Positions 1 to 64,000 of a stretch of DNA of 64,000 bases are shown here, piece after piece; within the stretch, counting starts at the first letter, position 1; each line of letters begins with the position of its first letter. The stretch is from contig NZ_JABENB010000001.1 in the NCBI RefSeq assembly GCF_013002715.1, forward strand, positions 1,488,001 through 1,552,000. Direction: 5' to 3'. Under the pieces are notes generated by a model, which saw nothing but the letters and a program-made list of their open reading frames with translations, was not told where the DNA came from and searched no databases. The position numbers and the translations under genes were made by a program. The DNA is from Flexivirga aerilata (GTDB taxonomy: Bacteria; Actinomycetota; Actinomycetes; Actinomycetales; Dermatophilaceae).

Positions 1-651
1 TACCAAGGGTTTCCGGGGTCCCTCTGTGTGTCGGTGAACGAGCAGGTGGTGCACGGCATCCCCGGTGACCGCCCGCTCGCCGACGGCGACCTGGTGTCGA
101 TCGATTGCGGCGCGATCGTCGACGGCTGGCACGGCGACGCCGCGATCACCCTCGTCGTCGGCGGCGACGCGGCCGCACGACCGGAGGACGTCGCACTGTC
201 CGCCGCCACCCGGCGGGCGCTCTGGGCCGGCATCGGCGCGCTCCGGCCCGGCATCGGGATCTACGAGCTGGGCGGGGTCATCCAGGACTCGGTCGAGGCC
301 AGCGAGCTCGAGGACGAACTCACCTACGGGATCGTCGACGGCTACACCGGTCACGGGATCGGCACGAGCATGCACATGGAGCCGACCGTCTACAACGAGC
401 GGGTGCGCCCGCGCGGGCCGATCGTGCGCACCGGAGCCACCGTCGCGATCGAGCCCATGGTGACGCTCGGCACCCACGCATCTCGCGAGCTCGACGACGA
501 GTGGACCGTGGTCACCGAGGACGGCTCGCGCGCCGCGCACTGGGAGCACACCGTCGCCGTCACCGACGGCGGCCTCTGGGTGCTGACCGCGGTCGACGGG
601 GGAGCGGCCGACCTCGCGCAGGTCGGCGCGGCATACGGGCCGCTGGAGTAG
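1..651 (+). CDS. map: Type I methionine aminopeptidase, 3' part
   Basis: Removes the initiator methionine from nascent proteins in the cytoplasm using two divalent metals. The frame is open from the first base of the window, so the N-terminal part lies upstream. The pita-bread fold ligands are visible: the [18 protein letters not shown] stretch supplies two aspartates, GYTGHGIG the histidine, and IEPMV and WEHTVAV the two glutamates. It sits directly before infA, the usual actinobacterial order (adk-map-infA). The stop is followed by a short GC hairpin (656-675), so it probably closes the preceding operon. Truncated only by the window edge. Confidence 0.96.
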
Positions 652-666
652 GGTTCCCGCCCCGAT

Positions 667-695
667 TTGGGCGGGATGGGCTTCCCGCGTAGACT
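667..695 (+). promoter_or_regulatory. Predicted infA promoter (TTGGGC-N17-TAGACT)
   Basis: A -35-like TTGGGC at 667-672 and a -10-like TAGACT at 690-695 are 17 bases apart in the 230-base gap between map and infA. The -35 overlaps the right arm of a CCCGCCC/GGGCGGG hairpin (656-662/669-675). A transcript from here would have a leader of about 180 bases before infA, in which I recognise no known riboregulator. Confidence 0.45.
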
Positions 696-881
696 GGTAT
701 GTCGGGTCCGGAGTGTCTTCACTCACCCATCGCGAAACACCGAACGCCTCGCACCGCAAGGTTACGCCGAGCGGGCCGATGAGTCGTGTGTCCGCGCCGG
801 GGGAGGGCGGCACGACGTACCCGCACCAACAGGGCGGCTCTCATCCGGAGAACCGCCCGCCGACAGCAGTTGAAGGAAGGC

Positions 882-1103
<222 letters not shown>

Positions 1104-1168
1104 AGGCAAATCCGCCGCAACGCCGCCCGCCTCACGGTGAGTGGCCTGACTTCGAGACAAAAGGTGCG

Positions 1169-1282
1169 ATGAAGGTCCAGCCGAGCGTCAAGAAGATCTG
1201 CGACAAGTGCAAGGTGATCCGCCGTCACGGCCGGGTCATGGTGATCTGCGAGAACGCGCGCCACAAGCAGCGTCAGGGCTGA
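1169..1282 (+). CDS. rpmJ: 50S ribosomal protein L36 (bL36)
   Basis: A 37-residue zinc-ribbon ribosomal protein. Cysteines in ICDKCKV and VICENARHK plus the C-terminal histidine form the C-C-C-H zinc site, so this is the zinc-binding (C+) version. It begins [10 protein letters not shown]. The ATG at 1169 lies 65 bases after infA and is the only sensible start. Confidence 0.97.
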
Positions 1283-1360
1283 ACACCCCGGCACGACTCG
1301 CGTCTTCGATTCGGACGCAAGAAGTGAACAACTGAAGATTTCGATTTGCGTGGCCCAGCC

Positions 1361-1416
1361 CCTCGTCATACGCACGCCGTATGACGGGGACGCCACCCCG
1401 GGCGCAGAGGCCCGGG
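1361..1416 (+). promoter_or_regulatory. Two consecutive hairpins between rpmJ and rpsM
   Basis: The 216-base gap holds a 12-bp stem (1361-1372/1378-1389, one G-U pair) built from an inverted pair CGTCATAC/GTATGACG. It is followed at once by a CCCGGGC/GCCCGGG stem (1397-1403/1410-1416). Neither has a T-tract, so they look like a partial attenuator or a processing site rather than a full terminator. The first stem is one of the inverted pairs of the window-wide GTATGACG word. Confidence 0.5.
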
Positions 1417-1498
1417 ACCTAGCACACATCCACTCCGGGATGCATGCGGGACAGGCCACGCACTGACACCTCTGCGAGACAACCAGGAGAAATGCCAC

Positions 1499-1873
1499 AT
1501 GGCACGTTTGATCGGTGTCGACCTGCCGCGCGAGAAGCGCGTCGAGGTCGCACTCACCTACATTTTCGGCGTCGGCAAGACCCGCGCCGACGAGACGCTG
1601 GCCGCAACCGGCGTCAACCCGGACACCCGTGTCCGTGACCTCACTGAGGACGAAGTCGTGAAGCTGCGCGACCACCTCGAGGGCAACTACCGCCTCGAAG
1701 GTGACCTTCGCCGTGAGGTGGCCTCCGACATCCGCCGCAAGGTCGAGATCGGTTCCTACCAGGGCCTGCGCCACCGCCGCAGCCTGCCGGTGCACGGTCA
1801 GCGCACCAAGACCAACGCGCGCACCCGCAAGGGCCCGAAGCGCACGGTCGCCGGCAAGAAGAAGGCCAAGTAA
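1499..1873 (+). CDS. rpsM: 30S ribosomal protein S13 (uS13)
   Basis: Head protein of the 30S subunit contacting the P-site tRNA and the 50S subunit. The 124 residues start [20 protein letters not shown], contain the helix-hairpin-helix [14 protein letters not shown] and end in the lysine-rich tail that touches tRNA. The start is an ATG preceded by AGGAGA. The 64-base spacing to rpsK suggests co-transcription. Confidence 0.98.
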
Positions 1874-1936
1874 TCCCGTCGCGTTCTGCGACCGGGACTT
1901 AAACCTCACGTATTCGCTTAGTTTTCAGGAGATTTC

Positions 1937-2341
1937 ATGCCTCCCAAGAGCCGTCAGGCTTCCGGCGCGAAGAAGGTGCGCCGCAAGGAGAAGAAGAACG
2001 TCGCTGCGGGTCACGCCTACATCCGCAGCACCTTCAACAACACCATCGTTTCGATCACCGACCCGACCGGTGCGGTGATCTCATGGGCCTCGGCCGGCCA
2101 GGTCGGCTTCAAGGGCTCGCGTAAGTCCACCCCGTATGCCGCGCAGATGGCCGCCGAGGCCGCCGCGCGCCGCGCGATGGACCACGGCATGCGCAAGGTC
2201 GACGTCTTCGTGAAGGGCCCGGGTTCGGGCCGCGAGACCGCCATCCGCTCGCTGGCCGCCGCCGGCCTCGAGGTCGGTGCGATCTCCGACGTCACCCCGC
2301 AGCCGCACAACGGTGTCCGCCAGCCCAAGCGCCGCAGCTGA
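1937..2341 (+). CDS. rpsK: 30S ribosomal protein S11 (uS11)
   Basis: Platform protein of the 30S subunit that helps form the mRNA exit site. It has 134 residues with the usual basic actinobacterial N-terminus ([20 protein letters not shown]), then [21 protein letters not shown] and a C-terminal [14 protein letters not shown]. The ATG at 1937 follows CAGGAGAT. It lies between rpsM and rpsD as in most bacteria. Confidence 0.98.
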
Positions 2342-2374
2342 CACCCGACGAGAGACTTGAAGGAGATATAGACC

Positions 2375-2983
2375 ATGGCCCGTTACACCGGCCCCATCAC
2401 CAAGAAGTCGCGTCGCCTCAAGACCGACCTCGTCGGTGGCGACAAGAACTTCGAGATGCGCCCCTTCCCGCCCGGCCAGCACGGCCGTGGCCGGGTGCAG
2501 GAGAAGGAATACCTCACCCAGCTGCAGGAGAAGCAGAAGGCTCGCTTCACCTACGGCGTGATGGAGAAGCAGTTCGTCCGCTACTACAAGGAGGCGGCCC
2601 GCCGCCCCGGTAAGACCGGCGAGAACCTGCTGACCATCCTGGAGTCCCGCCTGGACAACGTCATCTACCGCGCCGGCCTGGCCCGCACCCGTCGTGCCGC
2701 CCGCCAGATGGTGACCCACGGCCACTTCGAGGTCAACGGCGTCCGCGTCGACGTCCCGTCCTACCGCGTCGAGCAGTACGACATCATCACCGTCCGCGAG
2801 CAGTCGCGGCAGAAGTTCCCGATCGAGTTCGCTCGCGAGACCTTCGGTGAGCGTCCGGTGCCGGCGTGGCTGCACGTCGTCCCGGGCACCCTGCAGATCC
2901 TGGTGCACGCCCTCCCGGTGCGCGACCAGATCGACGTGCCGCTCACCGAGCAGCTCATCGTCGAGCTCTACTCCAAGAACTGA
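2375..2983 (+). CDS. rpsD: 30S ribosomal protein S4 (uS4)
   Basis: Primary 16S rRNA-binding assembly protein. It has 202 residues: an N-terminal domain starting ARYTGPITKKSRR and an S4 RNA-binding motif around RLDNVIYRAGLARTRRAARQ. No zinc-binding cysteines are present, the form usual in actinobacteria. ATG at 2375 follows GAAGGAGAT. Its 3' gap carries two large palindromes before rpoA. Confidence 0.98.
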   Translation: MARYTGPITKKSRRLKTDLVGGDKNFEMRPFPPGQHGRGRVQEKEYLTQLQEKQKARFTYGVMEKQFVRYYKEAARRPGKTGENLLTILESRLDNVIYRAGLARTRRAARQMVTHGHFEVNGVRVDVPSYRVEQYDIITVREQSRQKFPIEFARETFGERPVPAWLHVVPGTLQILVHALPVRDQIDVPLTEQLIVELYSKN

Positions 2984-3060
2984 CGCTCGTTCCTCGCGTC
3001 TGTTCTTGTCGTCGGGCTCTTGGCTACGGCTCCTCGCGCGGGTTGTCGCCAGCCTTCGGT

Positions 3061-3126
3061 GAGTGACGGCTTCCTCGCCGGTTGACGGTCGGATACGACC
3101 GTCAACCGGCAGAGGGACCGTCACTC
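3061..3126. repeat. Very long hairpin between rpsD and rpoA
   Basis: A 15-bp perfect stem (3077-3091/3096-3110) with a four-base GATA loop is extended outward by TTCCTC/GAGGGA (3071-3076/3112-3117, one G-U) and GAGTGACGG/CCGTCACTC (3061-3069/3118-3126), nearly 30 paired positions in all. No T-run follows. It may be a processing or attenuation structure separating rpsD from rpoA, or a small mobile palindrome. Confidence 0.75.
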
Positions 3127-3135
3127 GTGGCTCGT

Positions 3136-3187
3136 AGCTGGTCGAGTAGGGCGAGCCCCCAGGGGCGAGCCCGTATCGAGACCAGCT
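3136..3187. repeat. REP-like palindromic element
   Basis: The ends AGCTGGTCGAGTA and CGTATCGAGACCAGCT with a GGGCGAGCCCC/GGGGCGAGCCC centre make an imperfect 52-base palindrome. Its TGGTCGAGTA...TATCGAGACCA outline matches a dispersed intergenic palindrome that I know from many Micrococcales genomes (recalled, not searched here). It is the only copy I see in this window and lies directly after the long hairpin at 3061-3126. Confidence 0.65.
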
Positions 3188-3292
3188 CCCGCCATACAGG
3201 ACTGAAAACTCAATAACGCCAGGCGAATACAGAGTCGCCTGGCGGTTCACAGGGCTTCATATAGCGGTGGCCCTGAGGAAAGGAAACAAGAA

Positions 3293-4315
3293 GTGCTTAT
3301 CGCACAGCGCCCCACTCTGAGCGAGGACGTTGTCTCCGACAACCGGTCCCGCTTCGTCATCGAGCCGCTGGAGCCGGGCTTCGGCTACACGCTCGGCAAC
3401 TCGCTGCGTCGCACCCTGCTGTCGAGCATCCCGGGTGCCGCGGTGACCAGCCTGCGCATCGACGGTGTGCAGCACGAGTTCTCCACGATCCCCGGGGTCA
3501 AGGAGGACGTCACCGAGATCATCCTGAACATCAAGGGTCTGGTCGTCTCGTCGGAGCACGACGAGCCCGTGGTGATGTACCTGCGCAAGCAGGGCCCGGG
3601 CGAGGTCACCGCCGCCGACATCGCGCCGCCGGCCGGTGTCGAGGTGCACAACCCCGACCTGCACATCGCGACCCTGAACGACAAGGGCAAGATCGAGATG
3701 GAGCTGACCGTCGAGCGCGGCCGCGGCTACGTCTCGGCGCAGCAGAACAAGTCCGCCGACCAGGAGATCGGCCGCATCCCGGTCGACTCGATCTACTCGC
3801 CCGTGCTGGCCGTGACTTACAAGGTCGAGGCGACTCGTGTCGAGCAGCGCACCGACTTCGACAAGCTGATCGTCGACGTCGAGACCAAGAACGCCATCGC
3901 GCCGCGTGACGCTATGGCCTCGGCCGGTAAGACCCTGGTCGAGCTGTTCGGCCTGGCCCGCGAGCTCAACGTCGAGGCCGAGGGCATCGACATGGGCCCG
4001 AGCCCAACCGACGCCGCGCTGGCCGCCGACCTGGCGCTGCCGATCGAGGACCTGGACCTCACGGTGCGGTCCTACAACTGCCTCAAGCGCGAGGGCATCC
4101 ACACCGTGGGTGAGCTCGTCGGCCGCAGCGAGGCCGACCTGCTGGACATCCGCAACTTCGGTGCCAAGTCCATCGACGAGGTCAAGGACAAGCTGACCGA
4201 GATGGGCCTGCAGCTCAAGGACAGCCCGCCCGGGTTCGACGCGAGCGCGATCGCCGACCGTTACGAGGACGACGACGCCGAGGGCGTCAGCTTCGCCGAG
4301 GACGAGCAGTACTGA
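3293..4315 (+). CDS. rpoA: RNA polymerase subunit alpha
   Basis: 340 residues. The N-terminal dimerisation domain (about 1-230) contains [20 protein letters not shown], and an acidic linker leads to the C-terminal domain (about 245-320) with the helix-hairpin-helix region [29 protein letters not shown] that binds UP elements and activators. The start is a GTG at 3293 with a GAGGAAAGGAAA ribosome site. The 309-base gap before it holds the long hairpin and the REP-like palindrome; the remaining part (3188-3292) shows nothing recognisable apart from the ribosome site. Confidence 0.98.
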
Positions 4316-4366
4316 GCCGCTGAATCACGTTGACGTTCAACGTGGTTCGAAGACCAAGGAGAAAGA

Positions 4367-5095
4367 ATGCCTACCCCAACCAAGGGTCCCCGTCTCGGTG
4401 GTGGCCCCGCGCACGAGCGGCTCATCCTGGCCAACCTGGCGCAGGCGCTGTTTGAGCACGACCGGATCACCACGACCGAGGCCAAGGCCAAGCGGCTGCG
4501 TCCGCTCGCCGAGCGCCTGGTGACCTTCGCCAAGCGCGGCGACCTGCACGCGCGCCGTCGGGTCATGACCGTCGTGCGTGACAAGGGCGTCGTGCACCGT
4601 CTCTTCACCGAGATCGCGCCCGACATGGCCGACCGTCAGGGCGGCTACACCCGCATCACCAAGATTGCGCCGCGCAAGGGCGACAACGCCCCGATGGCCG
4701 TGATCGAGCTGGTCCGCGAGCCGGTCAACGCCAAGCCGAAGCGCGCCGTCGTCGCCGAGGCGGAGGGTGCCACCAAGCGCGCCGCCAAGGAGGACGCCGC
4801 CGCGGCCGAGGCTGCTCCGGCCGACGCTCCCGAGCTGGAGCCGCTGGACGAGGGCAAGTACGGCGCCGACTCGGCCGCTCCGGTCGACGGTGGCCTGTCG
4901 CCCGACCCGGAGAAGTTCACCGTGAAGGGCAACGAGGACTCGATGAAGTACCACGTGCCCGGTTCGCGGTGGTACGACTCGACCGTTGCCGAGGTCTGGT
5001 TCACCACCCCCGAGGCCGCGCAGGCCGCGGGCTTCGAGCCGGCCGGTGGCGAGAAGGCTCAGGAAGTCGCCGAGGACGGCGACGACGAGGCCTGA
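4367..5095 (+). CDS. rplQ: 50S ribosomal protein L17 (bL17) with long C-terminal extension
   Basis: Residues 1-120 are ordinary L17 ([20 protein letters not shown], then the [20 protein letters not shown] region) at the peptide exit tunnel. The remaining 120 residues are an Ala/Glu-rich linker followed by a small globular module containing [19 protein letters not shown] and [20 protein letters not shown]. That resembles the sunset domain seen on other actinobacterial proteins. The ATG at 4367 follows AAGGAGAAAGA. A strong terminator ends the operon just downstream. Confidence 0.97.
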
Positions 5096-5116
5096 TCGGG
5101 ACTCCCGTCATACGGG

Positions 5117-5159
5117 AAGGCGGTCCGTCTGCACCATGGGTGCGGGCGGGCCGCCTTTT
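5117..5159 (+). terminator. Intrinsic terminator of the rpoA-rplQ operon
   Basis: A 19-bp stem (5117-5135/5139-5157, with three G-U pairs) and a three-base ATG loop is followed by TTTTC. It begins 21 bases after the rplQ stop, and no gene on the plus strand follows closely. Confidence 0.9.
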
Positions 5160-5171
5160 CGTTGCCCGCGG

Positions 5172-6833
5172 TCAGAAGGGCGGCGCGGGTGGTGCTGGTG
5201 GTGCGGGCTCGAGGCGGAATCCGTCAATCGGCCAATAGATTTCGTAGCCGTCGTGCCGCTCCACCCGCGGCCGGCGGCGAGGCGCCGGAAGTTCCTGCGC
5301 CAGGTGGTGGGCGGCGAGGTCCTTGAGGACGCTCGGCATCGCGTCGGTTTCGTAGTAGCGGGCCAGGGCCTTGCTGAGGTGTTGCTCGGCGCGGCTGACT
5401 GCCGGTGGTGCGTGGTCCTCGGGCCGGTGGTGGCCATAGGCGGTCGTGGTGACCTCCCGGGTGAGCGTTCGCCAGGTGACGCTGCCGTCGGCGTGTTGTC
5501 GTGAGGCCCAGAACCTCCCGGTCTTGGGGTTGTGATGGCCGCGGTGGACGGCGTGCAGGTTGTCGGGGTGCGTCTGACCGGGCTGGTGCTCGCCGGGTGT
5601 CGCGTGGTCGTAGGGATTGTCGTGGTCGAGGTCGCAGTCGCTGGCGGGGTGGTCGCAGTCGCCGGGGGCGCGGCAGGTGTGGTCGCGGGCCCGCACGAGG
5701 CGGGCCATGCCGGCCGGCACCTGGTAGGTCTTGGCAGCGTCGACGACCGCGCCGGTGGCCGGGTCGGTCACCAGACGGGTCCACAGCGATCCCGCCCGGG
5801 TGGCGAGGTCGCGGACCTGGGCGCCGGAGAGGAACCCGACGCCTGGGACCTCCGCGACGTCGGTGCTCGTGCTGCCGGGCACGATGGTGTCGAGGCTGAC
5901 GACGACGTGCAGCCGTCCGGGCGGTGCGCTGCCGAGATCGGCGTCGCCGGGCACGATGCCGCGGGTCAGCAAGTCGGTGGCGAGGTCGGCTCGCAGCTGC
6001 GCCAGGGTGCGGGGATCGCCGGCGGCACGCGCGGCCTTGGCGAGGGCGGTGAGGCGCTGGTGGGCGGTGAACACGAGCACGCTGTCGCCGTCGATCTGCA
6101 GAGCGGCGGTGCCGTCGCGGCCTGGGCTGGTCGTCACGTCGCGTCGGTCGAGCGCCTCGGTGTGTTTGCGGTCGCGAGTCGCGTCGGCGGACTCGACAAG
6201 TGCGAGTTGCCGGCGCAGGCGGGCGCGGAACCCGTTGCGTGACAGGGGCACTCGCGCATCCGGATCGGTATGACGGGCAGGAGGTGCCAGCACTCGGGAC
6301 GTGATGGCACCGGCCATGACGGGGTCGAGGTGCGCGGTTTCGGCGTGGACGGTGCGCACGCGCTCGAACGTGGTCGTGCCGTGCGCAAGCTGCGCACGAG
6401 CGGTGCCGGCCCGGTCGGGCATGCAGGTGGCGATCCTGACTCGGTCGCGGGCGGCGTGGAGGGTGCACCCGGTCAGGAGCTGGACCTCGTGGATGACGGC
6501 TTGCGTGGCGGCGTGCCGGTGCGCGGCGAGCTTCGCAGCGTGGCGTGGATCGTCGGGCGCGATGCGGGCACCGGCGACGACGTCGTCGGTCAGCGCGGCG
6601 ATGGCCGACAGCGAGACCGCGTCCGCGCACGCCTTGATGGACTCGGCGGCCTGGATGACGTCACCGAGCTGCTCGCGATCTCGACGTACCCGCCCCGCCG
6701 GTGCGAAGCGGGCGACCCCCGTCGGGTCGGCGTGTTCGGCGCGCAGCCCCTTGACCAGCAGCCGCAGCGCGGCCGCGACGTCATCGGGCAGGCCTGTGAC
6801 ATCGATGGCGGTCGTCCGCTTGCGTCGGCTCAT
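5172..6833 (-). CDS. DUF222 (13E12 repeat family) protein with HNH endonuclease domain
   Basis: 553 residues. The N-terminal two thirds match DUF222, helical with no assigned function. Residues about 381-440 form an HNH nuclease module: RDHTCRAPGDCDHPASDC gives zinc-type cysteines, DLDHDNPYDH the catalytic histidine, and NLHAVHRGHHNPKTG the C-terminal histidines. The ATG at 6833 has a perfect GGGAGGTGA site; a GTG seven codons upstream is less likely. The C-terminus ends in a PAPPAPPAPPF repeat. The family is present in many copies in actinobacterial genomes and behaves like a selfish or defence-like element. Here it sits inside the ribosomal region between rplQ and truA. Function unproven. 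Confidence 0.88.
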   Translation of the reverse strand: MSRRKRTTAIDVTGLPDDVAAALRLLVKGLRAEHADPTGVARFAPAGRVRRDREQLGDVIQAAESIKACADAVSLSAIAALTDDVVAGARIAPDDPRHAAKLAAHRHAATQAVIHEVQLLTGCTLHAARDRVRIATCMPDRAGTARAQLAHGTTTFERVRTVHAETAHLDPVMAGAITSRVLAPPARHTDPDARVPLSRNGFRARLRRQLALVESADATRDRKHTEALDRRDVTTSPGRDGTAALQIDGDSVLVFTAHQRLTALAKAARAAGDPRTLAQLRADLATDLLTRGIVPGDADLGSAPPGRLHVVVSLDTIVPGSTSTDVAEVPGVGFLSGAQVRDLATRAGSLWTRLVTDPATGAVVDAAKTYQVPAGMARLVRARDHTCRAPGDCDHPASDCDLDHDNPYDHATPGEHQPGQTHPDNLHAVHRGHHNPKTGRFWASRQHADGSVTWRTLTREVTTTAYGHHRPEDHAPPAVSRAEQHLSKALARYYETDAMPSVLKDLAAHHLAQELPAPRRRPRVERHDGYEIYWPIDGFRLEPAPPAPPAPPF

Positions 6834-6946
6834 CGAGGTCACCTCCCTGCCCACGTGTTGCCTTGCGATGTATGTTCGATTCTAGGCGCGACCACTGACA
6901 CCCTGCCGCATTAAGTTGGTCAGGTGGTCGAGGTGCGACCAACCAG

Positions 6947-8104
6947 TCACGCGAGCGACGCCAGCGTGCGCCGGGAGAACACCCGCGCCAACGGCAGCAA
7001 CGCCAGCACGAGGACGGCGGGCACGGCATACCCGCTGCGGAGGGAGCCGGTGCCGATCGCGCCGGTCAGCACCGAACCGACAAGCGCACCAACGTAATTG
7101 AACTGATTGAAGCGGGCGATGACCGCATCGATGCGAGCCCGTTCGGCGTCGGCGTCCAGCCTGTCCCCGCGGGCGAGTAGCGCGGCGGCCGAGTAGGACA
7201 GTGGGGCGACGACCGCGATGCCGGCCCCGAGCACGAGGAAGCCGAGCACACCGACCGGCCACGAGGGCGCAACGACGATGACGATCAGACCGACGACGGC
7301 GACCACCGCGCCGACCCGCAACAACAGTGTGGCGCCGAAGCGGTCGGTGAGCCGGTCACCCGCGATGCGCGCGGCCAGGGAGGCCACCAGATAGGGGAGC
7401 GCCGCGAGGGCGACGAGTGCCTCCGGCGCACCCAGCGTGTGGTCGAAATAGACCGAACCCCACGTGGTCGACGCGGTGTCCACCGTGTAGAAGACCACGC
7501 ACGCGGCGCCCACCAGCAGGATCGGCCGCCACGGGATGTCGCCCGCGCTCGTCGGGTCGACTGCACCCCCACGCCCCGGCAGGTATGGCGCAGCCGCCAC
7601 CATCAACGGCAGCACCGCAACGCCGACGGACACCGCCGCGACCGAGGCGTGCGGCAGCGCGAGACTGACCAGCGTGCCCACGATGCCGCCCGCGGTCCAC
7701 GCACCGTGGAACGACGGCAGCAGCGATCGCCGCACCCGGTGCTCGAGCGCGACCGCCTGCATGTTGCTCGTCGCATCGACCACCCCGAGCCCGAGGCCGT
7801 AGATCGCCATACCCACGACCAGCAGAGGTATGCCGGGAGCCGGCCCGCTCGCCAACAGCGCGACGCAGACCGTGAGCAGCCCGCCGCGCAGCACGGTCGC
7901 GCTGCCGACCCGGGGCGCCAGTCGCTCGGCGAGCAACGACCCCGCCCCGGCCAGGAGCACGATCATCAGCATGAGAAGCGTGAGGCCCAATTGGGAGAGG
8001 CCCCAATGCGATTCGACCTTCGGCAACCGTGTGGTCAGCGACAGGAAGGCACACCCCTGCGCGAAGTAGGCCGCCGCGATCGCGGCCCGCGAAGACACCC
8101 GCAT
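6947..8104 (-). CDS. MFS transporter
   Basis: 385 residues, predicted inner-membrane protein with about twelve hydrophobic segments and no large soluble domain. The N-terminal half contains GLGLGVVDATSNMQA and SFHGAWTAGGIVGT, which resembles the FucP/YbjJ-like MFS group. The start is the ATG at 8104, the first residue before a membrane helix. It is divergent from truA across 81 bases. Substrate unknown; sugar or drug export are both possible. Confidence 0.85.
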   Translation of the reverse strand: MRVSSRAAIAAAYFAQGCAFLSLTTRLPKVESHWGLSQLGLTLLMLMIVLLAGAGSLLAERLAPRVGSATVLRGGLLTVCVALLASGPAPGIPLLVVGMAIYGLGLGVVDATSNMQAVALEHRVRRSLLPSFHGAWTAGGIVGTLVSLALPHASVAAVSVGVAVLPLMVAAAPYLPGRGGAVDPTSAGDIPWRPILLVGAACVVFYTVDTASTTWGSVYFDHTLGAPEALVALAALPYLVASLAARIAGDRLTDRFGATLLLRVGAVVAVVGLIVIVVAPSWPVGVLGFLVLGAGIAVVAPLSYSAAALLARGDRLDADAERARIDAVIARFNQFNYVGALVGSVLTGAIGTGSLRSGYAVPAVLVLALLPLARVFSRRTLASLA

Positions 8105-8172
8105 CTGCGCATGGTGGCACGCTCCCGGCGTCCACGACGGCGAATTGAACGAACGTCCATGAAAGCCGCTCG

Positions 8173-8178
8173 ATAGTC
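8173..8178 (+). promoter_or_regulatory. -10 element giving a near-leaderless truA transcript
   Basis: GATAGT ends seven bases before the truA ATG and no Shine-Dalgarno sequence precedes that ATG. The arrangement is typical of actinobacterial leaderless mRNAs. TTGAAC at 8145-8150 is too far upstream to be an ordinary -35. Confidence 0.4.
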
Positions 8179-8185
8179 TGCGGCA

Positions 8186-9043
8186 ATGCGCCTGCGGATC
8201 GACTTCGGGTATGACGGGACGGACTTCTCCGGCTGGGCGACCCAGCCGGGTCTGCGCACCGTCGAGCAGACCCTCTCCGAAGGCTTGGGCACCATCCTGC
8301 GCAGCGCCCCGCCGAAGCTGACCGTGGCCGGGCGCACCGACGCCGGTGTGCACGCCCGCGGCGCCGTCTGCCACGTCGATCTCGACCCCGAGCGCTATGC
8401 CGCACTCCGGGGTCGGTCCGAGCGCAGCCCCGCCGATGCGGCCGTGACCCGCCTCGGCGGCGTGCTACCGCCCGACGTCGTCGTCCATCGGGTGCGCGAG
8501 GCGCCCACTGGTTTCGACGCGCGCTTCTCCGCGACCTCCCGGCGTTACAGTTATCGCATCATCGACGACCCGGCCGCCGTCGACCCGCTGCGCCGGCGGG
8601 ACACCGTGGTCGTGCGCGGCCCGCTGGATGAGCACGCGATGAACTCCGCAGCCCGGAACCTGCTGGGACTGAAGGATTTCGCGGCGTTCTGCAAACGGCG
8701 AGAGGGCGCCACCACCGTCCGCACCCTGCTCGACTACCGCTGGGAGCGCACGGCGGACGGAGTGCTCGTCGCGACGGTCGTCGCCGACGCGTTCTGCCAC
8801 TCGATGGTGCGCTCGCTCGTGGGTGCCGTCATACCGGTTGGTCTGGGGCGCAAGCCGATCGAGTGGCCGGCGCAGGTGCTCACGGCTGGGCGGCGGGACC
8901 CCGGCGTCACGGTGATGCCGCCGCACGGCCTGTGCCTGGAGGAAGTCAGTTATCCCCCCGACGACCAACTTGCGACGCGCGCCGACGCCGCGCGCGCAGT
9001 GCGCACGCTGCCGGAAGAAAGTTTGAGCAACCCGCGCGGGTGA
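8186..9043 (+). CDS. truA: tRNA pseudouridine(38-40) synthase
   Basis: Isomerises uridines 38-40 in the anticodon stem-loop of tRNAs. 285 residues; the catalytic aspartate lies in VAGRTDAGVHARG, and YSYRIIDDP and FCHSMVRSLVG are the other family motifs. truA normally follows rplQ immediately in actinobacteria; here the DUF222-HNH gene and the MFS gene, both on the other strand, separate them. Its ATG appears to be transcribed without a leader. It uses ATA for Ile in GTCATACC (near 8826-8833), an example of the GTATG word overriding codon preference. Confidence 0.97.
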   Translation: MRLRIDFGYDGTDFSGWATQPGLRTVEQTLSEGLGTILRSAPPKLTVAGRTDAGVHARGAVCHVDLDPERYAALRGRSERSPADAAVTRLGGVLPPDVVVHRVREAPTGFDARFSATSRRYSYRIIDDPAAVDPLRRRDTVVVRGPLDEHAMNSAARNLLGLKDFAAFCKRREGATTVRTLLDYRWERTADGVLVATVVADAFCHSMVRSLVGAVIPVGLGRKPIEWPAQVLTAGRRDPGVTVMPPHGLCLEEVSYPPDDQLATRADAARAVRTLPEESLSNPRG

Positions 9044-9071
9044 GGGAGAGACGATCGTCTTCTCCCGCACC
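9039..9071. terminator. Bidirectional hairpin between truA and the CHAP gene
   Basis: GGTG-A-GGGAGAGACGAT pairs with ATCGTC-T-TCTCCC-G-CACC around a self-complementary centre. It overlaps the truA stop and lies in the short gap between convergent genes, so it may end transcription from both sides. There is no clear T-run. Confidence 0.4.
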
Positions 9072-9092
9072 CGCACGGACCGACGGAGCCGA

Positions 9093-9839
9093 TCACTTGA
9101 AGTGGATCACGTACTGGAAGTCGGCTTGCGCGTCGGAGATGTTCACGTGCGAGCGGGTGCCGTAACCAAGCGGCGTGTTCCAGTTGTATTCCTCGACGTC
9201 GAACGATCCGTCGTCATAGACCTTGTTGATGTAGGCGACGTGACCGACCTTGTGGACGTCGTTCACCGCGATGCCGCCGACGACAGGCTGGGTGTCGACG
9301 ACCAGTCCGGCGCCGCGAGCGGCGTCGTCCCAGGTGCCGGCATCACCGAAATGCTGTCCGCGCCAGTCGTTTGCGAAGTCGCCGATGCCGAGCCGATCGG
9401 CGATCCGGAAGGCGGCGAATGCGGTGCACTGGTCCTTGGCGAAACCGTAGGTCTGATGGTTGAAGTCGTCCCGCGGCTCCTCACCGGCGCTCGGTGGAGC
9501 AGGGTTGCAGTCGGGCACGCCGGGTGCTCGGCCGTCGGTGCCGGTGGTGAGGTATTTGTCGGGGACCCAGGTGTTGTCGGCGGTCTTGTCCCACAGGTCG
9601 GCGCCGGCGAATTGCTGGCAGACGACGGGCACCTGGGTGCCTTGGAGGTATTGGTTCTCGATGTGGCCGGGTGCGTCGGCCGGTTCGCCGATGTTCAGGC
9701 GGCCGTTGAGGTCGACCTTCGCCGGGAAGTTGGTGACCTGGTCGGCGCCGGCCGTGCCGCCGGCTGCGGTGAGCGCTCCGGTGAGCGTGGCGGCGGCGAT
9801 TGCTAGGGACGTCGCGCGACGTCCTGTCTTGGTCAACAT
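9093..9839 (-). CDS. Secreted CHAP-domain peptidoglycan hydrolase with SH3-like module
   Basis: 248 residues. A signal peptide (MLTKTGRRATSLAIAAATLT, Ala-rich cleavage region around AGGTAGADQ) is followed by a roughly 75-residue SH3-like wall-binding module (LNGRLNIGEPADAPGHIENQ to TDGRAPGVPDC) and a CHAP amidase/endopeptidase domain. The CHAP nucleophile is in KDQCTAFAAFRI, the histidine in KVGHVAYI and the third residue in VEEYNWN. ATG at 9839 follows AAAGGA. Its SH3 module DNA is nearly identical to that of the next gene. Probably a cell-wall remodelling or lytic enzyme exported by Sec. Confidence 0.88.
   Translation of the reverse strand: MLTKTGRRATSLAIAAATLTGALTAAGGTAGADQVTNFPAKVDLNGRLNIGEPADAPGHIENQYLQGTQVPVVCQQFAGADLWDKTADNTWVPDKYLTTGTDGRAPGVPDCNPAPPSAGEEPRDDFNHQTYGFAKDQCTAFAAFRIADRLGIGDFANDWRGQHFGDAGTWDDAARGAGLVVDTQPVVGGIAVNDVHKVGHVAYINKVYDDGSFDVEEYNWNTPLGYGTRSHVNISDAQADFQYVIHFK
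9504..9730 (-). repeat. 227-bp duplicated SH3-module DNA, copy 1
   Basis: Direct repeat of 10409-10635 at an offset of 905 bases. By eye I find a single difference (G at 9675, A at 10580). It covers the SH3-like module of the CHAP gene and stops at both domain edges. Confidence 0.95.
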
Positions 9840-9904
9840 GGTGATTCGAGTCCTTTCGTTATGACGGTTGGTATGACGGTGCGTTCGGTGCTGCGCGCGC
9901 GACC

Positions 9905-10780
9905 TCAGGCGATCGGTCGCACTCCGGTGTCGAGCCACTCACCGGGGTTGAAGGTGTCGATGCGCACGCTGTCGGTTCCGCGCGGGGGCGCGGCCTGCGC
10001 GACCTGACCGTCGCCCAGGTAGATCCCCACGTGATCGGAGCCGCCTGCGCCCTTGAAGACGAGGTCCCCGGGCAGTAGCGACGACGTCGACACCTTCGGG
10101 AACTTGTCGTACTGGGTGCCCGAGTAGTCGGTGATGTCGACTCCCGCGCCCTTCCAATAGGCGTAAAGAGTGAATCCTGAGCAGTCGAACCCGAACACGT
10201 CGTAGTCGTTGTATCCGCCGGGCGAAGCATCGGCGATCCCGAACGACGGACCACCCTTGCCGCCGGCACCCCACGAGTAGCTCAGCCCCTGCCCCACCTG
10301 GGGGCGTGCCGCGTCGAGCACCCGTGCAATCTTCTCGTCGCGGGTCCCGTCCTGCGGGCCCGCCGGGCCATCATTGCGGCCGTGCACGGGGTCAGTCGTC
10401 GTGCCGCCGTTGCAGTCGGGCACGCCGGGTGCTCGGCCGTCGGTGCCGGTGGTGAGGTATTTGTCGGGGACCCAGGTGTTGTCGGCGGTCTTGTCCCACA
10501 GGTCGGCGCCGGCGAATTGCTGGCAGACGACGGGCACCTGGGTGCCTTGGAGGTATTGGTTCTCGATGTGGCCGGGTGCATCGGCCGGTTCGCCGATGTT
10601 CAGGCGGCCGTTGAGGTCGACCTTCGCCGGGAAGTCGTGACTGTCGGCCGCGTGCGCCGCCCCTCCCGTGGACACCGCTCCGACTCCTGCGAGCGCGCTG
10701 ACGACTGCTACGCCGCAGATCCCGCGGCGCAGTCGCCGGCGCGGACGGCTCGTCGTACCGATGGTCTTTGTGCTGGACAT
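9905..10780 (-). CDS. Secreted NlpC/P60 (C40) peptidoglycan endopeptidase with SH3-like module
   Basis: 291 residues. A long Arg-rich signal peptide (SRPRRRLRRGICGVAVVSAL, cleavage near GGAAHAADS) precedes the same SH3-like module as the neighbouring CHAP protein, then a Gly-rich linker and an NlpC/P60 domain. The catalytic cysteine is in FGFDCSGFTLYAYW and the histidine in GSDHVGIYLGDG. ATG at 10780 has an AGGAAGGGA site. It lies just upstream of the CHAP gene on the same strand and diverges from the HTH-NBR1 gene. Confidence 0.9.
   Translation of the reverse strand: MSSTKTIGTTSRPRRRLRRGICGVAVVSALAGVGAVSTGGAAHAADSHDFPAKVDLNGRLNIGEPADAPGHIENQYLQGTQVPVVCQQFAGADLWDKTADNTWVPDKYLTTGTDGRAPGVPDCNGGTTTDPVHGRNDGPAGPQDGTRDEKIARVLDAARPQVGQGLSYSWGAGGKGGPSFGIADASPGGYNDYDVFGFDCSGFTLYAYWKGAGVDITDYSGTQYDKFPKVSTSSLLPGDLVFKGAGGSDHVGIYLGDGQVAQAAPPRGTDSVRIDTFNPGEWLDTGVRPIA
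10409..10635 (-). repeat. 227-bp duplicated SH3-module DNA, copy 2
   Basis: Partner of 9504-9730. The flanking DNA on either side, which encodes the signal peptides and the catalytic domains, is unrelated between the two genes. Confidence 0.95.
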
Positions 10781-10878
10781 GTCGTCCCTTCCTCTCGGTT
10801 GATCGGACGTCGCCAAACTCCCGGAGACCACCAGGTGTTCGGTACCGTGTCAGCCGAGAAAAACCGCAGCAGGACGGC

Positions 10879-10904
10879 GATCTGACTAGGGGATCTGACA
10901 GATC
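10879..10904. promoter_or_regulatory. Operator-like repeat between NlpC/P60 and HTH-NBR1 genes
   Basis: GATCTGAC occurs twice (10879-10886 and 10892-10899), and the second copy is half of a perfect GATCTG-A-CAGATC palindrome (10892-10904). It lies in the 157-base divergent gap, 34 bases before the HTH gene start, so it could be the target of that gene's own HTH domain. Confidence 0.4.
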
Positions 10905-10937
10905 GCGCACGGCGCAGCCGGACTCAGGGGAGTAGTG

Positions 10938-11897
10938 ATGGCGCACCAGGAGGATGCGGTGCGGCGTGCCCGCACCCGCACCGAGATTGAGGGCTTCGCA
11001 AAACTGTTGTCAGCTGCGCGTCAGGAGGCCGGGGAGCCGTCCTTTCGCAAGATGGCTGCGACATCGGGGTGCATCTCGCACACGACTTTGCACGAGGCGG
11101 TGCAGGGAAACCGCTTCCCGAGTTGGTCGACGACCGAGCAGTTCGCTACCGCGCTGCACCGCGACCCGGCGGATTTCAAGCCGCAATGGGAAGCCGTCAA
11201 CGCGCTACTCGAACCAGCACAGCCGCCACTGCCGACGCCCGCTTCGCACCAGCCGCCGGAGCCGGTCGAGGACCGGCCGGCCGTCGCGAATGAACCGGAC
11301 GGCCCGACACGGCGGCGGCCGCCGGTCTGGCTGATCGCGGCGGCTCTGGCCCTGGTGCTCGCGGTCCTCGTGGGTTCGTTGGTTGTATGGCGCGAGCGAT
11401 CCGGAGTTGCGCATCCTGCTGCCGGAAACACCGCGGCGTTGCTCCCCGGTGGAATACCGCTGTCACCCGGTGGCGCCCACCCGTCGGCATACCCGTCGCC
11501 GACCGCTTGCCCGGTGGCGGACGAGCAACGAGAAATAGCGCCTCGGGTCGCCGGTGACCACGCGAGCTACGGAGCAGACCTCACCGTGCCCGACTGCAGC
11601 ACGGTGGCTCCCGGTCAGACGCTCCACAAGAAGTTCACCCTGCGAAATTCGGGCTCGGTCGCCTGGAAGGGCCGGTCGGTGGTGCGCGTCGACATCCCCT
11701 TCACCGAGCGCAGTTGCACCAGCGAGCTGCAGACCTCGGTGCCCGACACTCGGCCGGGTGGCGAGGCGGTCATCGAGGTCGAGGTGACCGCACCTCGGCA
11801 CAAGGGGCTGTGCGTCGCGCGGTGGATGATGGCCGACGGCGGCCATTGGTCGTTCCCGGGACAGCGGTCCTTCAAAACCCAGGTCTGGGTCCGCTGA
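10938..11897 (+). CDS. Membrane-anchored HTH protein with extracytoplasmic NBR1-type Ig domain
   Basis: 319 residues in three parts. Residues about 10-85 resemble an XRE-like helix-turn-helix (FAKLLSAARQEAGEPSFRKM, then SHTTLHEAVQGNRFPSWSTT). One transmembrane helix follows (VWLIAAALALVLAVLVGSLV, about 130-150). The C-terminal 110 residues resemble the NBR1-like Ig domain (KKFTLRNSGSVAWKGRSVVR and CVARWMMADGGHWSFPGQ). An N-in topology would place the HTH in the cytoplasm and the Ig domain outside. ATG 10938 follows AGGGGAG. Divergent from the wall-hydrolase pair, so it may sense the wall and control them; this is inference. Confidence 0.75.
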   Translation: MAHQEDAVRRARTRTEIEGFAKLLSAARQEAGEPSFRKMAATSGCISHTTLHEAVQGNRFPSWSTTEQFATALHRDPADFKPQWEAVNALLEPAQPPLPTPASHQPPEPVEDRPAVANEPDGPTRRRPPVWLIAAALALVLAVLVGSLVVWRERSGVAHPAAGNTAALLPGGIPLSPGGAHPSAYPSPTACPVADEQREIAPRVAGDHASYGADLTVPDCSTVAPGQTLHKKFTLRNSGSVAWKGRSVVRVDIPFTERSCTSELQTSVPDTRPGGEAVIEVEVTAPRHKGLCVARWMMADGGHWSFPGQRSFKTQVWVR

Positions 11898-11900
11898 CCC

Positions 11901-12788
11901 TCAACCGGTAGTCGGCCAACTCGGCCCCGGCCGCCCCTGTAGCCGCACCCGGATGCCCGGCGGGGCCTGCGCCAGCCGGTCGACGTCGGTGTCGTCGACG
12001 ACCGCGACCACCGGGTAACCGCCCGTCGTCGGGTGATCGGCCAGGAAGACGATGACCTCACCACTTGGCGGCACCTGTATGGCGCCACGCACGATCGGCT
12101 CGCTCGGCAGCGCCGAGTCATCCGCCAGTTGCAGTCGAAAACCGCTGAGGCGCACGCCGATCCGGTCACTGTCGCTCGTCACCGTCCACGCCACCTCGGT
12201 GAGCGCTGCCCGCGAGGCCGGCGTGAGTCGATCGGCCCGCGGGCCCCTGGTGACCTCGACGACGATCTCGCCGCCGGTGCTGACGGCCGGGATGGTGAGG
12301 TTGACCCGCGGCTCGGCCACGATCGCCTGCCCGATGGGGATGCGGTCACCGGCGTGCACCGGCTTGGCGCCCAGCCCGCTGGAGGTGTCGGTGCTCAGTG
12401 AGCCGCCGAATCTGCCAGGCGCCTCCAGGCCGCCGCGCACGGTCAGATAACTGCGCAGACCGTGCACCGCCTGCCCCAGCCGCAGCTCGGAGCCGACGCG
12501 CACCGTCACCGGCGCACCGAAGGCGACCGGCCGGCCGTCGACGGTGACCGGGCAGCCGGCACCCGTCACCGCGATCAGCAGGTCCTGCGGCGCGCGCACC
12601 ACGAGACCGCCGAGCAGCACCTCGAGTCCGGCCGCGCCGACTTCGTTGCCCACCAACCGATTTCCCTGGCCGAGCGACACCCGGTCGATCGCGCCGGACG
12701 CCGTGACGCCCTGTCCGGCGAGGCCCGGGCGGCCGAGGTCCTGGACGAGGCACTGCGGGCCGGTGGCGACCACCTCGAGCTCAGCCAC
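11901..12788 (-). CDS. pxpC: 5-oxoprolinase subunit C (biotin-dependent carboxyltransferase-like)
   Basis: 295 residues of the KipA/AHS2 family; with PxpA and PxpB it hydrolyses 5-oxoproline to glutamate using ATP. It begins MAELEVVATGPQCLVQDLGR and contains ASGAIDRVSLGQGNRLVGN and FLADHPTTGGYPVVAVV, all family hallmarks. The GTG start at 12788 overlaps the pxpB stop by eight bases, so translation is probably coupled. Confidence 0.92.
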   Translation of the reverse strand: MAELEVVATGPQCLVQDLGRPGLAGQGVTASGAIDRVSLGQGNRLVGNEVGAAGLEVLLGGLVVRAPQDLLIAVTGAGCPVTVDGRPVAFGAPVTVRVGSELRLGQAVHGLRSYLTVRGGLEAPGRFGGSLSTDTSSGLGAKPVHAGDRIPIGQAIVAEPRVNLTIPAVSTGGEIVVEVTRGPRADRLTPASRAALTEVAWTVTSDSDRIGVRLSGFRLQLADDSALPSEPIVRGAIQVPPSGEVIVFLADHPTTGGYPVVAVVDDTDVDRLAQAPPGIRVRLQGRPGPSWPTTG

Positions 12789-13455
12789 GGCCGCGCTCCG
12801 TGCCTTCCGACACCCGGAACTGCACCCGGTCGCCAGGAGTCAGCAGCGCGCCGTCACCGCCCGGGTCGAACATCACCGCCGACGTGGTCCCGATCAGTTG
12901 CCAGCCGCCCGGCGACGCGCTCGGGTAGACGCCAGAGTAGCGGCCGGCGAGCCCGACCGAGCCGACCGGGATGCGCGTGCGCGGTGAGGATCGGCGCGGC
13001 ACCTCGAGCGTGTCGCCCGGCCGGGTCAGGTAGCCGAAACCCGGCATGAACCCTAGAAATTCGACTTCCCACGCAGACTCGGTGTGCCACCGCACCAACC
13101 CCTCGACCGACATCCCGAGGGCCTCGGCGGCGTCGGCGAGATCCGGGCCGTCGTAGACCACGTCGAGGTCGACGACCGGTGACTCGTGCTCGCTCCGCTC
13201 ATGGTCGCCGGGATCGGCCTCGCGCAGGTCGCGCAGCACGGCGGTGAGTCGCTCGTGGGCCCCGGCTGCGCCGACCCGACGATCGCCGACCTGCAGCAGG
13301 ATGGTGCGCTCGGCGGGCACCGACTCGACGCCTTCGTGATCGTGCTCGACCAGCCAGCGGGTGACCGCGCGACGCGTCCCCGAGTCGGGCAGATCGAGGA
13401 GCACGGCGCGCTCGCCATACGGACGAACGTCGAAGGTCAGCGCGCCGGTGCTCAT
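12781..13455 (-). CDS. pxpB: 5-oxoprolinase subunit B (KipI family)
   Basis: 224 residues of the AHS1/KipI family. ERAVLLDLPDSG near the start, PGFGYLTRPGDTLEVPRR and LAGRYSGVYPSASPGGWQLI are diagnostic. The protein starts at ATG 13455, one base after the pxpA stop, and ends inside the start region of pxpC. In Bacillus the homologue inhibits the KipA kinase, but within a pxpABC operon the enzymatic role is the better call. Confidence 0.92.
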   Translation of the reverse strand: MSTGALTFDVRPYGERAVLLDLPDSGTRRAVTRWLVEHDHEGVESVPAERTILLQVGDRRVGAAGAHERLTAVLRDLREADPGDHERSEHESPVVDLDVVYDGPDLADAAEALGMSVEGLVRWHTESAWEVEFLGFMPGFGYLTRPGDTLEVPRRSSPRTRIPVGSVGLAGRYSGVYPSASPGGWQLIGTTSAVMFDPGGDGALLTPGDRVQFRVSEGTERGRG

Positions 13456-13456
13456 G

Positions 13457-14209
13457 TCACCAAGCTTCGACGCTGACCCCCGCGGTGTCCAGCGCCGACC
13501 GCACCGCGCGGGCCAACTCGACAGCCCCCGGCGAGTCACCGTGCACGCACAGCGAGTCGGCGTCGACGGCGACCGTCGCACCGTCGATGGCGGTGACTTC
13601 GTGTTCGACCGCCATGCGCACGGCACGCGCCGCGACCTGCCCGGGATCGTGCAGCACGGCACCCTCCTGCGTGCGCGGCACGAGCGTGCCGTCCGCGCTG
13701 TAAGCCCGGTCCACAAATGCCTCTCGTATGACGGGAGTCCCTGCGGCAGAAGCCCTTTCGAGCACGACCGATCCGGGCAGCCCGACGAGGGGAAGCCGCG
13801 GGTCGACGGCCCGCACCGCGGCGACCACGGCCTCGGCCTGCGCCTGGTGGTGCACGATCGCGTTGTAGAGGGCGCCGTGCGGCTTCACGTAACGGACCCG
13901 CGTGCCCTGCGTCCGGGCGATCGCGTCGAGCGCCCCGATCTGATAGACGACGTCGGCGAAGAGATCATCGGGCGCGACCTCGATGAAGCGGCGGCCGAAA
14001 CCGGCCAGGTCCCGATATCCGACCTGCGCACCGACCCGCACGCCGGCCGCCGAGGCCGCCGCACACGTGCGCACCAGCGTCGCCGGGTCACCGGCGTGGA
14101 AGCCGCACGCGACATTGGCCGAGGTGACGATCCGCAACAGCGCATCGTCGTCGCCGAGCTGCCATCGGCCGAAGGACTCGCCGACGTCGGCGTTGAGATC
14201 GATGCGCAC
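13457..14209 (-). CDS. pxpA: 5-oxoprolinase subunit A (LamB/YcsF family)
   Basis: 250 residues. It starts [20 protein letters not shown] from a GTG codon and contains [18 protein letters not shown] and [14 protein letters not shown], which carry the family's conserved His and Asp residues. First gene of pxpABC, one base from pxpB. The operon recycles 5-oxoproline formed from N-terminal glutamine or damaged glutathione-like compounds. Confidence 0.94.
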
Positions 14210-14246
14210 CGCTGCAGGCTACTTCGGCACGCGGCCGGCAGCGGTC

Positions 14247-15239
14247 TCAGCCGGCTGCGCGGTGGGTGCGCACGAAGCGGCCGAGCTCACGCAGCGCCCG
14301 CCCGGCCTCGGGCACCAGGGGAGCAGCCGCCTGGAAGACGTGCACCTGGCCGTTCCAGATCTGCAGCTGGGTCGGCACGCCGGCCGCCGCGAGCCGGTCG
14401 GCCATCTCCTCGGCGTCCGGGCGGAGGATCTCGCGCGACCCCATCTGAATCAGCACCGGCGGCAGACCGGTGAGATCGGCGTCGATCGGCTGCACCCGCT
14501 CGCCCTGCACCTCGTGCCGGCGGTCGACCCGGTCGACCAATGCCCGGAGCGCCTCGCAGGCGCGCACCGTGAACAGGTCGCACTTGTCGCGGTGCGGGTT
14601 GGCCGCCTTGCGCTCGGTGTCGAGGTCGAGCAGCGGCGACATACCGGCGATCGACGACGGCAGCGGCAGCCCGTCGTCGCGCAGCGCGAGCGCGACGAGG
14701 AATGCCAGGTAGCCGCCCGCGGAATCGCCCACGATGCTGATCTTCTCCGGCGGGTAGCCCTTGGCGAGCAGCCAGCGGTAGCCGGCGAGGCAGTCGCCGA
14801 CCATCTCCTCGACCGTGACCTGCGGCAGCATCCGGAAGTTGACGTTGAGCGCGGGCACCCGGCATACGCGGGAGGTGGACGCGACGAGCAGCCGGTGGGA
14901 GGCGAGGCTGCAGACGATGAGGGCGCCGCCGTGCAGGTAGAGCACCGCGCCCTCCTCGGTCGCCCGCGGGGCCCGGATCCACTCGGCGTCGCACGGCCCG
15001 AGTTGCACCGACTGCACCGACGTGCCGTCCGGCACGGTGAGCCGGTCGGCGGCGCGGTCCATGATGCGGGACAGCCGGGCGAGCGGCGGTGCGTAGCTCC
15101 ACAGGTTGAGCGCCGGCTTGGCGACGGCGTGCATCCCGCCCGCGAGAGCCGCGGATCTGCGGCTGGTGCGGGGAAATCGGGTGCGGGCCGGGCCGGCGGG
15201 CAGGTCGTTGCCGGCGGCCGCGTGAGCCGACAGCGTCAT
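14247..15239 (-). CDS. Alpha/beta hydrolase of the hormone-sensitive-lipase family
   Basis: 330 residues. The oxyanion motif HGG is in YLHGGALIV, the nucleophile in IVGDSAGGYLAF (GDSAG), the acid probably in EILRPDAEEMADRL and the histidine in NGQVHVFQ. It resembles LipH-like carboxylesterases of actinobacteria. It is divergent from a WS/DGAT acyltransferase, which suggests a linked role in acylglycerol or wax ester turnover. No signal peptide is evident. Confidence 0.85.
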   Translation of the reverse strand: MTLSAHAAAGNDLPAGPARTRFPRTSRRSAALAGGMHAVAKPALNLWSYAPPLARLSRIMDRAADRLTVPDGTSVQSVQLGPCDAEWIRAPRATEEGAVLYLHGGALIVCSLASHRLLVASTSRVCRVPALNVNFRMLPQVTVEEMVGDCLAGYRWLLAKGYPPEKISIVGDSAGGYLAFLVALALRDDGLPLPSSIAGMSPLLDLDTERKAANPHRDKCDLFTVRACEALRALVDRVDRRHEVQGERVQPIDADLTGLPPVLIQMGSREILRPDAEEMADRLAAAGVPTQLQIWNGQVHVFQAAAPLVPEAGRALRELGRFVRTHRAAG

Positions 15240-15372
15240 GAGCGACTCCTTCCGGAGCGGTCCGGCGGGACCAGCACGTTGTGGTCCACTGTGGCGGGTG
15301 TCACAATCGACGCCCTAGCTTAAATCTACTGCTGCGTAAGTAGTGGGATCTTCGTGGAGAGGCGGCAGAGGT
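15240..15372. promoter_or_regulatory. Divergent promoter region of the hydrolase and acyltransferase genes
   Basis: The gap contains an imperfect dyad CTACT-N8-AGTAG (about 15327-15344) close to TAAATC, a possible -10. These could be an operator and a promoter for the acyltransferase. No specific regulator is suggested by the sequence. Confidence 0.25.
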
Positions 15373-16755
15373 ATGCCGGGAATGGGCCCTGTCGACTCCG
15401 GATTCCTGCTCGTGGAGTCACGAGAGCACCCGATGCACGTCGGGGGTCTGCAACTGTTCACCGTGCCCGAGGGCGAGTCGCCGTCCTGGGTGCGCGACCA
15501 GCTGACCGCGGTCGAGTCCGAGGAGATCAACCCGCGCTTCCGGCTGCGGCCGATGGAGCCGGTCGGGCTGCTCGGCAACTTCCGCTGGTCGACCGACAAC
15601 GACCTCGACCTCGATTACCACGTACGCCGATCCGCGCTGCCCAGCCCGGGGCGGCTGCGGGAGCTGTTCGAACTCGCCTCACGGTGGCAGAGCACCCTGC
15701 TGGACCGCCACCGGCCGCTGTGGGAGGCGCACGTCGTCGAAGGCCTGGAGGACGGCCGGGTCGCGGTCTTCTCCAAGATCCACCACGCGATGGTCGACGG
15801 GGTGTCCGCGCTGCACCTGATGCAGCAGGCGTGCAGTCCCGACCCCGACGCGCGTGACTGCGTGCCGCCGTTCGCGCTGCCGGACGAGCAGGTCGAGGTG
15901 GCCGCGGCCGAGCAGAGCGCCGGGCGGGGTCTCGCGCTGCCCCTCGGCCTGGTGCGTGGCGGCCTCGACGTGGTCGGCGAGCTGTCGAGCATCGCGCCCA
16001 ACTCGCTCAAGGTCGCCTACCGGTCCCTGCGCGACACGGGTCTGACCACGCCGTTCGACGCTCCGCGCACCATCCTCAACGGGAAGATCGGTGGCGCACG
16101 CCGCTTCGTCGCGCAGTCCTTCGACCTCGACCGCTTCCGGCGGGTGGCCAAGGCGTGCGACGTGTCGTTCAACGACGTCGCGCTCGCGGTCTGCGCCGGC
16201 GCCCTGCGCCGTTACCTCGGCGAGCTCGACGCGCTGCCCGACCGGGCGATGACCGCCATGTGCCCGGTCAACCTGCGCGACGAGACCAGCGAGGTGGGCG
16301 GCAACGAGATCGGCGCGATGATCGCCAACCTCGCCACGGACGTCGAGGACCCACTGGAGCGCCTCGAGACGATCCACGAGTCGACCACCGTCGCCAAGCA
16401 GACCATGCGCGAACTCACCCCGCTGCAGCTGCTGCTCATGTCGGGCTACAACGTCGCCGGGCTCGGTCTGTCGATGCTCCCGACCTACGGACTGGTCGGG
16501 CGGCCGCCGTTCAACGTCATCATCTCCAACGTGCCCGGACCGCGAAAGCAGTTGTATTTCAACGGCGCCCACCTCGAAGGCACCTACCCTGCGTCGATCC
16601 CGGTCGACGGGCTGGCGATGAACATCACGCTCGTGACGTATGACGACCAGGTCGACTTCGGCATCACCGCCTGCCGTCGCAGCGCGCCGTCGGTGCAACG
16701 GATGATCCACCACCTGGAGGACACCCTGGCCGAGCTGGAGGCCTCGGCCGGCTGA
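15373..16755 (+). CDS. Wax ester synthase / diacylglycerol acyltransferase (WS/DGAT family)
   Basis: 460 residues. It begins MPGMGPVDSGFLLVESREHP, carries the acyl-CoA acyltransferase motif HHxxxDG in KIHHAMVDGVSALHL and the C-terminal NVIISNVPGPRKQLYFNGA stretch. Family members esterify fatty alcohols or diacylglycerol with acyl-CoA for storage lipid. The ATG at 15373 has GGCAGAGG before it. The neighbouring divergent lipase-like gene could mobilise the product. Confidence 0.9.
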   Translation: MPGMGPVDSGFLLVESREHPMHVGGLQLFTVPEGESPSWVRDQLTAVESEEINPRFRLRPMEPVGLLGNFRWSTDNDLDLDYHVRRSALPSPGRLRELFELASRWQSTLLDRHRPLWEAHVVEGLEDGRVAVFSKIHHAMVDGVSALHLMQQACSPDPDARDCVPPFALPDEQVEVAAAEQSAGRGLALPLGLVRGGLDVVGELSSIAPNSLKVAYRSLRDTGLTTPFDAPRTILNGKIGGARRFVAQSFDLDRFRRVAKACDVSFNDVALAVCAGALRRYLGELDALPDRAMTAMCPVNLRDETSEVGGNEIGAMIANLATDVEDPLERLETIHESTTVAKQTMRELTPLQLLLMSGYNVAGLGLSMLPTYGLVGRPPFNVIISNVPGPRKQLYFNGAHLEGTYPASIPVDGLAMNITLVTYDDQVDFGITACRRSAPSVQRMIHHLEDTLAELEASAG

Positions 16756-16790
16756 AACCGGTTCGACGCCCACGCGGCGATCGGCGATGC

Positions 16791-18500
16791 TTGACGACCG
16801 TGGGTCATATCGATGTCAACGGGGTTCACTACTTCCTGCCCGACGGTCGGCCGCTGCTCGGCGGTGTCGGTCTGCGGGTGGGGGAGGGCGCGAAGGTCGC
16901 CCTGGTCGGGCCCAACGGCACCGGCAAGACGACGCTGCTGAAGATCATCGCGGGCGAGCTCGACGCCCACGAGGGCGCGATCACCCGGTCCGGCGGGCTC
17001 GCGGTCATGCCGCAGTTCATCGGCCGCGCACTGCCCGAGGGCGAGGAGTTCGCGGTGCGCGACCTCCTGCTGACCGTGGCGCCGGAGCCGATCCGCCGAG
17101 CCGCCGAGGCGGTCGACGACTCCGAGCTGGCGATCATGGAGCGCGACGACGAGCCGGCCCAGCTTGCCTACGCGCAGGCGCTCGCCGACTGGGCCGAGGT
17201 CGGCGGCTACGAGTGGGAGACGCTCTGGGACGTGTGCACGGTCGCGGCCATCGGCATACCGTATGAACGAGCGCAATTCCGTGACGTGTCAACGCTTTCC
17301 GGCGGTGAGCAGAAGCGCATCGTGCTCGAGGCGCTCCTGCGCGGGCCGGAGGAGGTGCTGCTCCTCGACGAGCCGGACAACTCGCTCGACGTGCCCACCA
17401 AGCGCTGGCTGGAGCAGCGGCTGACCGAGTCGCCGAAGACCGTGCTCTTCATCAGCCACGACCGGGAGCTCCTGCAACAGGTCGCCACCCGCATCGCCAC
17501 TCTCGAGCCGGCCGCGACGGGTGCGAACGCGTGGGTGCACGCCGGCCGCTTCGACACCTACCATCAGGCACGAGTCGACCGGAACAGCAAACTGGAGGAG
17601 CTGCGTCGGCGCTGGGACGAAGAGCACGCCAAGCTCACCCAGCTCGTCCAGACGCTCAAGGTGAAGGCCACTTTCAACGACGGCATGGCGAGCCGCTACC
17701 GCGCCGCGCAGACCCGGCTGGCGAAATTCGAGGAAGCCGGCCCGCCGGAGGTGCTGCCCTACGAGCAGCGGGTCTCGATGCGGCTGACCGGTGGTCGCAC
17801 CGCCAAGCGGGCGGTGGTCTGCGAGGGGCTGGAGCTCTCCGGGCTGATGCAGCCCTTCGACCTCGAGGTCTGGTATGGCGAGCGCGTCGCGGTGCTCGGC
17901 TCCAACGGATCGGGCAAGTCGCACTTCCTGCGGCTGCTCGCCGGCGGCGGCAGCGACCCGGACGTCGAGCACCGACCGGTCGGTGACAACCCGCCGAAAC
18001 CCGTGCCGCACAACGGGATCGCCCGCCTGGGGTCACGTGTGCGACCGGGTTGGTTTGCACAGTCGACGCAGGCCGGGGCGCACGGAGACCTGTCGCGGCG
18101 GACGCTGCTGGAGATCCTGCACCGCGGGGACGACCACCGCGACGGGATGCCGCGGGAGCAGGCGTCCCGTGCACTCGACCGCTACGAGCTGGCGCGCGCC
18201 GCCGAGCAGGCCTTCGGGTCGCTCTCCGGCGGGCAGCAGGCCCGCTTCCAGATCCTCCTGCTGGAACTGTCCGGGGCGACCCTGCTGCTGCTCGACGAGC
18301 CCACCGACAACCTCGACCTGCACTCCGCCGAGGCGCTCGAGGCCGGACTCGACGCCTTCGACGGCACCGTGGTCGCGGTCACCCACGACCGTTGGTTCGC
18401 ACGGGGATTCGACCGCTACCTCGTCTTCGGCGCCGACGGCCGGGTGCGGGAGACGCCGGAGCCGGTCTGGGACGAGACGCGGGTCGAGCGGGTGCGGTGA
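16791..18500 (+). CDS. ABC-F family ATPase
   Basis: 569 residues with two ABC cassettes and no membrane segment. The first has GPNGTGKTT, LSGGEQKR and LLLDEPDNSLD; the second GSNGSGKSH, LSGGQQARFQ and LLLDEPTDNLD. The linker between (about 250-330) is charged and helical. ABC-F proteins act on ribosomes, some giving antibiotic resistance and others acting as translation factors. The start is TTG at 16791 or GTG at 16800; neither has a good ribosome site. Confidence 0.88.
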   Translation: MTTVGHIDVNGVHYFLPDGRPLLGGVGLRVGEGAKVALVGPNGTGKTTLLKIIAGELDAHEGAITRSGGLAVMPQFIGRALPEGEEFAVRDLLLTVAPEPIRRAAEAVDDSELAIMERDDEPAQLAYAQALADWAEVGGYEWETLWDVCTVAAIGIPYERAQFRDVSTLSGGEQKRIVLEALLRGPEEVLLLDEPDNSLDVPTKRWLEQRLTESPKTVLFISHDRELLQQVATRIATLEPAATGANAWVHAGRFDTYHQARVDRNSKLEELRRRWDEEHAKLTQLVQTLKVKATFNDGMASRYRAAQTRLAKFEEAGPPEVLPYEQRVSMRLTGGRTAKRAVVCEGLELSGLMQPFDLEVWYGERVAVLGSNGSGKSHFLRLLAGGGSDPDVEHRPVGDNPPKPVPHNGIARLGSRVRPGWFAQSTQAGAHGDLSRRTLLEILHRGDDHRDGMPREQASRALDRYELARAAEQAFGSLSGGQQARFQILLLELSGATLLLLDEPTDNLDLHSAEALEAGLDAFDGTVVAVTHDRWFARGFDRYLVFGADGRVRETPEPVWDETRVERVR

Positions 18501-18514
18501 CCGGCGGCGGTCAC
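18497..18514. terminator. Hairpin across the convergent ABC-F and sigma factor stops
   Basis: GTGACCG (18497-18503), loop GCGG, CGGTCAC (18508-18514). It overlaps both stop codons and may act as a short bidirectional terminator, though no T-run is present. Confidence 0.35.
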
Positions 18515-19392
18515 AGTCGGCGTCGGAGCGGCACCGCCTCCTCGACCCGGCGCAGCTTCTCCGGGTTGCGCACCAGGTAGAGACCGGTCACCGCGCCGTC
18601 GTCGATGCGGATGGTCGCGATCGTGTCGAGCTCGCCGGCTGCATAGAGCCGCAGCCCGAGATCGCCGTTGATGCGGGCGACCTCGGCACGCGCGCTGCCA
18701 TCCGCCGGGGTGACCGCGATGAGAAAGCGCAACACCTTCTCGACTCCCCGAATCGGTTGCAGCGCAGCCTTTTTCAGACCACCGCCGTCCGTCAGCATGA
18801 CGACGTCCGGCGCGAGCACGTCCATCAGGCTCTGCAGGTCACCGCCGTTCACGGCCGCGACGAAACGGTCGATCACCGCGGTGCGCTCCGGGCTGCCCAC
18901 CAGGTGCCGCGGCCGGCGCTGCGCCACCCGCTCGCGGGCCCGGTGGGCGATCTGGCGCACCGCCGCGGCCGACTTGCCGACCGCGTCGCCGATCTCGTCG
19001 TACGGCAGGTCGAAGACCTCGCGCAGCACGAAAACCGCTCTCTCCGTCGGCGAGAGCGTCTCCAGCACGAGCAGCATCGCCGTCGAGACGCTGTCGGCGA
19101 GCGCCACGTCGTCGGCCACGTCCGGCGCGGTGAGCAGCGGCTCGGGCAGCCACGGCCCGACATACGACTCGCGGCGGCGGGAGAGCGTGCGCAGCCGGTT
19201 GAGCGCCAGCCGGGTCGCGATGCGCACCAGGTAGGCCCGGTCATCGCGCACCTGCGAGCGGTCGACGTCGTCCCAGCGCAGCCACGTCTCCTGCAGCACG
19301 TCCTCGGCATCGGCCGCCGACCCGAGCAGCTCGTAGACGACCGTGAAGAGGAGCCCGCGGTGCGCCACGAAGGCGTCGGTGCTGTCGGTCAC
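18511..19392 (-). CDS. ECF41-type sigma factor with SnoaL-like C-terminal domain
   Basis: 293 residues: sigma region 2 (DAEDVLQETWLRWDDVDR), sigma region 4 (LSPTERAVFVLREVFDLPYD) and a C-terminal SnoaL-like extension. Three ECF41 signatures are present: WLPEP in the linker, DGGG in MLTDGGGLKK and NPEKL near the end. In this group the fused extension replaces an anti-sigma factor. The GTG start at 19392 overlaps the stop of the AhpD-like gene by four bases (GTGA), so both are co-translated. Confidence 0.93.
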   Translation of the reverse strand: MTDSTDAFVAHRGLLFTVVYELLGSAADAEDVLQETWLRWDDVDRSQVRDDRAYLVRIATRLALNRLRTLSRRRESYVGPWLPEPLLTAPDVADDVALADSVSTAMLLVLETLSPTERAVFVLREVFDLPYDEIGDAVGKSAAAVRQIAHRARERVAQRRPRHLVGSPERTAVIDRFVAAVNGGDLQSLMDVLAPDVVMLTDGGGLKKAALQPIRGVEKVLRFLIAVTPADGSARAEVARINGDLGLRLYAAGELDTIATIRIDDGAVTGLYLVRNPEKLRRVEEAVPLRRRL

Positions 19393-19973
19393 AGTGACGA
19401 CCGTACGGCGAGCGGCAACTCGCACACGTCCGAATACCCCTGCGACTGCAGGCCGGCCGCCGAGTTGAAGCGGGAGCGCATGTTCTCCAGCGCGATCATC
19501 TGGGTCAGCTCGACGGTTGCCGCCGCGCCGAGCTCGTCGACGAGCGCGGCGACCATCTCGTCGGTGACCGTGAGCGGGGTCTGCGACATCGCCTCGGCAT
19601 ACTCCAGCACCCGCCGCTCCAGCGCGCTGAAGACGTCCGACTCGCGCCAGCGCGGCACCTGCCGCACCTTGTCGAGGTCGAGGCCGTCGTCGTGCGCCTT
19701 GAAGTAGCCGAAGTCGAGACACCAGCTGCAGCCGATCACCCCGGCGCTCGCGATCTGCGCATAGGACTTCAGGGTCGGGTCGAGCGCGCTCCAGCGGTCG
19801 ACCTTGCCCTCGAAGGACAACACCGCCTTCAGGACCGGCTTGTTGTGGAAGTAGACGTATCCGTTGTCGGGGAACTCTCCGCCGAGCTTGCGCTTGGCGA
19901 ACCACCGCATCGCGGCGCCGTACGCGCCGGTGACGGGTGCCTTCGGGATGCGGAGCGTGCTGGTGCTGGGCAT
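19389..19973 (-). CDS. Carboxymuconolactone decarboxylase / AhpD-like protein, ECF41 partner
   Basis: 194 residues. The redox-type CxxC with a downstream histidine (GVIGCSWCLDFGYFKAH) is the AhpD core. ECF41 sigma genes are typically linked to a carboxymuconolactone decarboxylase, oxidoreductase or epimerase gene, and this is that partner. The start at ATG 19973 follows GAAGGAAGCGAAGG. It is the first gene of a two-gene operon under a predicted ECF41 promoter. Likely peroxide or thiol redox function; substrate unknown. Confidence 0.88.
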   Translation of the reverse strand: MPSTSTLRIPKAPVTGAYGAAMRWFAKRKLGGEFPDNGYVYFHNKPVLKAVLSFEGKVDRWSALDPTLKSYAQIASAGVIGCSWCLDFGYFKAHDDGLDLDKVRQVPRWRESDVFSALERRVLEYAEAMSQTPLTVTDEMVAALVDELGAAATVELTQMIALENMRSRFNSAAGLQSQGYSDVCELPLAVRSSL

Positions 19974-20021
19974 GGCCTTCGCTTCCTTCTCGTATGACCT
20001 CGTATGACGTGACACTCACCA

Positions 20022-20048
20022 GACACCGGCCGCGCGGCGAGTGTGACA
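20022..20048 (-). promoter_or_regulatory. Predicted ECF41 promoter (TGTCACA-N16-TGTC)
   Basis: On the minus strand TGTCACA (20048-20042) is followed after exactly 16 bases by TGTC (20025-20022), close to the published ECF41 consensus TGTCACA-N16-CGTC. It lies about 50 bases upstream of the AhpD-like gene start, so the sigma factor would drive its own operon. Confidence 0.7.
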
Positions 20049-20104
20049 GGCCCACAACGCCGGGCGTGGGCGGATGCGCTGCCCGCGCGACGGCGCCACC
20101 TACC

Positions 20105-22216
20105 ATGGCGTCGATGACTTCCCCGGCCACCACGCACCGGCGCGACCGCGCCGACATCCAGGGGCTGCGCGCCGTTGCCGTTCTCTCGGTCCTGCTCAGC
20201 CACGCGTCGCTGCTCGGTTTCAGCGGCGGTTTCGTCGGCGTCGACGTCTTCTTCGTGATCTCCGGCTTCCTCATCACCGGCGGCCTGGTGCGCGAGGTGC
20301 GTGACCGCGGACGGGTCTCGATCGCCGACTTCTACGCACGCCGCGCGCGGCGCATCCTGCCCGCGGCTGCCGTCGTACTCCTTGCGATCGCGGTGGGCAG
20401 CGCGGTCTGTTACACCGCCGGCGACCTGCGCACCGTGCTGTCGGAGGTGCGCTGGGCGACGTTCTTCGGCGAGAACATCAAGCTCGCCACGGCCCGCACC
20501 GACTACTTCGCCGAGAACTCCTTCGTCTCCCCGGTGCAGCACTTCTGGTCGCTCGCCGTGGAGGAGCAGTTCTACCTGGCCTGGCCACTGCTACTCGGCG
20601 CGGTGGCCTGGCTGACTTTCGGCCGTCGTGCGCGCACCCGGTCGCGCGGCCGCATCGCGGTGCGGCGGGCCGCCGCACTGGTCATCGTGCTCGGTCTGCT
20701 CAGCTTCGCCTGGTCGCTCTGGGACACCCGGCACAACCCGAGCAGCGCCTACTTCTCGACCTTCACCCGCGCCTGGGAGCTCGCCATCGGCGCCCTGCTG
20801 GCCCTCCTTGCCCCAGAGTTGTCGCGGATCCCGCGGCCCGTGCGGATCGCGCTCGGCTGGGGCGGCCTGCTCGCGATCCTCATCGCCTGCTTCGGGTATG
20901 ACGCCAGCACCCCCTTCCCCGGCTACGCCGCCGCCCTGCCGGTGCTCGGGTCGGCCGCGATCCTGCTCGCCGGTGCCGAGCCGGAGCAGTTCGGGGTCGG
21001 CCGGGTCCTCGGCATCGCGCCGATGCGGTTCGTCGGCGACATTTCCTACTCGCTCTACCTGTGGCACTGGCCGCTGCTGATCATGGCGCCGGCCTACCAG
21101 GGGCACCCGATCTCGCTGCGCGGCCGTGTCGTGCTGCTGGTGGCCGCCGTCGCGCTCGCCTGGCTCAGCTACCGGTTCGTCGAGACGCCTTTCCGCCGGG
21201 CGCGGTGGGTCACCCGCACGCGGCTGCGCTCGCTGGTGCTCTGGCCGGGTGCCGTCGCGGTGCTGCTCGCCGGTGCGCTTGTCGTGCAGATCGGTTTCGC
21301 CACCGTGCCCAAGGTCGAGGCGTCCACCGGCACCACGACGGTGACCGGCACGCCCGCCCAGCAGGCGGGCGCCCTGCAGCAGGACGTCCGTGAGTCCGCG
21401 CAGTTCGCCACGGCGAACAAGAAGCTGCCGGAGGCGCTGGTGCCGGCGCTGCCGGACCTGCTGGCCGACGTGTCCCAGCCGGAGCCGGGGTGTTCGGTGT
21501 CGACGGCCGAGGGCCTGTCGCACAAACTCTGCCCGCTCGGCGACACGTCCTCATCGAAAGTCATTGCGCTCTGGGGTGATTCGCACGCCGGCCAGTGGAT
21601 GACCACGCTGTCCGATCTGGCCAAGGCGAAGGGCTACAAGCTCGTGCTCTTCGCCAAGGCGACGTGCGTGCCGGTGCAGGCGCTGGAGGTCTACTACGGC
21701 AAGCCCTACCCGCAGTGCCTCACCTTCCAGCGCTGGGTGCTGGACCAGTTGCGCGCGATCAAGCCGGCCATGGTGATCATGAGCGGGAAGGTCGGCGGCG
21801 ACCTCGTCGATCCGAAGACCGGCCAGGTCCAGTCGGAGCCGGCCGCCGACAAGCAGTTCCGCACCCAGGCGGAGAAGACGCTGCGCGAGGTGCGCTCCAT
21901 CACCCCGCGCACGGCGGTCATCAGTGACATCAACCTGCTGCCGCAGGACGCCTCGCGCTGCCTCGGGTCCCGCACCTCCACCTACGGCACGTGCGCGCAG
22001 CCGCAGCACCCGGCCGTCGCGCGACGCAACGCGTTGTGGAAGTCCGCCGCCACCGCCACGGGCGCGACCTTCGTCGACATGGTGCCGTGGTTCTGCCAGT
22101 CGGGCACCTGCCCGGTCGTGGTCGGCAACATGATCGTCTACCGCGACAGCAACCACGTCACCGCGTCCTACGTCGACAAGCTGCGACCGGTGCTGGAGTC
22201 CCAGCTCGACTTCTGA
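20105..22216 (+). CDS. OafA-type membrane acyltransferase with C-terminal SGNH domain
   Basis: 703 residues. An acyltransferase-3 domain fills about the first 400 residues: RRDRADIQGLRAVAVLSVLL, VGVDVFFVISGFLITGG and around ten membrane helices including SYSLYLWHWPLL. The SGNH part has ALWGDSHAGQWMTTLSD and the terminal D-x-x-H in DSNHVTASYVDK. Such two-part enzymes O-acetylate surface glycans, with the SGNH part outside the cell. ATG at 20105 is preferred; ATG 20114 is equally possible, and no ribosome site is clear. Confidence 0.88.
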   Translation: MASMTSPATTHRRDRADIQGLRAVAVLSVLLSHASLLGFSGGFVGVDVFFVISGFLITGGLVREVRDRGRVSIADFYARRARRILPAAAVVLLAIAVGSAVCYTAGDLRTVLSEVRWATFFGENIKLATARTDYFAENSFVSPVQHFWSLAVEEQFYLAWPLLLGAVAWLTFGRRARTRSRGRIAVRRAAALVIVLGLLSFAWSLWDTRHNPSSAYFSTFTRAWELAIGALLALLAPELSRIPRPVRIALGWGGLLAILIACFGYDASTPFPGYAAALPVLGSAAILLAGAEPEQFGVGRVLGIAPMRFVGDISYSLYLWHWPLLIMAPAYQGHPISLRGRVVLLVAAVALAWLSYRFVETPFRRARWVTRTRLRSLVLWPGAVAVLLAGALVVQIGFATVPKVEASTGTTTVTGTPAQQAGALQQDVRESAQFATANKKLPEALVPALPDLLADVSQPEPGCSVSTAEGLSHKLCPLGDTSSSKVIALWGDSHAGQWMTTLSDLAKAKGYKLVLFAKATCVPVQALEVYYGKPYPQCLTFQRWVLDQLRAIKPAMVIMSGKVGGDLVDPKTGQVQSEPAADKQFRTQAEKTLREVRSITPRTAVISDINLLPQDASRCLGSRTSTYGTCAQPQHPAVARRNALWKSAATATGATFVDMVPWFCQSGTCPVVVGNMIVYRDSNHVTASYVDKLRPVLESQLDF

Positions 22217-22222
22217 GGGTCG

Positions 22223-22795
22223 TCAGCGCGCCGGCGGCGGGTCCACCGGCAGCAGGGCGGTGTATGCCGCGACCCGCCGCGCGCCGGGCGTCCCCGCGCC
22301 GGCGCGGCGGTAGCGCTCCATCACCTCGGCGAGTTCGGCGTCGAGTGCGGTGAGTTGCTCGGTGGTCACCACGACCGCGTGGTCGGTGAGCCCGCAATGC
22401 TCCTGCCAGGTGGGCGGCCACCGCGACGCGTCGTCGATCCAGGCGCCGGCGCGTTCGGCGAAGTGCTCGACGTAATCCCGCTGCAGCCACTGCTCGGCCG
22501 CGGCGTCGTCGGCGTCGAGCGGCTCGGGGGCGGCGGTGCGCTCCGGCGTCGTCGCGGTCCAGACCCGGCGACGGCCGGTGCCGGTGCCGGTGTCGGCCGC
22601 CAGTCCCGCTTCGGCGAGCTTGCGCAGGTGGTAGCTGGTGGCGCCGGTGTGGGTGCCGATCGCGGCGGCGAGCTCGGTCGCGGTGGCCTCACCGTGCACG
22701 CGCAGCTGAGCGAGCAGCCGGGAGCGGAGCGGGTGCGCCAGGGCCCGAAGGGGGCTTTGATTCGGGGACGGCGTGGCGGAGTCGGCGGGCGTCAT
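22223..22795 (-). CDS. ArsR/winged-helix transcriptional regulator
   Basis: 190 residues. The N-terminal winged helix reads ALAHPLRSRLLAQLRVHGEA, TATELAAAIGTHTGATSYHL and RKLAEAGLAADTG, an ArsR-like (HTH_20 type) DNA-binding domain, then a helical C-terminal half with no cysteine metal site. The start at ATG 22795 lies next to two overlapping perfect palindromes, which suggests autoregulation. No target gene other than itself is obvious. Confidence 0.85.
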   Translation of the reverse strand: MTPADSATPSPNQSPLRALAHPLRSRLLAQLRVHGEATATELAAAIGTHTGATSYHLRKLAEAGLAADTGTGTGRRRVWTATTPERTAAPEPLDADDAAAEQWLQRDYVEHFAERAGAWIDDASRWPPTWQEHCGLTDHAVVVTTEQLTALDAELAEVMERYRRAGAGTPGARRVAAYTALLPVDPPPAR

Positions 22796-22798
22796 ACA

Positions 22799-22831
22799 TG
22801 CACAATAGTTGTGCACACTTGCTGTGCACAA
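22799..22831. promoter_or_regulatory. Overlapping palindromic operators of the ArsR-type gene
   Basis: TGCACAA-TAG-TTGTGCA (22799-22815) shares an arm with TTGTGCACA-CTTGC-TGTGCACAA (22809-22831). Both are perfect and lie immediately upstream of the ArsR-type start codon, an expected place for an autorepressor site. Confidence 0.7.
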
Positions 22832-22891
22832 GGCCGCACAGCGGCCGGCGGGGGCGTGAAAACCGTTGGCAACGCATCGGATCGGCTCGAT

Positions 22892-22921
22892 TTGGGGCCG
22901 CACCTCTCGGCCCCGTAAACT
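22892..22921 (+). promoter_or_regulatory. Predicted rplM-rpsI promoter with spacer hairpin
   Basis: TTGGGG (22892-22897) and TAAACT (22916-22921) are 18 bases apart, about 90 bases before rplM. A perfect GGGGCCG/CGGCCCC inverted repeat (22894-22900/22908-22914) occupies the spacer, possibly a regulator site. Confidence 0.4.
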
Positions 22922-23010
22922 TGATGGTCGTTGTGCTTCGCGCAACCAGATTCTCGTGAGGCGGCCCGCCGGCTGCCTCGGCACCGATAGCAACCGAAGA
23001 GGGCAGAACC

Positions 23011-23460
23011 GTGCGTACCTTCACGCCCAAGCCCGCGCAGCTCCAGCAGGAGCGTGCGTGGCACGTCATCGACGCGACCGACGTCGTGCTCGGCCGGCTG
23101 GCCACCCAGGCCGCCACGCTGCTGCGCGGCAAGCACAAGCCGACCTTCGCGCCGCACGTCGACGCCGGTGACTTCGTCGTCATCATCAACGCTGACAAGG
23201 TCGCGCTGACCGGCGCCAAGCTGGAGAAGAAGAAGGCCTACCGCCACTCCGGTTTTCCGGGCGGCCTCAAGACCACCAGCTACACCGAGCTGATGGCCAA
23301 GAGCCCGACCAAGGCCGTCGAGAAGGCGATCCGCGGGATGATCCCGAAGAACTCCCTCGGCCGTCAGCAGCTGTCCAAGCTCAAGGTCTACGCCGGCCCG
23401 GAGCACCCGCACGCCGCGCAGCAGCCCCAGCCGTTCGAGATCACCCAGGTCGCGCAGTAA
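23011..23460 (+). CDS. rplM: 50S ribosomal protein L13 (uL13)
   Basis: 149 residues, early-assembling large-subunit protein. It contains [36 protein letters not shown] and [17 protein letters not shown], all conserved. GTG start at 23011. It is followed after 32 bases by rpsI, the invariant pair. Confidence 0.98.
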
Positions 23461-23492
23461 GCGCCCGCCGGACTTCCTAGGAGACATCACAC

Positions 23493-24002
23493 ATGACCGA
23501 CCAGACCACGGTCGACGTCCTGGAGGACGACGAGCCGCAGCTGACCAGCTACACCTCCGAGTCCTCGGCCGCCCCGGCCGACGGCGAGGAGCCCACCCGC
23601 CGCCCGAGCGCCTCGGCGCCCGGCGCCGGCACCGGCCGCCGCAAGCAGGCCATCGCCCGCGTCCGCATCGTGCCCGGCACCGGTAAGTGGAAGATCAACG
23701 GCAAGACCCTGGAGGAGTACTTCCCCAACAAGGTCCACCAGCAGATCGTCAACGAGCCGCTGAAGGTGCTCGAGCTCGACGGCGCGTATGACGTGCTGGT
23801 GCGCGTCCACGGTGGCGGCAGCTCCGGCCAGGCCGGCGCCGTCCGCCTCGGTGTGGCCCGTTCGCTCAACGAGGTCGACGCCGAGCTCAACCGCCCGGCG
23901 CTGAAGAAGGCCGGACTGCTCACCCGTGACGCCCGCGTCCCGGAGCGCAAGAAGGCCGGCCTCAAGAAGGCCCGCAAGGCGCCGCAGTACTCCAAGCGCT
24001 GA
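23493..24002 (+). CDS. rpsI: 30S ribosomal protein S9 (uS9)
   Basis: 169 residues. An acidic, probably disordered N-terminal extension of about 45 residues, usual in actinobacteria, precedes the S9 core ([40 protein letters not shown]) and ends in KAPQYSKR, the tail that reaches the P-site tRNA. ATG follows AGGAGA. Confidence 0.98.
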
Positions 24003-24033
24003 TCCACCCGCCGCTTTCGCGGCAATCGCAGGG

Positions 24034-24074
24034 GGCCCGCCGGCCGTTCCATGGCCGGCGGGCCGCTTGCTTTC
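24034..24074 (+). terminator. Terminator after rpsI
   Basis: A perfect 12-bp stem GGCCCGCCGGCC/GGCCGGCGGGCC (24034-24045/24053-24064) with a 7-base loop, then GCTTGCTTT. It lies 31 bases after the rpsI stop. Confidence 0.75.
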
Positions 24075-24178
24075 CGGCTCCGTCGCTTACCCTGCAAGGA
24101 GCTTCCGCGCCGGACGGCGCGTCGCACAGCCTGATTCTCACGGCCTGATTTCTCGGCACGGAAGGTTTTTGGTGATCC

Positions 24179-25534
24179 ATGGGTCGCTTGTTCGGCACGG
24201 ACGGGGTGCGAGGCCTCGCCAATCGAGACATCACCGCGGAGCTGGCGCTCGACCTGTCGGTCGCGGCCGCGCGGGTGCTGGCCGAGGAGGGCGAGTTCGC
24301 CGGGCACCGGCCCACCGCCGTCGTCGGGCGAGACCCGCGCGCGTCGGGTGAGTTCCTGGCCGCCGCCACCGTCGCCGGGCTCGCCTCGGCGGGCGTCGAC
24401 GTCTTCGACGCGGGCGTGCTGCCCACCCCCGCGATCGCATTCCTGACCGCGGCGTCGGGCGCCGACCTCGGCGCGATGCTGTCGGCCTCGCACAACGCGA
24501 TGCCGGACAACGGCATCAAGTTCTTCTCCCGCGGCGGGCACAAGCTGCCCGACGCGACGGAGGACGCGATCGAGCAGCACCTGCGCGGCGAATGGACGCG
24601 TCCGACCGGCGCCGTCGTCGGCCGGATCAAGCCGTATGACGAAGGCGCGCAGCGCTACATTGCGCATCTGCTCGGCGCCATACCGCATCGCCTGGAGGGG
24701 CTGCACGTCGTGCTCGACTGCGCTCACGGCGCGGCGAGCGAGGTGGCGCCCGAGGCGTTCCGGCAGGCCGGCGCGCAGGTCACGGTCATCGGCGCCGAAC
24801 CCGACGGTCTCAACATCAACGACGGCTACGGCTCGACCCACCTCGAGCGGCTGCGCGAGGCCGTGCCGGCCGCCGGTGCGGACTTCGGGCTGGCCTTCGA
24901 CGGCGACGCCGACCGGTGCCTCGCGGTCGACGGCACCGGGGCCGAGGTCGACGGCGACCAGATCATGGCGATCCTCGCGATCGACCTGCACGAGCGCGGC
25001 GAGCTCGCCGGCGACACGCTGGTCGCGACGGTGATGAGCAACGAGGGCCTGCTGCGCGCCATGCAGCGCGAGGGCATCGACGTCCGGCGCACCGACGTCG
25101 GCGATCGCTACGTGCTGGAGGAGATGCGACGCAGCGGCTTCTCGCTCGGCGGCGAACAGTCCGGCCACGTCATCATGCTCGAGCACGGCACCACCGGCGA
25201 CGGCGTGCTCACCGGCCTGATGCTCGCCGCGCGCGTCGCGTCCACCGGCAAGTCGATGACCGACCTCGCAGCTTGCATGACCCGGCTGCCGCAGTGCCTG
25301 GTCAACGTCCCCGGCGTCGACAAGCACGCGGTCGACGCGCACCCGGTGGTGCAGTCGGCGGTCAGCGACGAGCAGGCGCAGCTCGCCGGCCTCGGCCGGG
25401 TGCTGCTGCGCAAGTCCGGCACCGAGCCCGTGGTGCGCGTGATGGTCGAGGCGCCGACCGCCGAGCACGCCCGGCAGGTGGCCGACCGGCTTGCCCAGGT
25501 CGTCGCCCGCGAGCTCGCGCTCGCGCCCGCCTGA
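24179..25534 (+). CDS. glmM: Phosphoglucosamine mutase
   Basis: Converts glucosamine-6-phosphate to glucosamine-1-phosphate for UDP-GlcNAc and peptidoglycan synthesis. 451 residues; [19 protein letters not shown] at the N-terminus, active-site phosphoserine loop in [17 protein letters not shown], metal loop in [13 protein letters not shown], sugar loop in [10 protein letters not shown] and phosphate loop in [14 protein letters not shown]. It follows rplM-rpsI, the standard actinobacterial order. Contains ATA-Ile in GCCATACC and TAT-Tyr in CGTATGAC. Confidence 0.97.
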
Positions 25535-25641
25535 CGTCCGCGCGCACCCGGCTTCTGAACCTTCCGCACGCGCGCGCCCGGACCAGCGCGCACCCGGCCT
25601 CTCGACGGGAGGGTTGCGACGGGCCGGGCGATGCGCTCTGG

Positions 25642-26187
25642 TCAGGCGGCGACGCGCTCGCCGGCCGCGCTGACCAGGGCCTGCACGGTCTCGCGCAGCG
25701 AGTCGGCGACGGGCGCGTGGCTGGCGACGTCGACGCCGTCGAGGTCCTTCAGCGAGAAGGTGGCCGCGGCGTCCGCCATCGGCTTGCCGCCGGCGATCGT
25801 CACCGCGAGGTGGGTGTGGTCGACGACCGTGCTGGTGTTGTGCGCGGCCGAGGACACCGCGACCGGCTTGCCGGAGAGCGAGGACTCGCCATACGGGCGG
25901 GAGGCCCAGTCGATCGCGTTCTTCAGGACCGCCGACAGGGTGCCGTTGTTGGCGGGTGCGAGCAGCAGCACCGCGTCCGCGGCGCCGAGCTGGTCGCGCA
26001 GCCGCTGCGCCGGGGCGGGCGCGGGCTGGGTGTCGATGTCCTCGTTGTAGAAGGGCAACTGGTCCAGCCCGTCCACGACCGAGACGGTCACGTCCTCCGG
26101 TGCGACCGTCGCCACGACGTCGGCGAGCTGCCGGTGGATCGAAGCTGCGCGCGGGCTGCCGATGACGACGGCGAGAGTGGTGCTCAT
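25642..26187 (-). CDS. NAD(P)H-dependent FMN reductase (flavodoxin-like fold)
   Basis: 181 residues. VVIGSPRAASIHRQLAD is the phosphate-binding loop for FMN and APANNGTLSAVLKNAIDWAS the conserved family segment. It probably reduces FMN or quinones. It is divergent from a TetR gene across a perfect operator-like dyad, so TetR likely represses it. It could supply reduced flavin to the monooxygenases encoded about 1 kb away; that link is inference. Confidence 0.88.
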   Translation of the reverse strand: MSTTLAVVIGSPRAASIHRQLADVVATVAPEDVTVSVVDGLDQLPFYNEDIDTQPAPAPAQRLRDQLGAADAVLLLAPANNGTLSAVLKNAIDWASRPYGESSLSGKPVAVSSAAHNTSTVVDHTHLAVTIAGGKPMADAAATFSLKDLDGVDVASHAPVADSLRETVQALVSAAGERVAA

Positions 26188-26237
26188 GGGGTCAATGCCT
26201 TTCGGGAGAGTCTGCCGGTAGCTACCGAGCGGATAAA

Positions 26238-26251
26238 CGGACCATAGTCCG
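26238..26251. promoter_or_regulatory. Operator-like dyad CGGAC-CATA-GTCCG
   Basis: Perfect 5-4-5 inverted repeat flanked by AAA and CTTTT in the 117-base gap between the FMN reductase and TetR genes. TetR-family operators in actinobacteria often have this look. Confidence 0.55.
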
Positions 26252-26304
26252 CTTTTCTTCCCTCGCCAAGTCCTGCCCGGCGGGTGGATGCGAGGATGGG
26301 CGGC

Positions 26305-26907
26305 ATGTCCGAGGTTCGCCGCTCCCTGCCGGTCGCCCAGGCCGCCCCCCGGGTGCGCCGGGACGCGGCGGCCAATGCCGACCGCGTGCTCGCCGCGGCG
26401 ATGGCTCTCGTCGAGGCCGGCGGGGTCGACACCCTGACGATGGACCGGGTCGCGGCGGAGGCGGGCGTCGGCAAGGGCACCGTCTTCCGTGCCTTCGGCA
26501 ACCGGTCGGGCCTGCTCGCCGCGCTCACCGACGAGACCGAGCGCGACTTCCAGCGGGCATTCCTCACCGGGCCGCCGCCGCTCGGCCCGGGCGCACCGCC
26601 GCTCGACCGGCTCCTCGCGTATGGCGAGGGTCGCCTCGACCTGCAGCGCGTGCACGGGGCGATCTTCCGCGCGATGCAAGGGGTGTCGATCGAGAGGTTC
26701 GGCGTGCCGGCTCGCAAGGTGTCGGTCACCCACGTGCGGATGCTGTTGCGGCAGTGCGGCATCGACGACGCGCTCGACGTGATCACCGAGGCCGTCCTCG
26801 GTCCGCTCGACTCCGACACCGCCTACCACCTGAGCGTCGAGCGCGGTCTCGGCCGGGAGCGCCTGATCGCCGACTGGAAGACCATGGTGCGCAGGCTCGT
26901 CGGCTGA
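26305..26907 (+). CDS. TetR/AcrR family regulator
   Basis: 200 residues from ATG 26305 (GTG 26284 and ATG 26296 are other possible starts). The HTH is in DTLTMDRVAAEAGVGKGTVF and RAFGNRSGLLAALTD; the C-terminal ligand domain is not specific. It most likely represses the divergent FMN reductase and itself. It ends seven bases before the convergent flavin reductase gene. Confidence 0.9.
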   Translation: MSEVRRSLPVAQAAPRVRRDAAANADRVLAAAMALVEAGGVDTLTMDRVAAEAGVGKGTVFRAFGNRSGLLAALTDETERDFQRAFLTGPPPLGPGAPPLDRLLAYGEGRLDLQRVHGAIFRAMQGVSIERFGVPARKVSVTHVRMLLRQCGIDDALDVITEAVLGPLDSDTAYHLSVERGLGRERLIADWKTMVRRLVG

Positions 26908-26913
26908 GAGCGC

Positions 26914-27408
26914 TCACGACGCGAGACGACGGAACGCGCTGCCGTGGAAGACCAGTGGCTCGGCATCGCCGTCGACGCCGAGATCGAGCACCCGCAACAC
27001 GACGATGTCGTGGTCGCCGGCGCGAATCACGTTGTCGATGCTGGTTTCCAGCCACGCGCTCGCGCCCTCGACGAAGACCGCGCCGAGACGCGAGCTGCGC
27101 CATACGACATCACGGAAGCGGTCGGCCGACGGACCGCTGAGGTCGCGGCCGGCCTGGTGCTGGTGGGCGGCCAGCACGCTCACCCCGAGATGTGGCCGGT
27201 CCCGCAGCAGCGGCCAGGTCGACGAGGTGTGCGCGACGCACACCGACACGAGCGCGGGCTCGAGCGACACCGAGGTGAACGAACTCGCCGCGAGGCCCCG
27301 GGGGTCGTCGCCGACCATTGCGGCGACGGCCGTGACACCGCTCGGGTATGCCGCGAAGACCTTTCGCAGCCGGACGGTTTCGATGGTCGAGTCGGTGGTG
27401 ACGGTCAT
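26914..27408 (-). CDS. Flavin reductase-like FMN-binding protein
   Basis: 164 residues of the DIM6/NTAB flavin reductase family: AYPSGVTAVAAMVGDDPRGL, SFTSVSLEPALVSVCVA and a C-terminal PLVFHGSAFRRL. Such proteins hand FMNH2 to two-component LLM monooxygenases. Its ATG overlaps the stop of the preceding LLM gene as ATGA, so it is the fourth gene of the SAM-riboswitch-led operon. Confidence 0.9.
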   Translation of the reverse strand: MTVTTDSTIETVRLRKVFAAYPSGVTAVAAMVGDDPRGLAASSFTSVSLEPALVSVCVAHTSSTWPLLRDRPHLGVSVLAAHQHQAGRDLSGPSADRFRDVVWRSSRLGAVFVEGASAWLETSIDNVIRAGDHDIVVLRVLDLGVDGDAEPLVFHGSAFRRLAS

Positions 27409-28520
27409 CGCTGCTGCCATTCCTTCGCGAGTAGTTGGAAGGACCGCACCCGGTCCTGGTGGTCGTGGGTGATGGTGGTGACCAGCAGTTCGTCGGCCCC
27501 GGTCGCGCGCTGCAGGGCATCGAGGCGGTCGGCGACGTGGGCGGCGGTGCCGACGAACTGGGTGGCGAGCCGGTCGGCGACCAGAGCGTCGTCGGCATCG
27601 GTCCAGGGCAGGGACCGGGCTTCGTCAGGAGTCGGGAACGGAATCGCGCCGGATGCGTTGCGAATGCTACGAACCCAGGGCGCGTAACCTGCGGCCAGCT
27701 CTCGCGCGGTCGCCTCGTCCTCGGCGACGACGACGTCGGCGGAGACGATCACCTGTGGCTCGGCGAGGGCACTGCTCGGCTCGAACGCCGCGCGGTAGGC
27801 CGCAACGGCGTCGAGCACCTTGGCCGGCGCGACGTGGTAGTTGGCCCCGAAGGGCAGCCCGTGGCGACCGGCGAGCCGCGCGCTCTCTCCTCCGCTGCTG
27901 CCGTGGATCCAGATCTGGAGTCCGGCTCCCTCGCCCGGGACCACCTGCGCGCGCTCGCCGTTCGGGTGCCGGTAGCCGCCGCGGAGAAGGGCCAACAGGT
28001 CGGCCACCTGATCGCCGTAGGGCGGCGGCGTCGCGCCGGGCTGGATGAGCAGGGAGCGCTGCAGCTCGATCCGCGGTGAGCCGGCCAGGTGAGCGAAGGA
28101 GAACGGCGGCGGGAGCACCAATCCTTCTGGGGTTGTGCGGGTTTGCGTCTCATCGGTCGGGCCGTCGCCACTGGGCGGCGCGCCGCCCGACCGGCCGAGT
28201 CCGAGATCCACGCGGCCGGGATGAAGCGCGTCCACGAGCGCGAACTCCTCCAGTACCGACAGGGCGGTCCGGTGACCCATCTGGACGGCTGCGGCGCCGA
28301 GACGGATGCTCGACGTTGCGGCCGCCGCGAGTGCGATCACGACCGCGGGTGATGTGCCGGCGACGCCTGGGTTGAGGTGGTGCTCGGCGAACCAGTAACG
28401 CTGATAACCGAATTCCTCTGCCCGGCGAGCGAGGTCGATGCTGTTGCGCAGCGCGTCGCCGGCGGTCGAGCCGCTCGGCACCGGCACCAGGTCGAGCACC
28501 GACAAGGGCACCCTGCTCAC
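27405..28520 (-). CDS. LLM-class flavin-dependent oxidoreductase (third of operon)
   Basis: 371 residues, luciferase-like TIM barrel: SVLDLVPVPSGSTAGDALRN, YWFAEHHLNPGVAGTSPAVV and LGLGRSGG are typical of the LuxA-like group annotated as MsnO8-like. The GTG start at 28520 overlaps the previous stop (GTGA) and its own stop overlaps the flavin reductase start (ATGA). Probably uses FMNH2 and O2. In a SAM-controlled operon a sulfur substrate is the likely target. Confidence 0.9.
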   Translation of the reverse strand: MSRVPLSVLDLVPVPSGSTAGDALRNSIDLARRAEEFGYQRYWFAEHHLNPGVAGTSPAVVIALAAAATSSIRLGAAAVQMGHRTALSVLEEFALVDALHPGRVDLGLGRSGGAPPSGDGPTDETQTRTTPEGLVLPPPFSFAHLAGSPRIELQRSLLIQPGATPPPYGDQVADLLALLRGGYRHPNGERAQVVPGEGAGLQIWIHGSSGGESARLAGRHGLPFGANYHVAPAKVLDAVAAYRAAFEPSSALAEPQVIVSADVVVAEDEATARELAAGYAPWVRSIRNASGAIPFPTPDEARSLPWTDADDALVADRLATQFVGTAAHVADRLDALQRATGADELLVTTITHDHQDRVRSFQLLAKEWQQR

Positions 28521-29890
28521 GAGGCGGCCTGCCGATCGGCCGCCGGCTCCTGCGGCCGCAGGCCGAGGTTGTCGCGCAGGGTGCCTCCCTCGTAGTCGGT
28601 GCGGAAGACGCCACGCTCCTGCAGCAGCGGAACGACCTGATCCACAAAGGAATCCAGCCCGGTCGGCGTGAGGTGCGGCACGAGGATGAAGCCATCGCTC
28701 GCGTCCTGCTGCACGAAGTCGTTGAGTTGCCCGGCGATGGTCTGCGGCGCACCGACGAAGCTCTGCCGTGCGGTCACCTCGATGATGAGCTCGCGGATCG
28801 ACAGGCCACCGGCGGCTGCTCTCTCGCGCCAGTCGCGCGCTGTCTGCAGGACATCCTCGTGGCGGCGCACGCTGGCCCGTCCCTGCGCGACGGTGTTCTC
28901 CCCGGGCAGCGGGTCGACGTCGGGCAGCGGCCCGTCGGGGTCGTATGCCGAGAGGTCTCGATTCCAGAGCTGCTCCAGGAAGTTGATGGCGGTCGCGCCG
29001 CTCACCTGCTGGCGCCGCACCTCGGCGGCGAGGTCGCGTGCCTCGGCGTCCGAGTCGCCGAGCACGAAGGTGGCCGCCGGCAGGATGAGCAGGTCGTCCC
29101 GGGTGCGGCCGTGGGCGGGCAGCCGCCGCTTCACGTCGGCATAGAAGGCTTGACCCGCCTCCAGCGTGCTGTGCCTGCTGAAGATCGCGTCGGCACGCGC
29201 GGCGGCGAACTCGCGGCCCTCGTCGGAGTCCCCGGCCTGGAAGATGACCGGCCGACCTTGCGGGGATCGTGGCACGTTGAACTGCCCTGCGATGTCGAAG
29301 TGTTCGTCGCGATGGGCGTAGCTGCCGACGTCCGGGCGCCGCACGAACGTGCCGGCCGCCTTGTCCGCGACGAGGTCGTCGGCGGCCCAGGTGTCCCACA
29401 GCTCTGTCGCGGTCTCGAGGAATGCCTTGGCCCGCGCGTAGCGATCCTCCTGGCGCAGGTAACCGCCGCGGCGGAAGTTCTCGCCGGTGAAGGCGTCCCA
29501 CGAGGTGACGACGTTCCACGCCGCGCGCCCGCCGGAGAGATGGTCGAGCGTGGCGAATTGCCGCGCCACCTCGTAGGGCTCGTTGAAGGTCGAGTTGATC
29601 GTGCCCGTCAGGCCGAGGTGGTCGGTGACCGCGGCCAGGGCCGCGAGCACCGAGAAGGTGTCGGGTCTGCCCACCACGTCCAGGTCGTAGATCTGCCCGC
29701 GCTGCTCGCGCAGCCGGAGCCCCTCGGCGAGGAAGAGGAAGTCGAACTTGCCCCGCTCGGCGGTCCGGGCGAAGTGACGGAACGACTCGAACTCGATGTG
29801 GCTGCCGGCGGCAGGGTCGCTCCAGACGGTGGTGTTGTTGACTCCGGGAAAGTGGGCAGCAAGGTGAATCTGCTTTGTTTTCTTGGACAT
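28517..29890 (-). CDS. NtaA/SnaA/DszA-family flavin-dependent monooxygenase (second of operon)
   Basis: 457 residues, the long LLM type that includes dibenzothiophene sulfone (DszA) and nitrilotriacetate (NtaA) monooxygenases. Seen: KQIHLAAHFPGVNNTTVWSD, LAEGLRLREQRGQIYDLD, SGGRAAWNVVTSWDAFTGEN and PVIFQAGDSDEGREFAA. ATG 29890 has a GAGGAGC site, 12 bases after the preceding stop. Predicted to cleave C-S bonds of an organosulfur compound with FMNH2 from the operon's reductase; substrate not determinable from sequence. Confidence 0.9.
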   Translation of the reverse strand: MSKKTKQIHLAAHFPGVNNTTVWSDPAAGSHIEFESFRHFARTAERGKFDFLFLAEGLRLREQRGQIYDLDVVGRPDTFSVLAALAAVTDHLGLTGTINSTFNEPYEVARQFATLDHLSGGRAAWNVVTSWDAFTGENFRRGGYLRQEDRYARAKAFLETATELWDTWAADDLVADKAAGTFVRRPDVGSYAHRDEHFDIAGQFNVPRSPQGRPVIFQAGDSDEGREFAAARADAIFSRHSTLEAGQAFYADVKRRLPAHGRTRDDLLILPAATFVLGDSDAEARDLAAEVRRQQVSGATAINFLEQLWNRDLSAYDPDGPLPDVDPLPGENTVAQGRASVRRHEDVLQTARDWRERAAAGGLSIRELIIEVTARQSFVGAPQTIAGQLNDFVQQDASDGFILVPHLTPTGLDSFVDQVVPLLQERGVFRTDYEGGTLRDNLGLRPQEPAADRQAAS

Positions 29891-29901
29891 TCGGCTGCTC
29901 C

Positions 29902-31113
29902 TCACGCGATCGCGTAGCGACTGACGGGCCGGTCGAGCCCGAAGTGGCCCCGCAGGGTGTCGGCTGTGTAGTGCGCACGGAACGCGCCGAGTCGCTGGAG
30001 CGCGGGCACCAATTGCTGGGTGATCTGCGTGAGGTCGTGTGGCACCGTCGCGGGCCGGAGCCGGAATCCGTCGACTCCGGACTCCTGCCAGGTGACCAGG
30101 TGCTCGGCGAGTTGCTCCGCGGTGCCGACGAAGACGCTCGCGTCGCTGGCGAACTCCTCCCCGTGCCAGTCGTCGAGCAGGTCCTTGCGGGCGCGGGCTG
30201 CGGGTGCGGTGTCGTCGAGGAAGACCACCAGGTCGGCGAGCACCGAGACGCTCTCCGGGTCACGCCCGGCATCGACGGCGGCACTGCGTATGACGGAGAC
30301 GTCCGCGCGCGCCGCGGCCTCGTCGCCCGGTGCGATCAGTCCGATGTCGGCGGTGCGGCCGATCAGCTCCAGCCCGTCCCGCTGGTGCGCGAGGACGGCA
30401 ACCAATGGCTGGCCCTGCGGCGGTCGCGGGGTGATCGACGGCCCGCGGACCGAGAAGTGAGATCCCTCGAAATCGATGTAGTGCAAGCGATCCCGGTCGA
30501 CGAAGCGTCCCGTGGCGACGTCCCGGATCTCGGCGTCGTCCTCCCAGCTGTCCCACAGGCGTCGCAGCACCTCGATGTAGTCGGCGACTTCTCCGAAAAG
30601 CTCTCGCGTCGCCTCCGCGGTGGGTGCCGCACGGCCGCCGACCTGCGCAACGAGTGCCGGCGCGGACCGGCGGCCCACATTGGCGAACTCCTCCGGGCTG
30701 GCGCTCGTGCGCACCCGGACACCCGCCCGTCCGCCGCTGACGTAGTCGAGTGTCGCCGTCGCCTTGGAGATGTGAAACGGCTCGGTGAGTGGGGCCACCA
30801 CCGTCGGCACCAGGCCGATGCGTGCGGTGACCGGTGCGACGCGCGCGGCGACGAGCTCGGCATCCAGTCGGCCGGTCACCAGGTCGGTGCGATGTGAGGG
30901 GCGAACATGGTGGTCGGCGGTGGCCGCCAAGCCGTCCTCGAACGTGACGAAGTCGAGCAGTCCGCGTTCGGCCTCCTGCACGACGTCTACCCAGTGGCGG
31001 GCCGTGAAGAGCTGGTCGGGACGGGCTTCGGCCGCGCGCCAGGCGGCGGGGTGTGCGCCGGCGCCGTCGAGGGCGACTGCGAGGTGGAGTGGGTTGCTGT
31101 GAGGCATCGACAT
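29902..31113 (-). CDS. LLM-class flavin-dependent oxidoreductase (first of operon)
   Basis: 403 residues. PLHLAVALDGAGAHPAAWR, LDYVSGGRAGVRVRTSAS and PQGQPLVAVLAHQRDGLELI mark it as an LLM enzyme close to the NtaA/DszA group. First gene after the minus-strand SAM-IV riboswitch; ATG 31113 with GAAGGAAG. The codons for Val-Ile-Arg at about 30287 use ATA inside a GTCATACG word. Confidence 0.88.
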   Translation of the reverse strand: MSMPHSNPLHLAVALDGAGAHPAAWRAAEARPDQLFTARHWVDVVQEAERGLLDFVTFEDGLAATADHHVRPSHRTDLVTGRLDAELVAARVAPVTARIGLVPTVVAPLTEPFHISKATATLDYVSGGRAGVRVRTSASPEEFANVGRRSAPALVAQVGGRAAPTAEATRELFGEVADYIEVLRRLWDSWEDDAEIRDVATGRFVDRDRLHYIDFEGSHFSVRGPSITPRPPQGQPLVAVLAHQRDGLELIGRTADIGLIAPGDEAAARADVSVIRSAAVDAGRDPESVSVLADLVVFLDDTAPAARARKDLLDDWHGEEFASDASVFVGTAEQLAEHLVTWQESGVDGFRLRPATVPHDLTQITQQLVPALQRLGAFRAHYTADTLRGHFGLDRPVSRYAIA

Positions 31114-31187
31114 CGCTTCCTTCTACGGGTGCGGAGTCGCGTCGTCATCACCGAATCATGCTGAAGTGAAAGACGATTCGCGCTTGC

Positions 31188-31290
31188 GGCATCGGGTGAT
31201 GCCGCCGGGTCATCACCTGGAGCACCCCACCGCGGCGGAGGGTTGCCGGACGACCAGCCAGGGCTTCGCGTCGTCTCTCGTGACCAGTGC
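31188..31290 (-). ncRNA. SAM-IV-type riboswitch leading the LLM operon
   Basis: The RNA (5' end near 31290) shows P1 from GGUCAC (31285-31280) with GUGAUGACC (ending 31208), the family core GAGAGACGACGCGAAGCC, UCCGGCAACCCUCC and the GCGGUGGGGUGCUCC block, then a perfect 8-bp hairpin (31207-31188). This matches the actinobacterial SAM-IV (SAM clan) pattern as I know it. It lies about 75 bases before the first LLM start, so S-adenosylmethionine should lower expression, probably at translation since no terminator is visible. Confidence 0.88.
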
Positions 31291-31318
31291 CGACCGTAGA
31301 CCAGGATGGTCGATCTGT

Positions 31319-31343
31319 CGAATGTCTACGCGATCGGTAGGGA
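31319..31343. promoter_or_regulatory. Conserved 25-bp motif, copy 1 (LLM operon side)
   Basis: CGAATGTC-T-AC-N7-GTAGGGA. The same pattern occurs at 31877-31901 with identical spacing. It sits just upstream of the minus-strand riboswitch, where the -35 region is expected. TGTCTAC/GTAGGGA form a partial dyad, a candidate site for the Rrf2 regulator encoded between the two copies. Confidence 0.55.
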
Positions 31344-31354
31344 TTGCGCGCGGG

Positions 31355-31810
31355 TCAGCGCGGCAGCCACGCGTCCTCGATCTCGTTGAGTCGGCGGACC
31401 TTCGCAGGGAAGTTCCCCGACAGCAGCTGCTGCAGACTCACCGTGTCGAGGACGGAGCGAAGGCTGGATCGCACGGCGACCCACAGATCAGGCAAATGCG
31501 TTGCTACGCCGTCGTATTCGGTCTCGTGCGGGCGCAGCCCCCGCACCTCGGCGAGCGGTCCGTCGACCGCGCGAATGATCTCTCCCAGATAGATCTGGGC
31601 GGGCGGTCGACGGAGCAGATATCCGCCGGAACAGCCGCGACGGGTCTCGACCAGTCCGGCCCGCCGCAGCTGCCCGAGGATCGATTCGAGGAACTTTCGG
31701 GGCAGCTCCTGCTCCGCCGCGATGTTCTCGACCTTGGCGAGTTCTGGGTAGTGGGAGGCGAGTTCGAGGGCGGCGCGGATCGCGTAATCGCTGCGAGCGG
31801 AGATCTGCAC
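31355..31810 (-). CDS. Rrf2-family transcriptional regulator, CymR-like
   Basis: 151 residues. The winged helix is clear: QISARSDYAIRAALELASHY, VENIAAEQELPRKFLESILG and LRRAGLVETRRGCSGGYLLR. The three C-terminal cysteines that ligate an Fe-S cluster in IscR/NsrR are missing; the only cysteine is in the wing. In this it resembles CymR, the cysteine-metabolism repressor. GTG start at 31810 with GGAAGGAG. It lies between two SAM riboswitch units, consistent with sulfur control. Confidence 0.9.
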   Translation of the reverse strand: MQISARSDYAIRAALELASHYPELAKVENIAAEQELPRKFLESILGQLRRAGLVETRRGCSGGYLLRRPPAQIYLGEIIRAVDGPLAEVRGLRPHETEYDGVATHLPDLWVAVRSSLRSVLDTVSLQQLLSGNFPAKVRRLNEIEDAWLPR

Positions 31811-31876
31811 GCTGCCGCTCCTTCCTCGGTGCCGGTGAGCAGGCGTAGCCACCCACGATAGCGGCTCCGGGCACAC

Positions 31877-31901
31877 CGAATGTCCACCATGTGAGTAGGG
31901 A
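31877..31901. promoter_or_regulatory. Conserved 25-bp motif, copy 2 (ABC operon side)
   Basis: CGAATGTC-C-AC-N7-GTAGGGA, matching copy 1 at all fixed positions. It ends 11 bases before the -35 of the ABC operon promoter, suggesting a common regulator of both units. Confidence 0.55.
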
Positions 31902-31912
31902 ATAGCCAAACC

Positions 31913-31941
31913 TTGTGTAAGACAAAACAACTGGTTATGTT
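31913..31941 (+). promoter_or_regulatory. Predicted promoter of the ABC-transporter operon (TTGTGT-N17-TATGTT)
   Basis: -35 TTGTGT (31913-31918) and -10 TATGTT (31936-31941), 17 bases apart, immediately upstream of the plus-strand riboswitch. The transcript would begin right at the riboswitch. Confidence 0.6.
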
Positions 31942-31944
31942 CGG

Positions 31945-32050
31945 CGCAGGTGACGAGAGGCAGCGTCAAGCCCTGGCTTGCTGTCCGGCAACCCTCCGCC
32001 GCGGTGGGGTGCTCCAGGTGACCACCGGATGTGCCCGGCTCCGGGCGCAT
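31945..32050 (+). ncRNA. SAM-IV-type riboswitch leading the ABC-transporter operon
   Basis: GGUGAC (31949-31954) opens P1, then GAGAGGCAGCGUCAAGCC, the CCUGGCUUGCUG arm, UCCGGCAACCCUCC, GCGGUGGGGUGCUCC and the closing GGUGACCACC (ending 32026). A 10-bp hairpin (32029-32038/32041-32050) follows and the ribosome site AAGGGAG of the permease gene starts near 32061. The central conserved segments are identical to those of the minus-strand copy. Translation control of the first gene is the likely mode. Confidence 0.9.
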
Positions 32051-32071
32051 AAGCGCGAGAAAGGGAGACCC

Positions 32072-33040
32072 ATGCCCCTGGTCACTGCCGCATCCTCGTC
32101 GGTGCGGTCCGAGAGGGCCGTGCCGGAGGACGATCTGCGGGACACCGTCCTGGTCGGTCGGCGTCGGCCGCTGCAGTGGGTGATCGCCGTCGCGGCGCTC
32201 GTCCTGCTGGCCATGCTGGTCAACACGCTGCTCACCAACCCGCGATTCGAATGGCACGTGGTGGGGGACTACCTCTTCAGTGCGGCGATCCTGCGTGGAC
32301 TCGTGCTCACGCTGTGGCTCACCGCCGCCGTGATGGTGAGCGGCTACCTGCTGGGCATCGGCGTCGCGGCCCTTCGCCTGTCGGACAACACCGTGCTGCG
32401 TTCGGTCAGCTTCGGCTTCGTGTGGTTCGTGCGGTCGGTGCCGCCACTGGTGCAACTGCTCTTCTGGTTCGAACTCGCCTCCCTCTATCCCCGGCTCTCG
32501 CTCGGCATCCCGTTCGGTCCGGAGTTCGTCGCGGTGCAGACCACGCACCTGCTGTCGGCCGTCGCCGCGGCATACGTCGCCCTCACGGTCGACGTCGCGG
32601 CGTTCGCGTCCGAGATCGTCCGCGGCGGGATCCTGGCGGTCGAACGCGGTCAGACGGAGGCGGCCGACGCGCTCGGCCTCACCCGCGTGCGGACCTTCCG
32701 CCGGGTCGTGCTGCCGCAGGCGATGCCGGCGATCATCCCGGCCTCCGGCAACCTGCTCATCGGCATGCTCAAGGCCACCTCGCTGGTCAGCGTGATCGCG
32801 GTGCAGGATCTGCTCGGCGCCACCGAGCTGATCTACAACGACAACTTCAAGGTCATCCCGCTGCTCATCGTGGCGACGGTCTGGTATCTGCTGTTGACCA
32901 GCCTGCTGTCGGTCCTGCAGCTCGGTCTGGAGCGCCGCTTCTCGCGCGGCAAACGCGGATCGGCACACCGCTCAGCACTGGCCGTATGGCGGTCCAACCT
33001 GCACCCCCTCTCGCATCGCCGACTCCGAGTGGAGGCCTGA
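32072..33040 (+). CDS. Polar amino acid-type ABC transporter permease
   Basis: 322 residues, HisM/TcyB-like. An N-terminal cytoplasmic tail of about 45 residues precedes several membrane helices. The EAA loop reads GGILAVERGQTEAADALGLT and is followed by FRRVVLPQAMPAIIPASGN. The substrate class (His/Glu/cystine/opine group) plus SAM-riboswitch control suggest import of cystine, methionine or another sulfur compound. ATG 32072 has AAGGGAG. Confidence 0.92.
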   Translation: MPLVTAASSSVRSERAVPEDDLRDTVLVGRRRPLQWVIAVAALVLLAMLVNTLLTNPRFEWHVVGDYLFSAAILRGLVLTLWLTAAVMVSGYLLGIGVAALRLSDNTVLRSVSFGFVWFVRSVPPLVQLLFWFELASLYPRLSLGIPFGPEFVAVQTTHLLSAVAAAYVALTVDVAAFASEIVRGGILAVERGQTEAADALGLTRVRTFRRVVLPQAMPAIIPASGNLLIGMLKATSLVSVIAVQDLLGATELIYNDNFKVIPLLIVATVWYLLLTSLLSVLQLGLERRFSRGKRGSAHRSALAVWRSNLHPLSHRRLRVEA

Positions 33041-33044
33041 GGTC

Positions 33045-33803
33045 ATGGCCGGAAGTGTGCGAATCCGCAGCCTGCACAAGAGCTTTGCCGGTCAGGAGGT
33101 GTTGCACGGCATCGACCTCGACGTGGCGGCGGGCAGTGTGACGGTCATCCTCGGGCCGTCCGGCTCGGGAAAGTCCACCCTGCTGCGGTGCATCAACCAC
33201 CTGGAGTCACCGGACGCCGGCTACGTCGAGGTGGGCGGGGAGATCATCGGCTACCGGCGCGACGGTCACCGGCTGCGCGAGCGGTCGCCGCGGGAGATCG
33301 CCCGGCAGCGCAGTCGCATCGGCATGGTCTTCCAGCAGTTCAATCTCTTCGGTCACCAGACCGCGGCGCAGAACATCATGGAGGGCCAGCTCGCCGCCGG
33401 AGTGCCGACCGAGCAGGCGCGCCGGCGGGCGAGTGAGTTGCTCGCGCGGGTGGGCCTGGCCGGCCGCGAAAACGCTTATCCCAGTGCGTTGTCCGGCGGT
33501 CAACAGCAACGGGTGGCGATCGCCCGTGCGCTCGCGGTCGATCCCGACCTCATCTTGTTCGACGAGCCGACGAGCGCGCTCGACCCGGAGCTGGTCGGCG
33601 AGGTGCTCGCGGTCATCAAGGACCTCGCCGACAGCGGCATCACCCTGATCGTGGTCACCCACGAGATCGGCTTCGCCCGCGAGGTCGCCGACGAGGTCGT
33701 CTTCGTCGATCACGGCCGAGTGGTCGAGACGGGGCCGCCGGCCGCAGTGCTCGACCACACCGAGAACGACCGCGCTCGGGCATTCCTGTCCGCGGTGCTT
33801 TAA
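33045..33803 (+). CDS. Polar amino acid-type ABC transporter ATP-binding protein
   Basis: 252 residues, GlnQ/TcyC-like. Walker A GPSGSGKST, Q-loop MVFQQFNLFGHQT, signature LSGGQQQRVAIARAL, Walker B LILFDEPTSALDPE and H-loop VTHEIGFAREVA are all intact. It begins four bases after the permease stop and energises that permease. Confidence 0.95.
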   Translation: MAGSVRIRSLHKSFAGQEVLHGIDLDVAAGSVTVILGPSGSGKSTLLRCINHLESPDAGYVEVGGEIIGYRRDGHRLRERSPREIARQRSRIGMVFQQFNLFGHQTAAQNIMEGQLAAGVPTEQARRRASELLARVGLAGRENAYPSALSGGQQQRVAIARALAVDPDLILFDEPTSALDPELVGEVLAVIKDLADSGITLIVVTHEIGFAREVADEVVFVDHGRVVETGPPAAVLDHTENDRARAFLSAVL

Positions 33804-33826
33804 CCCCTCCGAGAGGACCAATTGTC

Positions 33827-34774
33827 ATGCATATCAGTCGATTTCGCCATGCCGTCGCGGCGGCCTCCATCGCTGCGACGACCCTCCTGGTCGCGGCCTG
33901 CGGCAGCAGCACGAGCTCGGCGGGCGCCGGAGGCGGAGGAGGCGCTGCCAAGGCCGTGCCCGCAGCAGACGTGACCTCCAAGGTCGCCGTCGACGGCGCC
34001 GCTCGCGCGCTGCTGCCGAAGGAAGTCCAGCGCAGCAACCAGCTCACGCTGGGCACCACCCAGGTGACCGGCACCGCCAGCCTTCCGCACGCCGGCATCG
34101 AGGGCGGCAAGCAGGTCGGCCTCGACCTCGACATCCGGGCGGCGGTCGCGCGGAAGCTGGGCATCGACTGGAAGGTGGACACCGGCACCTTCCAGACCAT
34201 CGTGCCCGGGGTGCAGAACGGCAAATACCAAGTGGGACAAGCCAATTTCGGGGTGACGAAGGACCGGCTGCAGGTCGTGGACTTCGCGACCTACCTGCGT
34301 GACGGCCAGTCGTTCGTCGGGCGCAGCGGCCTGCCGGTGAAGAAGGTGCGCACCCTGCAGGATGTCTGCGGGCTCAAGATCGCCACGTCCCCCGGCACCA
34401 CCTTCCAGAAACTCCTGCAGAGCGAGCAGGCCAAGTGCGCCGCGGCCGGCAAGAAGCCCTACACCGTGCAGTACTTCGCCGACACGGCCCCGATCTACCT
34501 GGGCCTGCAGAACGGCAAGGTCGACGTCTACTTCGGTCCGACCCTCAGCCTCAAGGTGTTGACCTCCAAGATCACCGGCACCACGTTCCTCGGCGAGGTC
34601 ACCCACACCCCAGTCGGGTTCGTGACCGCCAAGAAGTCACCGATCGCGCCCGCGCTCGTCGCCGCCGTCAACGACCTCATCAAGGACGGCACCTACCAGC
34701 GGATCTTCGACAAGTGGCAGGTCGGATCGTCGGTCATCGACAAGTCCGCACTCAACCCGGCACCGACCTTCTGA
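33827..34774 (+). CDS. ABC transporter substrate-binding lipoprotein (family 3)
   Basis: 315 residues. A lipoprotein signal with lipobox LVAAC (cysteine about residue 25) is followed by a Gly/Ser linker and a type-II binding fold: GLDLDIRAAVARKLGIDWKV, YQVGQANFGVTKDRLQVVDF and DVYFGPTLSLKVLTSK. It delivers substrate to the permease encoded two genes upstream. The ligand cannot be read from sequence; sulfur amino acid or organosulfur compound inferred from context. Confidence 0.92.
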   Translation: MHISRFRHAVAAASIAATTLLVAACGSSTSSAGAGGGGGAAKAVPAADVTSKVAVDGAARALLPKEVQRSNQLTLGTTQVTGTASLPHAGIEGGKQVGLDLDIRAAVARKLGIDWKVDTGTFQTIVPGVQNGKYQVGQANFGVTKDRLQVVDFATYLRDGQSFVGRSGLPVKKVRTLQDVCGLKIATSPGTTFQKLLQSEQAKCAAAGKKPYTVQYFADTAPIYLGLQNGKVDVYFGPTLSLKVLTSKITGTTFLGEVTHTPVGFVTAKKSPIAPALVAAVNDLIKDGTYQRIFDKWQVGSSVIDKSALNPAPTF

Positions 34775-34789
34775 GAACGGAGACACACC

Positions 34790-35587
34790 ATGACGATCCA
34801 CCAGGACACCGCGACCGCGACCGATCCTCTGCAGGAGGAGTGGGCGGCGTGGCACCGCGCCCACGAGGAGAAGCGGGCCGACCGCCACGGATTCCTCGCG
34901 ATCACCGGCCTGCACTTCCTCGACGAGGAACCGCGCAGCTTCCCCGACGCGCCCGGCGAATGGACCAGCACCGAGGACGGCGTCGTGGTCGACCTCGGGC
35001 CCGGTGAGTCCCTCGACCTCGCCGGCCAGCAGCTGACGGGCCGGCACTCCTTCGGTGTGTTGCCCGAACGTGGAGGAGTCACAGTGCATTTCGGCGATAT
35101 CGCGATCGAGGTCGCCAAACGCGGCGGCTACGACATCGTGCGTCCGCGGCACCCGGACAACCCGGTCCGCACGGCATACCTCGGGACGGAGGCATTCCCG
35201 GTGCGGGCGAGCTGGCGGATCCAGGCACACTTCACCCCGTATGCCGAGCCCGCGCCCACCCGCGTCGACGGGCTGGAGCACGTCTACGACGCGGTGGGGG
35301 AGGTCGGCTTCGAGCGGGCCGGCGCGCACTTCACGCTGCTCGCCTTCCCGGGTCACGCGGACGGCGAGCTGCTGATCCTCTTCTCCGACGCGACGGCCGG
35401 CGTGACCACGCATCCCGCCGTGCGCTCGCTCACGGTGACCCCCGACGCGGCAGGGCGCGTCGTGCTCGACTTCAACCGCGCGACCAATCTGCCTTGTGCC
35501 TACACGCAATTCGCGACGTGCCCGCTGCCGCCTCCGGCGAACAAGCTGTCGCTCGCGGTCACTGCGGGGGAGCGTCTGCCGCGATGA
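34790..35587 (+). CDS. DUF1684 family protein in the SAM-controlled operon
   Basis: 265 residues, soluble, no signal peptide. The family signature is plain: RHGFLAITGLHFLDEEP near the N-terminus and LDFNRATNLPCAYTQFATCP, PLPPPANKLSLAVTAGE at the end. No function is established for DUF1684. It starts 16 bases after the binding protein and its TGA overlaps the next ATG (ATGA), so it is co-translated with an LLM enzyme, which points to handling of a sulfur compound. Confidence 0.9.
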   Translation: MTIHQDTATATDPLQEEWAAWHRAHEEKRADRHGFLAITGLHFLDEEPRSFPDAPGEWTSTEDGVVVDLGPGESLDLAGQQLTGRHSFGVLPERGGVTVHFGDIAIEVAKRGGYDIVRPRHPDNPVRTAYLGTEAFPVRASWRIQAHFTPYAEPAPTRVDGLEHVYDAVGEVGFERAGAHFTLLAFPGHADGELLILFSDATAGVTTHPAVRSLTVTPDAAGRVVLDFNRATNLPCAYTQFATCPLPPPANKLSLAVTAGERLPR

Positions 35588-36717
35588 AGCTGCTTGCGAT
35601 CACCCTCGTCGTGCACGCGCCCGACCCGGCGACCGGCACGCTGGTGCCGACCCGGGAGCGCTTCGCCCAGGTGGTGCGCTCCGCCGAGCTGGCCGAGTCG
35701 CTCGGCTTCGACGGTTTCGGCGTCGGCGAGCGGCACGAGCGGCCGTTCCTCTCCTCGTCGCCCACCGTGCTCCTCTCCCACCTGGCGGCGCTCACCCGCC
35801 GCATCCGGCTCTTCACGGCTGTGACCACGTTGAGCCTGCTCGACCCCGTGCGCGCATATGAGGACTACGCGACCCTGGACCACCTGTCCGACGGGCGGCT
35901 CGAGCTGATCATCGGCAAGGGCAACGGCACCGCCCAGCGCGACCTCTTCGGAGTCACGCCGGAGGATCAGTGGGAGCGCAATGCCGAGTCGTACGAGGTG
36001 TTTCGGGCTCTGTGGCGTGATCAACCGGTGACCGCCGAGACGAGGTTTCGCCCGCCGTTGCGGGACGCGGAGGTGTGGCCGGAGCCGTTGCAGCGGCCGA
36101 TCCGCGTGTGGCACGGCAGCGCGACGAGCAGGGAGTCGGTGGACCTCGCCGCCCGCTATGGCGATCCGCTCTTCTCTGCCAATGTCACCGGCCCGATCGA
36201 GCCGTATGCCGCGCTCGTCGACCACTACCGCGAGCAGTGGGGGCACTACGGTCACGACCCGGCCCTGCTCACCGTCGGTGCCGGCTCCGCCGGCCTGTCG
36301 ATCGCGGCGCGCTCGCAGGACGCTCGAGCCGCCTTCGAGCCGGCGTTCGCGGCATACCTCGCCATGCAGGCCAACATCGGTGTCGAGCCGGTCTTTCCGA
36401 CTCTCGACGACTTCGTGCGTCGCAGCTCCGCCCTGATCGGCAGTCCGGAGGAGGTCATCGACAAGGTCGGCCGCTACCAGGAGCGACTCGGGCACTCCGT
36501 GCTGCACGTCGCGGCCGAGGGGCAGGGCGTCTCCGAGCAGACCCACCGCCACAGCCTGGAGCTGTTCGCGGCGCAGGTGGCGCCCGCACTACGCCGGCTG
36601 CCGGGCCCACCGGTCTGGGGCGGGGCCAGCGCCGACCCCGCCGCCGGGGTGTGTGAGAGTCGTGTCACCGACTCGGAACACCGCGCGCAGCGCGCGGTGC
36701 CGGTCGGCTCCGAGTGA
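35584..36717 (+). CDS. LLM-class flavin-dependent oxidoreductase (ABC operon)
   Basis: 377 residues, luciferase-like barrel: RSAELAESLGFDGFGVGERH, YEDYATLDHLSDGRLELIIG and PLFSANVTGPIEPYAALVDH. Fourth LLM enzyme of the locus and last gene of the plus-strand riboswitch unit, coupled by ATGA to DUF1684. The last 40 residues (after PPVWGGASADPAAG) are low-complexity and may be a non-catalytic tail. Confidence 0.9.
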   Translation: MKLLAITLVVHAPDPATGTLVPTRERFAQVVRSAELAESLGFDGFGVGERHERPFLSSSPTVLLSHLAALTRRIRLFTAVTTLSLLDPVRAYEDYATLDHLSDGRLELIIGKGNGTAQRDLFGVTPEDQWERNAESYEVFRALWRDQPVTAETRFRPPLRDAEVWPEPLQRPIRVWHGSATSRESVDLAARYGDPLFSANVTGPIEPYAALVDHYREQWGHYGHDPALLTVGAGSAGLSIAARSQDARAAFEPAFAAYLAMQANIGVEPVFPTLDDFVRRSSALIGSPEEVIDKVGRYQERLGHSVLHVAAEGQGVSEQTHRHSLELFAAQVAPALRRLPGPPVWGGASADPAAGVCESRVTDSEHRAQRAVPVGSE

Positions 36718-36741
36718 GTTCTCCCGAAAGGTGAAGTGCAC

Positions 36742-37167
36742 ATGCCAGAGAAGGTCACCGACGTCCTCTACACCACCGCCGCCACGTCCAAGGGCGGTCG
36801 CGACGGCACCGTCAAGAGCGCGGACGGCGTCATCGACCTGCCGCTCGGCAAGCCGGGCAGCACGTCCAACCCGAAGGCAAACCCCGAAACCCTTTTCGCA
36901 GCAGGCTATTCGGCATGCTTCTCCGGTGCGCTCAACGCGGTGGCCGGGCGAGAGGGCCTCGACACGAGCGAGTCGACGGTCACCGCCGACGTCAGCTTCG
37001 GCAAGACCGACTCCGGCTTCGGCCTCGGAATCACCCTCACCGCGAAGATCCCCGGGGTCGACGCGGCCAAGGCACAGGAGCTGGTCGAACAGGTGCACCA
37101 GATGTGCCCCTACTCCAAGGCGACCCGCGGCAACATCGAGGTCACCGTCGTCGGCGAGCCTGCCTGA
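36742..37167 (+). CDS. ohr: Organic hydroperoxide resistance protein (Ohr subfamily of OsmC)
   Basis: 141 residues. It begins MPEKVTDVLYTTAATSKGGR; the peroxidatic cysteine is in FAAGYSACFSGALNAV and the resolving cysteine in HQMCPYSKATRGNIEV, with Ohr-type spacing. It reduces organic hydroperoxides using lipoyl thiols. ATG 36742 follows AAAGGTG; the GTG two codons upstream is unlikely. It may form the tail of the preceding operon (25-base gap). Confidence 0.94.
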   Translation: MPEKVTDVLYTTAATSKGGRDGTVKSADGVIDLPLGKPGSTSNPKANPETLFAAGYSACFSGALNAVAGREGLDTSESTVTADVSFGKTDSGFGLGITLTAKIPGVDAAKAQELVEQVHQMCPYSKATRGNIEVTVVGEPA

Positions 37168-37173
37168 GGACGC

Positions 37174-37989
37174 TCAGCGGGATGCGATTACCTCGTCCCC
37201 GACGGCGAGCTGCCCCTCGCCGTCGGGGATCAGGTGGTGGCAGCACCAGGTCTTGCCGTCCCAGCGCCGGTGCCTGGACAACGTGCGGATCGGCTCCTTG
37301 CCCTTGGCCAGCGTCAACGGGTCGATCAACGTCATCACGCAGCGGTCCACCGGCTTCGCGGCCCGCAGCGTCACCGTGCCGAGTTGCACGCTCTCCCAAC
37401 GGTCTTCGGCAAACGGCTCGTCCCCGTCGATCACGACGTTGGGCCGGAAGCGCTCGACCGGCAGCGCCTCGCCGCCCGCCTGCGCGATCCACTCGTTGAG
37501 CTGTCGCAGTGACGCGAGCGAGCACACCGACAGCGGGTAGCCGTCCTGCAGGCGCGCGTGATCGCCGGGCCGGGAGAACGCCGGGTTGAGCGATCGGCGC
37601 GTCGGGTCGTCACACCACACCAATCGCAGCCCCGGGACGCCAAGCGCCCGCTGCAGCCACGCGTCGGCTTCGCCCCCGGCCGGTATGACGTCCATCGGCG
37701 GCCGGGTGAACATCCGGGCCGACACACGCGGTCCGGCCGGCCGTGCCACGATGAGCGGCTCGACACCGGGTGCGCGCAGCACCAGTGGGTCCTCGAGCGC
37801 CGGCCCCGGCGCATCCGCGGAGATCGTGAACAACGCCGGCAGCTCGCGTGCGGTGACCGTCGCGCCCTCGGCGTCGACGACCATCCACTCACGATCGCCG
37901 CGCAAGCCGGCGCGACTGAGGTAGCTGCTCGAAACCTCACGCACCGCAGTGCTTTTCACCGGATATACCCGCAGCGACACGACCCGCAT
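37174..37989 (-). CDS. MOSC domain protein (MOSC N-terminal plus MOSC)
   Basis: 271 residues. The beta-barrel N-terminal domain starts MRVVSLRVYPVKSTAVREV; the MOSC core has RFRPNVVIDGDEPFAEDRWE and the catalytic-type cysteine in PVDRCVMTLIDPLT. MOSC proteins bind molybdenum cofactor or sulfur carriers and reduce N-hydroxylated compounds (YcbX, mARC-like). Its ATG shares one base with the preceding gene's stop (TGATG), so the two are coupled. Confidence 0.9.
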   Translation of the reverse strand: MRVVSLRVYPVKSTAVREVSSSYLSRAGLRGDREWMVVDAEGATVTARELPALFTISADAPGPALEDPLVLRAPGVEPLIVARPAGPRVSARMFTRPPMDVIPAGGEADAWLQRALGVPGLRLVWCDDPTRRSLNPAFSRPGDHARLQDGYPLSVCSLASLRQLNEWIAQAGGEALPVERFRPNVVIDGDEPFAEDRWESVQLGTVTLRAAKPVDRCVMTLIDPLTLAKGKEPIRTLSRHRRWDGKTWCCHHLIPDGEGQLAVGDEVIASR

Positions 37990-38873
37990 CAAGACTTCTT
38001 CGTGGTGCCGGGAAGCACGCCCGCGTCGATGACGCGCTTGACCAGCGGCCGGGTGTCGGCGAGCAGGCCCTCGCCGTCGTCGACCGACGTCCAGATGCCC
38101 GCGGCGGCGTCGTCGGTTGCCAGCTCGAGTGCGTCGTAGAACGCCACGCCGTCGGCGGTATAGCGCTCGGCGTCCGGCTCCAGCAGCCCGCGGGCCCGCA
38201 GCGACTCCGCGGCGGCCGCCCATTCATCGTCCGACCAGCCACGGCTGCCCTGTGCCATCTCCCGGCCGAGTGTCGACTTGCGAGCGGCCGGGTCGGGGTG
38301 TGCCGCCTCGTGGAAGACCAGCGCCTCGGCCGGCGTCAGACCCGACTGCACCAGCACCGCGATGTGGCCGTCGCCGCGCCATTCGCGCAGCAGCGCCGTC
38401 ACGTGCCACAGCTGCAGCAACGGCGCATCGGGCCACGGCATCGCCGCCCACGCTGCCGCGAGCGGGCGGCCGACCGTGGGCAGCCCTTCCGCGATGGGGC
38501 GCCAGCGCTCCACCAGCGACCGGGCCACCACCGCGTCGTCGGCCCCGAAGATGTCGTCGAGGGTGCGGGTGACGGATCGCTCGCGGGACGCCATCACCTG
38601 GTTCAGGCCGCGGTCCTTGGCCGCCTGCCACCCCGGCTCGACGATCGCACCGTTGAAGTTGAAGAAGGTGGCGGTCAGCACCCGGCCCGGCACGTCACCG
38701 AGTGGGCCGCCGCGCGCCCCGACGTAGTAGGCCGTCCAGCGCAGCCCGAGCTCCTTCTGCGCCTCCCGGGCGTAGGGATTGAAGTAGGCGAGCAGGTGGA
38801 GCGGCTCCAGCGTGCGGTAGGTCTGGCGGGCGAGCCCGCGAGCGGTGTCGTCGTGGGCGAGCGGCAGCGTCAT
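37989..38873 (-). CDS. SCO6745 family protein
   Basis: 294 residues, predicted soluble and all-helical, with a winged-helix-like C-terminal portion (DDEWAAAAESLRARGLLEPD). It matches the actinobacterial family named after SCO6745 (LHLLAYFNPYAREAQKELGL, WHVTALLREWRGDGHIAVLV, GLTPAEALVFHEAA). Function unknown. It precedes the MOSC gene with a TGATG junction, so a shared pathway is plausible. Confidence 0.85.
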   Translation of the reverse strand: MTLPLAHDDTARGLARQTYRTLEPLHLLAYFNPYAREAQKELGLRWTAYYVGARGGPLGDVPGRVLTATFFNFNGAIVEPGWQAAKDRGLNQVMASRERSVTRTLDDIFGADDAVVARSLVERWRPIAEGLPTVGRPLAAAWAAMPWPDAPLLQLWHVTALLREWRGDGHIAVLVQSGLTPAEALVFHEAAHPDPAARKSTLGREMAQGSRGWSDDEWAAAAESLRARGLLEPDAERYTADGVAFYDALELATDDAAAGIWTSVDDGEGLLADTRPLVKRVIDAGVLPGTTKKS

Positions 38874-38882
38874 ACGCAGAGG

Positions 38883-40598
38883 TTAATCGTCCAGCTCGTC
38901 GCGGCGGCGCGCTGTCGCGCCGCGCGGCAGGTTGCTGCGGTCGCCGCGCACGAGGATGTCGGGCAGGCCCGAGTCGGGCAGCCGCACCTGGTCGTCCTCG
39001 GCCGGGTCCATCGACGCGCGGACCAGCACGAGCTCGTCGGCCGCGAGGCGGGGCAGGGTGCGCTGGCGGAAATAGTCCGGCGAGATCAGCCACCAGATCA
39101 CCATCACGACGACGCCGAGCAGCAGCGCCGCGACCCCGACGAAGGCGACCGCGCCGATGCCGAAGATCGTCACGTTGTTGCCCTTGTCGTCGGTCAGCCA
39201 GTCGGGCAGCGCGTATTGCTGCACGGCGTAGCAGAAGGCGCCGAGCAGGATCAGGCCGCCGAGGAACGGAATGACGCCCTGCATCACGAAATTGCGCACC
39301 GATGAAGTCAATTGGCGCCGGTAGAACCACACGCAGGCAAACCCGGTGAGCCCGTAGTAGAACGCGATCATCAGACCGATCGAGCCGATCAGCGCGTTGA
39401 GCAGGTTGGTGCTGATCAGGGTGAAGATCAGGTAGAAGAGGATCGAGGTGACGCCCATCGCGATGGTCGACACCGACGGGGTGAGGAAGCGCGGGTGGAT
39501 GCGCGCGAAGCTCGCCGGGAACGCCTTGTATGCCGCCATCGACAACGACGTCCGCGCCGTCGGCAGCACCGTCGTCTGGGTCGACGCCGACGCCGAGGTC
39601 AGGATCGACAGTGACAGCAGCAGCATGCCGGCCTTGCCGATGAAGCTGTCGCCGAACAGGTCGGGGCTGATCGCCGAGAAGACGTCCTCGGCGTTGGCCG
39701 GGTTGCCGAGCCCGACACCCTCCTTGCCGACCCCCGCGAAGGCAACGGTCGCGACGGTCACCACGGCATACGTGGCGAGCAGCAGCAGGGTGGAGATGAC
39801 CGCCGCACGGCCGGGGGTCGACTCCGGGTTGTCGGTCTCCTCGTTGATCGAGACGGCGCTGTCCCAGCCCCAGTAGATGAAGACCGCGGTGAGCAGGGCG
39901 GGGGCGATCACGTCGCCGAAGTTGAGCCCGCCCGGCCAGAACCACGACCACTGCGGGTGCAGGGAGTAGGTCTCGGCGTTGCCGGAGTAGACCTTGACCA
40001 GTGCGACGGTCGCGAACATCAGCAGCGTCAGCACCTCGATCGTGAGCAACGCGTACTGAATCCGCGCGCTGACCTCGATGCCGCGGTAGCAGATGTAGGT
40101 CATCACCGCGATCCAGATGATGCCGGCGACCGTCGACCAGAAGATGTCGCTGTCCAGCGAGTTGTGGATGCCGAGGTCGTTGGCGAACGTGAACGAATAG
40201 GCGCCGGCGATCTGCGCCAGGTTGGCCATCACGATCACGTCGGCGGCGATGATCCCCCAGCCGGTCAGCCATCCGGTGACCGGGCCGAAGGCGCGCGAGG
40301 CCCAGGTGAAGGAGGTCCCGCAGTCGGGCTCGGCCTTGTTGAGCTCGGAGTAGGCGACCGCGATGAAGTACATCGGGATGAACGCCAGCAGGATGATCGC
40401 CGGCGCCTTCACCCCGGCGAGCAGCGCGCCGCTCGAGGCGACGACGAAGCCGAGGCTCGCGGCGAGGCTGTATGCCGGTGCGGTCGACGCGACGCCGACC
40501 ACGACGCTCGAGACGAGCCCGATCGCGCCCTTCTTCAGTCCCTTGCCGTGCGCGGCCTCCGGGTAGCCGAGCGGCGAACGATCTTCGGTCGTGGTCAT
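38883..40598 (-). CDS. APC superfamily amino acid permease
   Basis: 571 residues with about twelve membrane helices and a charged C-terminal tail of roughly 70 residues. KKGAIGLVSSVVVGVASTAP at the N-terminus, NKAEPDCGTSFTWASRAFGP and FIYWGWDSAVSINEETDNPE are typical of APC family amino acid/polyamine transporters. ATG 40598 has GAGGAG. Substrate not assignable. It ends 9 bases before the SCO6745-family gene. Confidence 0.92.
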   Translation of the reverse strand: MTTTEDRSPLGYPEAAHGKGLKKGAIGLVSSVVVGVASTAPAYSLAASLGFVVASSGALLAGVKAPAIILLAFIPMYFIAVAYSELNKAEPDCGTSFTWASRAFGPVTGWLTGWGIIAADVIVMANLAQIAGAYSFTFANDLGIHNSLDSDIFWSTVAGIIWIAVMTYICYRGIEVSARIQYALLTIEVLTLLMFATVALVKVYSGNAETYSLHPQWSWFWPGGLNFGDVIAPALLTAVFIYWGWDSAVSINEETDNPESTPGRAAVISTLLLLATYAVVTVATVAFAGVGKEGVGLGNPANAEDVFSAISPDLFGDSFIGKAGMLLLSLSILTSASASTQTTVLPTARTSLSMAAYKAFPASFARIHPRFLTPSVSTIAMGVTSILFYLIFTLISTNLLNALIGSIGLMIAFYYGLTGFACVWFYRRQLTSSVRNFVMQGVIPFLGGLILLGAFCYAVQQYALPDWLTDDKGNNVTIFGIGAVAFVGVAALLLGVVVMVIWWLISPDYFRQRTLPRLAADELVLVRASMDPAEDDQVRLPDSGLPDILVRGDRSNLPRGATARRRDELDD

Positions 40599-40786
40599 GC
40601 GGGCTCCTCTCCACGGGCCCGCGGGTGACGTGACCTACCTCACCGCCCGGGCCGCGTTGCAGCGTACGCGCGAGTCGTGCCGATGTGGAGAGAAAACGAA
40701 GAATTCCGTTCCCATATCCAGCATGCGGACCGGTGAATCGTGGAGATCACCCGGAAAACGTCCGGAAATCGTTGCCGCCCGGAGGG

Positions 40787-41416
40787 TCAGGCGACGGTCA
40801 CCGCACCGAGGGCGTTCACCGCGGAGGCCGAGCCCTCGCGCAGGTGGTAGGTCGCGCCGACGATGCCGAGCCGCCCCTGCTGCACCGCGTCGTGGATCAT
40901 CATCGACCGCTCGGTGAGCAGGCCGGTGGTCGCCCGCACGTGCTCGGCCTCGAACTCCTCGGGCGTGGTCAGCCCGTGCCCGCGGCCGCTGATCACGCTC
41001 GGCATCACCCGCTCGACGATGTCGCGCACGAACCCGCCCGGCATGTCCCCGCTCTGCGCCGAGTCGAGGGTCGCCTTGATCGCACCGCACGAGTCGTGGC
41101 CGAGCACCACGATCAGCGGGACCCCGAGCACGCCGACGCCGAACTCGATCGAGCCGAGCACCGCGTTGTCGATGATGTGCCCCGCCGTACGCACCACGAA
41201 CAGGTCGCCCAGCCCCTGGTCGAAGATGATCTCGGACGCCACCCGGCTGTCACCGCAGCCGAAGAGGATCGCCTTCGGCTTCTGGCCGGCCTCCAGCAGG
41301 TGCCGGCGGGCGATGTCCTGGTTGGGGTGCCGGACGTCGTCGGTGACGAACCTGTGGTTGCCCGCGACGAGTTCGTCCCACGCCTGCTGCGGAGTCGGCT
41401 CCGCGGCGGTGCTCAC
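40787..41416 (-). CDS. Beta-class carbonic anhydrase
   Basis: 209 residues. Zinc ligands are Cys and Asp/Arg dyad in [12 protein letters not shown] and His/Cys in [15 protein letters not shown], giving the C-D-R...H-x-x-C pattern. Interconverts CO2 and bicarbonate. The GTG start at 41416 overlaps the fumarase stop as GTGA, so expression is coupled to a TCA-cycle enzyme. Confidence 0.95.
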
Positions 41417-43092
41417 AGGCCCGGCCGGGTCGAGATGGTGAACGCCGCCGGCTTGGCGGTCGCGGCGAAGAAGTCGTTGCCCTTGTCGTCCACGACGATG
41501 AATGCGGGGAAGTCCTCCACTTCGATCCTCCAGATCGCTTCCATGCCGAGCTCCGGGTATTCCAGCACCTCGACGTGCTTGATGCAGTCCTGCGCCAATC
41601 GCGCGGCCGGGCCGCCGATCGAGCCGAGGTAGAAACCGCCGTGCGCCTTGCACGCGTCGGTGACCTGCTTGCTGCGGTTGCCCTTGGCGAGCATCACCAT
41701 CGAGCCTCCCGCGGCCTGGAACTGCTCCACGTAGGAGTCCATCCGGCCCGCGGTGGTCGGACCGAAGGAACCCGACGCGTAGCCGTCGGGCGTCTTCGCC
41801 GGCCCGGCGTAGTAGACCGCGTGCTGCTTGAGGTAGTCGGGCATCTCCTCGCCGGCGTCGAGGCGCTCCTTGATCTTCGCGTGCGCGATGTCGCGTGCGA
41901 CGACGAGTGGCCCGGTGAGCGAAAGTCGAGTCTTGACAGGGTGTTTGGTCAACTCGGCGCGGATCTCGTCCATCGGCCGGTTGAGGTCGATCTCGACGAC
42001 GTCACCGCCCTCGAGGTCCTCGTGGGTGGTGTCGGGCAGGAAGCGCGCCGGGTCGGTCTCGAGCTGCTCGATGAAGACGCCCTCCGGGGTGATCTTGCCC
42101 AGGCACTGCCGGTCGGCCGAGCAGCTGACCGCGATCGCGACCGGCAGGGACGCGCCGTGCCGGGGCAGCCGCACCACGCGCACGTCGTGACAGAAGTACT
42201 TGCCGCCGAACTGCGCCCCGATGCCGAAGTTACGGGTCAGCTCCAGCACCTGCTCCTCGAGCTCGACGTCGCGGAAGCCGTGGGCGGTTGCCGCGTCACC
42301 GCTCGTCGGGAGCTCGTCGAGATATTTGGCGCTGGCGTATTTGGCTGTCTTCAGAGCGAATTCGGCGCTGGTGCCGCCGATCACGATCGCCAGGTGGTAT
42401 GGCGGGCAGGCCGCGGTCCCGAGGCCGCGCAGCTTCTCGTCGAGGAATTTCATCATCGACTCGGGATTGAGGATCGCCTTGGTCTCCTGGAAGAGGAAGG
42501 ACTTGTTGGCCGAGCCGCCGCCCTTGGCCATGAAGAGGAACTTGTAGGTGTTCTCGTGGCCCAGGGCGGTGTCGGCATACAGCTCGATCTGCGCGGGCAG
42601 GTTGGAGCCGGTGTTCTTCTCCTCCCAGGTGGTCACCGGAGCCATCTGCGAGTAGCGCAGGTTGAGCCGGGTGTAGGCGTCATACACGCCGCGGGCGATC
42701 GACTCCTCGTCCGGGGCGGTGCCGTCGACCAGCACCTGCGAGCCCTTCTTGCCCATGACGATCGCGGTGCCGGTGTCCTGGCACATCGGCAGCACGCCCG
42801 CCGCCGCGATGCCGGCGTTCTTGAGCAGGTCGAGCGCGACGAACTTGTCGTTGTTGCTCGCCTGGTCGTCGTCGAGGATCGTGCGCAGGAACGCCAGGTG
42901 CGACGGGCGCAGGTAGTGCGCGATGTCGTGCATCGCGGTGTCGGTGAGCAGCCGCAGCGCCTCGGGGTCGATCTCCAGGAACGTGCGGCCGCCCGGGCCG
43001 CTCACCGTCCGCACGCCGCTGTCGCCGAGCTTGCGGTAGGTGGTGTCGTCGTCGCCGAGCGGCAACAGGTCTTCGTAGGCGAACTCGGCCAT
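41413..43092 (-). CDS. Class I (iron-sulfur) fumarate hydratase
   Basis: 559 residues, catalyses fumarate/malate interconversion. Candidate [4Fe-4S] cysteines are in [32 protein letters not shown] and [13 protein letters not shown]-terminal alpha and C-terminal beta domains are fused, as in Escherichia coli FumA. ATG at 43092 precedes [20 protein letters not shown]. Some actinobacteria use only class II FumC, so the oxygen-sensitive class I enzyme is of note. Uses TAT-Tyr inside GTATGACG near 42683. Confidence 0.95.
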
Positions 43093-43252
43093 GGGGCGCG
43101 CTACTCCTTGCGGGTGAGAGGGGATTTCAGGGTAATGCGGGCCCGGTAACCGTTTGTGCGCAGTCCGGACCGTTGACAAGACAGCCGGGCCCCATCGGGT
43201 GTAGACCGTGAACAACGTGTAACAGCTCACATACCCGATGGAGCGAAGGCAT

Positions 43253-44560
43253 ATGAAACGTATAAGGCCACCCCGCCGTGGCATCGCGGTGACCGCCGCG
43301 ATGGTCATGGCGGCCACCGGTCTTGCCGCGTGCGGTGGAAGCGACAGCGGCTCCGGACCGGCGAAGCTCACCTGGTACATCAACCCCGACATCGGCAACG
43401 CCGACGCCACCAAGGGCGGCCAGGCGCAACTCGCCAAGGAGTGCTCGGACGCCTCCGGCGGCAAGTATCAGATCAAGGTGCAACTGCTGCCCAACTCCGC
43501 GAGCGACCAGCGGATCCAGCTGCTGCGCCGGCTCGCCGGCGGAGACAAGACGATGGACCTGATGAGCGTCGACCCGGCGTTCGTCAGCGAGTTCGCCTCG
43601 GCCGGCTACTTCGCGCCGGTGCCGCAGAGCATGGAGGCGACCTTCAAACAGGACCGGGTGCAGTCCTCGATCGACGCCTCGACGTACGACGGCAAGCTCA
43701 TGTCGGTGCCGTTCTGGTCCAACACCCAGCTGCTCTGGTACAAGAAGTCGGTCGCGCAGAAGGCCGGTCTCGACATGAGCAAGCCGGTCTCCTGGGACCA
43801 GCTGATCGCCGGGGCGCAGAAGACCAAGATGCAGATCGGCACCCAGGCCTCGCTCTACGAGGGTTACGCGGTGTGGATCAACGCACTGGTCGCCGGCGCG
43901 GGCGGCAAGATCGTCGAGAACCCCAACGCCAGTTACGAGAACATCAAGCTCGGCCTGAACAGTCAGGCCGGCAAGGACGCCGCCGCCGTCATCCAGAAGG
44001 TCGCCTCGACCGGCGTCGGCGGCCCCGCGATGGGCAGCGCGACCGAGACCGAGTCGCTCAACCTGTTCATCAGCCCGGTGGGCGGCTTCCTGGTCAACTG
44101 GCCCTACACCTACGGCGCCTACACCGGCAAGGACAAGGCGGACGTCGCCGCGACGACCTACCCGCAGACCGTCGCCGGCAAGGAGGCACGCCCGCCGTAC
44201 GGCGGCATCCAGCTGGCGGTCGGCAAGGACAGCCGGCACCCGGACGTCGCCTACCAGGCGGCGGCCTGCATCACCGACGAGAAGCACCAGGCCGACTACA
44301 TGGCCGCGTCGGGCAACCCGGCGAGCCGGAAGGGTTCCTACGACACCGCCGAGGTGAAGAAGGCCTTCCCGAACGGCATCGCCGAGACCATCCGCAAGTC
44401 GCTGGACCAGGCCGAGGCCCGGCCGCTGACGCCGTACTGGGGTGACATCTCGACGGCCATCCAGGAGAAGTGGAGCCCGCCGAGCTCGGTCAACCAGCAG
44501 ACGCCGGCGAAGACCCAGACGTTCATCCTCGACGTGCTGAAGGGGAAGGCGCTGCTATGA
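43253..44560 (+). CDS. Sugar ABC transporter substrate-binding lipoprotein (family 1)
   Basis: 435 residues. Lipobox LAAC in [11 protein letters not shown], then a family-1 binding fold ([60 protein letters not shown]). It feeds the two permeases downstream; related proteins bind di- or oligosaccharides such as trehalose or maltose. ATG 43253 with GAAGG; an ATG five codons upstream is less likely. Its stop overlaps the start of a 14-codon coupling ORF. Confidence 0.92.
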
Positions 44561-44601
44561 GTGACGACCGATTCGAGGACCTGAACGGAGGCCAGGCATG
44601 A
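44557..44601 (+). CDS. 14-codon coupling ORF between binding protein and permease
   Basis: Encodes [14 protein letters not shown]. Its ATG overlaps the binding-protein stop (ATGA, 44557-44560) and its TGA overlaps the permease ATG (ATGA, 44598-44601). It contains CGGAGG, the ribosome site of the permease, near its end. The double overlap suggests that it passes ribosomes from one gene to the next rather than making a functional peptide. Confidence 0.55.
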   Translation: MSDDRFEDLNGGQA

Positions 44602-45548
44602 CGACCGTTGACACCAAACCCGAGGTCACCTCGGCGGAAGCAGCGCACCTGTCCGACCGGGCCAAGGCCGAGCGCAACCTCGGCTGGAAGCTGGCCGGCC
44701 CGGCCTTCGTGATCATGCTGCTGGTCACGCTCTACCCGATCTGCTACGCGGTCTACCTGTCGCTGTTCAACTACCGGCTGACCGACCCGTCGGCCCGCAA
44801 GCTGGTGTGGTTGCAGAACTACATCACCGCGCTCTCCGACCCGCTCTTCTGGCAGGCGTTCGGCACCACCTTTGCGATCGTGGTGATCACCCTGATCGTC
44901 GAGCTGGTGCTCGGTATGGCGATCGCCATGGTGATGAACAAGGTGGTCTGGCCGCGGCGCACGCTGCGCACGATCGTGCTCATTCCCTACGCGATCGTCA
45001 CGGTCGTGTCGGCGTTCTCCTGGAAGTACGCCGCACAGATCGACACCGGCTTCTTCAACCACTGGCTGCACACCCTGACCTTCGGGGCGTGGGACGAGCA
45101 GTTCAACTGGTTCGGCGGCTGGTTCTCCTCGATCGTGATCATCTGCCTGTCGGAGATCTGGAAGACCACGCCCTTCATGTCGCTGCTGCTGCTCGCGGGT
45201 CTGGCGCAGGTCGACTCGGCGCAGGAGGAGGCGGCGAAGGTCGACGGTGCCACCTGGTGGCAGCGCTTCACCAAGGTGATCCTGCCGAACATGAAGGCCG
45301 CGCTGATGGTCGCGCTGCTCTTCCGCACCCTCGACGCGGTGCGCATCTACGACAACCCCTACGTGATGACCGGCGGCGCCAACAAGACCACGACACTGTC
45401 GATGCTGGTCGGCACCGAGACGGTGAGCCGCGTCGAGATCGGGATGGGTTCGGCGCTCGCCGTGCTGCTCTTCGTGATCGTGCTGATCATCGCGTTCATC
45501 TTCGTCAAACTCTTCAAGGTCGACCTCACGACGAGCGGGAGGAGCTGA
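44598..45548 (+). CDS. Sugar ABC transporter permease (MalF-like)
   Basis: 316 residues with six membrane helices. The cytoplasmic EAA loop is QEEAAKVDGATWWQRFTKVI followed by LPNMKAALMVALLFR, the contact site for the ATPase. Starts ATGA-coupled to the 14-codon ORF and ends six bases before the second permease. Confidence 0.94.
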   Translation: MTTVDTKPEVTSAEAAHLSDRAKAERNLGWKLAGPAFVIMLLVTLYPICYAVYLSLFNYRLTDPSARKLVWLQNYITALSDPLFWQAFGTTFAIVVITLIVELVLGMAIAMVMNKVVWPRRTLRTIVLIPYAIVTVVSAFSWKYAAQIDTGFFNHWLHTLTFGAWDEQFNWFGGWFSSIVIICLSEIWKTTPFMSLLLLAGLAQVDSAQEEAAKVDGATWWQRFTKVILPNMKAALMVALLFRTLDAVRIYDNPYVMTGGANKTTTLSMLVGTETVSRVEIGMGSALAVLLFVIVLIIAFIFVKLFKVDLTTSGRS

Positions 45549-45554
45549 TCCGCA

Positions 45555-46415
45555 ATGGACACCACCATGAGCAACAAGACCAAGAACGGTCTCGGCATCG
45601 TCTCGATCGTGATCATGATCTGGACGATCATCCCGCTGCTGTGGATCGTCGCGACATCGCTGAAATCCGATGCGGCGCTTGCCGATCCGAAGCAGAACGT
45701 GCTCGGCAACTTCTGGCCGAAGGACATCAGCTGGGACAACTACAAGCTGATCTTCTCCGGCGGCGCGTCTGACCTGTTCGTGCCGGCGCTGTGGCACTCG
45801 ATCATCGTCTGTGTGGTCGCGACCGTCATCAGCGTCGCGCTCGCGACGTTCTGTGCCTACGCGATCTCGCGGCTGGACTTCCCGGGCAAGAAGCTGATCC
45901 TCACCACCTCGCTCGCGGTGTCGTTCTTCCCGGTCATCGCGATGGTGACGCCGCTGTTCAACCTGTGGCGGCAGGTCGGGTTGTTCGACACGCTCCCCGG
46001 CCTGATCATCCCCTATCTGGCGCTGACCCTGCCGCTGTCGATCTGGACGCTGTCGGCCTTCTTCCAGCAGATCCCGTGGGAGATGGAGCAGGCGGCGCAG
46101 GTCGACGGAGCGACCAGTTGGCAGGCCTTCGTGAAGGTGGTGGCGCCGCTCGCGGCACCGGGCGTCTTCACCACGGCGATCATCGCCTTCTTCACCGCCT
46201 GGAACGACTTCGTCTTCTCCTCCAACCTGACCGCCCAGAACGCGCAGACGGTGCCGGCGGCGTTGAACTTCTTCACCGGTGCCAGCCAGTTCGTGCAGCC
46301 GACCGGAGCCATCTGCGCGGCAGCGGTCGTCGTCACCATTCCCGTCGTGATCCTGGTGCTGGTGTTCCAGCGGCGGATCGTCACCGGCCTCACCTCAGGT
46401 GCGGTGAAGGGCTGA
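45555..46415 (+). CDS. Sugar ABC transporter permease (MalG-like)
   Basis: 286 residues, six membrane helices, EAA loop EMEQAAQVDGATSWQAFVKV. Partner of the MalF-like permease. ATG 45555 or the in-frame ATG 45567 may be used. Ends 43 bases before the ATPase gene, with a CGCCATACG word in the gap. Confidence 0.94.
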   Translation: MDTTMSNKTKNGLGIVSIVIMIWTIIPLLWIVATSLKSDAALADPKQNVLGNFWPKDISWDNYKLIFSGGASDLFVPALWHSIIVCVVATVISVALATFCAYAISRLDFPGKKLILTTSLAVSFFPVIAMVTPLFNLWRQVGLFDTLPGLIIPYLALTLPLSIWTLSAFFQQIPWEMEQAAQVDGATSWQAFVKVVAPLAAPGVFTTAIIAFFTAWNDFVFSSNLTAQNAQTVPAALNFFTGASQFVQPTGAICAAAVVVTIPVVILVLVFQRRIVTGLTSGAVKG

Positions 46416-46458
46416 GGCCCTCCCGCCATACGCACTCCAGGACAAGGAGATTCGCAAC

Positions 46459-47721
46459 ATGACAACGATCAACCTCGAACACATCGTCAAGAAGTACGGC
46501 GACGGATTCCCGGCCATCAACGACGTCAGCCTGGACATCAAGGACGGCGAATTCGTCATCCTGGTCGGGCCGTCCGGCTCGGGCAAGTCGACCCTGCTGC
46601 GCATGATCGTCGGGCTGGAGGACATCACCTCCGGCGACCTGATGATCAACGACAAGCGGGTCAACGACCTCGCGCCACGGGACCGCAACCTGGCGATGGT
46701 CTTCCAGAACTACGCGCTCTACCCGCACCTGTCGGTCTTCGAGAACATCGCGTTCCCGCTGCGGCTGCAGAAGGGCAAGCACAGCGAGGCCGAGATCAAG
46801 TCGAAGGTCGAGGACGCCGCCGGCATGCTGGAGCTGACCGAGCATCTGGACCGCAAGCCGGGCAACCTGTCCGGCGGTCAGCGGCAGCGGGTGGCGATGG
46901 GCCGGGCGATCGTGCGCGACGCCGACGCGTTCCTCTTCGACGAGCCGCTGTCCAACCTGGACGCCAAGCTGCGCGGGCAGATGCGCACCGAGATCGCCCG
47001 CATGCAGCGCCGACTCGGCATCACCACCGTCTACGTCACCCACGACCAGACCGAGGCGATGACCCTCGGCGACAAGGTCGCGGTGCTGAAACGCGGTGTG
47101 CTGCAACAGATCGCGTCGCCGCGCGAGCTCTACGAACAGCCGGTCAACCTCTTCGTCGCCGGCTTCATCGGCTCGCCGCCGATGAACTTCCTGCCGGCCC
47201 GGGTGGACGGCAACACCCTGAAGCTGCCGTTCGTCGACGTGCCGATCGGCGGGGATCTCGCGGCCAAGGTGCAGGGCAAGGACGTGGTGATCGTCGGTCT
47301 GCGTCCCGAGCACTTGAAGGACGCGACCGTCGAGACCGCACCGCAGCACTCGGTGCACTTCAACGCGGTCGTCGACCAGACCGAGTGGCTGGGCAACGAG
47401 CAGTACGCCTACATCCCGTATGACGCGGACCCGTCCGTGCAGCAGCAGCTGGACGAGCTCGACCGCGACCTCGACGGTGAGGGCATGCGCACCCAGCTGG
47501 TGGTCAACCTCGACGCCCGGTCGCGGGTGCTCGAGGGTGACGAGGCGGAGCTCGCATTCGACCCGGCGGTGATGCAGGTCTTCGACCCCGAGACGGGTGA
47601 CAGCCTGACCCGCGACGAGGCCAAAGCCGCTGAGATCGCTGCGGATTCGGAGAAGATGCGCAAGGCCGCCCTGGAGCGGGCCAAGGCGCGCGAGGCGTCG
47701 CAGGCCGAGAGATCGGCCTGA
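46459..47721 (+). CDS. Sugar ABC transporter ATP-binding protein (MsmK/UgpC-like)
   Basis: 420 residues. Walker A GPSGSGKST, Q-loop MVFQNYALYPH, signature LSGGQRQRVAMGRAI, Walker B FLFDEPLSNLDAKLRGQ, then a C-terminal OB/TOBE domain. The last 50 residues (AAEIAADSEKMRKAALERAK and beyond) form a charged helix that exceeds the usual family length of about 370. It completes a full importer (binding protein, two permeases, ATPase). Confidence 0.94.
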   Translation: MTTINLEHIVKKYGDGFPAINDVSLDIKDGEFVILVGPSGSGKSTLLRMIVGLEDITSGDLMINDKRVNDLAPRDRNLAMVFQNYALYPHLSVFENIAFPLRLQKGKHSEAEIKSKVEDAAGMLELTEHLDRKPGNLSGGQRQRVAMGRAIVRDADAFLFDEPLSNLDAKLRGQMRTEIARMQRRLGITTVYVTHDQTEAMTLGDKVAVLKRGVLQQIASPRELYEQPVNLFVAGFIGSPPMNFLPARVDGNTLKLPFVDVPIGGDLAAKVQGKDVVIVGLRPEHLKDATVETAPQHSVHFNAVVDQTEWLGNEQYAYIPYDADPSVQQQLDELDRDLDGEGMRTQLVVNLDARSRVLEGDEAELAFDPAVMQVFDPETGDSLTRDEAKAAEIAADSEKMRKAALERAKAREASQAERSA

Positions 47722-47751
47722 TCGGTCGCCCCATCTCTCGGGGTTCTGACC

Positions 47752-47809
47752 GTGGGGCGGGAGGTTCGTCATACGTTTGACGTATGACGAATCCCCGCCC
47801 CACAGTTTT
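47752..47809 (+). terminator. Long hairpin with inverted GTATGACG pair that contains the SDR start codon
   Basis: Arms 47752-47775 and 47781-47803 pair almost fully (GTGGGGCGGG, then TTCGTCATACG against CGTATGACGAA) around a TTTGA loop, and AGTTTTG follows. As DNA it reads as an intrinsic terminator for the sugar importer, yet the SDR ATG (47784) lies in the right arm. Either it is a terminator with a separate promoter effect on the SDR gene, or it hides the SDR start. Confidence 0.7.
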
Positions 47810-48503
47810 GATCACCGGCGGCACGCGCGGCATCGGCCGTGCCGTCGCCCACGCGCTGGCCCCGGACCACGATCTGCTGATCGGCGGCCGGTCGGCCGAC
47901 GAGGTCGCCGCGGTGTGTGAGCAGCTGCCGTCCGCCCGGCCGTTCGTCGCCGACATCGCCGACGAGGCGTCGACCAACGCGGCGGTCGAGGCGCTCGGCC
48001 TGACCCGCCTCGACGGCCTCGTGCACTCCGCGGGCGTCGCGGTCGGCGTGTCCACGCCCGAGTCGACCCGCGACCTCTGGCGGAAAGTGCTGGAAGTCAA
48101 CGTGATCGCCGTGTCCGACCTGACCCGGCTGCTGCTCGACGCGCTGGTCGCGGCGCAGGGCACGATCGTGATGGTCAACTCCGGCTCGGGTCTGCGCGCG
48201 AACGGCGAGGGCGGCCACTACCCGGCGTCGAAGTTTGCGCTCACCGCACTGACCGACGTGCTGCGCGAGGAGTTGCGGCCGAGCGGTGTGCGGGTCTGCT
48301 CGGTGCATCCGGGCCGGGTCGACACCGACATGCAGCGCGAACTCGTGGCGGCGGAGGGCCGCGACTACAACGCCGCGGAGTTCCTGCGGCCGGAGTCGGT
48401 CGCCGTCGCGGTGCGCACCGCGATCACCGCGTCGCCGGACGCCACCTACGAGACGATCTCGATCCGGCCCGCGCCGGCGGCGACCAACCAGCGGAAGGAC
48501 TGA
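47784..48503 (+). CDS. Short-chain dehydrogenase/reductase
   Basis: 239 residues. Cofactor motif TGGTRGIGRAVAH (NADP-type), active-site Ser in VMVNSGSGLRANG and Tyr/Lys in HYPASKFALTALTD; RPSGVRVCSVHPGRVDTDM follows as in classical SDRs. Substrate unknown. No ribosome site precedes the ATG, which is inside the hairpin at 47752-47803. It ends four bases before a YbaK gene, so they form a pair. Confidence 0.92.
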   Translation: MTNPRPTVLITGGTRGIGRAVAHALAPDHDLLIGGRSADEVAAVCEQLPSARPFVADIADEASTNAAVEALGLTRLDGLVHSAGVAVGVSTPESTRDLWRKVLEVNVIAVSDLTRLLLDALVAAQGTIVMVNSGSGLRANGEGGHYPASKFALTALTDVLREELRPSGVRVCSVHPGRVDTDMQRELVAAEGRDYNAAEFLRPESVAVAVRTAITASPDATYETISIRPAPAATNQRKD

Positions 48504-48507
48504 CGCG

Positions 48508-48975
48508 GTGACCGACGGCGAGCAGCGGGTGCAACAGGCCCTCGAAGCGTCCGGCATCGCGCACACGATCACCCGCCACGGGCCGGTGAAGTCGCTTGCG
48601 GAGGCGGCTGCAGCCCGCGGCGTCGAGCCCGCGCAGATCGTCAAGACGATGGTCGTGCGCCGCGGCGACGACGACTACCTCTTCGTGCTGGTGCCGGGGG
48701 ACCGGCAGATCGCCTGGCCGAAACTGCGCGACCTGCTCGGGGTCTCCCGGCTCTCGATGCCCGATGCCGCGACGGCCCGTGACGTGACCGGTTACGAGCG
48801 CGGCACGATCACGCCCTTCGGGTCGCTGCGTGCCTGGCCGGTGGTCGCCGACGAGCGGGTGCGCGGCACGGTGTCGATCGGCGGTGGCGGTCACGGCGTC
48901 GCGGCAACCGTCGACGCGGCCGACGTGGTGCGGGTGCTCGACGCGACCGTCGCGGACGTGACCGAGGCCGGCTGA
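48508..48975 (+). CDS. YbaK/EbsC-type aminoacyl-tRNA deacylase
   Basis: 155 residues. The YbaK fold is supported by VEPAQIVKTMVVRRGDDDYL (conserved Lys) and YERGTITPFGSLRAWPVVAD. Members hydrolyse mischarged Cys-tRNA(Pro) or Ala-tRNA(Pro). GTG start with GGAAGGA, four bases after the SDR stop. Confidence 0.92.
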   Translation: MTDGEQRVQQALEASGIAHTITRHGPVKSLAEAAAARGVEPAQIVKTMVVRRGDDDYLFVLVPGDRQIAWPKLRDLLGVSRLSMPDAATARDVTGYERGTITPFGSLRAWPVVADERVRGTVSIGGGGHGVAATVDAADVVRVLDATVADVTEAG

Positions 48976-49031
48976 GCGCGGCCGGTCTGCGTTGGCGGTG
49001 GCCTTCGTTGTCGGTCAGCCTGCGCCGTCGG

Positions 49032-49961
49032 TCAGGACAGCTCCGCGCGGGTCGGGGGATTGGCGCCCGCTCGCGAGACGGTGATCGCCGACGCCTGGAT
49101 CGCGCGCTGCACCGCGGGCAACAGGTCCGGCAGGGTCGCGGCGCGCAATCGGGCACGGGCGTCGGTGCCGCCGAGCAGTCCGGCGTCCAGCAGCCCGGAG
49201 AGCAGCCCCGACTCGAAGGAGTCGCCGGCGCCGACCGTGTCGACCACCGAAACCTTCTCTCCGGCAACGGTTTCGGTCTCCCCGGTGGCGGTGACGTGCA
49301 CGAGCGCACCGTCGCCGCCGCGGGTGGCCAGCACCATCGAGGGGCCGAGCTGCCCCCACAACGCGAGCACCTGGCGCAGGTCCGCGTCATCGCCATACAG
49401 CCAGTGGATGTCCTCGTCGCTGGCCTTGACCACGTCGGAGTAGCCGACGAGCTGCTCCAGCTGCGCGCGGACCTCGTGCGCGGCGCCGATGAGGGTGGGC
49501 CGCGGGTTGGGGTCGAACGAGACCGTCGCGTGCTCCCGGGACGCGAGCATCGCCTCGGCGACCACGGACGCACCCGGCTGCAGCGCGGCCGCGATCGAGC
49601 CGGAGTGGAAGTGACTGGTGTCGGTCGGCAACTCGTAGGGCAGGTCCCACGTCAGGTCGAATTCGTAGGTGGCAGCGCCGGTTTCGTCGAGGGTCGCCTT
49701 GGCGGACGGGGTGTGCGACGCGCTGAGACTGCCGGGCACGAGGTCGACGTCGGCGTCCGCGAGCTGCTGCTGGATGAGCTCGCCGTAGCGGTCGTCCGCG
49801 AGGTATGCCGCGAGACGCACGGGGTGGCCGAGCCGGGCGAGGCCGATGGCGACGTTGAGCGGGCTGCCGCCGACGTGCTCCTCGACCGCGCCCGCCGGGT
49901 GGTGGACGACGTCGATGAGTGCCTCGCCGACGACGAGCGTGCGGGCGGGGGAGTCGCTCAT
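49032..49961 (-). CDS. PfkB-family carbohydrate kinase (fructokinase-like)
   Basis: 309 residues. VVGEALIDVV and GGSPLNVAIGLARLG at the N-terminus and the anion-hole/catalytic signature VVDTVGAGDSFESGLLSGLL near residue 250. Probably phosphorylates a sugar such as fructose. Its ATG shares one base with the glpX stop (TGATG). Pairing with fructose bisphosphatase suggests fructose/hexose phosphate metabolism. Confidence 0.92.
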   Translation of the reverse strand: MSDSPARTLVVGEALIDVVHHPAGAVEEHVGGSPLNVAIGLARLGHPVRLAAYLADDRYGELIQQQLADADVDLVPGSLSASHTPSAKATLDETGAATYEFDLTWDLPYELPTDTSHFHSGSIAAALQPGASVVAEAMLASREHATVSFDPNPRPTLIGAAHEVRAQLEQLVGYSDVVKASDEDIHWLYGDDADLRQVLALWGQLGPSMVLATRGGDGALVHVTATGETETVAGEKVSVVDTVGAGDSFESGLLSGLLDAGLLGGTDARARLRAATLPDLLPAVQRAIQASAITVSRAGANPPTRAELS

Positions 49962-50965
49962 CAGCTGAACTGCGAGCCGGCGTAGCGCTGCAGCTTGGAC
50001 AGCTGGTGGTGCGCCTCGATGGATCGGATCGTGCCGCTCTTGGAGCGCATCACCAGCGAGTGGGTGGTCGCTCCGCCGGCGCGGTAGCGCACGCCGCGCA
50101 GGAGCTCGCCGTCGGTGATGCCGGTCGCCACGAAGAAGCAGTTGTCGCTGCGCACCAGGTCGTCGGTCGACAGCACGGCGTCGAGGTCGAGCCCGGCGTC
50201 GATGGCCTTCTGGCGTTCCTCGTCGTCCTTGGGCCACAGGCGCCCCTGCAGCGTGCCGCCGAGGCACTTCATCGCGCAGGCGCTGATGATGCCCTCGGGA
50301 GTGCCGCCGATGCCGAGCAGCAGGTCGATGCCGGTGTCCGGCCGGGCGGCCATGATCGACCCGGCGACGTCGCCGTCGGAGATGTAGCGGATGCGCGCGC
50401 CGGCGTCGCGGATCTCCTGCGCGAGCTGCTCGTGCCGCGGTCGGTCCAGCAGCACGACGGTGACGTCGGAGACGCTGCCGTTCTTGGCCTTGGCGACCCG
50501 CTTGATGTTCTCGGCGACCGGCAGCCGGATGTCGACGACGTCGGCGGCCTCCGGGCCGACGGCGAGCTTGTCCATGTAGAAGACCGCGCTCGGGTCGTAC
50601 ATCGAGCCGCGCTCGCTGACGGCCATGACCGAGACGGCGTTCGTCATGCCCTTCGCGGTGAGCGTGGTGCCGTCGATCGGGTCGACCGCGACGTCGACGT
50701 TGGGGCCCGTGCCGTCGCCGACCCGCTCGCCGTTGAAGAGCATCGGCGCGTCGTCCTTCTCGCCCTCGCCGATGACGACGACGCCGTCCATCGAGACCGA
50801 GGAGATCAGGTGCCGCATCGCGGCGACCGCGGCCCCGTCGGCGCCGTTCTTGTCGCCGCGGCCCACCCAGCGGCCACCGGCCATCGCCGCCGCCTCGGTG
50901 ACCCGGACGAGCTCGAGGGCCAGGTTGCGGTCGGGGGCCTCGGGACTGATGGCGTCGTCGGACAT
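49961..50965 (-). CDS. glpX: Class II fructose-1,6-bisphosphatase
   Basis: 334 residues, the gluconeogenic phosphatase of actinobacteria. Lithium-sensitive phosphatase metal motifs [15 protein letters not shown] and [16 protein letters not shown], plus [23 protein letters not shown] 50965. Located beside DUF4245 and xseB/xseA, a conserved actinobacterial neighbourhood. Confidence 0.97.
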
Positions 50966-51109
50966 GAGTCCTCCTGGGTAGAGCCGCTTGAGGCCGGTGG
51001 GGCCGCTGGGCGCCGATGATGGGTTCTCCGCGACTCTATCGGGGACTCCGGCCGGCGGCCGGACGGCCCGAGCGCGCCGCGGGCGGCAACGGTTTGCGAC
51101 GATGGACAG

Positions 51110-51793
51110 GTGACCACCCCGAGCACGCCTGCCGACCCGTCGAACCCCGACCCCGCCGCGCCCACCGGGGAACCGGCGACGCCGCCGCAGCCGCAGCGTC
51201 GGGGGATGGGGTCGGCCAAGAACATGGTCATCTCGGCCGTCGTCGTCGCGCTCGCCTGCCTCGCGTGGTGGGCGTTCGTGCCGCGGCAGGAGAAGGTGAC
51301 CCGCCCCGTCGCGGACGTCGGCGGGATCGCGCGCGAGATCGGCATACAGCAGCACTGGGACCCGGCCGTGGCCGACGGCCTGCCGGCGGGATGGTCGCCG
51401 GTCAATGTGCGACTGCGCACGCAGAGCGGTGTGCCGCCGACCTGGCAGGCCGGGTATGACGCGCCGGGCGACGGTTACGCCGCGGTGTTGCAGACCAAGG
51501 ATGGCAACGCCGGCTGGGTGAAGGCGCAGACCGGGTCGGGCGCGGACAAGGGGACCGTCGCGATCGCCGGCGGGCAGTGGACGAAGATCGAGCGCTCGGA
51601 CGGCGAGCAGCGCAGCCTGGTGCGCGCCGCCCCGCTCGGTGGCCTGACCACCGTGGTGACCGGCACCGGCGACTGGACGCAGCTGCAGGGGTTTGCGGCG
51701 ACCGTCAAACCGTTCAGTGCGAGCGCGCTCGCCACGCCCCGGTCGTCGGCGTCATCGGGGTCGTCGGCGTCCGCACCGGCGTCGGCCGGCTGA
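51110..51793 (+). CDS. DUF4245 domain membrane-anchored protein
   Basis: 227 residues. A proline-rich cytoplasmic start (about 1-30), one membrane helix ([20 protein letters not shown]) and an outer domain matching DUF4245 ([40 protein letters not shown]), ending in a Ser/Ala tail. Function unknown; in actinobacteria it is found next to glpX and xseB. GTG start. Ends three bases from the convergent xseB. Confidence 0.9.
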
Positions 51794-51796
51794 GCC

Positions 51797-52063
51797 TCAG
51801 GCGTCGTCCGGCTCCTGCGTCATCGCGTCGATCTTCTGCTGGGCGCCGTCCAGCCACTGCTGACAGTGCGCGGCGAGCGCCTCGCCGCGCTCCCAGAGCC
51901 GCATCGACTCCTCCAGGGTCGCGGCGCCGGTCTCGAGCTGCGCGACGATCGAGGCCAGCTCGTCGCGGGCTTGCTCGTAGCCGAGCTCGGCGATGTCGGC
52001 GAACTCGTCGGCGGAGTCGGCCGGCTCGTCGTCGGGCCCGGTGGCTGCGGGGTCGCTCGTCAT
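51797..52063 (-). CDS. xseB: Exonuclease VII small subunit
   Basis: 88 residues. An acidic N-terminus, then the coiled XseB helix pair ELGYEQARDELASIVAQLET and LEESMRLWERGEALAAHCQQ. Forms the stalk of exonuclease VII with XseA. Its start is nine bases after the xseA stop. Confidence 0.95.
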   Translation of the reverse strand: MTSDPAATGPDDEPADSADEFADIAELGYEQARDELASIVAQLETGAATLEESMRLWERGEALAAHCQQWLDGAQQKIDAMTQEPDDA

Positions 52064-52072
52064 ACGGTCAAC

Positions 52073-53302
52073 CTAGGACACCGGTCGGACGGCGAAGTCG
52101 CCCGTCGCCACGGTGACGCGGAGCAGCTCGTCGGGTTCGACGGCCGCGACGTCGGTGATGATCTCGCCCTCGGCGTGCCGGACGACCGCGTAGCCGCGTT
52201 CGAGGGTCTGCAGAGGTGACAGGGCGCGCAGTTGCTCGCGCAGGTGGGTGACCCGGTCGTGACTGCGTTCGAGCCGGTGACTTAGCCGGTATGCCGCGCG
52301 CTCGCGCAACGTGTCGATCTCCGCGCGGCGGGTGGTGACCATCGTCGCAGGCGCCACCAGCACGGGGCGGCTGCGCAGCTGCTGCAGGTGGCGGCGCTCC
52401 AGGTCGAGGTGGCGGTGCAGGGAGCGGGCGCCGGCCGCGCGCAACGCCTGCAGCCCCTGCTGCTCCTCGGCGAGGTCGGGCACGATGCGTTTGGCCGCGT
52501 CGGTGGGGGTGGAGGCCCGCATGTCGGCGACGAAGTCGAGCAGCGGGGTGTCCTCGTCGTGGCCGATCGCGCTCACGATCGGGGTGCGGGCGGCCGACAC
52601 CGCGCGCACCAGTGACTCGTTGCTGAAGGGCAGCAGGTCCTCGAAGCCGCCGCCCCCGCGCGAGATGACGATGACCTGGACGTGCGGTGCCGCGTCCAGC
52701 TCCTGCAGCGCAGCGGTGACCTCGGCGACCGTGCCGGGGCCTTGCACCGCCACCTGCCGGATCTCGAATCTCGTGGCCGGCCAACGGCGTCGGGAGTTTT
52801 CGACGACGTCCTTCTCCGCTGCGCTCGCGCGCCCGCAGATCAGGCCGACGGTGTGCGGCAGGAACGGCAGCGGCTTCTTGCGGGAGATGTCGAAGAGCCC
52901 CTCGCTGCGCAGCAGCTGCTTGAGGTGCTCCAGGCGCGCGAGCAGGTCGCCGACCCCGACCGGCCGCATCTGCCGCGCATCGAGGTGCAGCGTGCCGCGC
53001 TTGGTCCAGAAGGTCGGCTTGGCGTGCACGACCACGCGGGCGCCCTGCTGCAGCCCCGGGCCCATGGCGTCGAGGGTGTTGACGTGCACGGTGACCGACA
53101 GCGACATGTCGACCTCGGTGTCGCGCAGCGTGACGTAGGCGGTGGGTGCGCCCGGCCGGCGGTTGAGCTGCACGATCTGCCCCTCGACCCACAGCGGCGA
53201 CATCTTGGCGACGTAGTCGCTGATCTTCAGCGACAGCGTGCGCACCGGCCAAGGCGTCTCGGCCGTGGTGTCCGCGGCGCGTTCGGGCAGGGGCGTGCTC
53301 AT
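52073..53302 (-). CDS. xseA: Exonuclease VII large subunit
   Basis: 409 residues. N-terminal OB fold (SLKISDYVAKMSPLWVEGQI), then the catalytic region VGLICGRASAAEKDVVENSR, VIVISRGGGGFEDLLPFSNE and VSAIGHDEDTPLLDFVADMR, and a long coiled-coil tail. Degrades single-stranded DNA from both ends. ATG 53302 is taken as start because it is followed by the conserved N-terminal domain; the frame stays open upstream only through tandem repeats. Confidence 0.96.
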   Translation of the reverse strand: MSTPLPERAADTTAETPWPVRTLSLKISDYVAKMSPLWVEGQIVQLNRRPGAPTAYVTLRDTEVDMSLSVTVHVNTLDAMGPGLQQGARVVVHAKPTFWTKRGTLHLDARQMRPVGVGDLLARLEHLKQLLRSEGLFDISRKKPLPFLPHTVGLICGRASAAEKDVVENSRRRWPATRFEIRQVAVQGPGTVAEVTAALQELDAAPHVQVIVISRGGGGFEDLLPFSNESLVRAVSAARTPIVSAIGHDEDTPLLDFVADMRASTPTDAAKRIVPDLAEEQQGLQALRAAGARSLHRHLDLERRHLQQLRSRPVLVAPATMVTTRRAEIDTLRERAAYRLSHRLERSHDRVTHLREQLRALSPLQTLERGYAVVRHAEGEIITDVAAVEPDELLRVTVATGDFAVRPVS

Positions 53303-53355
53303 GTGGTCAGCGTATGCCGGGCCGGTGACGGCCGCCGCGCGAGCACGAGGCGCGT

Positions 53356-53700
53356 GTGCACAAGTCGCGACGGTTGCGGGGTGTGCACGTGTTTTGGGCT
53401 TAGGGCGTGCACAAGTCGCGACGGTTGCGGGGTGTGCACGTGTTTCGGGCCTAGGGCGTGCACAAGTCGCGACGGTTGCGGGGTGCGCACGGGTTTCGCG
53501 CCTAGGGCGTGCACAAGTCGCGACGGTTGCGGGGTGCGCACGGGTTTCGCGCCTAGGGCGTGCACAAGTCGCGACGGTTGCGGGGTGCGCACGTGCTTCG
53601 GGCCCAGGGCGTGCACAAGTCGCGACGGTTGCGGGGTGCGCACGTGCTTCGGGCCCAGGGCGTGCACAAGTCGCGACGGTTGCGGGGTGTGCGCCGGGTT
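53356..53700. repeat. 51-bp tandem repeat array, six full copies plus a partial seventh
   Basis: Units start at 53356, 53407, 53458, 53509, 53560, 53611 and 53662. Each begins GTGCACAAGTCGCGACGGTT and continues GCGGGGTG, then a variable GTGCACGTG or GCGCACGGG part. Units 3 and 4 are identical, as are 5 and 6, which suggests stepwise duplication. The period is a multiple of three, so reading frames run through it without meaning. It fills most of the 414-base gap between xseA and the divergent phosphotransferase gene; the rest of that gap shows nothing else. Confidence 0.95.
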
Positions 53701-53710
53701 TCGCTACCGT
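53680..53710 (+). promoter_or_regulatory. Predicted promoter of the phosphotransferase-fold gene, inside the last repeat unit
   Basis: TTGCGG (53680-53685) and TACCGT (53705-53710) are 19 bases apart and the -10 ends seven bases before the GTG start, giving a leaderless transcript. The TTGCGG is part of the repeat unit, so every unit carries a -35-like element. Confidence 0.4.
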
Positions 53711-53716
53711 CGGCGG

Positions 53717-54679
53717 GTGCGCGAACCCGACGGACGCTGGCTCGCCGGCCGGTACGGGCTGGGCGACGTGACGGAGCTGATCCCGGCGGCACGCGGCGCG
53801 ATGGGTGAGGTGTATCGGTTGCGTTGCGTGATAGGCGATTTCGCCGCCAAACGCTACCTGCGTGACGAGTCGTGGCTGCCGCACGCGGACTTCTCCGAGC
53901 GGTTCGCGCAGCGCTGCCGTGCCGTCGGCGTCCCGGCACCCGCGGCGGTGCGGGACGTCGAGGGGCAGCTGCTCACCCGTGATCCGGACGGCGCCTGGTG
54001 GCAGCTTGCCGCGTGGATCGACGGTGTCGTGCCCTCCCCGAACGACCGCGCCGCCGCCCTCTGGCTGGCCACCCAGACCGGTCGCATACATGGCCTCGGG
54101 CAGGCCCCGGACTGGGATGCCGAGCTCGACCCGTTCTACGCCCGCTGCCGCGTCGACTGGCCGGCGCTCGCGGACCGGGCGATTGCGGCCGACGCGGAGT
54201 GGGCGACCGACCTGCACCGCCGCACGCAGGACTTCGCCGAGTTGGCTGCCTGGTCGTCCGCGGCCGCGGTGGGTGCACTGATCGTGTCGCACAACGACCT
54301 CACCGTCGGCAACGTGCTGGACACCGGTTCCGGTCGGGTGTTGATCGATTGGGACAACGTCGGCCCGCAGGATCCGGCACGGGAGTTGGGAGTGCAGTTG
54401 TTCGATCGGCTCTCGGACGTCGAGCTGACCAGCGACGTGCTGGCCGCATATCGTGCCGCGGGTGGAGTCGAAATCGATTGGGGTGCAGAGGTTTTCGCGT
54501 CCGCGGTCAATATCCGACTCAATCTGCTCGCGGAGATGGTCGGTTGGTTGCGCGACCCGGCGGCGGCCGCGCATCACGACTTCGCGTCGGCGCGCGTCGG
54601 ATCCCTGCTGCGCACGACTCCCGATCTGAGCGCTCTCCTGCACCGGGTGCGGGCGGTCGAACTAGGCTCCCTCACATGA
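53717..54679 (+). CDS. Aminoglycoside phosphotransferase-fold kinase
   Basis: 320 residues. The kinase-like catalytic loop is IVSHNDLTVGNVLDTGSGRV and the metal site VLIDWDNVGPQDPAREL; an N-terminal lobe Lys is in FAAKRYLRDES. Family members phosphorylate antibiotics or small metabolites; substrate unknown here. GTG 53717 is the first codon clear of the repeat array. Its stop overlaps the next ATG (ATGA). Confidence 0.87.
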   Translation: MREPDGRWLAGRYGLGDVTELIPAARGAMGEVYRLRCVIGDFAAKRYLRDESWLPHADFSERFAQRCRAVGVPAPAAVRDVEGQLLTRDPDGAWWQLAAWIDGVVPSPNDRAAALWLATQTGRIHGLGQAPDWDAELDPFYARCRVDWPALADRAIAADAEWATDLHRRTQDFAELAAWSSAAAVGALIVSHNDLTVGNVLDTGSGRVLIDWDNVGPQDPARELGVQLFDRLSDVELTSDVLAAYRAAGGVEIDWGAEVFASAVNIRLNLLAEMVGWLRDPAAAAHHDFASARVGSLLRTTPDLSALLHRVRAVELGSLT

Positions 54680-55929
54680 CGATTCGCATCCCGGGGCTCG
54701 CGCTGACCGACCATCTCCTCCAGCTGCCGCTGGACCACGCGGACCCGGGCGGACGGAAGATCGACGTCTACGCGCGCGAGGTGGTCGCGGTCGACAAGCA
54801 GGACGACGACCTGCCGTGGATGGTCTTCCTGCAGGGCGGGCCGGGCGGTGAGGGGCCGCGGCCGATGAAGGCCGAGGGCTGGATCGGCGAGGTGACCAAG
54901 ACCCATCGACTGCTGCTGCTCGACCAGCGGGGCACCGGGCTGTCCACGCCGCTCACCGCACGGTCCACGGCCGGCATGTCGGCGCAGGAGCTCGCGGCAT
55001 ACGTCAAGCACTTCCGGGCCGACAGCATCGTCGCCGACGCGGAGATCTTCCGCGAGCAGGTCGCGGGCGGCAAGCCGTGGAAGACGCTCGGGCAGAGCTA
55101 CGGCGGTTTCATCACGCTGACCTACCTGTCGCAGGCACCCGAGGGGCTCGCGGGTTGCCTGGTCACCGGTGGGCTCGCCGGCATCGACGCCAGCGCGGAC
55201 GACGTCTACGCCCACACCTTCCCGCGGATCGCGCGCAAGAACGCCGAGTACTACCGGCGTTACCCGCAGGACCGTGCCCTGGTGCGCCGCCTCGCCGACT
55301 ACCTCGCGGCGAACGAGGTGCTGCTGCCGGACGGCTCACGCCTGACGCCGGAGCGACTGCGGCTGCTCGGCAGTGTCTTCGGGATGAGCTACGGCTTCGA
55401 GCAGGTGCACTGGCTGCTCGAGACGGCCTGGGACGGTGCCGAGATCTCCGACCGCTTCCGTGAGGCCGTGCTCGGCACGACCTCCTATGCGACGGGACCG
55501 ATCTATGCGCTGCAGGAGTTCTGTTACGGCGCTCCCGGCAAACCCACCGGCTGGGCGGCGGACAAGGCGCTCGCGGCACGCCCGGAGTTCGCCGCCGATG
55601 CCGACCCGTTGCTCTTCACCGGCGAGACGATGTTTCGCTGGATGTTCGACCAGATCACGCTGCTGCAGCCGTTCGCGCAGGCCGCCGACCTGCTCGCCGA
55701 GACCGACTGGCCACCGCTCTACGACCCGCGGCGGCTCGCCGACAACGAGGTCCCGGTCGTCGCCGCCGTCTACTTCGACGACATGTATGTCGATGCCGAC
55801 CTCTCGATCGACACTGCCCGCCGGGTGGGCAACGTGCGGCCGTGGGTGACCAACGAGTTCGAGCACGACGGCCTCCGCAGCGGCGCGGTCGTGGGCCGGC
55901 TGCTGGAGATGCTCGACGGGAAGGTCTGA
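54676..55929 (+). CDS. Alpha/beta hydrolase, prolyl-aminopeptidase-like
   Basis: 417 residues. FLQGGPGGEGPRP is the oxyanion HGGPG-type motif, DQRGTGLSTPL follows as in proline iminopeptidases, the nucleophile is in TLGQSYGGFITLTYL and the terminal histidine in NEFEHDGLRSG. Predicted cytoplasmic S33-family peptidase. Starts with an ATGA overlap with the kinase-fold gene, so the two are one operon. Confidence 0.9.
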   Translation: MTIRIPGLALTDHLLQLPLDHADPGGRKIDVYAREVVAVDKQDDDLPWMVFLQGGPGGEGPRPMKAEGWIGEVTKTHRLLLLDQRGTGLSTPLTARSTAGMSAQELAAYVKHFRADSIVADAEIFREQVAGGKPWKTLGQSYGGFITLTYLSQAPEGLAGCLVTGGLAGIDASADDVYAHTFPRIARKNAEYYRRYPQDRALVRRLADYLAANEVLLPDGSRLTPERLRLLGSVFGMSYGFEQVHWLLETAWDGAEISDRFREAVLGTTSYATGPIYALQEFCYGAPGKPTGWAADKALAARPEFAADADPLLFTGETMFRWMFDQITLLQPFAQAADLLAETDWPPLYDPRRLADNEVPVVAAVYFDDMYVDADLSIDTARRVGNVRPWVTNEFEHDGLRSGAVVGRLLEMLDGKV

Positions 55930-56007
55930 GCGGGGACTGCATCGTGCCCTCGGGGCGGGATGAGTCGCGCGGGGACCGGATCGTGCCGTCGGAACGGGAT
56001 GGTCTGC
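55930..56007. repeat. Two imperfect 39-bp tandem copies
   Basis: Copies at 55930-55968 and 55969-56007 share GCGGGGAC, ATCGTGCC and CGGGATG blocks with scattered differences. They follow the hydrolase stop directly. Confidence 0.65.
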
Positions 56008-56015
56008 GCTGCGTC

Positions 56016-56052
56016 GCGCAACCTGGTTGCGTCCGGCGCAACCAGGTTGCGC
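56016..56052. repeat. Perfect 16-bp inverted repeat before ispH
   Basis: GCGCAACCTGGTTGCG, loop TCCGG, CGCAACCAGGTTGCGC. Each arm is itself partly self-complementary (CGCAACC-TGGTTGCG). No T-run; function unknown. Probably a dispersed palindrome or an operator. Confidence 0.75.
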
Positions 56053-56182
56053 TTCGCGGCGGGGCAAGTCCGATTCCGGCGGTGACGGCTCGGCCCTCGC
56101 GAGTGGTCGGGGTCGTCGCAGGTGTCGGAGGTGTCGGAGGCGTCGCCCGACGGTGCCGATGTGGGTGCGCAGCGGTGACGCT

Positions 56183-56188
56183 TAGCAT
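56183..56188 (+). promoter_or_regulatory. -10 element giving a near-leaderless ispH transcript
   Basis: TAGCAT ends seven bases before the ispH ATG and no ribosome site is seen. Confidence 0.35.
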
Positions 56189-56194
56189 GGGTGC

Positions 56195-57250
56195 ATGACT
56201 TCCGTGCTTCCGACCGGCACCGACGACGCCGCCACCGGCGGCAGTGACGCGTCCGACGGCAAGCGGGTGCTGCTGGCCGCGCCGCGCGGCTATTGCGCCG
56301 GCGTCGATCGGGCGGTGGTGACCGTCGAGAAGGCACTCGACCTCTACGGGCCGCCGGTCTACGTGCGTAAGCAGATCGTGCACAACAAGCACGTCGTGAC
56401 CACCCTGGAGAAGCGCGGCGCGATCTTCGTCGACGAGACCGAGCAGGTGCCCGAGGGCGCGACGGTGATCTTCTCGGCGCACGGCGTGGCGCCCGTCGTA
56501 CACGACGAGGCGAAGGCGCTGTCGCTCAAGACGATCGACGCCACCTGCCCGCTGGTCACCAAGGTGCACCGCGAGGCGCGGCGCTTCGCCGGTGACGACT
56601 TCGACATCCTGCTGATCGGCCACGACGGTCACGAGGAGGTCATCGGCACCGCGGGCGAGGCGCCCGAGAACATCGTGCTGGTGGAGTCGCCGGACCACGT
56701 CGACACGATCGAGGTCCGCGACCCCGACCGGGTCGTCTGGCTCTCGCAGACCACGCTGTCGGTCGACGAGACGATGGAGACCGTGCGCCGACTGCGCGAG
56801 CGCTTCCCGAAGCTGCAGGACCCGCCGTCGGACGACATCTGCTACGCCACCCAGAACCGCCAGCTGGCGGTCAAGCAGATGGCACCCGACACCGACCTGA
56901 TGATCGTCGTCGGCAGCCGCAACTCCTCCAACTCGGTGCGCCTCGTCGAGGTCGCGCTGGAGCATGGCGCCCGGGACGGGCACCTGGTCGACTACGCCGA
57001 CGAGATCGACGAGTCGTGGCTCGACGGCGTGACCACGGTCGGCGTGACGTCCGGTGCGTCGGTGCCCGAGGTGCTGGTGCGCGACGTGCTCGACTTCCTC
57101 GCGCAGCGCGGCTACACCGACGTCGCGTCGGTGACAGCGGCCGAGGAGAGCCTGCTCTTCGCCCTGCCGACCGAGCTCCGCCGCGACCTCAAGGCCCGTG
57201 GCTCGGACGACTCCGGCCAGGTCCGGCACGACGCGGGCTCGCTGCACTAA
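56195..57250 (+). CDS. ispH: 4-hydroxy-3-methylbut-2-enyl diphosphate reductase
   Basis: Last enzyme of the MEP isoprenoid pathway. 351 residues; the Fe-S cysteines are in [22 protein letters not shown] and ICYATQNRQ, with [10 protein letters not shown] and [17 protein letters not shown] for substrate binding. N-terminal tail of about 25 residues is Thr/Asp-rich and non-conserved. Its frame starts at ATG 56195. Confidence 0.97.
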
Positions 57251-57286
57251 GCGCCCGAAGCGCCCGAAGCGCACGACCCAAGCGCA

Positions 57287-58510
57287 CTATCCGGCGTCGC
57301 GCTCGCCGGTCGTGTCGGTGTCGCCGGAGAAGGCGCCGCGGTCGCCGGCGGTGGTCCCGAAGTCGAGCATGGGGCGCTCGACCTCCTCATCGAGCGCGTC
57401 GATCAACTCCTGCGCGGTGAGTGGCCGCGGCGCCTTCTCCACCGGGGACACCGGCGCGGCCGGCGCGTCGGTGACGACCCCGAGGGAGTGCAGCTTGCGG
57501 GCGGTGACGAAGACCCGCGACTCCAGCGCCCCGACCATCGCGTTGTAGGCCTCTACCGACTTGGAGAGCGACTGCCCGAGCCCGGTCGTATGACGCCCCA
57601 GCGTGCCGAGCCGCTCGTAGAGCTGCTGGCCCAGCACCAGCAACTCGCGCGCGCCCCGGACCAGGCTGTCCTGCTGCCACGCATAGGCGGTGGTGCGCAG
57701 CAGGGCTAGCAGGCTGCCGGGGGAGACCAGCACCACCTTGCGGGCCATCGCCCGGTCCAGCAACGACGGGTCCTGGCGCAGGGCGGCGGCGAGCATCGCG
57801 TCGGCGGGCAGGAAGCAGACCACCATCTGCGGGGTGTCGACGAATGCGCTCCAATAGTCCTTGGCGGCGAGACCGTCGATGTGGCGCACCAGGGCGCGGG
57901 CGTGGTCGTCGAGCAACTCGTCGCGAGTGGCAGGAGGCAGGTCGACCGCCTGGGCGTCGAGGAACTTGCGGACCGGCGCCTTGCTGTCGATCACCAGCAC
58001 CCGGTCGCCGGGCAGGCGCACCAGCACGTCGGGTCGCACGCGCGCGTCGTGCCTGCTCACCGCGGACACCTGCTCATCGAAGTCGCAGTGCGGCAGCATG
58101 CCGGCGTGCTCCAGCACCCGCCGCAGCTGCACCTCGCCCCAGGTGCCGCTGGTGGACGACGAACGCAGCGCGCCGGCGAGTCCGCTTGTTTCCCGGTGCA
58201 ATTGGCCGGTCACCCGGCCGACCTCGGCGAGTCGCTCGCCCAGCTCGCCGAACTGCTCGACCCGGTCCCGCTCGAGCGTGGCGACCTGGCGCTCCACCCG
58301 GTCCAGTGCGGCGCCGAGCGGCGCCAGCACGGCCGCGGTCTGCTGGTCGTCGGCGACCGCCGACTCGAGGTCGACCACGCGCTCGCGCAGCAGGTCCCGC
58401 TCGGTGCTGACGGCGACGGACCTCGCGGCATACACCTGGCGCAGCAGCGCCCAGCACAGGCCGCCGGCGACGACGAGCCCGACAGCCAGGCCGAGCAGGA
58501 AAACGATCAT
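57287..58510 (-). CDS. rmuC: RmuC-type DNA recombination protein
   Basis: 407 residues. An N-terminal membrane anchor (MIVFLLGLAVGLVVAGGLCW), a coiled coil (about 40-100) and the RmuC domain with SGTWGEVQLRRVLEHAGML, RVLVIDSKAPVRKFLDA and VVCFLPADAMLAAALRQDP. The role is thought to be limiting DNA inversions; biochemical function uncertain. ATG 58510 starts directly with the anchor. In the 36 bases before its stop, a 9-base GCGCCCGAA unit repeats about three times. Confidence 0.92.
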   Translation of the reverse strand: MIVFLLGLAVGLVVAGGLCWALLRQVYAARSVAVSTERDLLRERVVDLESAVADDQQTAAVLAPLGAALDRVERQVATLERDRVEQFGELGERLAEVGRVTGQLHRETSGLAGALRSSSTSGTWGEVQLRRVLEHAGMLPHCDFDEQVSAVSRHDARVRPDVLVRLPGDRVLVIDSKAPVRKFLDAQAVDLPPATRDELLDDHARALVRHIDGLAAKDYWSAFVDTPQMVVCFLPADAMLAAALRQDPSLLDRAMARKVVLVSPGSLLALLRTTAYAWQQDSLVRGARELLVLGQQLYERLGTLGRHTTGLGQSLSKSVEAYNAMVGALESRVFVTARKLHSLGVVTDAPAAPVSPVEKAPRPLTAQELIDALDEEVERPMLDFGTTAGDRGAFSGDTDTTGERDAG

Positions 58511-58562
58511 GCGGGCAGCCTGCCAAAGAGGTCTGACACCGTTGGGATCACACCCCGCCCGG

Positions 58563-59555
58563 TCAGCCGCGGCGCATGTAGTGGGGGTGGCGCGGCCGGG
58601 ACGGGCCACGGCCGAGCAGCCGCGCGCTGTAGCGCATCACGTGGTGCCAGCCGACCCGCTGCAGCGCGAGCGTGGTCACGCCGGCGAGGATCATCCCGGC
58701 CAGGTTGACCGCGAGCTGCTGCACCGAGCCGGCGATCTCCGATCGTTCCCAGGTGGCGAGGCCGAGTGCGAGATTGCCCGCGGCCGGCACGGTGGTGACC
58801 GAGATGAAGACGCCCACCATCGCCGAGGTCTTGTCGGTGGACATGGCGAGCACGCCGGCCGACCCGGCGACCAGCGCCACGAGGAACGACCAGACGTCCG
58901 GGTGCCAGATGAAGCCGGTCTGCGGGCGCGGAGCGGTCACGTCGGCGGGGGTGATGAGGCCGGTGCCGCGCGCGATCAGCCCCAGCAGCGCGACCACGAG
59001 GATCGCGAAGGCGAACGAGACGAGGAGGAGCCGGGCGCTGCGCCATACGAGATGCCAGCGGGCGAAGACGATGCCGGTGCAGATCGACGCCACCGCCGCG
59101 AAGTCCGGGCCGACGACCATCGCGCCGACGACCAGCACGGCGGAGTCAGTGATCACCGCGATCGCCGCCAGGATCGTCGCCATCAGCAGGAAGAGGTAGA
59201 AGGACAGCGTCGGCTGGCTGGCGTCCTCGGCGTCGTTGAGCACCGCGTCCCAGATCACCGCGTCGTCCGGCTCGCCGGGGGCGGCCTCCTCGAGCTCGAC
59301 GGCCCGCTTGAAGGGTGTGCTCGACGGCCGGCTGAGCACGATGCCGCCCTGCTCGCCGAGACCGAGCTTGGTGAGTGAGTCGAGCAGTTCGCTCGCGGTC
59401 TCCCGGGCGACGTCGCACTCGATCAGGTCGCCTTTCGGGTCCACGCAGGCACCACGGAGTATGACGAGGTTCGTCACGCACTCGTGGTGCTCGAGCAGGT
59501 GTGTGACGGGCTGCGCGAGGTCGGTCGGCACGGTCAGCCGCAGGTGCACGAGCAT
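58563..59555 (-). CDS. DUF389 membrane protein
   Basis: 330 residues. A soluble N-terminal region of about 110 residues is followed by six hydrophobic segments including TILAAIAVITDSAVLVVGAM and VVGPDFAAVASICTGIVFAR, the DUF389 signature. Function unknown. It diverges from ychF; the 42-base gap contains TAGACT, a possible ychF -10. Confidence 0.88.
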   Translation of the reverse strand: MLVHLRLTVPTDLAQPVTHLLEHHECVTNLVILRGACVDPKGDLIECDVARETASELLDSLTKLGLGEQGGIVLSRPSSTPFKRAVELEEAAPGEPDDAVIWDAVLNDAEDASQPTLSFYLFLLMATILAAIAVITDSAVLVVGAMVVGPDFAAVASICTGIVFARWHLVWRSARLLLVSFAFAILVVALLGLIARGTGLITPADVTAPRPQTGFIWHPDVWSFLVALVAGSAGVLAMSTDKTSAMVGVFISVTTVPAAGNLALGLATWERSEIAGSVQQLAVNLAGMILAGVTTLALQRVGWHHVMRYSARLLGRGPSRPRHPHYMRRG

Positions 59556-59597
59556 GAGTGCAGACTACGAGCAATCACCATTTAGACTCTTGACCTC

Positions 59598-60671
59598 GTG
59601 GCACTCACCATCGGAATCGTCGGCCTGCCCAACGTCGGCAAGTCGACCATGTTCAACGCACTGACCAAGAACAACGTGCTCGCCGCAAACTACCCGTTCG
59701 CGACGATCGAGCCCAACGTCGGCGTCGTGCCGCTGCCCGACGAGCGGCTCGGCAAGCTCGCCGAGGTCTTCAGGTCGGAGAAGACGATCCCGGCGACCGT
59801 GTCGTTCGTGGACATTGCCGGCATCGTGCGCGGGGCGTCCGAGGGTGAGGGGCTGGGCAACAAGTTCCTCGCCAACATCCGCGAGGCCGACGCGATCTGC
59901 CAGGTGATCCGGGTCTTCAACGACGACGACGTGGTGCACGTCGACGGCAAGGTGTCGCCCGAGTCCGACATGGAGACCATCAACACCGAGCTGATCCTGG
60001 CCGACCTGCAGACCCTGGAGAAGGCGCTGCCGCGTCTCGACAAGGAGGTCAAGGGCAAAAAGACCGACAAATCGGTGCTCGAGGCGGCGCAGGCTGCGCA
60101 GGCGATCCTCGAAGCCGGGGACACGCTCTTCGCCAAGGGTTTCGACGTGGCGCCGATCAAGGAGCTCGGGCTGCTGACGGGCAAACCGTTCCTCTACGTC
60201 TTCAACGTCGACGAGGACCAGCTGACCGACGAGGACCTTCAGGCGTCGCTCCAGGCGCTGGTCGCCCCCGCCGAGGCGATCTTCCTCAACGCCAAGCTCG
60301 AGATGGACCTCACCGACATGTCCGACGAGGAAGCCCTGGAGATGCTGCAGGGCTTCGGCGCCACTGAGTCCGGCCTGCACCAGTTGGCGCACAAGGGTTT
60401 CAACACCCTCGGACTGCAGACTTACCTGACCGCCGGCCCCAAGGAGACGCGGGCCTGGACCATCCGGCGCGGCTGGACGGCTCCGCAGGCGGCCGGCGTG
60501 ATACACACCGATTTCCAGAAGGGCTTCATCAAGGCCGAGGTCATCTCGTATGACGACCTGATCGCGCTCGGCTCGGTTGCCGAGGCCCGCTCCGCCGGCA
60601 AGGCGCGCATGGAGGGCAAGGACTACGTGATGCAGGACGGCGACGTGGTGGAGTTCCGGTTTAACGTCTGA
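59598..60671 (+). CDS. ychF: YchF/Ola1-type redox-regulated ATPase
   Basis: 357 residues. P-loop [14 protein letters not shown], switch [20 protein letters not shown], the non-canonical NVDE base-recognition motif that favours ATP, coiled-coil insert around [15 protein letters not shown], and the C-terminal TGS-like domain ending VVEFRFNV. Ribosome-associated stress ATPase. GTG start at 59598. A degraded copy of its last 30 bases occurs 1 kb downstream, beyond the toxin-antitoxin pair. Confidence 0.97.
60641..60671 (+). repeat. ychF 3' end, original copy of a flanking duplication
   Basis: GACGTGGTGGAGTTCCGGTT and the following AACG-T-CTGA (60642-60671) reappear at 61674-61702 with one indel and a few substitutions. 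Confidence 0.6.
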
Positions 60672-60844
60672 TTGCCATGGAGCGAAGTCGTCGCTCACGT
60701 AGTCTACTTCGGCAACGCGGCGTTTCGTCATCTCGTCGAGGTATCCCAGGGTGTCGTTGATGCCCGGCTCGTAGTCGCCGTGGCGGGCGCACTGGTGCGC
60801 TCAAGCGCGACAGCGCTCAACGGCGGCCCGTAACTCCACCCATC

Positions 60845-60862
60845 CATATCACGCGATATGAT
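60845..60862 (+). promoter_or_regulatory. Operator and -10 of the HEPN-MNT operon
   Basis: A perfect dyad CATATC-ACGC-GATATG (60845-60860) overlaps the near-consensus -10 TATGAT (60857-60862), which ends six bases before the GTG start. Autorepression by the encoded XRE domain on a leaderless promoter is the natural reading. The rest of the gap from ychF (60672-60844) holds no clear gene. Confidence 0.65.
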
Positions 60863-60868
60863 GGTCGC

Positions 60869-61312
60869 GTGACGAACGTCGTACGACGGCTGCGAGAGGC
60901 GGCCGGGCTGAGCCAAGCAGAGCTGGCTGCCCGGTCGGGAGTTGCGCAGCCCAACATCGCGGCCTATGAGGCCGGCAGGCGCAGCGCCTCTGCCGCCATG
61001 TTGGAGCGGCTGCACCGGGCCGCTCGTCCGCTTCCGCACGAGGCCTTGGCCGCACACAGGCGTGAGCTGGTGACTCTGGCCGAGTCCTTCGGACTCACTA
61101 ACCTACGCGTCTTCGGATCTGTCGTGCGCGGCACCGACGGGCCGGGAAGTGATCTCGACATCCTGGTTGCACGCTCTCCCGGCGTGGGTCTGATGGCGTT
61201 GGCCGAGTTCACCGAAAGGGCTACGGAACTGCTCGGAGTCGAGGTCGACGTGGTGACCGATGGCGGCCTGCGCGCCGACCACGAGTTGCTGACCACGGCC
61301 GTTGCCGTATGA
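60869..61312 (+). CDS. MNT-type nucleotidyltransferase antitoxin with N-terminal XRE domain
   Basis: 147 residues. Residues about 4-50 are an XRE helix-turn-helix (VVRRLREAAGLSQAELAARS, GVAQPNIAAYEAGRR). Residues about 75-147 are a minimal nucleotidyltransferase with RVFGSVVRGTDGPGSDLDIL. In HEPN-MNT systems this enzyme AMPylates and silences the HEPN toxin; the fused HTH would also repress the operon. GTG start; the stop overlaps the toxin ATG (ATGA). Confidence 0.88.
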   Translation: MTNVVRRLREAAGLSQAELAARSGVAQPNIAAYEAGRRSASAAMLERLHRAARPLPHEALAAHRRELVTLAESFGLTNLRVFGSVVRGTDGPGSDLDILVARSPGVGLMALAEFTERATELLGVEVDVVTDGGLRADHELLTTAVAV

Positions 61313-61650
61313 CGCCTCGGGACGCAGCGGCGTTGCGAGAGATCGCGCGCCTGTGCGATGTCGGCGCTGGTTTGGTGGCTCGTGGTCATGAATGGTATGT
61401 CGGCGACCCCGACAACGTGCCGGGCTTGGCGGCGGAGTCGTTGATCATCAAGATCGGTGAAAACGTCGCCCGCTTGGGAGCTGACACGACCGACCGACAC
61501 CCCGAGGTGCCTTGGTCTCGCATGAAGCGCATGCGCGATCGCTTGGCGCATCACTACGAAGGGACGGACTATGGAGCCGTCTGGGCCACACTGGTAGGTG
61601 ATCTGCCGACGATCAAGCGCTATATCGAGTCATTGGACCACCTTGAGTGA
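61309..61650 (+). CDS. HEPN-domain (DUF86) ribonuclease toxin
   Basis: 113 residues, all helical. The catalytic HEPN motif R-x4-H is in MRDRLAHHYEGTDY. SLIIKIGENVARLG and AVWATLVGDLPTIKRYIESL complete the DUF86 pattern. The nearby Tyr in HHY is the residue type AMPylated by MNT partners. Translation coupled to the MNT gene. Confidence 0.88.
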   Translation: MTPRDAAALREIARLCDVGAGLVARGHEWYVGDPDNVPGLAAESLIIKIGENVARLGADTTDRHPEVPWSRMKRMRDRLAHHYEGTDYGAVWATLVGDLPTIKRYIESLDHLE

Positions 61651-61672
61651 TGCCAGAGGTGGTTCGGCTACG

Positions 61673-61702
61673 GGACGTGGAGAGTTCCGGTTCAACGCCT
61701 AG
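61673..61702 (+). repeat. Degraded second copy of the ychF 3' end
   Basis: GGACGTGGAGAGTTCCGGTT then CAACGCCTAG. It matches the end of ychF with one missing base and lies 23 bases after the HEPN stop. With the original copy it brackets the toxin-antitoxin island. Confidence 0.6.
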
Positions 61703-61713
61703 CGGGGGAGGCC

Positions 61714-61833
61714 GGCGCCCAAACCCTGCGCACGCCGGTCGCCGACGGCTTCGTGGCTCGGGAGGCGCAGCCGGTGGTGCCGCCGCTGGTTGAATACTTA
61801 CTGACGCCCCGCGGGCTGAGCGGCCCGCGCTGA
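61714..61833 (+). pseudogene. Remnant of an HxlR-family regulator
   Basis: The frame from 61714 to the TGA at 61831-61833 reads GAQTLRTPVADGFVAREAQP then VVPPLVEYLLTPRGLSGPR. It matches the wing region of HxlR proteins (TLRxLxxDGLVxR...VPPxVEYxLTxxG). Only the C-terminal wing is left and no start is near. The rest of the 61651-61867 gap shows only the ychF-tail copy. Confidence 0.6.
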
Positions 61834-61867
61834 ATCGACGCTCATCGACCGGCGGATCGCCCGCGGG

Positions 61868-62545
61868 TCAGCCCGGTTTCGACCAGGCGATCGTATGGCG
61901 GAAGCCGAGTCGGTGGCGCAGCTGCGCGCCCGGCATGACGTCAGCCAGTGCCGACCGCAACTCGCCGAACGTCACCTGCGGGTCGCGCACCGGAAACGGC
62001 TCCCGGTCAGGAGGCTCCGGCGCGGCCCAGGGATGCTGCGCAAAGCCGATGATCGGGTTGGTCACCATCGACGCGACCTCCCAGGCGTGGTCGTTGAACG
62101 TTTCGGGGCGGGCTAGGCCGACGCACGCGAATCTGCCTGCGGGGCGCAGGATTTCGTGCACCTGCAGCAGCGCCGTGCGGAGGTCGAGGTGGTGCAGGAC
62201 TGCGATCATCGTCACGAGGTCGGCGCTTTCGGCCGGCATGTCGTCAAGTTGCGTCGCGTCGACCGTGACGTTGGGCAGACCCGCGCACCGTGCCGCGCTG
62301 ACCCGGCGCATCTCGGCGTCGGCGTCGGTCCCGTGCACGCGCTCGAAGCGCTCGGCGAGCACGGCGAGGAGTTCACCGCGGCCGCACCCGACGTCCAGCG
62401 CATCCGCACGGTGATCAGGCAACTGTGTGGTGATCCAGGTGTGGAAAACGTCGTTGTGGCTCCACGGGTGCCGATCATTCATTCGGCGCAGTGCGTTCGC
62501 CGCCCACGCGCCGTGGCGCGAACCAGATATCGCTCGAATCACCAT
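61868..62545 (-). CDS. Class I SAM-dependent methyltransferase
   Basis: 225 residues. SAM-binding motif I is [19 protein letters not shown], followed by the acidic GTDAD and the post-I segment [20 protein letters not shown]. Methyltransf_11/25 type; substrate unknown. ATG 62545 lies 15 bases after the VOC gene stop. Confidence 0.88.
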
Positions 62546-62560
62546 GATCTGTAGGCGATT

Positions 62561-62998
62561 TCAGCGCAATGCCTCGGCCAGCCCGACGAGAATGCCCTCG
62601 GGTCCACGGACGTAACAGAGCCGGTAGACGTCCTCGAATTGGACGACCTCGGTGCTGACCAGCTCTGCGCCATACGGCTCGATGCGGGCGAGCGCGGCGT
62701 CCAGGTCGTCGAGCTCGAACATCACCCGCAGGTAGCCCAGCGCGTTGACCGGCGCCCGCCGGTGGTCGGCGACGACGGCCGGCTCGATGAAGCGCGACAG
62801 CTCCAGACGGCTGTGCCCGTCCGGCGTGACCATCATCGCGATCTCGACCTGCTGATCGCCCAATCCCGTTACCCTGCCTGCCCATTCGCCCTCGACCATC
62901 ATCCGGCCCTCGAGCTCGAGCCCGAGCGCGCGGAAGAACTCGACGGTTGCGGTGAGATCCTCGACGACGATGCCGACGTTGTTCATGCGCACTGTCAT
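62561..62998 (-). CDS. VOC (glyoxalase/bleomycin resistance) family protein
   Basis: 145 residues. [20 protein letters not shown] at the N-terminus, repeated beta-alpha-beta units, and [20 protein letters not shown] then [18 protein letters not shown] at the end, with Glu as a likely metal ligand. ATG 62998 is preferred; ATG 62986 is possible. The preceding NhaA gene frame crosses this gene in another frame. Confidence 0.88.
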
Positions 62999-64000
62999 GC
63001 CTGCAGCGTATGGCGGCCCGCGCCGACGACCGGCCCGAGGCGCGCAGCTCGGCGGCGAGGGTCGCTGCGTCATACGCCCCGATGTGGCGGCGGTCGCCGA
63101 CGAAGAACGTCGGGGTGCCGTGCGCACCGCTCGCGTCGGCGCTGCGAGCGTCCTCCAGCACCCGGAGCTCGACCTCGGGCGACTGCAGGTCGGCGAGGAA
63201 CTGCTCGACGTCGAGATCGAGTTCGGCGGCGTAGCCGATCAGGTCGTCGGTCGTCAGCTCGTCCTGGTGGGCGAAGAGCAGATCGTGCATCGGCCAGAAC
63301 TTCCCCTGCAGCGACGCGGCCTCCGCTGCGTGTGCGGCCAGCTCGGCGTGCGGGTGCGGCTCGACGAGCGGCAGGTGCCGGAAGACGTAGCGCAGCTCAC
63401 CCGCAAACTCCTCGCGCAGGTCGCGGAGCATGCCCGTGGCGCGGCCGCAGAAGGGGCACTCGAAATCGCCATACTCCACCAATGTGTATGGCGCGTCGAC
63501 GTTTCCGCGGATGTGGTCCCGCTCGGGGTCGACCGGTCTGTCCAGTCTCACCGGCAGGGTCGCGTAGTGGTGCCCGAGCACCCGGCTGGAGACCAGGAAG
63601 ATCAGGCCGCCGACGAGCGCGGCGAAGACGGCGGACAGCAGCACGCCGACCGTGGCGTCGCGGCGCAACTCCTCGGAGTCGAACGCGAGCCCGATGATCA
63701 GCAGGGACACCGTGAAGCCCATGCCGGACATCGCGGCACCACCGAGCACCTGCGACGGGCTGACGCCCTCCGGCAGCCGGCCCCAGTGCAGCCGCACCGC
63801 ACCGATCGCGCCGAAGCCGACACCGACGAGCTTGCCGATGACCAGACCGGCGACGACGCCCCAGGTGACCGGGGAGCGCAGCGCGTCCTGCAGCACCCCA
63901 CCCCGCAGGTCGACGCCCGCGTTGGCCAGCGCGAAGACCGGGACGATCAGGTAGCTCGTCCACGGGTGCATGCGCACCTGCATCCGCTCGTTGACCGACA
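62995..64000 (-). CDS. nhaA: NhaA Na+/H+ antiporter fused to a DsbA/thioredoxin domain, 5' part outside window
   Basis: The visible part starts inside the antiporter: [60 protein letters not shown]. It continues into a DsbA-like domain with active site CPFC in [15 protein letters not shown] and the cis-Pro loop [12 protein letters not shown]. The fusion is a known actinobacterial form. Its frame has no stop where the fold ends; it stays open to 62475 through the VOC gene. A TGA at 62997-62995 in an adjacent frame, overlapping the VOC ATG as ATGA, suggests the natural end and a one-base frameshift, so the 3' coordinate is an estimate. Confidence 0.82.

Follow-up and report, generated by a model that had tools for sequence, protein, structure and literature searches.

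A putative sulfur-scavenging locus of Flexivirga aerilata under predicted control by an Rrf2-family regulator and SAM-IV riboswitches

Introduction

The regulator of sulfur-source choice is unsettled in many actinobacteria. Section 12 of PMC8557817 names candidates only, and, according to passages of PMC3141025, mycobacteria had no identified equivalents of CysB and Cbl as of 2011. The stretch of 64,000 nucleotides analysed here, from the genome of the soil actinobacterium Flexivirga aerilata (the window) holds two divergent operons, with a gene for an Rrf2-family protein between them, and raises the question of which signals govern the two operons and what compound they handle. We consider it probable that the locus scavenges sulfur under two serial controls, the Rrf2 protein at the promoter and a SAM-IV riboswitch in the message. 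The Rrf2 protein would bind a palindrome of 25 bp in front of each promoter and, by analogy with CymR, would report cysteine or sulfur status; the aptamer, located at the first nucleotides of each message, would lower expression when SAM is plentiful. When sulfur and SAM are both short, the cell would make an ABC importer that takes up a small organosulfur compound bearing a carboxylate, together with FMNH2-dependent LLM monooxygenases, which would oxidise the sulfur and cleave the C-S bond, with the flavin reductase feeding FMNH2. This proposal offers a regulator family, a predicted 25-bp operator and a list of putative targets.

Results and Discussion

Architecture of the locus

The features of the locus are listed in Table 1. 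A preliminary description of the window had placed a SAM-IV leader before each of the two divergent operons, and the covariance-model search bears this out. Both matches to RF00634 (gathering score 38) are full length, covering model positions 1–116, and are the only matches at gathering scores in the 64,000-nt window; the F. aerilata genome contains six SAM-IV copies, including this pair. The minus-strand genes are separated by gaps of 11 and 5 bp, followed by a 16-bp overlap between the MsnO8 and flavin reductase genes, in agreement with the tight or overlapping spacing first described. Family models likewise agree with the earlier assignment of the plus operon as an amino-acid-type ABC importer, a DUF1684 protein and a fourth LLM enzyme; the best models for the permease are ectoine and cystine permeases, both below their own cut-offs. 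One assignment had to be corrected, as two of the three minus-strand LLM enzymes, rather than one, are of the NtaA type (TIGR03860 scores of 418.9 for NtaA2 and 268.5, just under the cut-off, for NtaA1).

Table 1. Predicted features of the locus, in window coordinates
Feature	Position	Strand	Details
Flavin reductase	26914..27420	-	PF01613, 121.5 bits
MsnO8-family LLM monooxygenase	27405..28511	-	TIGR03558, 296.3 bits (cut-off 166.95)
NtaA2, NtaA/DmoA-family LLM monooxygenase	28517..29890	-	TIGR03860, 418.9 bits (cut-off 279.7)
NtaA1, NtaA/DmoA-like LLM monooxygenase	29902..31113	-	TIGR03860, 268.5 bits (just under cut-off of 279.7)
SAM-IV riboswitch, LLM/flavin-reductase operon leader	31175..31285	-	101.1 bits, E 2.2e-17 (cmscan); ATG (31113) 61 nt downstream
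Predicted promoter, LLM operon	31293..31321	-	-35 TCGACA, 17 bp, -10 TACGGT
Predicted Rrf2 operator B	31321..31345	-	0 mismatches to pattern; leave-out score 26.7
Rrf2-family regulator	31355..31810	-	Pfam Rrf2, 111.4 bits
Predicted Rrf2 operator A	31879..31903	+	0 mismatches to pattern; leave-out score 23.3
Predicted promoter, importer operon	31913..31941	+	-35 TTGTGT, 17 bp, -10 TATGTT
SAM-IV riboswitch, importer operon leader	31949..32061	+	101.8 bits, E 1.5e-17 (cmscan); ATG (32072) 10 nt after aptamer
Permease, amino-acid-type ABC	32072..33040	+	PF00528
ABC ATPase	33045..33803	+	Best model cystine TcyN, 315.5 bits (cut-off 406)
Family-3 solute-binding lipoprotein (SBP)	33827..34774	+	PF00497, 66.6 bits
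DUF1684 protein	34790..35587	+	PF07920, 132.5 bits
LLM4, CE1758-like LLM monooxygenase	35584..36717	+	TIGR04036, 233.5 bits (cut-off 479)
Ohr-family peroxiredoxin (OsmC fold)	36736..37167	+	TIGR03561, 154.8 bits (cut-off 88.85)

The sequence 3' of the aptamer was folded with the pseudoknot strand either free or held. No switch sequestering the Shine-Dalgarno sequence (SD) was found in this way in three minus leaders, that of the window and those of the Flexivirga loci L033 and L034. Between the two states, SD accessibility stayed at 0.60 in the window, moved from 0.60 to 0.58 in L033 and fell slightly, from 0.97 to 0.85, in L034, where GAG rather than GAAGG was taken as the SD. In plain folds, the downstream sequence pairs with part of the pseudoknot strand in all five minus leaders folded.

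The Rrf2 protein has a lone cysteine, at position 60, and therefore no Fe-S ligand set, as had been noted. Its naming as CymR-like holds by analogy, with an Rrf2 fold free of Fe-S cysteines and operator-like sites at sulfur operons; it does not hold as membership, since the CymR equivalog model NF047409 gives 83.9 bits against a cut-off of 195.

A palindrome upstream of both promoters

A new 25-bp palindrome, AATSYCYAY-N7-RTRGRSATT, is located upstream of both promoters and is assigned as the likely operator of the Rrf2 protein encoded between them. Counted from the end of each site, the aptamer is 45 nt away for operator A and 35 nt away for operator B; the -35 element comes 9 nt after operator A and is in contact with operator B. 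In a genome-wide pattern search, F. aerilata has only two sites with at most one mismatch, both at this locus. Thirteen operator sites score 18.3–32.4 when left out of the matrix (the whole locus being left out or, for the window, the one site alone, with the sister Streptacidiphilus kept in). A Markov control of 2 Mb gave one match of at least 13 and none of at least 14. With the scoring used for the set of 43 leaders described below, 1% of random windows reach at least 10, with a maximum of 34.1; this null contains real sites, and we therefore rely on the Markov control and the methionine-class leaders. The reversed pattern gave 2–8 matches per strand per genome, and most two-mismatch sites found genome-wide were treated as chance, as were matches within coding sequence (e.g., contig C53 of genome G080 at 47119). 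For G077, G085 and part of G080, the genome-wide sites are those among the matches listed.

Distribution of the operator

Eight genomes with a close Rrf2 homologue contain 43 SAM-IV leaders, which were scored with the genome and its near twin both left out of the matrix. The operator is present in 22 leaders (score at least 16.2) and absent from 21 (at most 8.2). What follows the 22 operator-bearing leaders is in every case an acquisition unit (importers, LLM monooxygenase, DUF1684, acetyltransferase, MFS-LLM4 and IclR-TauD), whereas 20 of the 21 operator-free leaders stand before metX, metY, an importer of the MetQ type or a class-V aminotransferase. The remaining one (L214) precedes a FAD oxidoreductase; a relative of this enzyme adjoins the pathway treated here in Streptomyces AcH 505, yet L214 has no operator. 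When the genes that follow the 43 leaders were checked by BLAST and family models, their class labels stood. By the operator rule, SAM-IV leaders fall into a methionine-synthesis class and a scavenging class, and the comparison shows predicted double control marking sulfur-scavenging genes and missing from ordinary methionine-making genes. The operator and SAM-IV also precede units that are separated in other genomes: DUF1684, MFS-GNAT-LLM4 and second-importer units in G027, a GNAT gene in Streptacidiphilus, IclR-TauD in F. endophytica and, in G002, the permease of a second importer (68% to its G027 counterpart).

The module is led by a divergent pair of SAM-IV riboswitches not only in Flexivirga but also in a related genus, in Streptacidiphilus and in a Frankiales MAG. 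Four other genomes, three from Flexivirga itself and one from another genus, have the same locus with both riboswitches and the Rrf2 gene. Among 39 module loci retrieved at SBP identity of at least 50%, 22 combine permease, ATPase and SBP with NtaA1, NtaA2 and MsnO8. SAM-IV precedes the importer in only 10 of the 39, and regulation of the module therefore differs in other lineages. The operator is present at all seven module loci in genomes with a close Rrf2 (counting Actinoplanes L082, where it is found before LLM4, a short way upstream of the permease), whereas importer promoters lack it at 22 of 23 module loci in genomes without one; Nocardioides L079, with no close Rrf2, scores 12.8. The comparative evidence speaks for all three elements of the reading proposed earlier, namely the two SAM-IV leaders, a single regulon and an organosulfur uptake and monooxygenase locus, and the predicted operator extends that reading.

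Were the palindrome to belong to another sulfur regulator, its link to Rrf2 would be one of neighbourhood alone. Weaker Rrf2 homologues (39–47%) in some genomes whose importer promoter is free of the site would fit this, but we think it improbable, as the site tracks close Rrf2 orthologues in Flexivirga, G027, Streptacidiphilus, the Frankiales MAG and Actinoplanes, does so even in G080 and G081, where rrf2 and the module are on different contigs, and occurs beside rrf2 without any SAM-IV (L047 and sulfate operons).

In the latter, Rrf2 relatives adjoin or end the cysPTWA operon. Operator-like sites (11.9–18.4), weaker than those of the window, are located upstream of cysP in 8 of 10 rrf2-linked sulfate-importer operons, with none recognisable in the other two (L045 and L051). 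The PAPS reductase family was found in all 10 genomes searched and a sulfate ABC permease above the TIGR00969 cut-off in three (G001, G002 and G080); F. aerilata has no such permease.

Enzymes and candidate substrate

The closest solved structure to NtaA2 is YtnJ (284 bits to 1yw1), followed by nitrilotriacetate monooxygenase (264 bits) and DszA (257 bits); for NtaA1, nitrilotriacetate monooxygenase leads among the PDB matches. NtaA and EmoA of the same family cleave C-N bonds. With nitrilotriacetate monooxygenase ranking second for NtaA2 and first for NtaA1, the enzymes might act on aminopolycarboxylates or otherwise cleave C-N bonds, sulfur control being incidental. We give this little credence: SAM-IV or sulfur-operon-linked Rrf2 control recurs across distant lineages, the same double control precedes the IclR-TauD unit, and the operator stands before a cysteine dioxygenase-like gene that has a rhodanese-like gene behind it.

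An LLM enzyme with a flavin reductase is the classic desulfonation pair, and an alkanesulfonate or sulfone could be the substrate, as for SsuD or SfnG. This appears rather unlikely, as NtaA2 scores 48 bits for SsuD and 73 for SfnG against cut-offs of 518 and 383, the permease scores only 26 bits for SsuC, and the importer is of the amino-acid type, with arginine 147 of the SBP, presumably the carboxylate contact, invariant in 26 of 26. As a guess, the substrate may instead be an S-substituted, possibly N-acylated, cysteine of the mercapturate type.

Mode of regulation

In 18 of the 22 operator-bearing SAM-IV leaders, the site ends 34–36 or 45–46 nt before the aptamer. The two positions, both upstream of promoter-like elements, differ by about one helical turn. 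The farther of them suits steric block poorly and is typical of activators. The Rrf2 protein could nonetheless act everywhere as a plain repressor of the CymR type, blocking the promoter from the -35 side at its upstream sites without any activation, and we give this a little under an even chance. In its favour, the operator covers the -10 element in units L170 and L171 of G027, several sulfate operons have the site seemingly at or after -10 (judged by eye), and passages of PMC2940859 and PMC3828012 describe CymR itself as repressing cysteine genes, CysK-OAS being the sensor.

More speculatively, the Rrf2 protein might be an actinobacterial master regulator of sulfur-source choice, acting as an activator at SAM-IV-led organosulfur genes (sites one DNA turn apart, upstream of -35) and as a repressor overlapping -10 at sulfate-import genes. 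Scavenging would then be gated by cysteine status at the DNA and by SAM at the RNA, and the operator–aptamer cassette would travel along with genes when operons break up. The imported compound would be an N-blocked S-substituted cysteine, the SBP keeping the carboxylate-contacting arginine and lacking the usual amino-group aspartate.

Relation to known systems

Actinobacterial LLM enzymes are under sulfur control in Corynebacterium glutamicum, where McbR, SsuR and CysR govern sulfonate and sulfonate-ester genes; to our knowledge, these belong to other regulator families and no Rrf2 operator is involved. The closest analogue is the salvage of S-substituted cysteine by the Bacillus ytm and yxe genes under CymR. 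With the B. subtilis ytmI operon (TcyJKLMN, CmoO, CmoJ/YtnJ; CymR/YtlI), in which we take both CmoO and CmoJ to be encoded and CmoJ to be YtnJ, the window has in common a cystine-type ABC importer, an Rrf2-family regulator and an NtaA-type LLM enzyme, NtaA2 being nearest YtnJ. It differs in that each operon has a SAM-IV leader, that the enzymes include two of the NtaA type as well as MsnO8- and CE1758-like LLM enzymes, and that DUF1684 is present, and in having no acetyltransferase, deacetylase or LysR regulator among the ten window genes scanned (Pfam). YxeK is also an LLM enzyme. The yxeKLMNOPQ genes for S-(2-succino)cysteine breakdown share an LLM monooxygenase and an ABC importer with the window (passages of PMC9706529), which differs from them in gene set and regulation as it does from ytmI. 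CmoO and CmoJ carry out S-alkylcysteine salvage in B. subtilis (PMC10863075), and the ytmI operon is repressed by CymR-CysK (passages of PMC9239247).

In Rhodococcus qingshengii, IGTS8_peg394, a CymR/Rrf2 candidate detected solely in dibenzothiophene culture, is proposed as a global sulfur regulator (PMC8557817); like the window, this case involves an Rrf2 protein. Section 12 of that paper describes its immediate neighbourhood as free of sulfur metabolism proteins and, unlike the present analysis, gives no operator or regulon. No description of a SAM-IV/Rrf2-operator pairing was found in titles and abstracts among the matches listed from the open-licence literature.

A Bacillus-type N-acetylation route was considered because the Streptacidiphilus GNAT gene carries the operator–SAM-IV cassette and GNAT genes are neighbours elsewhere, adjoining related units in G027 and Streptomyces AcH 505; as in the yxe system, an acetyltransferase accompanies such units in both Streptacidiphilus and G027. 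At E 1e-30, the GNAT of G027 finds no counterpart in the F. aerilata genome, G001, G003, G004 or G058. Given its absence from the organism's own genome at this threshold, N-acetylation is left out of the claim for the window.

The DUF1684 protein has a C-x7-C pair close to its C-terminus, as read from the sequence. The Ohr-family peroxiredoxin gene starts 18 bp after the plus operon, of which it is possibly the last gene, and is also found beside LLM4 in the Flexivirga loci L033, L034 and L036.

SAM-IV leaders and gene content of the locus

Both riboswitch leaders claimed in the preliminary description were recovered by covariance model as complete SAM-IV elements, and they are the only window matches at Rfam 15 gathering scores. 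The window observation is confirmed, and the overall interpretation of the locus, a regulon sensing SAM and probably cysteine for the uptake and desulfurisation of an organosulfur source, is supported. The gene families of the plus-strand operon (importer permease, ATPase, binding protein, DUF1684 and the LLM monooxygenase LLM4) and the minus-strand flavin reductase are as first described; of the three minus-strand LLM enzymes, two (NtaA1 and NtaA2) are NtaA/DmoA-like, not one. New here are a predicted operator, a split of the regulon and evidence that the twin-riboswitch layout recurs. Control of the CymR kind and SAM riboswitches are each known already; no description of both stacked on one gene class with this operator was found among the open-licence papers listed.

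Features of the locus with window coordinates
Feature	Position	Strand	Evidence
SAM-IV (RF00634)	31949-32061	+	cmscan vs Rfam 15, ~101 bits, whole model, gathering score 38
SAM-IV (RF00634)	31285-31175	-	cmscan vs Rfam 15, ~101 bits, whole model, gathering score 38
Rrf2	31355-31810		
MsnO8-type LLM	27405-28511	-	two separate matches to the family model, over profile positions 1-110 and 123-324

The Flexivirga aerilata genome (4.0 Mb) has four further SAM-IV elements outside the window. One precedes a MetQ-type binding protein accompanied by a MetN-like ATPase and a permease; one, a class-V aminotransferase that comes nearest to SufS-type cysteine desulfurase models but stays under their cut-offs; one, an O-acetylhomoserine/O-acetylserine sulfhydrylase (766 bits against a cut-off of 703); and one, the homoserine O-acetyltransferase MetX (414 bits against 331). 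In all nine genomes with BLAST-checked first genes, SAM-IV is followed by a class-V aminotransferase resembling cysteine desulfurases (L008:7595-9052), below the cut-offs of the matched models.

Predicted operator and Rrf2

Comparison of two intergenic stretches across species gave a 25-bp near-palindrome, AATSYCYAY-N7-RTRGRSATT, as the predicted Rrf2 operator. With at most one mismatch, the pattern occurs in the F. aerilata genome at only two sites, both at the window locus. The 13 sites of the matrix have left-out scores of 18.3-32.4; a 2 Mb Markov control gave four matches at ≥11, one at ≥13 and none at ≥14. For promoters outside the matrix set, the scores are 22.5 before LLM4 in Actinoplanes, 27.0 (L047) and 10.4 (L043) between rrf2 and tauE, and, before cysP, 11.9-18.4 in L037, L038, L039, L040, L041, L044 and L048 and 15.0 in G080 (L166); two of the ten sulfate operons scored (L045 and L051) have no operator. 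The L047 site (9663-9687), in another family member, lies between rrf2 and a TauE/SafE gene, possibly an autoregulated sulfite-export pair.

The absence of Fe-S cysteines from Rrf2, as first described, holds in the alignment: the whole protein has a single cysteine and therefore cannot carry the usual cluster. In the Rrf2 of organosulfur loci, one conserved cysteine is located in the wing (RGC[SA]GGY, 5/5, alignment A2) and is possibly a thiol sensor; the sulfate-locus relatives L037, L038, L041, L045 and L048 carry Ala or Pro at this position. Rrf2 matches at E 1e-25 occur in 19 of 58 related genomes (F. aerilata included). Outside the organosulfur locus, cysP of a sulfate ABC operon adjoins rrf2 in nine of 15 loci (L037-L041, L044, L045, L048, L051), in L043 and L047 a TauE/SafE gene is transcribed divergently from rrf2, and none of the 15 has SAM-IV at E 0.01. 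One Flexivirga genome, G002, has an Rrf2 gene of each kind, organosulfur-locus and elsewhere. Judged by its neighbours, Rrf2 is linked to sulfur.

Six of the seven module loci (the importer, often with NtaA1, NtaA2 and MsnO8) with a close Rrf2 score ≥21.8 before the permease; in the seventh, from Actinoplanes, the site precedes LLM4, immediately upstream of the permease. Of 23 module loci from searched genomes without an Rrf2 of ≥50% identity, 22 score ≤2.3 over the 750 bp preceding the permease, and the remaining locus, in Nocardioides with a 42% Rrf2 homolog, scores 12.8; the 23 leave out five Tsukamurella loci (L071, L073, L077, L085 and L089, no site, genomes not in the Rrf2 search), two MAG fragments not so searched (L061 and L083), the unscored L075, L081 and L088, and L052 and L054, which duplicate G004 and G003. 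In Metallococcus and at three Gordonia loci, SAM-IV precedes the importer with no close Rrf2 and no operator.

Operator scores divide the SAM-IV leaders

The leader set comprised all 43 SAM-IV elements found in the eight genomes with close Rrf2 (F. aerilata, G000, 6; G004, 6; G003, 7; G002, 5; G027, 8; G077, 3; G085, 5; G080, 3). The 135 nt upstream were scored with a matrix leaving out the leader's own genome and near twin, and first-gene identities were checked by BLAST. With counts that are phylogenetically non-independent (G000 and G004 are near-identical here, and in L076 one site serves two sides), 22 of the 43 leaders score ≥16.2 and precede the importer permease (8), NtaA1 (8), a second permease (2), an MFS-GNAT-LLM4 unit, DUF1684, an IclR-TauD unit and a GNAT gene (1 each); the other 21 score ≤8.2 and precede the class-V aminotransferase (8), metX (5), metY (4), metQ (3) and an FAD oxidoreductase (1). 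G027, of another genus in the family, has three further strong operators, before a second importer, DUF1684 and the MFS-GNAT-LLM4 unit, each directly followed by SAM-IV (82.0-95.7 bits). Such pairs also occur before the F. endophytica IclR-TauD unit, the Streptacidiphilus jeojiense GNAT gene and, in G002, a second importer. The three SAM-IV elements of G001, a Flexivirga without close Rrf2, are all of the methionine class (operator score ≤3.9). Downstream in the second-importer unit of G002 (L200:2703-7350) lie a binding protein, a further LLM-like gene and, on the same strand, a GNAT match. In the Frankiales MAG (L172:5142-5166), an operator with zero mismatches and no SAM-IV precedes cysteine dioxygenase-like and rhodanese-like genes.

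Operator geometry

The operator ends 34-36 nt upstream of the aptamer at 13 leaders and 45-46 nt at five (18 of the 22 operator-bearing leaders), and 35 nt before it at an additional leader, in the MAG locus L061. The exceptions are -6 in L170 and L171 (site over the -10), 27 in L200 (weak promoter) and 64 in L076 (shared site). At 17 leaders with the common spacings (G004 pair left out, L061 included), the predicted -35 and -10 are 17 or 18 bp apart and the -10 ends 7 or 8 nt upstream of the aptamer. This fit is partly by construction, as the script picked the best-scoring -35/-10 combination from a narrow range, but for six methionine-class leaders scored alongside, the ends are at 5 to 10 nt. 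The two operator positions, approximately one helical turn apart, suggest activation by Rrf2 through contact with RNA polymerase at the upstream operators, and the sites at the -10 suggest repression there; plain repression at all sites is about equally likely. Action as both activator and repressor is known for IscR, a relative. In L171 (5034-5058) and L170 (5023-5047), the operator overlaps the first SAM-IV aptamer bases, and one stretch would therefore be both DNA site and RNA P1 strand.

Conservation of the twin-riboswitch locus

G002, G003, G004 (all Flexivirga) and G027 retain the two operons with their riboswitches and the Rrf2 gene; the G027 locus is without the DUF1684 and LLM4 genes. 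A binding-protein scan gave at least 39 loci at ≥50% identity (with 80 loci kept out of 146 confirmed; short contigs account for some stretches, and two loci duplicate G003/G004) in Gordonia, Tsukamurella, Kutzneria, Streptomyces, Streptacidiphilus, Actinoplanes, Sciscionella, Nocardioides and others. NtaA1, NtaA2 and MsnO8 occur together in the same stretch at 22 of the 39, and SAM-IV precedes the importer at ten, one weak (L059, 34.7 bits). On sequence comparison, the twin layout is a recurrent feature and not a local accident, because divergent SAM-IV pairs are found at five of the 39 loci (F. meconopsidis, F. endophytica, two Streptacidiphilus and the Frankiales MAG) as well as in the window, G002 and G027.

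Enzymes, importer and substrate

Among solved structures, NtaA2 matches YtnJ best (284 bits), followed by nitrilotriacetate monooxygenase (264) and DszA (257); for NtaA1, nitrilotriacetate monooxygenase is best (165 bits) and YtnJ next (151). YtnJ is CmoJ. CmoO and CmoJ oxidise S-alkylcysteine and then split the sulfoxide (PMC10863075). In the MsnO8-type LLM, about 36 residues beyond the model lie between the two matches, and this insertion could form a distinct active-site loop.

The binding protein belongs to the amino-acid family, with arginine 147 invariant in 26 of 26. The AncQR aspartate, presumably the amino-group contact, aligns with a gap flanked by Gly and Pro in the window protein; at this position, the 20 aligned module binding proteins have Gly-Pro or a similar pair and no Asp, and Actinomadura relatives have the Asp. 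From the missing aspartate, we guess that the substrate has no free amino group. The DUF1684 protein has a C-x7-C motif; in Haloferax, a family member carrying a motif of this kind has been assigned to a thiol relay (PMC9426492). Among ABC-type permeases, none in F. aerilata is above the TIGR00969 cut-off for sulfate; despite this, PAPS reductase family genes are present.
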